This document shows, one piece after another, positions 1 to 38,689 of a stretch of 38,689 bases of DNA (positions within the stretch are counted from its first letter, which is position 1; every line of letters begins with the position of its first letter). Origin of the DNA: Bacteroidota bacterium (GTDB lineage Bacteria; Bacteroidota; Ignavibacteria; UBA10030); contig JACVXU010000005.1 in NCBI GenBank assembly GCA_015661185.1, positions 1-38,689 of the forward strand. The letters are read 5' to 3'. The notes beneath the pieces are model-generated. The model saw nothing but the letters and a program-made list of their open reading frames with translations, was not told where the DNA came from and made no database searches. The translations under genes were made by a program, and so were the position numbers.

Positions 1-1
1 T

Positions 2-232
2 GTGAAATGGATGGGAGGGAGACGATGGCAGCAGCTCCACCGGCTGGTCTACATTGTGGCACTCGGAGGAGTATTTCATTATCTTTGGCTGGTGAAGGCC
101 GATACGAGCCGGCCCCTTCGGTACGGAGCCGCGCTTTCTGTTCTGCTCGTCTATCGGATGTGGGACTTCTTCAAGTCGAGGGGCGTGGGTAGCAGGGTCA
201 AGGTGAAGAACGGGCGAGATATCTCACAGTAA
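2..232 (+). CDS. msrQ: MsrQ heme-binding membrane subunit, C-terminal fragment
   Basis: This is the last part of a protein whose start lies outside the window; the GTG at position 2 is probably just an internal valine codon. The visible 76 residues contain the motif GGRRWQQLHRLVY followed by HYLWLVKAD, which is the typical end of MsrQ (YedZ). MsrQ is the inner-membrane b-heme protein that passes electrons to the periplasmic methionine sulfoxide reductase MsrP, so that oxidised methionines in envelope proteins are repaired. Two hydrophobic segments flank the conserved histidines (HR and HY). An msrP gene would be expected upstream, outside the window. The identification rests on motif recognition in a short fragment. 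Confidence 0.8.
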   Translation: MKWMGGRRWQQLHRLVYIVALGGVFHYLWLVKADTSRPLRYGAALSVLLVYRMWDFFKSRGVGSRVKVKNGRDISQ

Positions 233-249
233 CTTGATGGGCATCATCG

Positions 250-909
250 ATGAACCAAGGTAGTCTCGTCAAACAAGTTTATGGTGTGCTTCTGGGACTG
301 GCCTTGGTCGCGTCTGTCCTCGGACAGGACAAGATCAGGGAGTTGGAGCAAAGGGTGCGATCGAATCCGAAGGATGAGTCAGCGCTTATGGAGCTGGGAC
401 GTTTGTACCATGACCAGGGGACATCGGGAGACGACGACGCAGTTGAAAGGAGCTTCGAGTGTTTTGACAAGGCTTTGGCCATCGATTCCACAAATGCGGT
501 TGCACTGGCCTACCGGGGAAGTCTTTGGACTATGCGGGCACGTGATGCCTGGTGGCCGCCGAGTAAACTGAACCATCTGAGACGGGGGGGAGCGGAGTTG
601 GATCGGGCTGTCGAGATTGCCCCCGACAATATCATGGTTCGCCTGATTCGGGGAATCAACGGGTTAGGTTTACCGGCCTTTATGGGTCGTCTGCCGACCT
701 CGCTCGAGGATTTTATTGTCCTGCTCAGACATCCCGCTTTACCTGAACAGACCCGCGAATTGAAAGTCGCCGTCTACTACTATGCGGGAGTAGCTCACAA
801 GCGCGCCGATGAGTACGACAGGGCGCGTGAGTTGTTCAAGAGAGCAATTTCCATCATGCCGGACTCGGAATTCGCCAGGCGCTCACAGGAGGAGTTGAGA
901 GATATGTGA
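250..909 (+). CDS. Exported TPR-repeat protein
   Basis: A 219-residue protein with an N-terminal signal peptide (hydrophobic stretch about residues 10-24, likely cut after the VLG region before QDK). It is followed by TPR-like helical repeats. Clear repeat units lie around residues 30-85 (ESALMELGRLYHDQG, then ERSFECFDKALAIDSTNAVAL) and 175-210 (YYAGVAHKRADEYDRARELF). The central part with ARDAWWPPSKLNHLRRG is unlike a regular TPR. The protein probably acts in the periplasm as a binding scaffold; the partner is unknown. It starts 17 bases after msrQ and may share its transcript. The ATG at 250 has only a weak GATGGG upstream. It converges with the DUF302 gene. Confidence 0.75.
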   Translation: MNQGSLVKQVYGVLLGLALVASVLGQDKIRELEQRVRSNPKDESALMELGRLYHDQGTSGDDDAVERSFECFDKALAIDSTNAVALAYRGSLWTMRARDAWWPPSKLNHLRRGGAELDRAVEIAPDNIMVRLIRGINGLGLPAFMGRLPTSLEDFIVLLRHPALPEQTRELKVAVYYYAGVAHKRADEYDRARELFKRAISIMPDSEFARRSQEELRDM

Positions 910-932
910 TTGCAGCGCGGTGACAGCTAAGG

Positions 933-1319
933 TCAGCCGAGTGAGTTGATCACCCGCCGCAACCTTGCAGTGACTTCTTCTGCGATCGACTTCAGCGCTT
1001 CGTTCTCCACCATCGTTGCCATCGTCATCGGATCAAACGCTGCTACGATTGTCCTGCCGTTCTTCTCATACACGATCACGTTGCAAGGGAGAAGCAAGCC
1101 GATCTGTTCTTCTGCGACAAGGGCCTTGTGTGCAAACGGAGGATTGCAGGCACCAAGGATAACGTACTTGTTGAAATCGACATCGAGCTTTTTCTTGAGA
1201 GTGTCCTGAACGTCGATCGTGGTCAGGACGCCGAACCCTTCCTTCTTCAACTCCTCGGTTACTTTCTCGATCGCTTTCTCGTACGGAAGCGAAACGGTTT
1301 TTGAAAATCCATAGCTCAT
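933..1319 (-). CDS. DUF302 domain protein
   Basis: A 128-residue protein recognised as DUF302 from its start (MSYGFSKTVSLPYEKAIEKV), the central VILGACNPPFAHKAL and the LLPCNVIVYEKNG strand. DUF302 proteins are small alpha/beta proteins of unknown function, often encoded beside rhodanese and other sulfur or redox genes, as here. An upstream in-frame extension to 1376 is rejected because the ATG at 1319 has a strong GGAGGTG ribosome site at the right distance, and the domain begins exactly there. It is the last gene of a minus-strand set with DUF6132, rhodanese and FmdB genes, with 16 bases between it and DUF6132. The biochemical role is not known. Confidence 0.85.
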   Translation of the reverse strand: MSYGFSKTVSLPYEKAIEKVTEELKKEGFGVLTTIDVQDTLKKKLDVDFNKYVILGACNPPFAHKALVAEEQIGLLLPCNVIVYEKNGRTIVAAFDPMTMATMVENEALKSIAEEVTARLRRVINSLG

Positions 1320-1335
1320 GGTAACACCTCCGGAC

Positions 1336-1560
1336 TTACGTCCCTTTTCCTTGAGAGCCCTCTTTTGTTTTTCCAAACGTTAGCACAGCACCGATCAGAG
1401 CTCCGTATGCAGTGCTGGTCCACGGATTGCTCGAGATGGGGCAGGTCCCGGTGGAGCAACCAATAAAGTAGTAGTAGGCGAATCCGCCGAGGGCTCCAAG
1501 GACTGGCAGCGCGAAGCGTCTCATCCTCGTAAGTGCTACCGGAGTTTTCGGAAATTCCAC
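1336..1560 (-). CDS. DUF6132 family small membrane protein
   Basis: A 74-residue protein with the DUF6132 signature: glycine-rich transmembrane segment ALGGFAYYYFIGC, then GCSTGTCPISSNPW, then a second glycine-rich helix (YGALIGAVLTFG). Two cysteines (in IGCSTGTC) lie at the membrane boundary and could hold a metal, a persulfide or a disulfide; that is an inference. Function is undescribed. The chosen start is a GTG at 1560, which overlaps the end of the rhodanese gene by 25 bases and has GAAAGGTGG about nine bases upstream. An ATG at 1524 is possible but lacks a well-spaced ribosome site. The overlap implies translational coupling with the rhodanese gene. Confidence 0.75.
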   Translation of the reverse strand: MEFPKTPVALTRMRRFALPVLGALGGFAYYYFIGCSTGTCPISSNPWTSTAYGALIGAVLTFGKTKEGSQGKGT

Positions 1561-1922
1561 TCGACCAATCCACCTTTCATATGCGCAGTTGTGAATCCCA
1601 GACGTTTGAGCCGCACCGCCGCCGTGAGACTCCGATTACCTGATTGGCAATAGCAGATGATTTCCCTGCCTTTGTGTTTCTCCAGCTCAGTGTACCGACG
1701 TCCTATCTGATGCAGTGGGATGTGGTGGGCTCCCTTGATATGGTTCTGGCTCCACTCTTTGTCCGTGCGGACATCGAGGAGCAGAACGCCATGGCTGGAA
1801 TGGGTTTTCTCCTCCACCTCGGAAGGACTATACGCCGTCACGGATCTGGTGACCAGGAACCGTCGTAGGGAAAACAGTGCCAATACAGCGACAACGATAT
1901 AGAAGAAAACTTCTCCGCTCAT
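1536..1922 (-). CDS. Membrane-anchored rhodanese-domain protein
   Basis: A 128-residue protein with one N-terminal transmembrane helix (about residues 4-22, FFYIVVAVLALFSLRRFLV) and a single rhodanese domain. The domain shows LLLDVRTDKEW and the active-site loop CQSGNRS, whose cysteine carries the persulfide in sulfurtransferases. HIPL and HMKGGLVEWN are the usual later motifs. It is probably anchored in the inner membrane and moves sulfane sulfur or takes part in redox signalling. A TTG start at 1937 is possible, but the ATG at 1922 preceded by GAAAG is preferred. The downstream gene overlaps its 3' end. The neighbours (DUF6132, DUF302, FmdB) suggest a sulfur or metal handling unit. Confidence 0.85.
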   Translation of the reverse strand: MSGEVFFYIVVAVLALFSLRRFLVTRSVTAYSPSEVEEKTHSSHGVLLLDVRTDKEWSQNHIKGAHHIPLHQIGRRYTELEKHKGREIICYCQSGNRSLTAAVRLKRLGFTTAHMKGGLVEWNFRKLR

Positions 1923-1953
1923 CGGACATACTTTCAATTCGACGTGAAGAGGA

Positions 1954-2187
1954 TCAATTCAGTCCGCATGAACCACCGCAGCAACCGCCACCCATTTCGC
2001 AGGGCGGCTGCGACGCGGAAGATGAAGCGGTCTTGCCTCCCATCGAGACCATCGCTGCGGAGAAGAGCTTCTTGTGTTCCGTCGAGCCGCATTGCGGACA
2101 AACCACATCTTCGGCTACTTCCTTCGCTTTGTGGTACACATCGTAGGTCTTTCCGCATTCAGAGCAACTGTAATCGAAAACTGGCAT
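1954..2187 (-). CDS. FmdB family zinc-ribbon protein
   Basis: A 77-residue protein of the FmdB/CxxC_CxxC_SSSS family. It starts with MPVFDYSCSECGKTYDVYHK and has a second pair in VCPQCGS, giving a four-cysteine zinc ribbon. The tail is rich in cysteine and glycine (CEMGGGCCGGSCG), as often in this family. FmdB-like proteins are thought to be small regulators or accessory factors, but the role is poorly defined. The open frame extends upstream to 2310, but the ATG at 2187 is chosen because the family always begins here and AGGAGA lies about eight bases before it. It is the first gene of the minus-strand set that continues with rhodanese. Confidence 0.87.
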   Translation of the reverse strand: MPVFDYSCSECGKTYDVYHKAKEVAEDVVCPQCGSTEHKKLFSAAMVSMGGKTASSSASQPPCEMGGGCCGGSCGLN

Positions 2188-2380
2188 CGGTTCAATCTCC
2201 TTGATCCATTGGATGTTGGAACGAAAAACAAGCTGCCGAGAGTCGTCGCCTGTTCGCCTGTCAATCAGGCAGCCAGGACGAAAAGAAACGAAAACCTCCC
2301 GAGAGTTCAACCTTCTGTTCGATATGATGCTGGCAAAGCCCGAAGGATTCGTCAGCTTCGATGTCTTGAAATGGAGAATT

Positions 2381-5155
2381 TCACTTCAGGAGCGATCGTA
2401 GCACGAACTGCAAAATGCCATCGTGTTTGTAGTAATCCACCTCATTCGGCGTGTCGATCCGCGAGATAACAGCAAAAGTCTTTACACCCCCCTCAGGGGC
2501 CGTGGCTTTGACGGTAAGCTTTTGCCGCGGTTGCAGACCCCGCGAAATTCCATCAATGAAGTAGGTCTCGAATCCTGACAATCCCAGCGTCTTGTAGGTT
2601 TGTCCTTCTTCAAACTGCAGGGGAAGAACGCCCATCCCGACAAGATTACTCCGGTGAATCCTCTCAAAACTCTCAGCTATGACAGCCCGAACTCCCAGCA
2701 GCCTGGGGCCTTTTGCGGCCCAGTCTCGCGATGAACCTGACCCGTATTCCTTTCCGGCGATGATGATCAAAGGGACTTTCTCGCCTTTGTATTTCATCGC
2801 GGCGTCAAAAATCGACATCGGCGCTTTGGAGGAGGGATGAATCGTCCAGCCCCCTTCGGTACCCGGAGCCAATAGGTTACGCAAGCGGACGTTTGCAAAG
2901 GTCCCACGCATCATCACTTCGTGATTTCCCCGGCGAGCGCCATATTGGTTGAAGTCCTTTTTCTCGACGCCATGGTCGATCAGGTACATTGCCGCCGGAC
3001 TCGTGGCAGAGATTGAGCCCGCTGGCGAGATGTGATCGGTTGTTACCGAATCGCCGAGGAGTGCCAGGACCTTGGCTCCGGCGATGTCCTGGAGGGGGCG
3101 AGGGTCCCGCGGTAGGTCCTCAAAGTACGGCGCCGCTTTGATGTACGTTGATTTCCCTTCCCACGCGTAACGCGCTCCTGTGGGTACGGGAAGCGTCTGC
3201 CACTCTTTCCCTCCTTGAAATACATTCGAATACTGATTGTGGAACATCTCCGGCTTCACGCAGGAACGGACAGTGGATTCGACTTCTTCAGGCGAGGGCC
3301 AGATTTCATGCAGAAAAACCGGTTTTCCATCCTTCCCAGTCCCCAGGGGATCGTTTTGAATGTCGATGTCCATCGTCCCCGCAAGCGCGTAGGCGACAAC
3401 GAGCGGGGGGGAGGCCAGATAGTTCGCCTTGACCTGTGCATGCACGCGCCCTTCAAAGTTGCGGTTTCCCGAAATCACGGAAACGGCGATCAGATCATTG
3501 TCTTGAATTGCTTTTGCGATGGATTCCGGCAGAGGTCCACTATTGCCAATACATGTTGTGCATCCGTAGCCAACGAGGTTGAAACCGAGCGCATCGAGAT
3601 ATGTGTTCAGTCCTGCTTCCTTCAGGTAGTCTGTGACCACTTTGGATCCTGGTGCGAGACTCGTTTTCACCCAGGGCTTGGTCTTCAGGCCGCGTTCCGC
3701 CGCTTTGCGGGCAAGAAGTCCCGCGGCAACCATGACGGATGGATTGGAAGTGTTCGTGCAACTCGTTATGGCTGCGATGACAACTGAACCATGCGCGAGC
3801 TGGAAACTGGAACCGTTCTTCTGGACTGGCGCGGATTTTAAAACGGTTTCTGCGAGGTCTTTCTCGAGCGTCGCGGAATGCGGACTCGTGGACTGGTTGA
3901 TCCAGCTTGCGGCAATGTCTTTGGCGAGTTGTACACCCTTCAGCTCGAGCATCTCAACAAGGGCTTTTCTGAACGACGGCTTGCTCTGTGAGAGAGAAAT
4001 CCTGTCCTGCGGGCGTTTCGGTCCGGCCAAACTGGGATCGACCATACTCAGGTCGAGTTCCAACGTGTCGGTGAATTGTGGTTCCGGACTCTCCGGTGTG
4101 TGGAACATGCCCTGCTCTTTGTAGTATGCTTCGACCAAAGCAACCAATTCCGGGCTGCGTCCCGTGAACCGAAGGAAATTCAATGTCTCCTGGTCGACGG
4201 GGAAGAACCCCATTGTGGCGCCATACTCGGGAGCCATATTGGCAATTGTAGCACGATCCGCGAGAGAGAGACTCGACATCCCAGGGCCGAAGAACTCGAC
4301 GAATTTTCCCACAACCCCCTGCTTTCTAAGCATCTGCGTTGCGGTAAGAACGAGGTCTGTGGCAGTTGCGCCCGAACGCAGTTTCCCTTTAAGCTTGAAG
4401 CCTACCACCTGTGGGATCAACATCGAGATCGATTGACCAAGCATTGCTGCCTCTGCTTCGATGCCACCAACGCCCCACCCAAGGACGCCCAATCCGTTGA
4501 TCATGGTCGTGTGGGAATCGGTGCCGACGAGCGTGTCAGGATAGGCCCACGTTTCTCCATCGACCTGTGTGGTAAACACCGTTCTCGCCAGGTATTCCAG
4601 GTTGATCTGGTGGACGATTCCTGTGCCGGGAGGGACAACCTTGAAGTTCTTGAATGCCTGCTGTCCCCACCGAAGGAATGTGTACCGTTCCACGTTGCGT
4701 GCAAATTCTTTCTCAACGTTCATGAAGAACGATGTGCCAGATCCAAATTCGTCGACCTGGACAGAGTGGTCGATGACGAGGTCAACCTGCTGCAGAGGGT
4801 TGATTTTGCCGGGATCGCCTCCCATCTTAATCATGGCATCCCTCATGACGGCAAGGTCTACAACACAAGGAACTCCCGTGAAATCCTGAAGAAGCACGCG
4901 CGCAGGCATGAAGGCGATTTCCTTGTCTGGCGTGGCTTTCGCATCCCACTGAACGAGAGCTTCAATGTCTTCGCGCCGCACGACGCGCCCATCTTCCTGC
5001 CGAAGAAGATTCTCGAGCAGGATTCTGAGTGATATGGGTAGTCGGCTCAGCGCATTTGGAAAGGACTTCTCCAACTTCCGAAGGGAAAAATAGGTGTAAG
5101 ACTTGCCGGAAGCCGATAGGGTCGACTTGGTCTGATAGCTATCTTTCGATTGCAT
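2381..5155 (-). CDS. acnA: Aconitate hydratase A
   Basis: A 924-residue aconitase of the AcnA/IRP1 type, which converts citrate to isocitrate in the TCA cycle in the cytoplasm. The three [4Fe-4S] ligands are visible: Cys466 in [10 protein letters not shown] and Cys532 and Cys535 in [13 protein letters not shown]. The substrate-binding stretch [13 protein letters not shown] is near residue 211, and the swivelling C-terminal domain holds [14 protein letters not shown] near 804. Length is slightly above the family's roughly 890-900. The start ATG has GGAGG five bases upstream. It is divergent from the M1 peptidase gene, with about 190 bases between. No clear terminator follows. With icd, also in this window, it covers citrate to 2-oxoglutarate. 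Confidence 0.97.
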
Positions 5156-5314
5156 GCACTCCTCCGCGGTTACAGGGGTGTAGATATGGGAACGTCATGG
5201 GATCGATTGAAAATTGCTATACCTATGGTAGAAAAAATTCAGATGACTTGCCAGATGCGAGTCACCGGGATTCGGGTTGTTGACTCGGGTTGATGTAATC
5301 CGGGTGCATCCAGG

Positions 5315-5343
5315 CTGACTCTTTGTTTTTTTCTCAGTATATT
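5315..5343 (+). promoter_or_regulatory. Sigma-70-type promoter of the M1 peptidase gene
   Basis: CTGACT at 5315-5320 and TATATT at 5338-5343 are separated by exactly 17 bases. The -10 hexamer is identical to that before carB and the 26.9 kb TPR gene. Transcription would begin near 5350, right at the first in-frame ATG of the peptidase, so that ATG would be leaderless or the true start lies further down. The -35 box is only a partial match. Confidence 0.5.
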
Positions 5344-5349
5344 AACAAC

Positions 5350-7494
5350 ATGGCTATGGAAGACCTCTCTAACAAGACAACAACGATTCGCTCGGTGCTT
5401 GCTCAGGCGCTTTTGAAAGTCCCCTCCGACACAATTGAACTCCTGTGTGAGGAAAAGGCTCCGAAAGGGAACCCATTCCCCGGGGCAAACATCATTCTTC
5501 TCGTTCTATGCTCCACCTTGATGGCAGGCTCGCTCCTCGCTCAAGAATCGAAAGAGTATCTTCATCAACGCCTTTCATCCGAGGAAACGCGCCGGGCAGA
5601 ACGATTCTCACAGCTCTCCTCCACCCAGTCTCCAGGTCAGGAGGGTTTTGATGTCACATACTACAAGCTTGATCTGAAGCTTCTCCTTAATCCCAGAAAT
5701 TTGCAGGGATCTGTCACGATGGTTGCCAGGAGCCTCGTGAACAATCTTGTTTCCATCACACTCGATCTGGTGAGTGCGATGAGCGTCGATTCGGTGTACG
5801 CCGGAGGAATTCGGGTTTTCAGCGTCAATCAACAACCGGCTCTCGTCATCATCAACCTTGATCGCGGTTATTCAATTGGACAGTTATTGACGGTTGTTGT
5901 GTACTATCACGGCGTTCCCGGAAGTTCAGGATTTGGGAGCTTCGCGTTCTCGGAGGCTTCGCCCGGATCGCCGTGGGTGTGGTCGCTCAGTGAGCCGTAC
6001 GGATCAAAAGACTGGTGGCCATGCAAAGATCATCCGGGGGACAAAGCAGATTCTCTGGATGTTTGGATTACCTGTGAATCACGATTCAAAGTGGGTTCGC
6101 AGGGCCGGCTCATCTCGGTTGTGGACAACGGGGATGGAACGAAGACGCACAAGTGGAAGCATCGCTATCCAATCGCCACGTACCTCGTTTCCATCGCGGT
6201 CGCGGAGTATACCGAACTATCAGGCTGGTTCAAGTACAGTCCTTCGGACTCAATGCAAGTGCTGAATTATGCCTTGCCCAGGACGGTGAATTTAGCCTCG
6301 AACTCAATGGGTATGACGCTGTCGATGCTTCAGATCTTCTCCGACCTCTTCGGGCTCTATCCGTTCATCAAGGAGAAGTACGGGCATGCCGAATTCGGCT
6401 GGGGCGGAGGTATGGAGCACCAGACGATGACATCGCTTGGGAGCTTCAACGAGAGCCTCATTGCTCATGAAATGGCGCACCAGTGGTTCGGCGATATGAT
6501 CACCATGCGAACGTGGCCGCACATCTGGCTGAATGAAGGATTCGCTACCTATTGTGTCGCCCTGTATCGTGAGCGAATGTATGGAGTGAGTGCGTACAAC
6601 GACGAAGTGCTGAATCGCATCTTCTCCGGAATCGTGGCTGCCCAGGGCGGTTCGGTGTACGTCCGCGATACGTCGACAGTCGGGCAGGTATTCAATACCG
6701 TTCTGGTGTATCACAAAGGGGGAGCCGTACTTCACATGCTCCGCCACGTCATCGGAGATCCCGTTTTCTTTAAGGCGATGAAGCAATACGCGACCGACAA
6801 GCGGTTTCAGTATGCAACTGCATCCACCGAGGATTTTCAGTCGGTCTGTGAAGACGTCTCAGGCAAATCGCTGGGGTACTTCTTTAGTGAATGGATCTAT
6901 GGCGAACGTTATCCCACCTATCGTTATGAATGGGGGACCACGCAGAGCGGCCCCCCCTACACAGTTCGAGTCTCTCTCTCACAGACAACCGGAACAAGCA
7001 ACCCGACGTTTTTCCAGATGCCGATCGATTTCAGGTTTACCGGCACAAACCTGGACACGACGATCGTCGTCACGAACAACGCCTCAAGCCAGCTCTTTGT
7101 CTTTACCCTTCCGAAGATGCCTGCAACCTTCCAACTGGATCCGAACAACTGGATTGTGAAAAGTGTATCGGGGACGATGGTCAACGTCGATCGCATCTCG
7201 GAGGTGCCGGAGACGTACGCACTTCTGCAGAACTACCCGAACCCGTTCAACCCTTCAACGGTGATCCCCTTTGACATCCCGAAAGCGTCACAGGTTCGGC
7301 TCGAGATCTACAACGGCCTCGGAGAACTCGTGAGCACGCTTTTGAAGGACCAGGTGTTTGAGGCCGGGCATCACGCGATTCAGTTCAATTCCGTGTCCGA
7401 GAGCGGAAGCAGTCTGACATCCGGTGTGTACTACTGTCGATTGATGGTTTCGGGCAACCCTGTTCAAACGAGGAAAATGATTCTCCTCCAGTGA
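5350..7494 (+). CDS. M1 family metallopeptidase with type IX secretion C-terminal domain
   Basis: A zinc aminopeptidase of the gluzincin M1 family (714 residues from this start). It shows GGGMEHQTMTS, the zinc motif HEMAHQWFGD near residue 375 and the third ligand in WLNEGFATY some 20 residues later. The last ~100 residues form a type A sorting domain (YALLQNYPNPFNPST ... VYYCRLMVSGNPVQTRKMILLQ), so the enzyme should cross the outer membrane by the type IX system and be released or anchored outside. A hydrophobic signal core (NIILLVLCSTLMAG) occurs only at residues 47-60, an unusually long way from the ATG, so a later TTG (5413) or another start may be real. Substrate: peptides or proteins outside the cell. 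Confidence 0.9.
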   Translation: MAMEDLSNKTTTIRSVLAQALLKVPSDTIELLCEEKAPKGNPFPGANIILLVLCSTLMAGSLLAQESKEYLHQRLSSEETRRAERFSQLSSTQSPGQEGFDVTYYKLDLKLLLNPRNLQGSVTMVARSLVNNLVSITLDLVSAMSVDSVYAGGIRVFSVNQQPALVIINLDRGYSIGQLLTVVVYYHGVPGSSGFGSFAFSEASPGSPWVWSLSEPYGSKDWWPCKDHPGDKADSLDVWITCESRFKVGSQGRLISVVDNGDGTKTHKWKHRYPIATYLVSIAVAEYTELSGWFKYSPSDSMQVLNYALPRTVNLASNSMGMTLSMLQIFSDLFGLYPFIKEKYGHAEFGWGGGMEHQTMTSLGSFNESLIAHEMAHQWFGDMITMRTWPHIWLNEGFATYCVALYRERMYGVSAYNDEVLNRIFSGIVAAQGGSVYVRDTSTVGQVFNTVLVYHKGGAVLHMLRHVIGDPVFFKAMKQYATDKRFQYATASTEDFQSVCEDVSGKSLGYFFSEWIYGERYPTYRYEWGTTQSGPPYTVRVSLSQTTGTSNPTFFQMPIDFRFTGTNLDTTIVVTNNASSQLFVFTLPKMPATFQLDPNNWIVKSVSGTMVNVDRISEVPETYALLQNYPNPFNPSTVIPFDIPKASQVRLEIYNGLGELVSTLLKDQVFEAGHHAIQFNSVSESGSSLTSGVYYCRLMVSGNPVQTRKMILLQ

Positions 7495-7579
7495 GGAGGT
7501 CCCGGCAGTGCATGAGGTGTCAGTCGGCGGCGAGTGCTGCAACGTCCGACAACGAATCGCGCAAAGTGCACACTGCATA

Positions 7580-7608
7580 TTGAATCAGAAACGCAATAAC
7601 GGTATATT
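7580..7608 (+). promoter_or_regulatory. Sigma-70-type promoter of the carB operon
   Basis: TTGAAT (7580-7585), a 17-base spacer and TATATT (7603-7608) give a near-consensus promoter. It would start transcription near 7615, about 45 bases before the carB1 TTG codon. Both hexamers and the spacer length are identical to the promoter at 26869-26897. Confidence 0.75.
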
Positions 7609-7658
7609 AGTACCCACGCTAACTGGTTACTCCACGAAAGAACGAGTGAAAGCCAAAG

Positions 7659-9140
7659 TTGCCCAAACGAAGTGATATCAAGTCCATCCTGATCATCGGT
7701 TCCGGCCCCATCGTTATCGGTCAAGCATGTGAATTTGATTACTCCGGGACTCAGGCCTGCAAAGTGCTGAGGGAGGAGGGGTATCGCGTCCTCCTCATCA
7801 ACAGCAATCCCGCAACGATCATGACCGATCCGGACCTTGCCGATGCGACCTACGTCGAGCCCATCACACCTGCTATCGTCGAGAAGATCATTGAGAAAGA
7901 ACGGCCCGATGTGATTCTTCCAACGATGGGGGGGCAAACGGCACTCAATATCGCCGTCGCTCTTGCAGATAGCGGAGTGTTGAAACGATATGGTGTTGAG
8001 CTGATTGGCGCCAAACTCGATGCGATCAAGAAAGCTGAAGACCGTGAGTTGTTTCAGGAGGCGATGAGTCAGATCGGACTCGAGACGCCGCGGGGTAGGT
8101 TTGTTCATTCGATCGAGGAAGCTCTGGCTGCGGTGGCAGAAATTGGCCTGCCGAACATCATTCGGCCTTCGTTCACTCTCGGAGGCACAGGAGGGGGGAC
8201 GGCCTACAACCTCGAGGAGTTTCGAGAAAAGGTGGAGCATGGATTGGGAAGCAGTCCCGTTCATCAGGTTCTTGTCGAAGAGTCGGTGATCGGGTGGAAA
8301 GAGTATGAGCTGGAGGTCATGCGCGACCTCAAGGACAACGTGGTGATCATCTGTTCCATCGAGAATTTTGACCCGATGGGGGTCCACACGGGGGATTCCA
8401 TCACCGTCGCGCCGGCACAGACCCTCAGTGACAAAGAATATCAGACGATGAGGGACGCGGCGATCAAGATCATCCGGAAGATCGGTGTTGAGACGGGGGG
8501 ATCGAATATCCAGTTTGCCGTCGATCCAAAGGACGGCAGGATGACCGTCATCGAAATGAATCCCCGCGTTTCCCGTTCCTCGGCGCTTGCATCAAAAGCT
8601 ACGGGATTCCCCATCGCTAAAATTGCTGCCAAGCTTGCTGTTGGGTACACGTTAGATGAAATCCCGAATGACATTACAAAAGAAACGCCTGCCTCATTCG
8701 AGCCTACCATCGACTATTGTGTTGTCAAGATCCCGCGATGGGATTTCGAAAAGTTCAAAGGAGTCGACGACACGCTTGGAGTACAGATGAAATCTGTCGG
8801 CGAAGCGATGGCGATCGGTCGGACATTCAAGGAAGCGTTTCAGAAAGCCCTGCGTTCTCTTGAGCAGGGGCGTTTCGGCCTCGGTGCCGATGGGAAGGAT
8901 TTCCTGGACGTTCGGACTCTCCCTGACGCCAAACGAGAGGAGTGGAAAAAGAAAACACTCGACCGTCTTAGAATGCCGAAGCCGAACAACGTGTTCTATA
9001 TCCGGTACGCGTATCAGCTTGGTGCGACAGTCAATGAAGTGCACACCATCACGAAGATTGATCCCTGGTTTCTTCACAACTTGAAACAGATAGTTGATTT
9101 TGAGGAGGAGTTGTATGCCTACAGCCTGCAGCCTTCGTAA
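7659..9140 (+). CDS. carB1: Carbamoyl-phosphate synthase large subunit, N-terminal half
   Basis: The first half (493 residues) of CarB, which makes carbamoyl phosphate from bicarbonate, ATP and ammonia for arginine and pyrimidine synthesis. It begins [21 protein letters not shown], so the TTG start is fixed by homology; GAAAG lies upstream. The carboxyphosphate domain is complete, with ATP-grasp parts [14 protein letters not shown] and [20 protein letters not shown]. The protein then enters the oligomerisation domain ([39 protein letters not shown]) and stops after a few unrelated residues (YAYSLQPS). The remainder is encoded by carB2, 509 bases further on in another frame. In most bacteria this is one gene of about 1,070 codons. 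A carA gene is not in the window. Confidence 0.95.
9102..9110 (+). promoter_or_regulatory. Ribosome binding site of the gene inserted in carB
   Basis: GAGGAGGAG lies four bases before the ATG at 9115. It sits inside the last homologous codons of carB1 (the EEE of FEEEL), so the same bases encode a CarB acidic run and start the next cistron. This decides the start of the inserted gene at 9115 rather than 9094. Confidence 0.75.
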
Positions 9141-9672
9141 GCATCCGGAGAGCCGCAGTGGCTCAGCGCCTCGACTGAGGTTGAGCCTCGCGGCTGTCCA
9201 ACTGTTCTTCGTGGTGAGTCTGGCCCTTGTCCTTCCGGGGCGGTTGATGGCCCAGCTCACCATTCCGCCTGACAAAGACGCCCTTTTAAAAGGGCTCGGG
9301 ATGGGACTCGCAACAATCGCAGATGTGAACAGCTATCCGGGTCCGAAGCACGTCATCGGACTTAAGACTGAACTCAGCCTGACGCGGGATCAGCTGAAGA
9401 AGACAGAGGCACTCGACAAGGTTGTTTCAAGCTCAGCAGTAGCGAAAGGCGAGGAAATCGTGCTGGCAGAAGAGGAGCTCTACAAGCTTTTTGAGGCCGG
9501 AACCATCAGTGAGAAAGCGCTCAGGTTGCAGCTCGAGCAAATCGGGAAACTGCGCGCTGATCTCCGGTTCATTCATTTGCAGGCGCACCTGCGGATGAAG
9601 CAAATCCTGACGTCCGATCAAATAAAACAGTACAACGAAATCAGGGGACGTGAAAACAAGCTCGAAAACTAA
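9115..9672 (+). CDS. Exported Spy/CpxP-like protein encoded between the carB halves
   Basis: A 185-residue protein, unrelated to CarB. A basic N-terminal region ([15 protein letters not shown]) is followed by a strong hydrophobic core ([17 protein letters not shown]) and a likely cleavage site after LMA, so it should be exported to the periplasm. The mature part is helical and charged, with two LTxxQ-type motifs ([10 protein letters not shown] and [11 protein letters not shown]). These are the hallmark of Spy/CpxP-like periplasmic chaperone or metal-sensor proteins. It overlaps the end of carB1 by 26 bases and the start of carB2 by 23, in three different frames. Translation must therefore be coupled along one mRNA. 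No connection to carbamoyl phosphate is apparent. Family assignment is by motif only. Confidence 0.8.
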
Positions 9673-11476
9673 GGGCGTTCCGACGCCCGTCACGCGTGAA
9701 GTCCTGCTGAAAGCCAAGCAATACGGCTTCTCCGATCAGCAGCTTGCCCATCTGTGGGGGTCAACCGAGAGAGCTGTCCGGCAACTCCGCAAAGAGATGG
9801 GTGTGATACCTGTTTACAAAACTGTCGATACGTGCGCAGCGGAGTTCGAAGCGCACACCCCGTATCACTATTCAACCTACGATCAGGAGAACGAGTCCAT
9901 CCGGACCGACCGAAAGAAAGTGATCATTCTGGGCGGAGGACCGAACCGGATCGGTCAGGGCATCGAGTTTGACTACTGCTGTGTCCACGGAGTCTACGCG
10001 CTGGAGGAAGAGGGGATTGAAACCATTATGATCAACTGTAACCCTGAGACGGTCTCGACGGATTACGACACAACCGACAAGCTGTACTTCGAACCGCTGA
10101 CACTCGAGGACGTGCTCAATATCTACGACCACGAGCAGCCGCTCGGTCTTATCGTCAGCTTCGGCGGTCAGACGCCACTCAAGATCGCCAAGGCGCTCGA
10201 GGAAAACGGTGTGCGCATCCTCGGCACTTCCTCCGAAGGAATCGATATTGCAGAGGACCGCGAGAGATTTGGTGCGCTGCTCCGTAGACTGAAGATTCCT
10301 CATCCGATGTACGGAACAGCATATTCTGTCAGCAATGCAGTTTTGGTGGCAGAACACATCGGCTTTCCTGTCCTGATCCGTCCTTCCTATGTGCTCGGCG
10401 GACGTGCAATGGAAATCTGCTACAATAGCGATGCTGTCCGCGAGTACATGAAGAAAGCCGTCGATGTTTCCCCCGAACACCCCGTCCTGATCGACCGGTT
10501 TCTTGAGGATGCGTTTGAATTTGATGTCGACGCCGTGTGCGATGGGAAGGATGTGCTCATCGGCGGAGTCATGGAACACATCGAGGAAGCGGGCATTCAC
10601 TCGGGTGATAGCTCATGCGTTCTTCCTCCGTACATGATCTCCGAAAAGAACCTGGATGAACTCAAGCTCTATACCGTCCGACTCGCGAAGGCGCTGAAAG
10701 TCATCGGACTCATCAACGTACAGTACGCAATGAAGGATGGTCTAGTCTATGTGCTCGAAGTGAATCCACGGGCATCCCGAACCGTTCCGTTTGTGAGCAA
10801 GGCCACCGGGCTTCCTCTCGCCAAGATCGCGGCGAAGGTGATGATAGGCAGAACGCTGGAAGATCTAGGAGTAAAGAACTTCGACTTCCAGAAGGTAAAG
10901 CACATTTCAGTGAAGGAAGCTGTGTTCCCGTTCTCGAAATTTCCCCGGGTTCCGGTCTTCCTCGGACCTGAGATGCGTTCAACCGGCGAGGTGATGGGGA
11001 TCTCTTCGGATTTCGGTGCGGCGATCGCAAAAGCTCAAATGGCGGCAGGGAACACGCTCCCGACGGATGGGACCGTATTCATCAGCGTCAACGATAGCGA
11101 CAAAAACGAGATCACCCTGAACATTGTCAGAGATTATGAGCGATTGGGCTTCTCCTTCGTCGCAACGGAAGGGACGGCAAACTTCCTCCGCCAGAAAGGG
11201 ATCAAATGCGCGATCGTCTTCAAAGTGAACGAGGGCAGGCCGAACGTTGTTGATCTGATCAAGAATGGCGAAATCAATCTCGTCATCAACACTCCTCTCG
11301 GTGAAGGGTCCCGGTACGACGAGTATTCAATTGGCTGGGCCGCCATCGAGCAGAAGGTTTCCTTCATTACTACCCTCTCTGCTGCCGCAACAGCAGTGAA
11401 GGGGATCGAACAACAAGATCTGCTTGGGCTCGAGGTCAAGAGTCTGCAGGAATATCAAAAGGAGATTGCCGAATAG
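9650..11476 (+). CDS. carB2: Carbamoyl-phosphate synthase large subunit, C-terminal half
   Basis: The second half (608 residues) of CarB. It resumes in the oligomerisation domain (TPVTREVLLKAKQYGFSDQQ, then VYKTVDTCAAEFEAHTPY), then holds the whole carbamoyl-phosphate domain (GGGPNRIGQGIEFDYCCVH, NCNPETVSTDYDT, SYVLGGRAMEI, LEVNPRASRTVPFVSKATG). It ends with the regulatory MGS-like domain (FVATEGTANFLRQKGI, LVINTPLGEGSRYDEYSI). Together with carB1 it gives 1,101 residues, close to an intact CarB, with no catalytic segment missing. The start is a GTG at 9650 with AGGGG only two bases upstream, and it overlaps the preceding stop, so it probably depends on reinitiation. The two proteins must associate with each other and with CarA. 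Confidence 0.95.
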   Translation: MKTSSKTKGVPTPVTREVLLKAKQYGFSDQQLAHLWGSTERAVRQLRKEMGVIPVYKTVDTCAAEFEAHTPYHYSTYDQENESIRTDRKKVIILGGGPNRIGQGIEFDYCCVHGVYALEEEGIETIMINCNPETVSTDYDTTDKLYFEPLTLEDVLNIYDHEQPLGLIVSFGGQTPLKIAKALEENGVRILGTSSEGIDIAEDRERFGALLRRLKIPHPMYGTAYSVSNAVLVAEHIGFPVLIRPSYVLGGRAMEICYNSDAVREYMKKAVDVSPEHPVLIDRFLEDAFEFDVDAVCDGKDVLIGGVMEHIEEAGIHSGDSSCVLPPYMISEKNLDELKLYTVRLAKALKVIGLINVQYAMKDGLVYVLEVNPRASRTVPFVSKATGLPLAKIAAKVMIGRTLEDLGVKNFDFQKVKHISVKEAVFPFSKFPRVPVFLGPEMRSTGEVMGISSDFGAAIAKAQMAAGNTLPTDGTVFISVNDSDKNEITLNIVRDYERLGFSFVATEGTANFLRQKGIKCAIVFKVNEGRPNVVDLIKNGEINLVINTPLGEGSRYDEYSIGWAAIEQKVSFITTLSAAATAVKGIEQQDLLGLEVKSLQEYQKEIAE

Positions 11477-11607
11477 GTCAATTTTCTCTGCATTTGCCTC
11501 CTTCCTCCCCAAAAGAACCCTTGTTCCCATTCTTTGCTTCCTGGCGTCTAACCCAAAGACTCTTGTTCGGCTGATTGCCTCAGGCCAAGTTGGATATCGC
11601 TGTTTGG

Positions 11608-11639
11608 CGACGAATTGGCTCCAATCGTGATTTTCGTCG
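11608..11639. other. Nested inverted repeat in the gap before the TPR operon
   Basis: The gap between carB2 and the TPR gene (11477-11735) holds a seven-base inverted repeat, CGACGAA (11608-11614) and TTCGTCG (11633-11639), with a smaller ATTGG/CCAAT pair inside. There is no T-run after it, so it is not a convincing terminator. It lies about 18 bases before the -35 box of the next promoter and could be an operator or chance. Confidence 0.3.
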
Positions 11640-11656
11640 GGATTCTCTGGAAGTCC

Positions 11657-11685
11657 TTGACTTATTTTGTCAATTCAACTAAATT
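11657..11685 (+). promoter_or_regulatory. Sigma-70-type promoter of the TPR/barrel/SPOR/TonB operon
   Basis: TTGACT (11657-11662), 17 bases, and TAAATT (11680-11685) form a good housekeeping promoter. Transcription would begin near 11692, giving a leader of about 44 bases before the GTG start of the TPR gene. Confidence 0.7.
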
Positions 11686-11735
11686 AGAGCGTTAAAAGAA
11701 TCATCTCAATCTACACTTTAAGTTTGGAGGCCTAG

Positions 11736-14700
11736 GTGTTTGGAAAGCCGATGGTGGCTTGTCGTTTCAGGCTGATTCGTCTTTTTCTGACGTTTTTATT
11801 CCTATTCTCTGCCCTGACAGGCACTGATAGTTTTCGGGCCGTTGCCCAAAACCTGCCGGCCCTGAATTCGAATATTGCAGAAGAGCAGGACTACGCATTT
11901 GCTCACGGCCTCTACAAGGATGGCCTTTTCCCGATCGCAGCAGAGCAGTTTGACAAGTTCATAAAGAAGTATCCTCAAAGTGTCAGGATACAAGACGCTC
12001 AATTTCTGCGGGCGGACTGTCTTTTTCAGCAGGAACAATTTTCTGCCGCTGCCAGGGAGTTTTCTATCTTTGTCAGTCAATATCCCACCTCCATCTTGTC
12101 AGACAACGCACGGTTCCGCCTCGGTGAAACGTTTTCGAAGCTCAAGAGGAACCGAGATGCGATAGAATCGTACAAGTCGATCCTCGATCATCCAAAGAAT
12201 TCTTCTGTGGCCGGCGAAGCTGCATATTGGATCGGTGAGATCTACCTCAAGGAGGGAGACTTAACGAACGCTCTAAAATACTATCTTCTTTCGTACGAAG
12301 GATTTGCCGGGAACAAACTCCAGGATTACGCCGCCTATTCCGCTGCATGGGCGAATCAGAAAAAGGGAGACTACGCGAAGGCTGCGGAATGGTACCGGCT
12401 GGTTATTGAAAAGTTCCCCCAGAGTTTGTTGGTTTCCTCATCACGAGTGAAAATTGGGGAGTGCTACTACTTCACAAAGGACTACCCTAGGGCGATTGAA
12501 GAACTCACGACAGCAAAGGCAAGCATCGATTCTTCGGCTCTACGCGGTGAAGCCGACTACCTTATCGGAGAATCACATTACAATCTTGGCCAGTACGAGA
12601 AAGCGCAGAAGCAGTACGAGTCTTTCCTGAAAGAGCATCCCCAGCATCACTTGACCAAAGAAGTTCAATACGCACTCGGATGGACCCTCTTCAAAGAACG
12701 CCAATTCGTTCCGGCTGCAGAGGTATTTGGCAGGATCGCAAGTGCGGAAGATCAACTTGGCCAGGCCGCCCAGTACCGAAAGGGTGTCGCAGAAAAGCTT
12801 GCCGGAAATCGCGAGTCTGCACTTCAGACATTTTCAAAACTGCCCTCGTGGGATCCAAAAGGAGAATATGCCGACAATGCGCTGTATGACGCTGGTACAA
12901 TTCTCTTTGAAGATAAGAAGACGAATGAAGCGAAGGACTACTTTGGCCGAATTGTCGCAGGATTCGGAGGCAGCGACGTCATTGCTGACGCGTACATGAT
13001 GCTTGGAGAGTGCTACGTCGTGAACGCGACCTACGATTCTGCGAGAAGCTGCTTCGAAAAGGCCCTTTCATTCAACGATCTGTCATTCGAGACAAAGGTG
13101 AATTCGGCGTACCAGCTCGCATGGTGCGCATTCAAGATGTTGAAGTACAAGGATGCATCAGCCGATTTCTCCAAGTTTATCGCGTCGTACCCTGATCATC
13201 CAAAGTCGGCCGAAGCGTTGTACTGGCTTTCCGAATCAGAGTACCAGGGCGGAGATTTCCGCAGCGCCTTGAAGCATTATCAGGCAATCGCCGGCGTTGC
13301 AAGCCATGGACGACGTGAAGAGGCTTTGTACGGGATCGGGTGGTCGTACAACAAGCTACTTGATTTCCCGAAGGCGATTGAATCATTTGAGAAACTCATT
13401 ATTGCCTATCCTTCAGGCAAGTTCTCGTTCGACGCGCGCCTGAGATTGGGCGACTGCTACTTTCAGCAAAAGGACTACAAAAGGGCCGCCGGTGCCTATC
13501 GGACTGTCGTTCGCCTCTTCCCGAAGAGCGAAGGGGCTGATTACGCATTGTATCAGCTTGGACAAACCTATTCTCGGTCAGGGGACCACGATCAGGCCTC
13601 CGACCAGTTCAGTGCCTTGATCAAGGCGTATCCGAAATCCTCTCTGTCGGATGATGCGCAATTTGCTCTCGGTTGGATGAAGTTCCAACGGAAAGAGTAT
13701 CTTGCGGCCATTAAGGAATTCCAGGTCGTACTAGCCAACTACCAGGAAAGTGAACTTGTCCCAAGGGCATTCTACAGCATCGGTGACTCGTACTACAATC
13801 TCCGGCAATATGCGGTGGCTGAGAAGTCCTACCGTGAGGTGATGCGGAGGTTTCCTACGACCGCTCTCGCCGCGGATGCGTTGACCGGCATCCAGTATTG
13901 TCTCGTTGCGCAGGGCAAAAGCAAAGAGGCAGTCGGGACGATTGATGCGTACGTAAAGGAGAATCCCACGTCGCCAAACGCGGAGCAGCTTTGGATGAAG
14001 AAGGCCGAGCTTTTATTCAGCCAGAAGCAATACCTGGATGCTGCTCAGGAGTACCGATCGTTCGCTGACGGGCACCCGCGATCAAACATCCGTCCACAGG
14101 CACTGTACTGGTATGCTCGAAGTTTGCAGGAGGCCGACAGTATCAGTGAAGCAGCCACGGCATATCAGGTCGCTGCTGATGCACCAAATGCCTCAGAGAA
14201 CATCAAGGGGAATGCGTTGCTTGAGGCAGGGCGCATCTTCCTGAGGCAGAAGGACTACGAGCAGTCCTTCAAGGTCCTGGATCGCGCCGAGAGAGATCTT
14301 GCGAATACAGAATTTGCTTCACAGGTCGCTTATCTCAAGGGGCTCGTATTCTTCGAGAATGGTGCAACAGATGATGCGAAGGCAAAGTATGAGTTCGTCG
14401 TATCGAAATACCCGTCAACGGTCGAAGCAGCTAGAGCGCGGATAGGATTGACGAGAATTGCCATGCGTGCACAAGAGTACGCAGCCGCGCAAAGCCTTGC
14501 ACAAGAGGTTGCGACGACGCGTACTGATGATGTTGGTGCTGAAGCTCAATACCTCAGCGGATTGACCTATGCGCAAAGCGGCGACTGGCAGAATGCCATC
14601 ACTGCATTCCTTCGAGTTCGCTATGTCTTTCCATCGCACGAAACCTGGCTTGCGAAAGCCTACCTTGGGTTGGGGCAAGCGTATGAACAGGTCAACGATG

Positions 14701-14801
14701 TAATCAAAGCGAAGGAATCGTACCAGCAAGTTCTGAAGATCTCAAAGAGCGGAGAAGAATTCGAAGCAGCATCGCAACGCCTTAAGATGCTCGGACAATA
14801 G
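11736..14801 (+). CDS. Very large exported TPR-repeat protein
   Basis: A 1,021-residue protein built almost entirely of TPR repeats behind a signal peptide (hydrophobic core RLFLTFLFLFSALTG, likely cut after AVAQ near residue 38). Repeats of 34-38 residues carry the pattern A..Y..F...YP.S, and over 20 can be counted (for example FDKFIKKYPQSVRIQDAQF and FSKFIASYPDHPKSAEALYW). This resembles BamD and YbgF/CpoB-type repeats, so a periplasmic or outer-membrane scaffold is likely. The GTG start at 11736 is chosen for GGAGG five bases upstream; an ATG follows at 11751. The barrel gene begins four bases after the stop, so the two are surely co-expressed. The precise partner is not known. Confidence 0.88.
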   Translation: MFGKPMVACRFRLIRLFLTFLFLFSALTGTDSFRAVAQNLPALNSNIAEEQDYAFAHGLYKDGLFPIAAEQFDKFIKKYPQSVRIQDAQFLRADCLFQQEQFSAAAREFSIFVSQYPTSILSDNARFRLGETFSKLKRNRDAIESYKSILDHPKNSSVAGEAAYWIGEIYLKEGDLTNALKYYLLSYEGFAGNKLQDYAAYSAAWANQKKGDYAKAAEWYRLVIEKFPQSLLVSSSRVKIGECYYFTKDYPRAIEELTTAKASIDSSALRGEADYLIGESHYNLGQYEKAQKQYESFLKEHPQHHLTKEVQYALGWTLFKERQFVPAAEVFGRIASAEDQLGQAAQYRKGVAEKLAGNRESALQTFSKLPSWDPKGEYADNALYDAGTILFEDKKTNEAKDYFGRIVAGFGGSDVIADAYMMLGECYVVNATYDSARSCFEKALSFNDLSFETKVNSAYQLAWCAFKMLKYKDASADFSKFIASYPDHPKSAEALYWLSESEYQGGDFRSALKHYQAIAGVASHGRREEALYGIGWSYNKLLDFPKAIESFEKLIIAYPSGKFSFDARLRLGDCYFQQKDYKRAAGAYRTVVRLFPKSEGADYALYQLGQTYSRSGDHDQASDQFSALIKAYPKSSLSDDAQFALGWMKFQRKEYLAAIKEFQVVLANYQESELVPRAFYSIGDSYYNLRQYAVAEKSYREVMRRFPTTALAADALTGIQYCLVAQGKSKEAVGTIDAYVKENPTSPNAEQLWMKKAELLFSQKQYLDAAQEYRSFADGHPRSNIRPQALYWYARSLQEADSISEAATAYQVAADAPNASENIKGNALLEAGRIFLRQKDYEQSFKVLDRAERDLANTEFASQVAYLKGLVFFENGATDDAKAKYEFVVSKYPSTVEAARARIGLTRIAMRAQEYAAAQSLAQEVATTRTDDVGAEAQYLSGLTYAQSGDWQNAITAFLRVRYVFPSHETWLAKAYLGLGQAYEQVNDVIKAKESYQQVLKISKSGEEFEAASQRLKMLGQ

Positions 14802-14805
14802 CGCT

Positions 14806-16560
14806 ATGACAAGACTGTCAATCCAGACTGTTCTTCTCGTCTTATTCGCAATGGCGTGTGGTGTTGCGCAGGAGAAACCGACACCGGCTGAAAAGTCCAA
14901 TCCAGACCCGCGTGCCTTGGGTGTAGCCGCGCCTGATACTTTGTTCAAATCAGCCCCACGGGATAACACCGCCAGAAGCACGCAAGCTCTTCCGAAGTTC
15001 GATCTTCCTGAATACGTCATCACCGGGGTCGCCTCCATCGACCTGCCAGATGTTGAGAAACAGGATGGTGACGAACCACAGCATGTCGTGGAGCTGGCAA
15101 ATCCACTCGATGCGTTGCGCGATCGCTTGACGGCCGAGTTCCTCTCCGGGGAGAAAGATGGCCTGCCAATTGTCGTTGGTTCAGAGAGCAGCGGCAGAAT
15201 CCGGGCAAGCAGTGGCACGTATTTCAATTCGAAGTTCGGTTTGTGGGTCAGCCGACTGGATCCTGACTACTTCTTTTTCGGTGATGCACACTATGGTGTT
15301 TCGCGGGCCTATATTCCGTTCACAAACCGCTCTGGAGGTAATATCAACGTCACTGGTGGGATGACGTTGCACGGTACTTCAGAGCGGTATGGCGGGGGGA
15401 AGCTCCGGGGTGATCTCGGCTACGGAAGCGAAGCGTACCGCTTCTACGGCTCCTCCTCGCCAGGGGTGCTCAGAACCGTCTCACGGTTCGGGCTTGGGGC
15501 AACTCTCGATTCTCCGCGTGAACTCCTGTTCAGCTATGGTGCGCGCGCAGGTCTACTCGTAACCAACATAGGTGATTCTGCGAGCAGTGTCTCGGAAACC
15601 CAATTCCATTTTGGCGGCGAGTCAAACCTTCTCGTGGGATCTTTTCCGCTTGACGGAAGAATCGACCTGTCTCTGACTTCCATCGCAGGGTCTGGATCAG
15701 GGGCATTGCCTTACCTCGAGGCAAGTCTGATGACGCCCAAGCACTGGTTCGGAGGTTTCTTCGTACAGGGTTCGGTCCATCTCTATCTCACTCAAGGGAT
15801 GCTCAGTCAGAAGCTTGCGCGTGTGTATCCCCATGTGGCGGTCGGTTTCAGGGTCCTGGAAAACTCCGTTGCAAGCGCTTCGTATTTGGGGAAGGTGCAG
15901 TTCAATACGCTCTCGGCGCTCGTTGATTCTCATCCTTATCTGTCTGCTGCTTCGACGATCCGGCAATCCGATCTGCCATTGGATCTTATCCTGGCACTTG
16001 AGACCGATTGGAACGAAGTCTGGCGAACGAGATTCTCCGCGCGCTTTCGGACGGTTCGCGAGTATCCTCTCTTTACGGAGGGTGGAGGTGGTTTTCTCGT
16101 AGCACCGTTGGGGGCGCCGGAACCCAAAGGAATCTGGGTCACCGGCTATCTTGGGACGACCTCCATCGCCTCCTATGAGGCAAACGTATTTGCGAAGTTC
16201 GATGCAAATAGTTACTTTACGCTGTCATTGGAGATCAATAGTTCCAGAAACTCGAAAACGCAGTGGGATGTTCCCTATCTTCCGGATCTGCGCATAGGTG
16301 CGGGATTTTCTCTGCAAGTGTTACGGGGGCTTCAGATTTTTCCTTCCGTGGTCTATGTGGGTCGCCGCGTGCCTGATCTCTATGTGGCAAGCAAGTTGAA
16401 AGAGCACGCACGAATGGGATTGCGGGCAGAGTTTTCGGCGCTGAAGGCTCTTGGTGTATTCCTTGACTTCCAGAATGCGACGAATTCAAGGTACGAAGAA
16501 TGGAGCGGGTACAGGGCCGCCCCGCTTGTGATCACAGCTGGAATTGGATATCGTTGGTAA
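14806..16560 (+). CDS. Outer-membrane beta-barrel protein with TonB-box-like segment
   Basis: A 584-residue protein with a signal peptide (LSIQTVLLVLFAMACGVAQ). A proline-rich stretch follows, then KFDLPEYVITGVASIDLPDV, which resembles a TonB box (compare the LPEVVVTG type). The rest reads as alternating amphipathic strands rich in aromatic and glycine residues, ending in AGIGYRW with a terminal aromatic as outer-membrane barrels do. No plug domain typical of TonB-dependent receptors is visible between the box and the barrel. The upstream TPR gene and the downstream SPOR and TonB genes suggest a trans-envelope assembly. The cysteine in AMACG could be a lipobox, but it fits poorly. No substrate can be inferred. 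Confidence 0.75.
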   Translation: MTRLSIQTVLLVLFAMACGVAQEKPTPAEKSNPDPRALGVAAPDTLFKSAPRDNTARSTQALPKFDLPEYVITGVASIDLPDVEKQDGDEPQHVVELANPLDALRDRLTAEFLSGEKDGLPIVVGSESSGRIRASSGTYFNSKFGLWVSRLDPDYFFFGDAHYGVSRAYIPFTNRSGGNINVTGGMTLHGTSERYGGGKLRGDLGYGSEAYRFYGSSSPGVLRTVSRFGLGATLDSPRELLFSYGARAGLLVTNIGDSASSVSETQFHFGGESNLLVGSFPLDGRIDLSLTSIAGSGSGALPYLEASLMTPKHWFGGFFVQGSVHLYLTQGMLSQKLARVYPHVAVGFRVLENSVASASYLGKVQFNTLSALVDSHPYLSAASTIRQSDLPLDLILALETDWNEVWRTRFSARFRTVREYPLFTEGGGGFLVAPLGAPEPKGIWVTGYLGTTSIASYEANVFAKFDANSYFTLSLEINSSRNSKTQWDVPYLPDLRIGAGFSLQVLRGLQIFPSVVYVGRRVPDLYVASKLKEHARMGLRAEFSALKALGVFLDFQNATNSRYEEWSGYRAAPLVITAGIGYRW

Positions 16561-16619
16561 TAACTCAGAGTGTGAGCAGATCGCTCCTTTCAAACTCCCA
16601 AACATAGGAGGTACTTTCA

Positions 16620-17321
16620 ATGCCAGATCTTAACCTGCAAGATGAAGGATCGTCGGAAAACCTGGACGGCTCGGGGGAGCAATCCGAAGAGACTACGATG
16701 CCTGAGGAGGAAACTGCCAAGAAGAAGGGCGGGTTTGCTGCGATTATCATCGTAGTCCTCGTCGTCCTCGTGGTAGGTGGTGGCGGTGCGTTCCTTCTCA
16801 ACAAGCTCGGCGTCATTCATATTTTCGGCGGGAAGAATGCGGCACCGGATGTTGTGCAACTCCAGGATCAGCAGGCGCCGCAGACGGAGATCGCAACGCA
16901 GGAGGCTGGTGCCGGCCAACCTCAGATGATTGAGACCCCTCCGGTTGGTGAAAAAGGAAAGGCTGCTTCGTCGGCAAAGAAAAGCGGGGAGAAGGCGATA
17001 GCGAAAACGGGAGGGAAGGATCAACCGCAGCAGCCGGTGAAAGAAATGCCCGCTCCCGCCTTGAGCGGCAAGCTCCAGGAAATGAAGGGGGAATATACTA
17101 TTCAGGTTTCAGCGTGGAGAGACAAAGAAATTGCGCAGGAAATTGTCAGGCGTCTTGAGGATGCAGGATACCCTGCGTTTGCAGAGGATCGGGCCTATAA
17201 AGATGTAACGTGGTACACTGTTCGCGTCGGCAGGTATGCCTCGCGCAAAGATGCAGAGATGGCAGTTCAGAGCTTCGCTGAGGAATTGAAGTCCAGCTAT
17301 TGGATCGACAAGGCGAAGTGA
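16620..17321 (+). CDS. SPOR-domain membrane protein
   Basis: A 233-residue bitopic protein. An acidic cytoplasmic tail of about 37 residues is followed by one transmembrane helix (GFAAIIIVVLVVLVVGGGGAF, about 38-58). A low-complexity periplasmic linker rich in A, Q, K and P leads to a C-terminal SPOR domain (YTIQVSAWRDKEIAQEIVRR ... WYTVRVGRYASRKDAEMAV, about 155-230). SPOR domains bind glycan strands stripped of peptides, mostly at division sites. AGGAGG lies eight bases before the ATG. Position between the barrel and tonB genes suggests that it tethers this envelope complex to peptidoglycan; that is inference. Confidence 0.88.
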   Translation: MPDLNLQDEGSSENLDGSGEQSEETTMPEEETAKKKGGFAAIIIVVLVVLVVGGGGAFLLNKLGVIHIFGGKNAAPDVVQLQDQQAPQTEIATQEAGAGQPQMIETPPVGEKGKAASSAKKSGEKAIAKTGGKDQPQQPVKEMPAPALSGKLQEMKGEYTIQVSAWRDKEIAQEIVRRLEDAGYPAFAEDRAYKDVTWYTVRVGRYASRKDAEMAVQSFAEELKSSYWIDKAK

Positions 17322-17450
17322 AATAAGTTTTCGGGGGGGCCGTCGGACCTGAAGGGCGGCTCTGTTGTGGGATGTCGGCGTGCAATCGCGCCGTTGGGAT
17401 TGTTGACTTCCTGCTGAGGGATGGCGATGATGCAGGAAGAAGGGGAGTAT

Positions 17451-18395
17451 ATGTCAGATCTTTATCTTTTTCTCCAGCGAACACAATCGTGGTACGGCGC
17501 CGTTGAGCTCGTGCAGAGTTATCGGAGGAACCTGCGACGCGGCCTGACGGCTTCACTCGTGCTTCATGTTTTCGTCCTGGGTGTGTACTGGCTGCTTTTC
17601 TACGACAAGGCGGCAGAATTGTCGACGCACGAGATCCGCATTACGACGTATGAAGAGCTCACCGTCACGCCCAGCATCGGCCAGTCGGACTTTGGTCTCA
17701 AGGTTTATCCCATCCTGGCTCAGAAATTCGAAAGCGGTGATGAGCCGATCCGTGTCTCTCGTCCATCGAAGGGGTTCACAACCAGGAATCCCAACGCACG
17801 GCCTCGTGCAATGGGTCGCGGAATAGGTGACCTTCCCTCTGTATTGCCCAATGACAAGATCAACGCGAACAGTCTCGCTGCTGTAGAAGAGAATTCACAG
17901 TGGGATCGCAATGATCCAGTCGGGGGAAACAATAACCGCGATGATCGTAACAATATTAGCGGCGGTCGCCCGGTATTTGGCAGGGATGGCAATGTCCCCA
18001 GTGGTCCTGCTGCTTCTGGTATTGGCTCAGCGGCGAAGCCGGCGCCGGGTTTGTACGGAACAGGAGGGAGGGGCGGAACCGATTTCTCTGGAGATGGTAC
18101 TGGAGGGGGGATTGGATATTCCATGAATTGGCTTCAGGGGGGCACGCGACGTAAGCTCGCAGGTGACCTGCCAAAATATCCTCCTGGATCGAAGGTCGAA
18201 GCAGAGATTCGGTTGTTTGCAGTTGTGATGCCCGACGGTTCGATAGGAGGTCTTGGGCCTGCACAGAAAGGAGACACTCGTCTGGAGGAGGCTGCCTTGA
18301 AGGAAGTTCGCTACTGGCGATTCGAGCCGCTAAAGTCTTCTCAACCCCAAAAAGATCAGATGTGCGAGATCACCTTCCTCTTCACACTGAAGTGA
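17451..18395 (+). CDS. TonB-family energy transducer
   Basis: A 314-residue protein with a cytoplasmic N-terminal part of about 30 residues, one transmembrane helix (GLTASLVLHVFVLGVYWLLF, 31-50), a long glycine/asparagine-rich periplasmic linker, and a TonB-like C-terminal domain (PPGSKVEAEIRLFAVVMPDG ... LEEAALKEVRYWRFEPL). TonB proteins carry energy from the inner-membrane proton gradient to outer-membrane proteins. The linker lacks the usual Pro-Lys/Pro-Glu repeats. No exbB or exbD gene is nearby, so the motor must be encoded elsewhere. The ATG at 17451 is preferred because GGGGAG precedes it; ATG codons at 17421 and 17427 give a longer alternative. It is last in the four-gene set and converges with minus-strand genes 17 bases away. 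Confidence 0.82.
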   Translation: MSDLYLFLQRTQSWYGAVELVQSYRRNLRRGLTASLVLHVFVLGVYWLLFYDKAAELSTHEIRITTYEELTVTPSIGQSDFGLKVYPILAQKFESGDEPIRVSRPSKGFTTRNPNARPRAMGRGIGDLPSVLPNDKINANSLAAVEENSQWDRNDPVGGNNNRDDRNNISGGRPVFGRDGNVPSGPAASGIGSAAKPAPGLYGTGGRGGTDFSGDGTGGGIGYSMNWLQGGTRRKLAGDLPKYPPGSKVEAEIRLFAVVMPDGSIGGLGPAQKGDTRLEEAALKEVRYWRFEPLKSSQPQKDQMCEITFLFTLK

Positions 18396-18412
18396 GGTGA
18401 ACAGGTGTGTGT

Positions 18413-18784
18413 CTAGTTCCCCGACTCCTTGTTCCCTTCAGCGGTGGATTCCTTCCCTTCTTTGTTACTCCCTTTTAGAAACAGATAGTAGAATCCCACT
18501 TCTCCGAACATCAAGATCAAAAGAGAAATCGTATCACGACTGATTTCCTTGCGCAGGATCCGAAGGAAAAAAGAATCTGTCTGGTGATAGTACCATTTGA
18601 TGAAGAACTCCGGAGTGAAGAGGAGGTTCGTCAGCATCGTCGAGATCGTCCAGCCAACGGCAAAAACAATGCCCATGAATGCAACCGCGAGAAGACCCTC
18701 GCTTAGCCCGCCGGTCTTTTTTCGAGAAATGAAAGCGTAGCCGAGGGCAACACTATGAAGCAGAAAAATGTATGCTGCAACCAT
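18413..18784 (-). CDS. Small membrane protein of unknown function
   Basis: A 123-residue protein not recognised. It has about three hydrophobic helices: MVAAYIFLLHSVALGYAF at the start, LLAVAFMGIVFAVGWTISTM in the middle and ISLLILMFGEVGFYYLFL near the end. The C-terminus is charged and rich in Lys and Glu (GSNKEGKESTAEGNKESGN). The open frame continues upstream into the transferase gene, but that part is basic and low-hydrophobic and overlaps coding sequence in another frame, so it is rejected. A TTG at 18805 is a possible alternative start. It lies 38 bases after the sugar-phosphate transferase gene and may serve the same polysaccharide pathway. Confidence 0.55.
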   Translation of the reverse strand: MVAAYIFLLHSVALGYAFISRKKTGGLSEGLLAVAFMGIVFAVGWTISTMLTNLLFTPEFFIKWYYHQTDSFFLRILRKEISRDTISLLILMFGEVGFYYLFLKGSNKEGKESTAEGNKESGN

Positions 18785-18822
18785 GATTGAACGTGTTCGT
18801 TGCAAGTAATTGAGGAGAGCAA

Positions 18823-20238
18823 CTAGTATGCGTCTTTTCCGAAAAACACCGCGCGAACGGTTTTGAGTATAATCTTCAGATCGAAGACGAGCGACCAGTT
18901 TTCGACGTAATAAACATCGTATCTGGTCCTTTCCTCGATTGGAGCATTTCCGCGCAGCCCATTCACCTGTGCCCATCCTGTCATCCCCGTTTTCACCCGA
19001 TGCCGATCGAGGTATTTGGGGATTTCTCTTTTGAACTGATCTACAAAATGCTGGCGTTCTGGACGGGGACCCACAATGCTCATCTCGCCTTTGAATACAT
19101 TGACCAGTTGTGGCAATTCATCGAGACTAAATCGTCTGAGGTACTTTCCGATCCGCGTCATCCGCGGATCGTTCTTTTTCGTCCAGATTGGGCCGGTCTG
19201 GCCCTCGGCATCCACTCGCATCGTTCTGAACTTGATCAGCCGGAAGGGTTTTCCGTCAAGGCCCACCCGCTCCTGTAGATAGAAGATTGGGCCTTTTGAA
19301 TCGAACTTGATGATCAACGCAAGCAGTCCGAAGACCGGGCTGGCAATGACGAGGAAACAGGCGGAGGTAACAAGGTCGAACGCGCGCTTGACAATCAGGT
19401 TCCAGGTTGTGAGTGGGACAGCCTTGATCTTGATGAACGGTATTCCGTGAAGTTCCTTGATCCGCACGCGGCTGGTCATCAACTCCAGCAGATCCGGTAC
19501 CATCATGATTTCTGTGTTCAATCCTTCGGAATCACGGACAAGTTCATAGAGCTGATGGTGATCCTTGTAGGTCAGAGAGACAAGAACGATATCAATCCTG
19601 TGATTCCGGATGTATTGTGGCACGTGTGAGACATGACCCAGGAAATCCACTCCGCTTGTCTCCATCTCATTCAGCCCGTTAACTGAGAAGAACCCCACCA
19701 CGCGGTATCCGAGCGCAGGATTCGACACGATGCTGTCGTACACCCTGCGAGCCGTCGGGTTCGTTCCGACGATGACCACATCCTTTAGATCGTTTCCTCG
19801 GGCGTACCAGAATTGTTCAAATCGCAACACAAGGTACCGTGCCATTGAAATGAAGGCGACGGAAAAGAAACCAAGGAGCGCGAACACAGCCCGGGAATAT
19901 GTGAACGCCCGGTAGAAGAAGGCGGCGCTCATGACAACGAGCATGCCCACGAAGACGAGCCTCACGATGGCGAAGAATTCGTCGGAGAAATACACGTTTC
20001 TACGCGCGGCATACATTTGTCGGGAGTTGAACAAGAAGAGCCACGTCGGAATGACGATAAGCGATCCGATTACATATGCACCGAGGGAGGGAATGCCGAG
20101 CGTTACCGGCACAACTTCTGTCAGCGGTGAATGGAATCGCAGCCAATACGAGAACAGGAATGCCGCCTCGATGGCGAGCATGTCTGCAAGAACGGTGAGA
20201 AGGGGGATGAAGAAATCTTTTCGTGACTGGTGCGGCAT
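18823..20238 (-). CDS. Polyprenyl glycosylphosphotransferase (exopolysaccharide initiating sugar-phosphate transferase)
   Basis: A 471-residue membrane protein of the WbaP/EpsE-like type that loads the first sugar phosphate onto undecaprenyl phosphate. Four to five N-terminal transmembrane helices (about 10-130) lead to a Rossmann-like CoA-binding domain (VVIVGTNPTARRVYDSI). A further membrane segment (KRAFDLVTSACFLVIASPVF, about 290) precedes the bacterial sugar transferase domain. That domain shows YLQERVGLDGKPFRLIKFRTM, the catalytic acidic pair in FSLDELPQL, and SIVGPRPERQHFV. It acts in the inner membrane at the start of capsule, O-antigen or exopolysaccharide assembly. The sugar cannot be told from the sequence. 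gmhA lies 92 bases upstream. Confidence 0.92.
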   Translation of the reverse strand: MPHQSRKDFFIPLLTVLADMLAIEAAFLFSYWLRFHSPLTEVVPVTLGIPSLGAYVIGSLIVIPTWLFLFNSRQMYAARRNVYFSDEFFAIVRLVFVGMLVVMSAAFFYRAFTYSRAVFALLGFFSVAFISMARYLVLRFEQFWYARGNDLKDVVIVGTNPTARRVYDSIVSNPALGYRVVGFFSVNGLNEMETSGVDFLGHVSHVPQYIRNHRIDIVLVSLTYKDHHQLYELVRDSEGLNTEIMMVPDLLELMTSRVRIKELHGIPFIKIKAVPLTTWNLIVKRAFDLVTSACFLVIASPVFGLLALIIKFDSKGPIFYLQERVGLDGKPFRLIKFRTMRVDAEGQTGPIWTKKNDPRMTRIGKYLRRFSLDELPQLVNVFKGEMSIVGPRPERQHFVDQFKREIPKYLDRHRVKTGMTGWAQVNGLRGNAPIEERTRYDVYYVENWSLVFDLKIILKTVRAVFFGKDAY

Positions 20239-20330
20239 TCTGGTGTGATGGTTGTCGTGAAGTACCTGCTCTGGATAACTGCCCGGATTGCGGTCATTGT
20301 CCTGCGAGCCCGTGTGGGTCGAAAAGCCGC

Positions 20331-20936
20331 CTATCCGAACATTTCCTGCTCGACTTCCTGGAAGATGATGTGTCCGATCGTGATGTGCCCCTCCTGGATT
20401 CGCTGCGTGTCTTCCGACGGAACGACGATCGCGAGATCCACGAGATCTCTGGATTTTCCTCCGTCTTTTCCAAGCAGGCCAATGGTGACCAGCCCATTCT
20501 CGCGTGCTCTCTGAAATGCATTGTTGACACTCGCAGAGTTACCGCTGGTGCTGATTCCGATCAACACGTCGCCGGTCGCACCGAGCGCTTCAACGGAGCG
20601 TGCAAACACGTTGTCGTATCCGATGTCGTTTGCTCCTGCAGTGAGGGCCGAGGTGTCAGTTGTGAGGGCAATGGCCGGAAGTCCGGGTCGTTGTATCTTG
20701 GGGCTGAGGCGGATGACGAACTCTGTCGCAAGGTGCTGGGCGTCTGCTGCGCTCCCTCCATTGCCGCACAGAAGGATTTTCTTCTTCTTGTTGAAAGCTT
20801 CGATGATGATGTCGACAGCCTTCATGATCTCCGGTACGCACTGTTCTGCAATTCTCTGCTTTGTTTCGGCGCTCTCCCGAAGAGAGTCGAGAATAAACTT
20901 TTGCCGATAGACGAGCGTGAGCGGTAGATGCGCCAT
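20331..20936 (-). CDS. gmhA: Phosphoheptose isomerase
   Basis: A 201-residue SIS-domain enzyme that turns sedoheptulose 7-phosphate into glycero-manno-heptose 7-phosphate, the first step of heptose synthesis for LPS core or S-layer glycans. The family motifs are present: LLCGNGGSAADAQHLATEFV near residue 55, TTDTSALTAGANDIGYDNVF near 90, GISTSGNSASV near 123 and the C-terminal EGHITIGHIIFQEVE with the active-site His. Length fits the family. It is cytoplasmic and follows the GGGP synthase gene by 23 bases in a run that includes a sugar-phosphate transferase, consistent with cell-surface carbohydrate synthesis. Confidence 0.93.
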   Translation of the reverse strand: MAHLPLTLVYRQKFILDSLRESAETKQRIAEQCVPEIMKAVDIIIEAFNKKKKILLCGNGGSAADAQHLATEFVIRLSPKIQRPGLPAIALTTDTSALTAGANDIGYDNVFARSVEALGATGDVLIGISTSGNSASVNNAFQRARENGLVTIGLLGKDGGKSRDLVDLAIVVPSEDTQRIQEGHITIGHIIFQEVEQEMFG

Positions 20937-20959
20937 GGTTGATACCCGCCGATCTGGAA

Positions 20960-21718
20960 TTATCGCTTCACGGCCGGCCCTGTGTGGACGGCTTCTGCGA
21001 ATTCTCTGATAAAGGAACGATGGTTGTTGAGTTCGGTGATTGTTCCGGTGACGACAAACGATGCTCCTGCCTCGACCTTCTTTCGTGCGTCTTCAGGTGT
21101 GCGTATCCCGCCCCCCACGATGATCGGAAGCGAACACCGTTGTGCGATTGTCCGCAGCATATCGTCGGAAACAGATTCGCGGGCTCCGCTACCGGCATCG
21201 AGATAGACGAGCTTCATTCCGATCAGTTCCGCCGCGAGAGCGTGAGCAAGAGCAATATCGGGTTTGTCGCGGGGGATCGGCTTCGTGTTGCTCATGAATT
21301 CAGCGGACGTTGTGTTGCCGGCTTCGATGAGCATGTAACCGGTGGAGAGTGCCTCCAGCCCGCTGCGCCTGATGATGGGCGCGGCAACAACCTGGTTCCC
21401 GATCAGGTAGTCCGGGTTCCGACCGCTGATCAGGATAAGGAACAGGATCGCATCAGCCAGCGGTGAGACCTGCATGATGCTTCCCGGAAAAATGATGACC
21501 GGGACTGATGTGTTTTGTTTGACGGTTCGCAGGTGGTCCTCAAAATCGTTTGTCAGCATCAGGCTGCCGCCAACAAGGAACCCATCTGCGCCCGCTTGTG
21601 TCGCTTCGCGTATGAAGGAGGGAAGTGACCCAAGATCGTTCTTGTCCGGATCGAGCAGGACGAAATAGCCCGCCCCGCGTTCCTGTCGCACCTTCAGCAA
21701 TCGGTCGTAGGTTGTCAT
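20960..21718 (-). CDS. Geranylgeranylglyceryl-phosphate synthase family protein
   Basis: A 252-residue TIM-barrel protein of the PcrB/GGGPS family. In archaea this enzyme joins sn-glycerol-1-phosphate to geranylgeranyl diphosphate, the first ether bond of archaeal lipids; homologues also occur in Bacteroidota and relatives. Visible motifs are YFVLLDPDKND near residue 20, GADGFLVGGSLM near 44, the VYLDAGSGA strand near 171 and the phosphate-binding IIVGGGIRTPEDARKKV near 201, with VVTGT after it. Length matches the bacterial group II enzymes better than PcrB of Bacillus. It starts nine bases after alaS and precedes gmhA. Product and downstream steps are not shown by this window. Confidence 0.9.
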   Translation of the reverse strand: MTTYDRLLKVRQERGAGYFVLLDPDKNDLGSLPSFIREATQAGADGFLVGGSLMLTNDFEDHLRTVKQNTSVPVIIFPGSIMQVSPLADAILFLILISGRNPDYLIGNQVVAAPIIRRSGLEALSTGYMLIEAGNTTSAEFMSNTKPIPRDKPDIALAHALAAELIGMKLVYLDAGSGARESVSDDMLRTIAQRCSLPIIVGGGIRTPEDARKKVEAGASFVVTGTITELNNHRSFIREFAEAVHTGPAVKR

Positions 21719-21727
21719 TGTCTGTGC

Positions 21728-24574
21728 TTAGTTCTTCGTCATCATTGAATGGACGATTGATCCCGTCGCTGCAAGGGCTTCCGGGAGTTTTGAGACCTCT
21801 TTTCCGCCTGCCGTTGCCAAATGAGCCTTTCCGCCCCCTCCGCCTCCCATGAGCCTGGCGACGGCTCCGACAATCTTGCCCGCATCGAGTCTCTTCGACG
21901 CAACAAGGTCGTCTGTCACGACGCAAACGAGAGAAACTTTCGCATCGATGACAGCCGCAAGCAACCCAACGCCCCGACCGAGCTTTGAACGAACGGTGTC
22001 GCCCAGCGACTTGAGCTCGTCAACTGAACTGACCTCAACTTGGGCAGAGACGACCTTCATGTCGTCGATCGCCAGAGCGCCAGCGACCAAACCGTCGATA
22101 ACGCCCGATTGTGATTCGAGACGAACCTTCGAGAGCTCGCGCTCGAGGACCTTCGACTTCTCAGCTATCTCGAGGATCAGCGTCTCGATGGAAATTTCTT
22201 GCCGGGCGCGTTCTTCGAAGCTATGCCGAAGGTCTGCCCCATAGCTCTGTGGCAGGGCAGGCCATTTCTTGAGATCGGCGATCGCGGACTCGAATCTCGA
22301 GAAAGTGACCTCGAAATCGAAAGGTGGGAGACCCTTCCGCGCGGCAAGCTGGTTTCGGATGTCACGGAGACCCTGCAACTGTCCCGAGGCATAGTCAAGG
22401 CGCTCGGAGGCGTTTCGATCCTGCAGCTTCAGGAGTTCAAGAGCGTGATCTGCGGTGACGGCTTCGATGCGACGCACGCCGCTGGCAACACTTCCTTCTG
22501 ATTTGAACTTGAAATATCCGATTTCTTCAGTGGAGTGAACGTGGGTCCCGCCGCAAAATTCTCTGCTGAATTCTCCGAATTCGACGACGTTGACCCGATC
22601 CCCATACTTGTCTCCAAAAAACATCAGCGCACCCATCTTCTTCGCTTCTTCGAACGGGATATCCCGATGATGAAAGAGCTTGATCTTCTCCCGTATTTTC
22701 TCGTTCACGAGCTCTTCGATGTCAGAAAGCTCTCCTTCTGAAACCTTGGAAAAGTGCGCGAAATCGAACCGAAGGTGCTCGGGTGCGACGAGCGAACCTG
22801 CCTGGTGAACGTGGGTGCCCAGGATTCGTCTGAGCGCCGCGTGGAGGAGGTGCGTCGCGGTATGGTTTCGCATGATTGCGTTTCGTCGCTGAGGGTCCAC
22901 GACCGCATTGACGCCTCGCCCAACTTCGAGGTCGAGAGGCGATTCAAGGATGTGAACGTTGACGTTCCCACTCTTTTGTGTGTCCAGCACCTTTACTGTT
23001 GCTTCGCCGATCGTAAGCTCGCCCTGGTCGCCAAGTTGTCCTCCGGACTCTCCATAGAACGGAGTTGTGTCGAGAACCAGGAGGTTGTTCTGGGAAGAAA
23101 GGACAACGCCTTTCGATTGGAGGCGGTCATAGCCGACAAACTGGAATTTCTTTTCGAGCGGTGTTGTATCGAGAATCCGAGCCGAGTTCTTTCCCCGAGC
23201 AAGCTCCGCATCCATTGCGACGGTGGCGTGCGCATCGAGTTGAACGGTACCATCGACAGATCGGGATCGCGTTCTTTGTTGCTCCATGAGTTCGGTAAAT
23301 GTTCCGACGTCAACTTTCAATCCGCGTTCTGTCGCAAGCAACTCGGTGAGATCAAGAGGGAAGCCGTACGTGTCATACAGTTTGAATGCGTCCTCGCCTG
23401 GAAATGTTTTCGAGTGACCCATTTGTTCCACAACGTGTTCGAATATTTCGAGCCCCCGATCAAGCGTCGTGTTGAATCCTTCTTCCTCTCCGCGGATGAT
23501 CTTCTGAATATGTCTTTGTTTTTCGCCGATCTCGGGGAAAATATCTGCCATCGTTTCTGCGATTGTCGGCACAAGCTGATATAAAAAGGGTTCACGCATG
23601 CCGAGGTTTCGGCCGAAACGGGCAGCTCGTCTCAAGAGCCGGCGAAGCACGTAGCCTCGACCTTCGTTGGATGGTGTCGCACTATCTCCTATCGCGAACG
23701 TCAGCGCCCGAACGTGGTCGGCAAGCACGCGCATGGCGGTGTCAATCTCGAACTGCTTCTTGTCGGTACCAGCTAGCCGTCCGTCATACTGTTGATGCGT
23801 AATCTCTCCAATACGCCTGATCAAGGGCATGAAGACGTCGGTGTCGTAGTTCGAGGATTTGTCCTGGAGAACCGCGCACATCCGTTCAAATCCCATGCCG
23901 GTGTCGACGTGCTTGGCGGGGAGGGGATTGAGCGTCCCTTTGGCGTCTCGGTTGAACTGGATGAATACCAGGTTCCATATCTCTATCACTTCCGGCAATC
24001 CGGCATTTACCATGGACGCAATGGCATTTCCATGAGGCGTTCGGTCAATATGAATCTCGGAACACGGTCCGCACGGTCCCGTTTCCCCCATTTCCCAGAA
24101 ATTGTCCTTCTCACCGAAGCGGAGGATGCGGCTGTGGTCGATATCAGTAAGAGTTTTCCAGATTTGTTCAGCCTCATCGTCGTTCTTGTAGACGGTCACC
24201 CAGAGCAGATTCTTCGGCAGCTTCCAGGTCACGGTGAGCAATTCCCAAGCCCATTGAATGGCTTCCTTTTTGTAGTAGTCGCCGAACGACCAATTCCCCA
24301 GCATCTCAAAAAATGTGTGGTGATAGGTGTCTCTGCCAACCTCCTCGAGGTCGTTATGCTTGCCGCTGACCCGAATGCATTTTTGCGTGTCTGCGGCGCG
24401 CGCATAAGAGCGTTTGCCCTTACCGAGGAAGACGTCCTTGAATTGGTTCATCCCGGCATTAGCGAACAGGAGGGTAGGATCGTCGTACGGAACGACTGGT
24501 GAGCTTGGTACGATAGCGTGCCCCCGCTCTGCGAAGAAACTCAGGAAGCTCTGTCGGATTTCAGCTGATGTCAT
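21728..24574 (-). CDS. alaS: Alanine--tRNA ligase
   Basis: A 948-residue class II synthetase that charges tRNA-Ala and removes mischarged Ser or Gly. The catalytic domain includes LLFANAGMNQFKDVFLG near residue 35 and TGPCGPCSEIH near 165. The editing domain carries the zinc ligands in HTATH (571-575) and CGGTH (674-678). The C-Ala domain ends with GGGGGGKAHLATAGG near 910. It is some 70 residues longer than the E. coli enzyme; the excess appears to lie around residues 735-795, between editing domain and C-Ala coiled coil. No clear ribosome site precedes the ATG. It follows clpS by 24 bases and leads into the GGGP synthase gene. Confidence 0.97.
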   Translation of the reverse strand: MTSAEIRQSFLSFFAERGHAIVPSSPVVPYDDPTLLFANAGMNQFKDVFLGKGKRSYARAADTQKCIRVSGKHNDLEEVGRDTYHHTFFEMLGNWSFGDYYKKEAIQWAWELLTVTWKLPKNLLWVTVYKNDDEAEQIWKTLTDIDHSRILRFGEKDNFWEMGETGPCGPCSEIHIDRTPHGNAIASMVNAGLPEVIEIWNLVFIQFNRDAKGTLNPLPAKHVDTGMGFERMCAVLQDKSSNYDTDVFMPLIRRIGEITHQQYDGRLAGTDKKQFEIDTAMRVLADHVRALTFAIGDSATPSNEGRGYVLRRLLRRAARFGRNLGMREPFLYQLVPTIAETMADIFPEIGEKQRHIQKIIRGEEEGFNTTLDRGLEIFEHVVEQMGHSKTFPGEDAFKLYDTYGFPLDLTELLATERGLKVDVGTFTELMEQQRTRSRSVDGTVQLDAHATVAMDAELARGKNSARILDTTPLEKKFQFVGYDRLQSKGVVLSSQNNLLVLDTTPFYGESGGQLGDQGELTIGEATVKVLDTQKSGNVNVHILESPLDLEVGRGVNAVVDPQRRNAIMRNHTATHLLHAALRRILGTHVHQAGSLVAPEHLRFDFAHFSKVSEGELSDIEELVNEKIREKIKLFHHRDIPFEEAKKMGALMFFGDKYGDRVNVVEFGEFSREFCGGTHVHSTEEIGYFKFKSEGSVASGVRRIEAVTADHALELLKLQDRNASERLDYASGQLQGLRDIRNQLAARKGLPPFDFEVTFSRFESAIADLKKWPALPQSYGADLRHSFEERARQEISIETLILEIAEKSKVLERELSKVRLESQSGVIDGLVAGALAIDDMKVVSAQVEVSSVDELKSLGDTVRSKLGRGVGLLAAVIDAKVSLVCVVTDDLVASKRLDAGKIVGAVARLMGGGGGGKAHLATAGGKEVSKLPEALAATGSIVHSMMTKN

Positions 24575-24598
24575 GTCGTTAGGAGTGAATATCTGGTT

Positions 24599-24877
24599 TC
24601 AAACTTCAATTTGCGTATGCAGGCCAATCTCTTCGAGGACTCCGGAAACCTTGACGCACCCGTCCATAGGACCTACAAACACTGCAGCTCTTCCTGTGTG
24701 ATGGACTTCCAGCGTGAGTGCCTCTGCTTTGGAAGAGTCGCAGCGAAGGGCTTTGATAAGCTGCCCGATGACCTCTTCAAACGTGTGAATCTCATCGTTG
24801 AAGAGGATCACCTTCGCCGGTGGTTGAATGAGGACGTCGCTTTCCGCAACATGCTCGCTGACAGTCTGCTGGTCCAC
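24599..24877 (-). CDS. clpS: ATP-dependent Clp protease adaptor ClpS
   Basis: A 92-residue adaptor that binds the N-domain of ClpA/ClpC and delivers N-degron proteins to ClpP. The family core is clear: VILFNDEIHTFEEVIGQL near residue 23, ALTLEVHHTGRAAVF near 53 and the final VLEEIGLHTQIEV. The aspartate and histidine that line the N-degron pocket are present. The start is GTG with GAGGG nine bases upstream. It is first in a minus-strand run with alaS, separated from the upstream icd gene by a terminator. Confidence 0.92.
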   Translation of the reverse strand: MDQQTVSEHVAESDVLIQPPAKVILFNDEIHTFEEVIGQLIKALRCDSSKAEALTLEVHHTGRAAVFVGPMDGCVKVSGVLEEIGLHTQIEV

Positions 24878-24976
24878 TGAACCGTTCCCTCGAAAATCCC
24901 GCTTCGTGCAATGAAAAGTTATGCAATGGTACTCAAAAATCGACTCGGATTCAAGAAAGGCCCTGAACCATCAGCG

Positions 24977-25012
24977 TAAAATAAAAAAGGCACCCCGACA
25001 AAGTGGGATGCC
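24977..25012 (-). terminator. Rho-independent terminator of icd
   Basis: On the minus strand GGCATCCC and GGGGTGCC form an eight-pair stem (one G-U) with a loop of about eight bases. It is followed directly by TTTTTTATTTTA. It lies 23 bases after the icd stop codon and separates icd from clpS. On the plus strand there is no T-run, so it works in one direction only. Confidence 0.88.
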
Positions 25013-25034
25013 TCAAATGTCCGAATGACAAGCG

Positions 25035-26282
25035 CTACATATTGCTTATGATCGCGTCTCCGAACTCCGAGCACTTGACCTCTTTTGCTCCTTCTGTCAG
25101 GCGGGCGAAATCATACGTGACGACCCTCGAAAGAATCGTCTTCTCAAGACTCTTCACGATCAGGTCGGCGGCTTCTTTCCAACCCATGTATCGGAGCATC
25201 ATTTCACCGGAGAGAATCACAGACCCGGGATTCACCTTGTCCAGGTTGGCATACTTTGGGGCGGTTCCATGCGTTGCTTCGAATACAGCGTAGCCGTTTT
25301 CGTAGTTGATGTTCCCTCCGGGTGCGATCCCGATACCGCCAACTTCGGCGGCCAACGCATCAGAGATATAGTCCCCGTTCAGATTGAGCGTGGCGATCAC
25401 GTCGTATTCGCCCGGACGCGTGAGTATCTGCTGCAGGAACGCGTCAGCGATTACGTCCTTGATGACGATGCCGTTCGGCAGTTTGAGCCACGGCCCGCCG
25501 TCGATCGGAGTCCCGCCGAATTCCTTCTGTGCGAGCTCGTAACCCCATTCCCGGAAGCCGCCTTCCGTGAATTTCATGATGTTGCCTTTGTGTACGAAGG
25601 TCACCGATTTTCGTTTGTTCTCGATCGCGTACTTGATGGCCGCCCTGACGAGCCGGTCGGTGCCCTCCTTCGATACGGGCTTGATTCCGATGCTTGATGA
25701 CTGCGGGAAACGAATCTTCTTCACACCCATTTCACTCTGAAGCCATTCTATGACTTTCTTTGCCTCGGCCGTTCCCGCTTTCCACTCGATGCCGGCATAG
25801 ATGTCCTCTGTGTTTTCTCTGAAGACAACCATATCGACCGCCTCGGGCTGTTTGACCGGCGATGGAACTCCCCGAAAGTATCGCACCGGGCGCAGACAGA
25901 CATAAAGATCCAGCAATTGTCGGAGGCTCACATTGATTGAACGAATGCCGCCTCCAACCGGTGTCGTCAGCGGTCCTTTGATGGCCACGATGTGGTCCTT
26001 GATTGCGTCGAGTGTATCATCGTGAAGCCAGGTATTAGGTCCATATACAACATTCGCCTTCTCCCCGGCATACACCTCAAACCACACGATGCTCTTCGTT
26101 GCCCCGTATGCCTTTTGGACAGCCGCGTCGAGGACACGCTGGGATGCGCGCCAGATATCAGGGCCAGTGCCGTCTCCTTCAATGAATGGAATGATCGGGT
26201 GATTCGGCACAACAAGTCTGCCGTTGGAGAAAGTGATTTTTTGTCCGTTGGCAGGAGGGACGAGCTTAGCGTATTGACTCAT
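25035..26282 (-). CDS. icd: NADP-dependent isocitrate dehydrogenase
   Basis: A 415-residue enzyme that oxidises isocitrate to 2-oxoglutarate with NADP in the TCA cycle. It is of the E. coli Icd type. The substrate loop [12 protein letters not shown] holds Ser115, equivalent to the regulatory serine in E. coli. NADP specificity is supported by Lys343-Tyr344 (HGTAPKYA) and Tyr390 with Arg394 (TYDFAR), matching the four specificity residues known for that enzyme. The metal-binding aspartates are around [25 protein letters not shown] lies nine bases before the ATG. It follows the HIT-protein gene by 23 bases and is closed by a strong terminator. Confidence 0.96.
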
Positions 26283-26305
26283 TGTCTGAATGCTCCTTCG
26301 GGTAT

Positions 26306-26734
26306 TTATTCGGTGCTTGGGATGTGCTCACGGATGCGTTGTGCGTATCTCGCCATCTGGCCATCCGAGTATTGCTTGAGTTTGAGTTCAAAGCGTATGT
26401 TGTCGTTCGTATATCGCGGTGTGATGTGCCAATGAAAATGGAACACAGATTGTCCCGCAACCTCACCGTTATTACAGAAAATATTGAATCCCTCGAGCTG
26501 AAGGCTTGAAACGAGAGCCCTGCAGACTCGGGTCGTTGTTTCCATCAGACCAGCCATAGATCCGGCGGGCAGATCAAGAAAAGTCCGGCAGTGATCCTTG
26601 GGGATGACGAGCGCATGTCCAAAATGGATTGGTCTTGTATCAAGAATGGCAATCGCTGTTTCGTTTTCATACAGCATTTCAGCGGTTGCTGATCGTGCAA
26701 CGATTTGGCAGAAGACGCAATCCACGCAATCCAT
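26306..26734 (-). CDS. HIT family hydrolase
   Basis: A 142-residue histidine-triad protein. [10 protein letters not shown] (residues 99-108) is the catalytic HxHxH motif that forms the nucleotidyl intermediate. [13 protein letters not shown] near residue 37 is the typical preceding strand. Cysteines in DCVFC near the start, with downstream histidines, could bind zinc. Such enzymes cleave adenosine phosphoramidates, dinucleoside polyphosphates or similar; the substrate here is not known. A GTG four codons upstream (26746) is possible, but the ATG fits the family start. It precedes icd on the minus strand and is divergent from the TPR gene. Confidence 0.9.
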
Positions 26735-26868
26735 TGAGGGGCGCACTGTTATCAGGACAAAGAATCGAACTCAACATATCAAAAAAACTCCGCATGTCAA
26801 AGGAGTATCAGGCGGAGAAATCTCCCACAATTTTCACTCGCGTGACATCCTCAAACCTCACGCGAGAC

Positions 26869-26897
26869 TTGAATCTAAATGAAGCATTTGCTATATT
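26869..26897 (+). promoter_or_regulatory. Sigma-70-type promoter of the TPR lipoprotein-like gene
   Basis: TTGAAT (26869-26874), 17 bases, TATATT (26892-26897). Both hexamers and the spacer are the same as in the carB promoter. Transcription would start near 26904, giving a leader of about 45 bases before the ATG at 26949. Confidence 0.75.
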
Positions 26898-26948
26898 TTC
26901 CGCCGGGTTTTCTACATCAAATACACAATACGAAGAAGGGGTTGTTCA

Positions 26949-28337
26949 ATGAAATACCACGCCACGAAACTGATCATTCTGGTAGCAGTTGCCTCATTAC
27001 TATTCGTCGGGTATCAGTGCGGTTCACCCGAATTCACAGGCGCGAAAGTGCACATCCAGCAAAGGAACTTCAAAGAAGCAGCCCGCCTCCTCGAAATTGA
27101 AGTTCAAAAAAACCCGCAGAACGAAGAAGCATGGTTTTTCCTCGGCGGCCTCAAGGCAGACCAGGGAGACCTCACCGGTATGAACAAGGCTTTCGAAGCC
27201 GCGCTAAAAATCTCTCCCAAGCACGCTGGCGAAATTCGTGCGATGCGGTACAACCAATGGGGGCAGAATCTGAATGCAGGAGTGAGTTACCTTGAACGCG
27301 CAACCAGCGATTCCGCCCATTACTTTGAAAAGTCGATCGATTCATTTCACAAGGCGATTGCTGCCTGGCCCGATACGTCTTTGACATACCGTTATCTCGG
27401 CTTTGTGTACAACAACAAGGGAGATTACGACAACGCTCTCGTGGCCTTCAAGAAGGCGTGGGACATGGGTAAGGATCTTGAATCAATCAAGCGAGCTGGA
27501 GCGATCTACCTTATCAAGGGCGACGAGCACAAAGGAAAATTCGAGACCTCGAATGCGCTTGCACTGAAAACCTTGAAGAACCTCGAAGAAGCCAAGCGAG
27601 CCGGATCGAAAGACAAGGTGAAGGAATTCCTTGGAGTGCCTGATGAAACGAAGAAGGGACCGAAGAATTCGACGAAGGAAGACTGGTTTTACAAGGCCTA
27701 CCAACTTACAATCTCCTTCGAGGGCGACAAAGTCCTCGACCGGAAATTCGGCCAACCCGCCTACAAACCTGCGATCGATTCCACTGAACATGCCCTTGCC
27801 CAGGTGCAATATGACAAAGCAGTGGCAACGCTCGAGATTGCCCGTTCTGCGGATGCGAGGGACAACGAGACATTGCAGAGATTGCTGAAAGGCTATGTGG
27901 AATCGAACCGGATTGAACCAGCCGTGCGCGAGTTTGAGAAAGTCGTTGCCACCGATACCACCAACGCCAAGACGAATAGATTTATCCTCGGTGTTCTCTA
28001 TCGAACGATCGGAAGGTACGATGAGGCAATTGGGCAATTCAAGGAAGCCACCAAGATGGATCCAAACGACTGTGAGATCATGTTTGACATCGCGGCGACC
28101 TACTATAACTGGGGTGTCGACATGATCAAGACTTCCGACGAGAAGAATGAACAGTCGGATGCATACAAAGCGAAATTCCAGGCCGCCCTCCCATATATGG
28201 AGAAAGTAGCCGAATGCAAGAAAGAAGATGCGAACATCTGGGAAACAATGGGCACGATTTATGCCCGACTCGGCCAGCAAGACAAGGCAATGAAAGCATT
28301 TGATCAGGCCGATAAGATTCGGAAAGGCATGAAGTAA
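26949..28337 (+). CDS. TPR protein with an embedded BamE/SmpA-like module, probable lipoprotein
   Basis: A 462-residue envelope protein. The N-terminus KLIILVAVASLLFVGYQCGS is a signal peptide whose cysteine (residue 24) may be lipidated, although GYQC is a loose lipobox. TPR repeats follow (FKEAARLLEIEVQKNPQNEE; LTYRYLGFVYNNKGDYDNAL) and resume near the C-terminus (GVLYRTIGRYDEAIGQFKEA; TIYARLGQQDKAMKAFDQA). Between them, residues about 222-267 read VKEFLGVPDETKKG, WFYKAYQLTISFEGDKVLDR. That resembles the LGxPxx...W.Y....v.F..gkv pattern of the BamE/SmpA fold. It may take part in outer-membrane assembly or lipoprotein scaffolding. It has its own promoter and terminator, and GAAGGGG before the ATG. 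Confidence 0.85.
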   Translation: MKYHATKLIILVAVASLLFVGYQCGSPEFTGAKVHIQQRNFKEAARLLEIEVQKNPQNEEAWFFLGGLKADQGDLTGMNKAFEAALKISPKHAGEIRAMRYNQWGQNLNAGVSYLERATSDSAHYFEKSIDSFHKAIAAWPDTSLTYRYLGFVYNNKGDYDNALVAFKKAWDMGKDLESIKRAGAIYLIKGDEHKGKFETSNALALKTLKNLEEAKRAGSKDKVKEFLGVPDETKKGPKNSTKEDWFYKAYQLTISFEGDKVLDRKFGQPAYKPAIDSTEHALAQVQYDKAVATLEIARSADARDNETLQRLLKGYVESNRIEPAVREFEKVVATDTTNAKTNRFILGVLYRTIGRYDEAIGQFKEATKMDPNDCEIMFDIAATYYNWGVDMIKTSDEKNEQSDAYKAKFQAALPYMEKVAECKKEDANIWETMGTIYARLGQQDKAMKAFDQADKIRKGMK

Positions 28338-28378
28338 GCCGGATTGTTTCGGATTGCCTTTGAACGCACCCTCGTAAT

Positions 28379-28422
28379 GCCCATCGGATTGAAACTCTGT
28401 TTCGCCGATGGGCTTTTCTTTC
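28379..28422 (+). terminator. Rho-independent terminator after the TPR gene
   Basis: GCCCATCGG (28379-28387) pairs with CCGATGGGC (28405-28413) in a nine-base perfect stem, followed by TTTTCTTTC. It lies about 40 bases after the TPR stop codon and 26 bases before the DUF3467 gene, so the latter probably depends on readthrough or on a promoter in this short gap. Confidence 0.88.
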
Positions 28423-28447
28423 GACACGTGTTACAGAAGGGAACGCT

Positions 28448-28774
28448 ATGAACGACCAGAACCAGCCACAGCAAATCAACATCGAACTGGGTGAGAAAGA
28501 AGCGGAAGGGATTTATTCGAATCTTGCAATCATCACCCATTCTCCAGCTGAATTCGTCATCGATTTTACGCGTGTGCTTCCGGGAATCCCAAAAGCAAAG
28601 GTTCATGCGAGGATCGTCATGACGCCGCAACATATCAAAATGTTTCTCTCGGCGATCAACAGCAACATCGAGAACTACGAAAAGAAGTTCGGAGAGATCA
28701 AGCTGGTGGGGGATGCCGCTGGTGCACCGATCTTCGGTTTCCAGCCTCCGGGCAAAGAGGAAAAAGTCAACTAA
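28448..28774 (+). CDS. DUF3467 protein
   Basis: A 108-residue cytoplasmic protein matching the DUF3467 pattern. It starts with a Q/N-rich leader and INIELGEKEAEGIYSNLAII, then FVIDFTRVLPGIPKAKVHARIVMTP, then HIKMFLSAINSNIENYEKKFG. The family is found in many bacteria and archaea and has no assigned role; the strand-helix layout and acidic tail are typical. GAAGGGA lies seven bases before the ATG. It follows a strong terminator and is convergent with hslU, with a repeat-bearing gap of 180 bases between. Confidence 0.88.
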   Translation: MNDQNQPQQINIELGEKEAEGIYSNLAIITHSPAEFVIDFTRVLPGIPKAKVHARIVMTPQHIKMFLSAINSNIENYEKKFGEIKLVGDAAGAPIFGFQPPGKEEKVN

Positions 28775-28825
28775 GGGATTTGTGAAACCCAGGTAGGTCT
28801 AGAAATCCGGTGGTAAAGTGGTGCT

Positions 28826-28937
28826 ACCAAGACACAAAGTCACAAAGGTTCTTGAACCTGAAGAAAATTCAGATATTTTCTTCGTGTCTTGCCAGCCCGC
28901 TACGCGTTCTGGCGGGGCGATTTCGTGGCGAAACGTG
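28826..28937. repeat. Degenerate intergenic inverted repeat with a nested small palindrome
   Basis: CAAGACACAAAG (28828-28839) is mirrored by CTTCGTGTCTTG (28880-28891), 11 of 12 bases matching. The right arm is then interrupted by a GC-rich piece, CCAGCCCGCTACGCG then TTCTGGCGGGG, which itself has CCAG/CTGG and CGC/GCG symmetry. The text resumes as ATTTCGTGGCGAAAC. The outer text resembles the AAGACACAAAG...CTTTGTGTCTT type of dispersed palindrome seen between genes in many environmental bacteria. It fills most of the gap between two convergent genes. Confidence 0.55.
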
Positions 28938-28954
28938 GGCTTTCGTCCGCACTT

Positions 28955-30349
28955 CTAGAGGATGTAGCGGCTGAGGTCACGGTCCTTGACGATGGAGCTC
29001 AGTTTCTCCACCACCAGACTCTTGGTGACTTGAATGGTCGTTGACTGGATCGTATCAGGAGCATCGAACAAGGGTTCCTCGAGGAGGGTTGTCAGGATTG
29101 TGTGCAGTCTGCGCGCACCAATATTCTCAACTTGCTCGTTCACCTCGTAAGCCACTCTCGCAATTTCCCTCACCGCTTCGTCATCAAAGTCCAGGGTGAT
29201 TCCTTCCGTCTGGAGGAGCGCGGCATACTGCTTCAGAAGCGCATTCTTCGGCAGGGTTAAGATCTTTACGAAATCGTCTTCCGAGAGGCTCTGAAGTTCC
29301 ACCCGAATTGGGAACCGACCCTGGAGCTCCGGAATGAGGTCGGAGGGTTTCGCCGCGTGAAATGCTCCGGAGGCAATAAAAAGAATGTGGTCTGTCTTGA
29401 CCATCCCGTACTTCGTGGTGACGCTGGAGCCCTCCACGATGGGAAGCAAATCCCGTTGCACCCCTTCGCGTGAGACATCCGGGCCGGTCGATTGACCCCG
29501 GCTGCTGGCGATCTTGTCGATCTCATCGATGAAGACGATCCCCGAGTTTTCAACGCGTTGCAGCGCCTCCCTCGTCGCTTTCTCCATGTCAATCAGCTTC
29601 TGAGCTTCCTCCTGCGTCAGGAAGACCTTGGCCTCGGCGACGTTCAGTTTGCGCTGTTTGTTCTTTTTCGGGAAAAGATTACCGAACATATCCTGCACGT
29701 TGATCCCCATCTCCTCAAGGCTCATCGGTCCCATGACCTGCATGAGTGGCATCTGAGACGTAGGAACATCAATCTCAATGGTGCGATGATCCAGCTCGCC
29801 CGCTTTCAGTTTTTCACGGAATTTCTCTCTCGTCCTCCGGTTCTCTTCGTCATATGCTGCAGTGTTTTCCTCGGGGAGGTTTCCTTCCGGTCGGCGGACA
29901 GGGGGGAGGAGTTCATCCAAGATCCGTTCTTCTGCGAGATTAAGCGCCTTTGTCTGGACCTCAGCTGTCTTCTCTGCCTTGACCATGTTCACAGCTATTT
30001 CCGTTAGGTCCCGGATCATCGATTCCACATCCCGGCCAACGTATCCAACCTCGGTGAATTTCGAAGCCTCTACCTTGATGAACGGAGCATGGGCGAGTTT
30101 TGCAAGGCGCCGGGCAATTTCGGTTTTTCCGACGCCCGTGGGCCCAATGAGGATGATATTGTTCGGCATGATCTCCTCGCGGAGATGCTCGGGCGCCTGC
30201 AGCCTGCGCCAGCGGTTTCTGAGGGCAATGGCGACTGATTTCTTCGCGTTCTGCTGGCCGATGATGTACTTGTCGAGTTCTTTGACTATCTCGCGCGGTG
30301 TGAGCTCGCGGACACTGTCAGAAGCCTGTTTCCTTGGCGTTGAAGACAT
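28955..30349 (-). CDS. hslU: HslU, ATPase subunit of the HslUV protease
   Basis: A 464-residue AAA+ unfoldase that feeds substrates to HslV in the cytoplasm. It begins its domain with [19 protein letters not shown]. Walker A is GPTGVGKT (69-76), the pore loop GYVGRD is near 92, Walker B is [11 protein letters not shown], and the C-terminus RYIL is the tail that docks in HslV. The intermediate domain (about residues 115-230) is rich in charged residues. The frame extends upstream to 30430 within hslV, but the ATG at 30349, one base after the hslV stop and preceded by AAGAG, fits the family. It is co-translated with hslV. Confidence 0.96.
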
Positions 30350-30350
30350 G

Positions 30351-30887
30351 CTAGAGCTCTTCCACCGTGATGTTATTATTCGTGTAAATACAGATTTGAG
30401 AGGCCGCCTGAAGCGACTCGCGCACCACATCCCTCGCGCTCATCTGCGTGTGCTTGATGAGCATGCGGGCTGCGGCCATGGCATACGCTCCGCCTGAACC
30501 GATAGCGACAACCCCGTCGTCAGGCTCTATGACTTCACCCGTCCCCGAAATGACGAGCGAGTGAGTCTTGTCCATCGCAGCGAGGAGCGCTTCGAGTTGA
30601 CGCAGATACTTGTCGGTGCGCCAGAGCTTCGCAAGCTCAACAGCAGCCCGGACCAGCTGCCCTTGATGTTGTTCGAGTTTCTCTTCAAACCTGTCAAGGA
30701 GGCTGAAGGCATCGGCAGCTGAGCCCGCGAATCCTACCAGCACTGATCCCTGGTGCAACTTACGGATCTTGTTTGCATTCTGCTTCATCACGGTGGTTCC
30801 GAGCGTCACTTGTCCGTCACCTCCGAGGGCGATGTTCCCATCGCGCCGTACCCCAAGAATTGTCGTCGCATGGAGTTGTTCTATCAT
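30351..30887 (-). CDS. hslV: HslV, peptidase subunit of the HslUV protease
   Basis: A 178-residue proteasome-like threonine peptidase. The mature N-terminal threonine is Thr8 in [12 protein letters not shown], so a seven-residue propeptide must be removed, longer than the single Met of E. coli. Other family marks are [31 protein letters not shown] and [13 protein letters not shown]. It forms the double-ring chamber to which HslU docks. It follows rpoN by 21 bases on the minus strand; hslU follows after one base. Confidence 0.95.
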
Positions 30888-30908
30888 AAGGGAGTCTCTG
30901 TGGTGATA

Positions 30909-32354
30909 TCAGATTTTCTTGCGCAGACGTGCGATGGGGATGCCCAACTGCTCGCGATATTTCGCAACTGTCCGCCGGGCGATTTTCACACCTTCGCCGC
31001 CAACCATGGCGGCAATCTTGTCGTCATTTAACGGTTTCTGTGGATCCTCAACCTCGATGATGTCCTTAATCCTGTGTTTGATCATCCGGTTGGAGACATC
31101 CTCGCCCGATTCTGTCTCGAGTCCGGATGTGAAGAACTGTTTGAGTGAATGCACGCCGAATTCGGTCTGCACATATTTGCTGTTTACGACACGGCTGATA
31201 GTGGAAATATCGACACCGACGACCTCTGCAATGTCCTTGTAGATCATCGGCTTTAGGATTTCGCCTTCCTCAAACCACTTGCGCTGGCGGTCAACAATTG
31301 CACGCATCACTTTCATGAGCGTCTGGCGTCGTTGATGAATGGAGGCGATGAACCACTTTGCTGCTTCAAATTTCTGCTTGATGAAATCCTTCGCTTCCTT
31401 GGAAGCTTTCTTACCCTTCGGGGCAACGAGGTCCCTGTATGCCTTGTTAATACGAAGCGCAGGCATGTTCCGATCATGCAGTGAGATGATGAAATCTCCC
31501 TCATCGTTCTCGACGATGAAGTCCGGGGTGATGTAGTTCTCCTGGGCCGAAAACTCTCCCTCGCCGGGCTTCGGGTTGAGATGTTGAATGAGTTCGATTA
31601 CCCTCTTGAGTGAGTCCATCCCCACATGGAGGCCGTTGCTGAGGTTCTCAAATCGCTTGAGTTTCAGATCATCGAAATGGTGCTGGAGGACCTTCAGGGC
31701 AAGCTCTTTGATGTGTGGATCGCACTTTGTGGTCCGGACCTGTGCTATCAGGCATTCCTGGAGATCCCGGGCTGCAATCCCGGGTGGGTCGAGCAGCTGT
31801 ATGAGCTTGAGTACCTCTTCGGCGCGTTCAAGAGAGATGTCGAGTCCGAACGTGAGATTGAGATCTTGTACGATGAGTGCCAGCTCCCGGCGCAGATACC
31901 CGTCCTCATCGACGTTCCCGATAATTTCTTCTGCGATGAGGAAGTCCAAGTCATTCTCACACTGAAGGCGAAACTGGCTCAGCAGCCGCTCTGACATGGG
32001 AACTGTCGATGCCAGCGGGCGTTCGTATTCCTCTTCCTCATCCTGGGGCTTGTACGATTCGGGGCTTTTGTATCCGGCGAGATCGTCGTTGATGTAGTCT
32101 TCAAGCGAGTAGGATTCTTCTTCTTTGTTCTCAGCTTTCTCTTCTTCAACCGTTTCGGCGACAGCTTCTTCCGGTTCGTCCTGTTCGGTCTGCTGTTCCA
32201 TCTCGTCGATAGTCTCGAGAAGCGGATTCAACTCCAATTCTGTCTTAATGCGCTGCTCAAGCGCCATCGTTGGGAGCTGCAGCAGCTTGAGGTATTGGAC
32301 TTGTTGCGGCGTGAGCTTCAGCCCGAGCCGCATCTGTTGAGAGAGATTTATCAT
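30909..32354 (-). CDS. rpoN: RNA polymerase sigma-54 factor
   Basis: A 481-residue sigma-54. Region I is present with its glutamine- and leucine-rich start (LSQQMRLGLKLTPQQVQYLK, MALEQRIKTELELNPLLE). Region II is a long acidic stretch (about 50-110). The core-binding domain has LDPPGIAARDLQECL and LNPKPGEGE. The helix-turn-helix lies near IAEVVGVDISTISRVVNSKY, and the RpoN box ARRTVAKYRE (459-468) recognises the -24 element. It directs transcription that needs enhancer-binding AAA+ activators. The start matches the family; no ribosome site is obvious. No convincing -24/-12 promoter was found in this window. Confidence 0.96.
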   Translation of the reverse strand: MINLSQQMRLGLKLTPQQVQYLKLLQLPTMALEQRIKTELELNPLLETIDEMEQQTEQDEPEEAVAETVEEEKAENKEEESYSLEDYINDDLAGYKSPESYKPQDEEEEYERPLASTVPMSERLLSQFRLQCENDLDFLIAEEIIGNVDEDGYLRRELALIVQDLNLTFGLDISLERAEEVLKLIQLLDPPGIAARDLQECLIAQVRTTKCDPHIKELALKVLQHHFDDLKLKRFENLSNGLHVGMDSLKRVIELIQHLNPKPGEGEFSAQENYITPDFIVENDEGDFIISLHDRNMPALRINKAYRDLVAPKGKKASKEAKDFIKQKFEAAKWFIASIHQRRQTLMKVMRAIVDRQRKWFEEGEILKPMIYKDIAEVVGVDISTISRVVNSKYVQTEFGVHSLKQFFTSGLETESGEDVSNRMIKHRIKDIIEVEDPQKPLNDDKIAAMVGGEGVKIARRTVAKYREQLGIPIARLRKKI

Positions 32355-32377
32355 GCGTCAAAACATAGTGTCAATTA

Positions 32378-32950
32378 CTACGGTGCGTTTCCTTCTGCGT
32401 TTCTGGCGCGGCAATACTCCGAGAATTGATCATAGGATTGTTCTCCATACGCTCGCGTCAACGATGTGCGCAGGAATTCCCATAGAGAGACGTGTTCCTT
32501 CACGCCGCGTTCCAGAGCGGGACGACACTCGGCGATTTCCTCGAACCGCAATCGTTCAGGTGAGCCCGGAGCTACCCGAATCGGAAAGAGATGGCACGAG
32601 AGCGGTTTGCGCCACGAAAGTTCGCTATTTAGATACGCTTTTTCAAATGCGCACTGCGCAATTTCGTTTTCAAAAATGGCAAAAACACACGCTCGTTTAT
32701 CCACGACCTGGGTCGTGTGATCACCCCGGCGACCTTGAACTAATCCCCGCTCATCGATGGCGTCCTTGTGACGAAAACTGAGGTATTTCTTTACAATTGG
32801 ATACGCTTTCTCAATTTCATCGAGTTCTTCGTCGAGAAGGGGTGCGCCCCGCTGACCCGGCATCGTGCAACAAGCACCTTTGCATCGCTCTAAATCGCAG
32901 ACAAATTGGATGTTCGGGATCTTGGGATCGATGAGGACTTGTTCGAGCAT
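32378..32950 (-). CDS. DUF3109 family cysteine-rich protein
   Basis: A 190-residue cytoplasmic protein of the DUF3109 family, common in Bacteroidota and relatives. It has CDLERCKGACC near residue 18, then ACVFAIFENEIAQCAFEKAY near 87 and KPLSCHLFPIRV near 115. The spaced cysteines probably bind iron-sulfur or zinc, as in the related YkgJ-type (Fe-S/zinc cluster) proteins; this is inference. Function is not known. It is first in the minus-strand set followed by rpoN, hslV and hslU, and divergent from the ECF sigma gene with 152 bases between. Confidence 0.87.
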   Translation of the reverse strand: MLEQVLIDPKIPNIQFVCDLERCKGACCTMPGQRGAPLLDEELDEIEKAYPIVKKYLSFRHKDAIDERGLVQGRRGDHTTQVVDKRACVFAIFENEIAQCAFEKAYLNSELSWRKPLSCHLFPIRVAPGSPERLRFEEIAECRPALERGVKEHVSLWEFLRTSLTRAYGEQSYDQFSEYCRARNAEGNAP

Positions 32951-33072
32951 ATCCGATGTTCAGTAGTTCTCACCGCTAAAGTATGATCAATTTCCTTAAA
33001 AAACCATAGGTGGCGTCCCTTCTTGGCCATCGAGCTTGAAATTGCCTTCGAATTCTGGCAAGTTATCGCTAC

Positions 33073-33098
33073 AACCTTTTTTCAAAGCATAGGTCTAA
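33073..33098 (+). promoter_or_regulatory. ECF-type promoter candidate before the first ECF sigma gene
   Basis: AACC (33073-33076) followed by a T-run, then GTCTAA (33093-33098) 16 bases later. AAC at -35 and GTC at -10 are the usual cores of ECF promoters. The same pair occurs before the second ECF gene. Transcription would start near 33105, inside the first ATG at 33103, which would favour the ATG at 33139 as start. It suggests that the sigma factor drives its own operon. Confidence 0.5.
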
Positions 33099-33102
33099 TC
33101 CC

Positions 33103-33702
33103 ATGTCACAAAAGCAGGATTCATACGCGACAGACACTATGATCGATCTGGAATTGATACAGCGGGCGAAGCAAGGGGATATGGGTGCGTTCGAGCAGCT
33201 CGTCTTCCGCTACGATAAACAGGTGTTGACGATTGCAGCCCGTCATGTGCAGAGTTCCGAGGACGCGAAGGACATCTATCAGGAGGTTTTTCTGAGGGTG
33301 TATCGGTCGCTTCCGAAGTTCCAGCTCAGAAGCCAATTCTCAACATGGTTGTTCCGGATCACGACGAACGTTTGCCTTACGCACAGATCGAGACGCAAAC
33401 GACATATCCACACGTCGCTGAGTCAGGAATCTGATGATGAGCACGGCGGAGCACTCTCTGAAGCCATCACCGAACCAAGTGGGGCAGACCGACGAGCCGA
33501 ACGATCGGACATGGCACTCCATGTCGCTCATGCAATGGAGTCGCTTTCTTCGAAGCAAAAGATGGTTTTCACTCTCAAATACTATGATGGCTACAAGATT
33601 CGTGAGATAGCCGAAATGCTTGACCTCGCTGATGGAACTGTCAAGAGATATCTGTTCGCAGCAACGAGGAAGATGCGCCACGCATTGAAAGATCTACATT
33701 AA
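33103..33702 (+). CDS. ECF RNA polymerase sigma factor (first of two)
   Basis: A 199-residue ECF sigma factor with region 2 (FEQLVFRYDKQVLTIAARHV, DAKDIYQEVFLRVYRSLPKF, STWLFRITTNVCL) and region 4 (LSSKQKMVFTLKYYDGYKIR, EIAEMLDLADGTVKRYLFAA). Such factors redirect RNA polymerase when released from a membrane anti-sigma factor. The next gene, 32 bases on, encodes a zinc-finger membrane protein that is the likely partner. The linker between the domains is unusually polar (SQESDDEHGG...PSGADRRAERS). The ATG at 33139 (MIDLELIQRAKQGD) gives the more usual ECF beginning and fits the candidate promoter; neither start has a clear ribosome site. Confidence 0.93.
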   Translation: MSQKQDSYATDTMIDLELIQRAKQGDMGAFEQLVFRYDKQVLTIAARHVQSSEDAKDIYQEVFLRVYRSLPKFQLRSQFSTWLFRITTNVCLTHRSRRKRHIHTSLSQESDDEHGGALSEAITEPSGADRRAERSDMALHVAHAMESLSSKQKMVFTLKYYDGYKIREIAEMLDLADGTVKRYLFAATRKMRHALKDLH

Positions 33703-33734
33703 CCTATCGGAGCGTACACGCGAAGGACAAAGCT

Positions 33735-34703
33735 ATGAAGCATGATCAATACAAAGAACTGCTTCACCTCTCATTCTACCATGACCTGAATGACGATGAG
33801 CAGATGGTTCTCTCCGATCATCTCAAGAACTGCGCCGAATGCCAGGCTGAGGGTGAAGGTCTGAAGAAGCTGGAGTCGGCGCTCGTGCAGGGGCAGCGGT
33901 TTGAGGTGAATGATCAACTGTTGGACCAGGCCCGACGTGAGCTGAGAGTCGCGCTTCGGTTGGAGGCGGCGAAGCAACCACTCTGGACTGAATGGCTGGA
34001 GAGGTTCAACATACTCAGCCACCCGGGACTCCGGCTTGCGCTAGGAGGTGCTGCAATGCTCGTTGTCGGCTTCGCGATCGGTTATCTTGTTTTCATGCCA
34101 GCAGGAATGACCAACTCTGAAGGAGCCATGCAGGGGCTCAATCAGGCCTCCGTCCAGAGGAGCGAGACGCGGGTTTCGAATTTCCGATTCGCCCCGCAAT
34201 CACCGCAGGCGGGTGAGGTCGAATTCAGCTTTGATATGGTGACCCCGGTCCGAATGAAAGGCAATGTGAACGACAACGCAGTGCAGCGGGTCATGGCTCA
34301 GGCGCTCCTCAGCGATCAAAACCCCGGCGCGCGATTGCTCACGGTGAGCACACTGGGGAATCAGGTCGAAGCGTCGAAGACGCCGGACAAGGAGATCAAG
34401 GCGGCCCTAATCCAAGTGATGAAACTGGATGCCAACGTTGGGGTTCGCAGGGAAGCGCTGAAGGCAATTCAGAGATTTGAGCTGGACGAGGATATCAAAA
34501 ACGCATTGCTCTTTGTCTTGAAAAACGAGACGAATCCTGGCATGCGCATTGACGTTATCAACTACCTCGAGAAACCGGTCCTAACACACAAGCTCGTCGA
34601 CCAGGATATTCTCAATGGTTTTAAGCAGAGCATGCAATCCGACAATAACAACTACATTCGCATTCGAGCGAAGAACGTTTACGAGGAGGTAAACCAACAA
34701 TGA
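33735..34703 (+). CDS. Membrane anti-sigma factor with C-terminal HEAT-like domain
   Basis: A 322-residue bitopic protein. The cytoplasmic part carries the zinc anti-sigma motif His29-x3-Cys33-x2-Cys36 (DHLKNCAEC). A transmembrane helix follows at about 100-122 (LRLALGGAAMLVVGFAIGYL). The outer part ends in helical HEAT-like repeats from about residue 180 (ALIQVMKLDANVGVRREALK; ALLFVLKNETNPGMRIDVIN). It should bind and silence the ECF factor encoded just upstream. The HEAT domain may be the sensing end, which is inference. GAAGGA precedes the ATG by seven bases. Its stop overlaps the start of the DUF4097 gene by four bases (ATGA). Confidence 0.85.
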   Translation: MKHDQYKELLHLSFYHDLNDDEQMVLSDHLKNCAECQAEGEGLKKLESALVQGQRFEVNDQLLDQARRELRVALRLEAAKQPLWTEWLERFNILSHPGLRLALGGAAMLVVGFAIGYLVFMPAGMTNSEGAMQGLNQASVQRSETRVSNFRFAPQSPQAGEVEFSFDMVTPVRMKGNVNDNAVQRVMAQALLSDQNPGARLLTVSTLGNQVEASKTPDKEIKAALIQVMKLDANVGVRREALKAIQRFELDEDIKNALLFVLKNETNPGMRIDVINYLEKPVLTHKLVDQDILNGFKQSMQSDNNNYIRIRAKNVYEEVNQQ

Positions 34704-35866
34704 AAAAGCAAGCTAGGTTACTTATAGCGACCATACTGGTTGCGATCCCGATGCTGCTCGCATTCAGCGGGTTCGTCGAGGATGATTCCCGATCAAAGAC
34801 ATTCACTGTGGCTAAAGGGGGGACGCTCGAGGTCTCCGTGGATGGGGGCGATATCAAGATCAGCGTGTGGGACAGAAATGAGGTGTTTGTGAAGGTGGAT
34901 GGAATCGATGACGAAGATCTCGATCGCTTGAAAATGAAGCAAAGCGGAAATGATGTTCGGGTGGAATTTCGCAATCGAAGGGGTTGGAGCGGCTGGAATA
35001 GCGGCCATTTGCGGTTTGAAATCACTCTCCCATCACAATACAATGCCGATCTGCACACGTCCGGCGGAGATATCGCGGTGAAGGGGACAGTCAACGGAAA
35101 AATCTCGGGGAGGACATCTGGCGGTGACGTGAAGCTCGAAGACGTCAAAGGTGGACGCGTTGAGTTGTCGACGTCGGGCGGTGACATGAGAACGGGGGAT
35201 GTTCAGAGTGACGTAGTCCTAAAGACCTCCGGCGGGAACATTGAGATGGGCATCGTCGGAGGTGAAGCAGATGTATCGACCTCAGGTGGTGACATCGTTG
35301 TCAGAAGTGTTGGGAAATCGTTGAAAGCGCACACTTCCGGGGGAGATATAGAGATTGGGGATGTAGGGGGTGAAGCGAGAGTTTCCACTTCAGGCGGCGA
35401 TGTGCGTGTTCGCAAGGTGACGGGAAATGCGACCCTGAGCACTTCCGGTGGCAATATCCACCTGGAAAGCGCTAGTGGAACCGTGAAGGCTAATACGTCT
35501 GGCGGCGATATTTCCCTCCAGAATATTTCTGGGTCGATCGAAGCGGCCACTGCCGGCGGAGACGTTGATGCAGAACTCCGGCCAAGCGGAAAAGGTCGAA
35601 GCAAGCTTTCTTCCGCGGGTGGACAGATCACGCTTTCCGTACCTGAGGATACAAAAGCGACGATCGAAGCAACAATCCGAATCGAAGGGCGTTGGGGAAG
35701 CCGCAAAGGTGAATACAAAGTGCGGTCGGAATACAAAGCAGATACTTACGAACAGGACCAGGATGAATGGGAAATCCGGGCAACATACAAGCTCAACGGC
35801 GGCGGTGATCTCATTGAGCTTAAGACAGTAAACTCTGACATCAGTATCCGGAAGCTTCGTAAATAA
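34700..35866 (+). CDS. DUF4097 beta-solenoid protein, exported
   Basis: A 388-residue protein with a signal peptide (LLIATILVAIPMLLAFSG). A DUF4097-type region begins with KGGTLEVSVDGGDIKI. From residue 120 to 284 there are ten copies of T[S/A]GG[D/N], spaced 18 residues apart (19 for the first two). This predicts a right-handed beta-helix with one coil per repeat. The tail (ATYKLNGGGDLIELKTVNSD, ISIRKL) caps it. DUF4097 proteins are often encoded beside sigma/anti-sigma genes, and the role is unknown. GAGGAGGT precedes the start, which overlaps the anti-sigma stop, so expression is coupled. A terminator follows. Confidence 0.9.
   Translation: MKKQARLLIATILVAIPMLLAFSGFVEDDSRSKTFTVAKGGTLEVSVDGGDIKISVWDRNEVFVKVDGIDDEDLDRLKMKQSGNDVRVEFRNRRGWSGWNSGHLRFEITLPSQYNADLHTSGGDIAVKGTVNGKISGRTSGGDVKLEDVKGGRVELSTSGGDMRTGDVQSDVVLKTSGGNIEMGIVGGEADVSTSGGDIVVRSVGKSLKAHTSGGDIEIGDVGGEARVSTSGGDVRVRKVTGNATLSTSGGNIHLESASGTVKANTSGGDISLQNISGSIEAATAGGDVDAELRPSGKGRSKLSSAGGQITLSVPEDTKATIEATIRIEGRWGSRKGEYKVRSEYKADTYEQDQDEWEIRATYKLNGGGDLIELKTVNSDISIRKLRK
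35057..35602 (+). repeat. 54-base coding repeats of the DUF4097 gene
   Basis: Ten in-frame units encode T-S/A-G-G-D/N followed by 13-14 variable residues. The period is 54 bases (57 for the first two units). The protein motif is kept, but codons differ from unit to unit (TCC GGC GGA, TCT GGC GGT, TCG GGC GGT, TCA GGT GGT). The repeats are therefore old and held by protein selection, not a recent DNA expansion. Confidence 0.9.
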
Positions 35867-35894
35867 GCATTTTCGACGGCTAGTGATGATCCCG

Positions 35895-35936
35895 AACCCC
35901 CGGCCTTTTGAGACCGGGGGTTTTTGTTTGATTTTT
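35895..35936 (+). terminator. Rho-independent terminator after the DUF4097 gene
   Basis: AACCCCCGG (35895-35903) pairs with CCGGGGGTT (35914-35922) in a nine-base stem with a ten-base loop, followed by TTTGTTTGATTTTT. It ends the first ECF operon 28 bases after the DUF4097 stop and excludes the upstream in-frame ATG at 35883 as the start of the second ECF gene. Confidence 0.92.
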
Positions 35937-35995
35937 GCGTGTAACTGCGCTAGGTTTGTCAAAAGAAAACTCACGATTCTTCATTGGACGATGTC

Positions 35996-36022
35996 AACCG
36001 GGTCTTCGGTGCTGTCGTCTAA
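35996..36022 (+). promoter_or_regulatory. ECF-type promoter candidate before the second ECF sigma gene
   Basis: AACC (35996-35999), a 17-base spacer and GTCTAA (36017-36022). It is the same bipartite element as before the first ECF gene, with one base more in the spacer and no T-run. A transcript from here would begin near 36029, leaving a leader of about 25 bases before the ATG at 36054. Confidence 0.45.
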
Positions 36023-36053
36023 TAATCGAATGCCAGAAGAGGAAGCCTTCCGA

Positions 36054-36608
36054 ATGCCCGCTGACCGGGAGCGGCAACTGATACTTGATGTGCAGGAGGG
36101 AAGCCATGACGCATTTCGTCAGCTTGTCGAGCTGCATATGCGGCGAGTGTACGATCTCGCATATGGTTTTGTGAATAATCACGATGACGCAGAAGACATT
36201 TCGCAGGAAGTCTTTGTGAAGGTGTATCATTCAATCAAGCATTTCAGGCAGGAGTCCGGTTTCAGCACGTGGGTGTACAGGATCGCTGCCAACAGGTCGC
36301 TTGATCGGTTGAAGCAGCGGAAACGTTCTGCTGCGCGCCTTGTCCCGATGGAAGAATCACAGATCAGTACACTTTCGGCTAACCCAGGAACAGACCACAT
36401 CGATACGAGCGCTCACATTGAACGAGCACTGCACGAGTTGCCGACTTTGCAGCGCGCAGTAGTGATCCTCCGCCATATGGACGGATTCTCCACAAAACAG
36501 GTGAGCGGCATTCTCAGATGCTCGGAGGGGACTGTGAAGACACATCTTCACAGGGGACTCAAAAAGATGCGGAAGAAGCTGGAGCATTTAAAGGACAACG
36601 GTTCATGA
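36054..36608 (+). CDS. ECF RNA polymerase sigma factor (second of two)
   Basis: A 184-residue ECF sigma factor with region 2 (DAFRQLVELHMRRVYDLAYG, DDAEDISQEVFVKVYHSIKH, STWVYRIAANRSLDRLKQRK) and region 4 (LPTLQRAVVILRHMDGFSTK, QVSGILRCSEGTVKTHLHRG). The start at MPADRERQLILDVQEGSHDAF is chosen because this is the usual ECF beginning, AGAGGAAG lies eight bases upstream, and it sits just after the candidate ECF promoter. ATG codons at 36030 and 35991 are in frame and possible. The anti-sigma gene overlaps its stop codon (ATGA). It differs clearly from the first ECF factor, so it is not a recent tandem copy. Confidence 0.93.
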   Translation: MPADRERQLILDVQEGSHDAFRQLVELHMRRVYDLAYGFVNNHDDAEDISQEVFVKVYHSIKHFRQESGFSTWVYRIAANRSLDRLKQRKRSAARLVPMEESQISTLSANPGTDHIDTSAHIERALHELPTLQRAVVILRHMDGFSTKQVSGILRCSEGTVKTHLHRGLKKMRKKLEHLKDNGS

Positions 36609-37462
36609 AAACACATCGGACAATCCAGAAGAACCTGTATGGTTATCTCAGGGACGAGTTGTCGGTTGAAGACCGGCAGGCGATTGAGACACACATGAAG
36701 TCGTGTGCGGCGTGTGCTGGCGAACTTCAGTGGATGCGTGAAGCGGTGAAACTCCTCGCGCAAAAGGCACGGCGACCAAGTGAGCGCCGGAGCGAATTGT
36801 ATTGGCAGCAGTTCGCTGAAAAGGTCGAGCGAAGGATCCAGTCGGAATCGGCGGAAGGTGAGCCGCATTCGTTCGTCGGACGATTGCTGGACCTGCTTGT
36901 GGAAAATCGGAAGCCGATTAGCTTCGGATTCGCGTCGGCATTGTCCCTCATTGTTCTCGCATTCGCAGTCTGGAGTCTCTGGACTGAGCCTCCAGCCCTA
37001 GACCAGGTCACGTTGGATTCTACCGGTTATCGATCGAACGGGCTGCAGGCGAGTATTCAAAAGACTGCCATGGAAGTTCGAGCTGCAGACTACCTCGAGC
37101 AGTCAAAAGTCCTCCTCATTGGAATCATGAACACCGATACGAAATCGCTGGTCGGATCAAAGTCTCTCCTCCGTCGCCAGCGTGAGATTTCCAGGACGCT
37201 GGTCAGCGAATCGCAGGAGATCTCCTCGGGTCTCACAGATCCGTCTCAACAGCGACTGAGAGAACTGGTCTCGGACCTGGGGCTCATCCTCGTTCAGATT
37301 GCTAACCTCGAGACTGACCACGGCGTCCAGGGGGTTGAGATTGTCAAGGGGGGCGTTGAACGGAACGGCATCTTGTTTAAAATAAACCTTGAAGAGATGC
37401 AGCGGGCAGCACAGCCCTCTCGGAACAAGGGAGATGAAAAACAAGCGAAGTCGAATATCTGA
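36605..37462 (+). CDS. Membrane anti-sigma factor with zinc finger (second of two)
   Basis: A 285-residue bitopic protein. The cytoplasmic domain has the zinc motif His30-x3-Cys34-x2-Cys37 (THMKSCAACAGEL). One transmembrane helix lies at about 106-128 (FGFASALSLIVLAFAVWSLW). The outer part of some 155 residues is mostly helical and charged (LLRRQREISRTLVSESQEIS; LRELVSDLGLILVQIANLET) and has no HEAT signature. It should hold the second ECF factor. AAAGGA precedes the ATG by nine bases, and the start overlaps the sigma stop. An in-frame upstream extension inside the sigma gene is rejected. A HEAT-repeat gene follows after 13 bases. Confidence 0.87.
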   Translation: MKTHRTIQKNLYGYLRDELSVEDRQAIETHMKSCAACAGELQWMREAVKLLAQKARRPSERRSELYWQQFAEKVERRIQSESAEGEPHSFVGRLLDLLVENRKPISFGFASALSLIVLAFAVWSLWTEPPALDQVTLDSTGYRSNGLQASIQKTAMEVRAADYLEQSKVLLIGIMNTDTKSLVGSKSLLRRQREISRTLVSESQEISSGLTDPSQQRLRELVSDLGLILVQIANLETDHGVQGVEIVKGGVERNGILFKINLEEMQRAAQPSRNKGDEKQAKSNI

Positions 37463-37475
37463 AGGGAGAAATACC

Positions 37476-38689
37476 ATGAAAAGCAAGCGATCACAGTGCT
37501 GGAAATCCAACGTGTGCCTTGTTCTGGTTCTGCTCACGACGTGGACGCTGCAAGGGAGTCAGGCCGTTGCTCAGAGCGCAGTCGCGATCACGAAGCCATC
37601 GCATACTCCTCGGGCGAAGGCCGCTCCGCTTTCGGCAGCTGCCGCTGAGGTGGCCGGCCTGGATGGGCTCTCATTCGAACTGAGCCAGACTCCGGCTGCG
37701 ATGGAACCGGCCGGCATGGCTCTGGATCAGTTGCACTTTGAGCTTGCACAAATCGCACCGCGAATGCACTTCGATGCGGATTATGAACTCGCTCTCCCAG
37801 GGCTCTCTGTGGCACCGATGGCATTGGCGCAGACTGAGGCCGCGATCGGGTCGTTGAACTATGAGCTATCAGGGTTGGTTCCGACAATCGCCGAAGGGAG
37901 CTTGTTCTGGCAGGATGTTGCCGCCGTTGCTGGTCAGGAATCTGGTGCGGCTGCCAAGTCCTACCAGAAAGCATACGATTTCGTCCTGGATAAGAAATGG
38001 GTTGAGGCTCAGAAAGAACTCGACAATTTCATTAGCAAATACCGGAACAGTTCCTACGTCGATGCAGCGCGCTATTGGAGATGCTACACGCAAGAGAAAT
38101 CCGGGAACTCCTACGAAGAGGCGTTCAAGAAGTATCAGGAATTCGTCAAATCATATCCTCACAGCAGGTGGGCCGATGATGCCAGGACAAACATGATCCG
38201 GATCGGCTCTGATCTGGCGAGGCAGGGGAAGAGTGAGTACACCACGATCGTGCAATCACTGCAACAGGGAGATGATGAGGATGTGAAACTGACGGCACTC
38301 TATGCCCTCAGGAGCAACGCCGATGAAAAGGCCCTGCCGGTGATCATGAATCTTTACGATCATTCGAAAAGCGACAAAATGCGTGAAAAGATCGTCTATG
38401 TGCTCGGCAGTTTTGACTCACCACAAGTTGTGCCGAAACTTGCAGATATCGCGATGAAAGATCCGAGCCTGAACGTCCGGAAGAACGCTGTGTATGCTCT
38501 CGGTAATACGAAGAAAAGTGAAGCGTCGTCCTCGTTGAAGCAGATCCTCAAGTCACAGGCAGACCCCGAGATCCGGACGACCGCACTCTATGCTCTTGCA
38601 AACGTCGGTGATGATGACCTCATTCCGTATCTGGCAGAGATCGCAAAAAACGATCCGAATGAGAAACTTGCACGCACAGCAGCATATTC
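37476..38689 (+). CDS. Exported TPR/HEAT-repeat protein, 3' end outside the window
   Basis: An open frame of 404 codons that runs off the end. It begins with a signal peptide (VCLVLVLLTTWTLQGSQAVAQ). A region of about 110 residues follows with three loose copies of a L..L.FEL/NYEL pattern (LDGLSFELSQTP, LDQLHFELAQIAP, IGSLNYELSGLVP). Next comes a TPR/YbgF-like part (YDFVLDKKWVEAQKELDNFI; FKKYQEFVKSYPHSRWADDA). The rest is HEAT repeats of about 31-36 residues (VKLTALYALRSNADEKALPV; VRKNAVYALGNTKKSEASSS; IRTTALYALANVGDDDLIPY). AGGGAG lies eight bases before the ATG. As third gene of the second ECF operon, it is a likely effector or sensor in the envelope. Confidence 0.88.
   Translation, partial: MKSKRSQCWKSNVCLVLVLLTTWTLQGSQAVAQSAVAITKPSHTPRAKAAPLSAAAAEVAGLDGLSFELSQTPAAMEPAGMALDQLHFELAQIAPRMHFDADYELALPGLSVAPMALAQTEAAIGSLNYELSGLVPTIAEGSLFWQDVAAVAGQESGAAAKSYQKAYDFVLDKKWVEAQKELDNFISKYRNSSYVDAARYWRCYTQEKSGNSYEEAFKKYQEFVKSYPHSRWADDARTNMIRIGSDLARQGKSEYTTIVQSLQQGDDEDVKLTALYALRSNADEKALPVIMNLYDHSKSDKMREKIVYVLGSFDSPQVVPKLADIAMKDPSLNVRKNAVYALGNTKKSEASSSLKQILKSQADPEIRTTALYALANVGDDDLIPYLAEIAKNDPNEKLARTAAY

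Follow-up and report, generated by a model that had tools for sequence, protein, structure and literature searches.

A conserved Bacteroidota gene set encoding a giant TPR protein, a predicted plug-less TonB-box barrel, a SPOR protein and TonB: a candidate Tol-Pal-like envelope system

The window analyzed here, a stretch of 38,689 nucleotides from a Bacteroidota genome of Ignavibacteria type, contains four genes encoding a giant TPR protein, a barrel, a SPOR protein and a TonB protein (Table 1). An ORF check confirmed each reading frame at the position and on the strand originally predicted. The TonB proteins of close relatives begin with MSDLYLF, and the likely start of the window gene is therefore 17451 and not 17421. 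The promoter that had been proposed to serve all four genes fared less well. The sequence matches at 9 of 12 positions with a 17-bp spacer, but shuffling yields matches of this quality just as often (3.9 expected, 4 found), so a single promoter for the four genes is unsupported.

Table 1. Genes and sequence features of the locus, with positions in the window
Feature	Positions	Strand	Details
Promoter-like TTGACT-17-TAAATT	11657-11685	+	Not above chance
TPR gene	11736-14801	+	ORF, 1021 aa, GTG start
Barrel gene	14806-16560	+	ORF, 584 aa; starts 4 nt past the TPR stop
TonB box LPEYVITG	15004-15027	+	Barrel residues 67-74; consensus LP[DE][FY]VITG
SPOR gene	16620-17321	+	ORF, 233 aa; PF05036 E 2.8e-12
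SPOR domain	17088-17279	+	Residues 157-220, Pfam PF05036
TonB gene	17451-18395	+	Likely start from relatives; longest ORF from 17421
TonB N-terminal region, YGAxEL plus TM	17493-17678	+	Resembles the separate ExbBD-linked TonB of the genome
TonB C-terminal domain	18210-18389	+	Residues 264-323 of ORF (Pfam)

The TPR protein appears to be exported to the periplasm, with an N-terminal signal peptide recognized by eye (...AVAQ) and no lipobox. It contains TPR_6 matches in 20 stretches (Pfam, E 3e-85) and scores 394 bits against the YbgF/CpoB model TIGR02795 (cut-off 90), a score that sums many TPR stretches of a 1021-residue protein. Identity with the T9SS protein PorW/SprE was rejected, as the NCBIfam equivalog score of 169 bits is below the cut-off of 250. 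The AlphaFold model of the barrel (pLDDT 82) places 22 strands within residues 127-583, preceded by a disordered stretch (residues 27-124) in place of a plug. The model aligns with BtuB and FhuA (structural Z 22.8 and 22.7, respectively), and the barrel profile matches receptors in the PDB with an E value of 1.9e-13. The plug domain PF07715 had no Pfam match in the barrel or in the homologues examined, which together with the model upholds the original description of the barrel as plug-less. The protein is thus predicted to be an outer-membrane, 22-strand barrel of the TonB-dependent-receptor type that lacks a plug, making gated uptake unlikely. Matches of the barrel to malate:quinone oxidoreductase were weak, confined to a single short stretch, and were disregarded. 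The TonB box is the most conserved 8-residue segment of the barrel among 60 homologues and resembles the boxes of receptors from the same genome (MPEFVVSATR, EVVITG, and EVIITG); its presence supports the earlier proposal that TonB and the barrel belong together.

The SPOR protein of the window is an inner-membrane protein with a cytoplasmic MPDLNL N-terminus, one TM helix (about residues 39-61, from sequence), and a periplasmic SPOR domain scoring 47 bits against a cut-off of 21. Among the HU-less SPOR homologues in the wider clade around the window, an MP[DN][LV]NL N-terminus is conserved. The SPOR protein of most relatives instead carries a cytoplasmic HU domain (PF18174/PF18175) ahead of the TM helix, and the SPOR domain is present in 37 of 37 HU-type homologues. 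The SPOR domain of a homologue has its best structural match in RlpA with denuded glycan (E 0.02). Foldseek with an HU-SPOR model returned SPOR matches to RlpA and DedD and a weak HU match, so that the HU assignment rests on Pfam and the secondary structure of the model. At one locus (L175) an HU-like gene adjoins the barrel although SPOR is missing. Burroughs et al. reportedly predicted in 2017 that the CCDC81-type HU proteins of Bacteroidetes act in chromosome partition. With the HU placement in most relatives and the arrangement at L175, this prediction would fit a main role in chromosome-envelope linkage, where HU-SPOR attaches the nucleoid to the peptidoglycan of the septum, with motor and barrel supplying the pull during segregation. 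We consider such a main role distinctly unlikely, since the window's lineage has dropped HU and kept the rest, indicating that DNA binding is unnecessary for the core function.

The TonB C-terminal domain of the window protein scores 17.4 bits, under the Pfam cut-off of 24.6 (E 0.006), whereas the orthologue at the same place in locus L036 lies above it at 30.8 bits. The N-terminus matches a second TonB of the same genome (blastp E 2.7e-5), encoded on contig C47 in an adjacent ExbB-ExbD-ExbD-TonB arrangement. No TolQ/TolR-type or ExbB/ExbD motor genes are present in the window, and two ExbB genes are located elsewhere in the genome. The set lacks ExbB and ExbD in the window's lineage and otherwise in only a few. 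Within the clade, loss of the motor genes is linked to the TonB N-terminus: the other, ExbBD-linked type is found at 10 of 10 loci without ExbB/ExbD and at none of the 19 loci that keep them. Four loci (L086, L087, L094, and L101) lack ExbB/ExbD yet show no such exchange, and a phylogeny-corrected sister-pair test of motor loss against N-terminus type was not significant, with too few pairs. Locus L125 encodes an ExbD-TonB fusion-like protein (ExbD part, E 2e-5).

The original prediction treated the four genes as one unit with products spanning the envelope, a view that would fail if the genes did not co-occur or were not adjacent in relatives. Gene neighborhoods decisively showed the opposite, with the TPR and barrel genes adjacent in all 60 named relatives that had sufficient flanking sequence, far beyond chance, and overlapping by exactly 4 bp in 53 of 74 pairs. 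The four-gene unit stands as a conserved unit, but the wider set usually comprises six genes: in most relatives ExbB and ExbD separate SPOR from TonB, making the motor genes part of it. The order TPR-barrel-SPOR-ExbB-ExbD-TonB was observed in 44 of 60 informative named loci and also in distant families. Among 148 sampled Bacteroidota genomes, full-length TPR orthologues were found in 107 and the barrel in 106, both together in 106, and the two genes adjacent or within 4 kb in 83. The set is conserved across nearly the whole phylum, the near-universal presence expected of a housekeeping system. Family f12 was counted as lacking the set in this survey; two of its genomes (G001 and G006) carry a divergent TPR-barrel-HU/SPOR cluster. 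Families f21, f18, f16, and f27 keep only TPR and barrel together, and the motor and SPOR links are unsupported in those families. The libraries searched contained no system with such a set, in agreement with the original statement that none is described, and the gene set is apparently undescribed so far.

A barrel derived from TonB-dependent receptors and carrying a TonB box might be expected to work in transport, as TonB systems normally do. In that case it would import or export some substrate in wide use, the TPR protein would act as its plug in the periplasm or as a chaperone, and SPOR would merely position the complex. This is rather unlikely. The plug of known TonB-dependent receptors binds the substrate and is unfolded by TonB, and it is this element that is absent. 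In the relatives that were aligned the cluster lies next to carB, alaS, and sugar-transferase genes and not to substrate-binding or catabolic genes, the finding of one clear cluster each in widely differing genomes misfits a substrate-specific importer, and the SPOR-HU component would have no role in uptake. Another reading is a machine for motility or surface force akin to the Agl-Glt system of Myxococcus, where the motor pulls a moving outer-membrane platform. Glt has the same style of parts: an ExbB/TolQ-type motor, the TonB-domain transducer GltG, TPR proteins, and outer-membrane barrels (PMC3169522). The Glt machinery is, however, reported absent from Bacteroidetes (PMC3169522). Neither a cytoplasmic scaffold for motility nor an FHA protein is encoded in the cluster, identity of the TPR protein with GltC was rejected at 41 bits in the equivalog model (cut-off 450), and conservation is phylum-wide and, as far as the sample tells, not confined to gliders, making a motility role very unlikely.

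Tol-Pal pulls the outer membrane inward at division in most diderm bacteria. The tol-pal loci are reported to be absent from Bacteroidetes, and according to a 2025 survey further outer-membrane-stabilizing systems are still to be revealed (PMC12204202). In the window's own genome no TolB propeller scored above the cut-off (best TIGR02800 match 94 bits compared with 343), and inspection of the cluster ORFs revealed no Pal lipoprotein. The giant TPR protein and true TolB co-occur in 0 of 148 genomes. True TolB is present only in one Chlorobia-like family, where the set is absent, and the whole class lacks the TPR protein; the exclusion therefore rests on one clade. The sister families f15 and f30 have neither, indicating that loss of one is not always compensated by the other. 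In the Gemmatimonadota check, which covered the single genomes of L105 and L088, neither had TolB above the cut-off.

On balance, the predicted function is that of a trans-envelope machine driven by the proton motive force, coupling outer membrane and peptidoglycan in the manner of Tol-Pal, and among the options first raised envelope constriction or anchoring is favored over export or adhesion. The ExbB/ExbD proton motor, which most relatives encode in the cluster and the window's lineage probably borrows from another part of its genome, would drive TonB, which would cross the periplasm and engage the TonB box of the barrel's disordered N-terminal stretch. Force would then be applied to the barrel and the surrounding outer membrane and not to an import-gating plug. 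The giant TPR protein may serve as periplasmic scaffold of the barrel, the SPOR protein would tie the assembly to denuded septal glycan, and the HU domain of most relatives is a possible link to the nucleoid. The net effect would be anchoring and invagination of the outer membrane at division sites, as tol-pal provides in other phyla. The analysis shows the gene set and its conservation, the barrel type, the TonB box, the domain content, and the link of motor loss to the TonB N-terminus; the physical TonB-barrel and TPR-barrel contacts, the septal location and the division role are inferred. More tentatively, the cluster could be an unrecognized Bacteroidota counterpart of Tol-Pal, in which an ion-driven TonB pulls on the plug-less barrel with its giant TPR scaffold and HU-SPOR couples it to septal peptidoglycan and nucleoid, so that a single machine would connect the chromosome and inner membrane with the wall and outer membrane.

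The cluster, which offers a motor, a transducer, a target in the outer membrane, and a part for binding the wall, is a concrete, phylum-wide candidate for outer-membrane stabilization in Bacteroidota. It possibly fills the role of the missing Tol-Pal, a question that standard gene depletion could now address. Retention of the TonB box by a receptor barrel that has lost its plug would represent a new use of Ton, for membrane force instead of import.

Compared with ExbBD-TonB and its receptors BtuB and FhuA, the cluster shares the 22-strand barrel fold (Z 22-23), the TonB box, and ExbB/ExbD/TonB, but the plug is absent, the barrel is tied to giant TPR and SPOR genes, and there is one clear cluster per genome. 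Agl-Glt is similar in its motor, TonB-domain transducer, TPR proteins, and outer-membrane barrels, whereas its gene set and models are unmatched here, GltC falling far under its cut-off. In most relatives the SPOR protein begins with a domain of the CCDC81-like prokaryotic HU proteins (PF18174/PF18175); the window protein has the short conserved MPDLNL N-terminus instead. PorE, a T9SS-associated CpoB-TolB-carboxypeptidase-like-Pal fusion lipoprotein, is likewise proposed as a Bacteroidetes outer-membrane-to-peptidoglycan tether (PMC12204202), but is the product of a different gene and consists of one lipoprotein that has no motor, barrel, or SPOR. Tol-Pal (TolQRA-TolB-Pal-CpoB/YbgF) has in common with the cluster an ExbB/ExbD-type motor, a TonB/TolA-type transducer, a peptidoglycan-binding protein, a periplasmic TPR protein, and near-universal presence as a single cluster in the phylum. 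In contrast to Tol-Pal, the cluster has no TolB propeller or Pal, a barrel with a TonB box would fill the outer-membrane role, peptidoglycan binding would be provided by an inner-membrane SPOR protein, and the TPR protein is ~4 times the length of CpoB, with an HU domain added to the set in most relatives. The best reading of these likenesses and differences is that the cluster works like Tol-Pal without being a member of it.

The four genes of the unit lie between a split carB upstream and a convergent sugar-transferase region downstream. The original prediction placed one promoter (11657-11685) ahead of them, and the match is plausible, but its frequency is no better than in shuffled sequence. 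The carbamoyl-phosphate synthase large chain is encoded by two genes (7659-9140 and 9650-11476) with the split point inside the oligomerisation domain (the first gene matches profile positions 1-55 of 80 and the second gene 52-80), and a small ORF between them (9094-9672) encodes a probably exported 192-aa protein without a Pfam match. The relative L033 has a split carB and no insert; L036 has a single fused gene (1119 aa).

Genes of the four-gene unit in the window
Product	Position	Strand	Length	Basis
TPR protein	11736-14801	+	1021 aa	ORF and domain search
Barrel	14806-16560	+	584 aa	ORF and domain search
SPOR protein	16620-17321	+	233 aa	ORF and domain search
TonB-like protein	17421-18395 (start likely 17451)	+		ORF and domain search, start from relatives

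The barrel was searched for in 148 genomes of the phylum, with the neighbourhoods of 20 relatives read, and a scan of named genomes with the TPR alignment gave 80 loci, mostly from Ignavibacteria, Melioribacteraceae and other Bacteroidota, and including one Latescibacterota and one Gemmatimonadota MAG. The TPR gene is followed by the barrel gene in 60 of 60 named loci with enough downstream sequence, and the order TPR-barrel-SPOR-ExbB-ExbD-TonB is found in 44 of 60 informative named loci, with the window-like TPR-barrel-SPOR-TonB in 12 and variants in 4. The TPR and barrel genes overlap by exactly 4 bp in 53 of 74 pairs. Among the 148 phylum genomes, 107 encode a full-length TPR protein and 106 the barrel, the two being adjacent or at most 4 kb apart in 83. 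The six-gene order, whole or mostly, also occurs in families distant from the window (f13, f28, f14, f20, f22); families f21, f18, f16 and f27 keep only TPR-barrel together. Family f12, initially scored negative, carries a highly divergent TPR-barrel-HU/SPOR cluster in both genomes read (L206:8074-14182, L207:7065-13179), which profile searches missed. The gene set may extend past Bacteroidota, because the Latescibacterota and Gemmatimonadota MAGs (L088, L105) carry TPR-barrel-ExbB-ExbD-TonB, in their case without the SPOR gene; neither MAG genome has a TolB above the cut-off.

The AlphaFold model, built with 60 sequences, shows with good confidence (pLDDT 82) a barrel of 22 strands preceded by a disordered stretch (27-124). 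Among solved structures it comes closest to TonB-dependent receptors (BtuB, Z 22.8 over 427 residues; FhuA, 22.7), which the barrel profile also matches by sequence in the PDB (E 1.9e-13), and the protein has no plug domain. Residues 67-74, the most conserved eight of the entire family, have the general form LP[DE][FY]VITG and read LPEYVITG in the window; in receptors encoded by the same genome, MPEFVVSATR, EVVITG and EVIITG stand directly ahead of the plugs. Residues 67-74 are thus a TonB box, and the protein is a receptor barrel from which the plug has been lost. The N-terminal sequence differs in f23 (Balneolales-like) and f21 (Flavobacteriia-like), so this assignment does not cover those families.

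Most relatives have ExbB and ExbD genes between SPOR and TonB; the window and its nearest kin do not. Two ExbB genes are present at other places in the window's genome, one in a row ExbB-ExbD-ExbD-TonB on contig C47 and the other on C360 with two ExbD genes after it. Over its first 60 residues the window TonB resembles the C47 TonB (E 2.7e-5), and within the window's clade this N-terminus is present in 10 of 10 loci without ExbB/ExbD (E 2e-17 to 3e-5) and in 0 of 19 with them (Fisher p 5e-8, without correction for relatedness). It changes about three times on a TPR tree that has several weak branches; the sister-pair test is underpowered. The simple reading is that lineages losing the cluster's motor would have connected TonB to the other motor of the genome; in four loci of another clade (L086, L087, L094, L101) ExbB/ExbD were lost and the TonB N-terminus is unchanged. 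In Stygiobacter-type loci a fusion stands in for separate exbD and tonB: in L125 (17969-18550) an ExbD-like N-terminus (E 2e-5) is joined to a TonB C-terminal domain, again joining the two functions, and L118 (17835-18416) has the same fusion with a weaker match.

In most Ignavibacteria relatives the SPOR protein (470-908 aa) starts with an HU domain and ends with a SPOR domain, with a TM helix between them; the secondary structure of a modelled HU-SPOR homologue supports the HU domain. The HU part in distant families matches CCDC81-like prokaryotic HU models, with L176 well above cut-off. In the window's wider clade a short cytoplasmic N-terminus starting MP[DN][LV]NL (16620-16637 in the window; HU-less homologues in L052-L083) takes the place of the HU domain, and this conserved stretch may bind a cytosolic partner instead. 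A linkage to the chromosome is one rival reading of the set; transport and gliding are others. In the anchoring and constriction reading, ExbB/ExbD and TonB would exert force on the barrel via its TonB box and, because there is no plug to unfold, this force would bear on the barrel and its TPR partner as well as on the outer membrane around them. SPOR would keep the assembly on denuded septal glycan, giving an outer-membrane anchoring and constriction machine acting much as Tol-Pal does. We infer the direct contacts, septal location and phenotype of this machine.

True TolB (TIGR02800, at least 332 bits) occurs in 30 of 30 sampled f17 genomes and 0 of 118 others, and the full-length TPR protein in no f17 genome and 107 others; no genome of the 148 has both. 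In f17 the TPR matches come from short proteins encoded next to TolB and correspond to ordinary YbgF (e.g. genome G015). This mutual exclusion is striking, but it amounts to one clade, because TolB is confined to f17 and the TPR protein is missing from all 98 genomes of the class to which f17 belongs. The other families of that class, f15 and f30, also lack TolB and keep an HU-SPOR gene. In families of this class, HU-SPOR genes without TPR, barrel or TolB lie at L208:8264-9886, L209:6813-8111 and L210:8692-10199, the last with HU and SPOR on separate ORFs. The HU-SPOR component on its own was reportedly discussed by Burroughs et al. in 2017. Family f17 is probably Chlorobiaceae, partly because clustered Tol-Pal genes are published for Chlorobi (PMC8871954). 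For Bacteroidetes, no tol-pal loci are reported, PorE has been proposed as a tether and further systems are expected (PMC12204202). Neither the barrel nor the TPR protein belongs to a named family in the curated libraries, and the gene set was not found in the published, mostly open-access literature searched. The set would work like Tol-Pal, yet it is not a member, as TolB was tested for and is absent, and its target in the outer membrane is another type of protein. We place the set with the ExbBD-type force-transducing machines.
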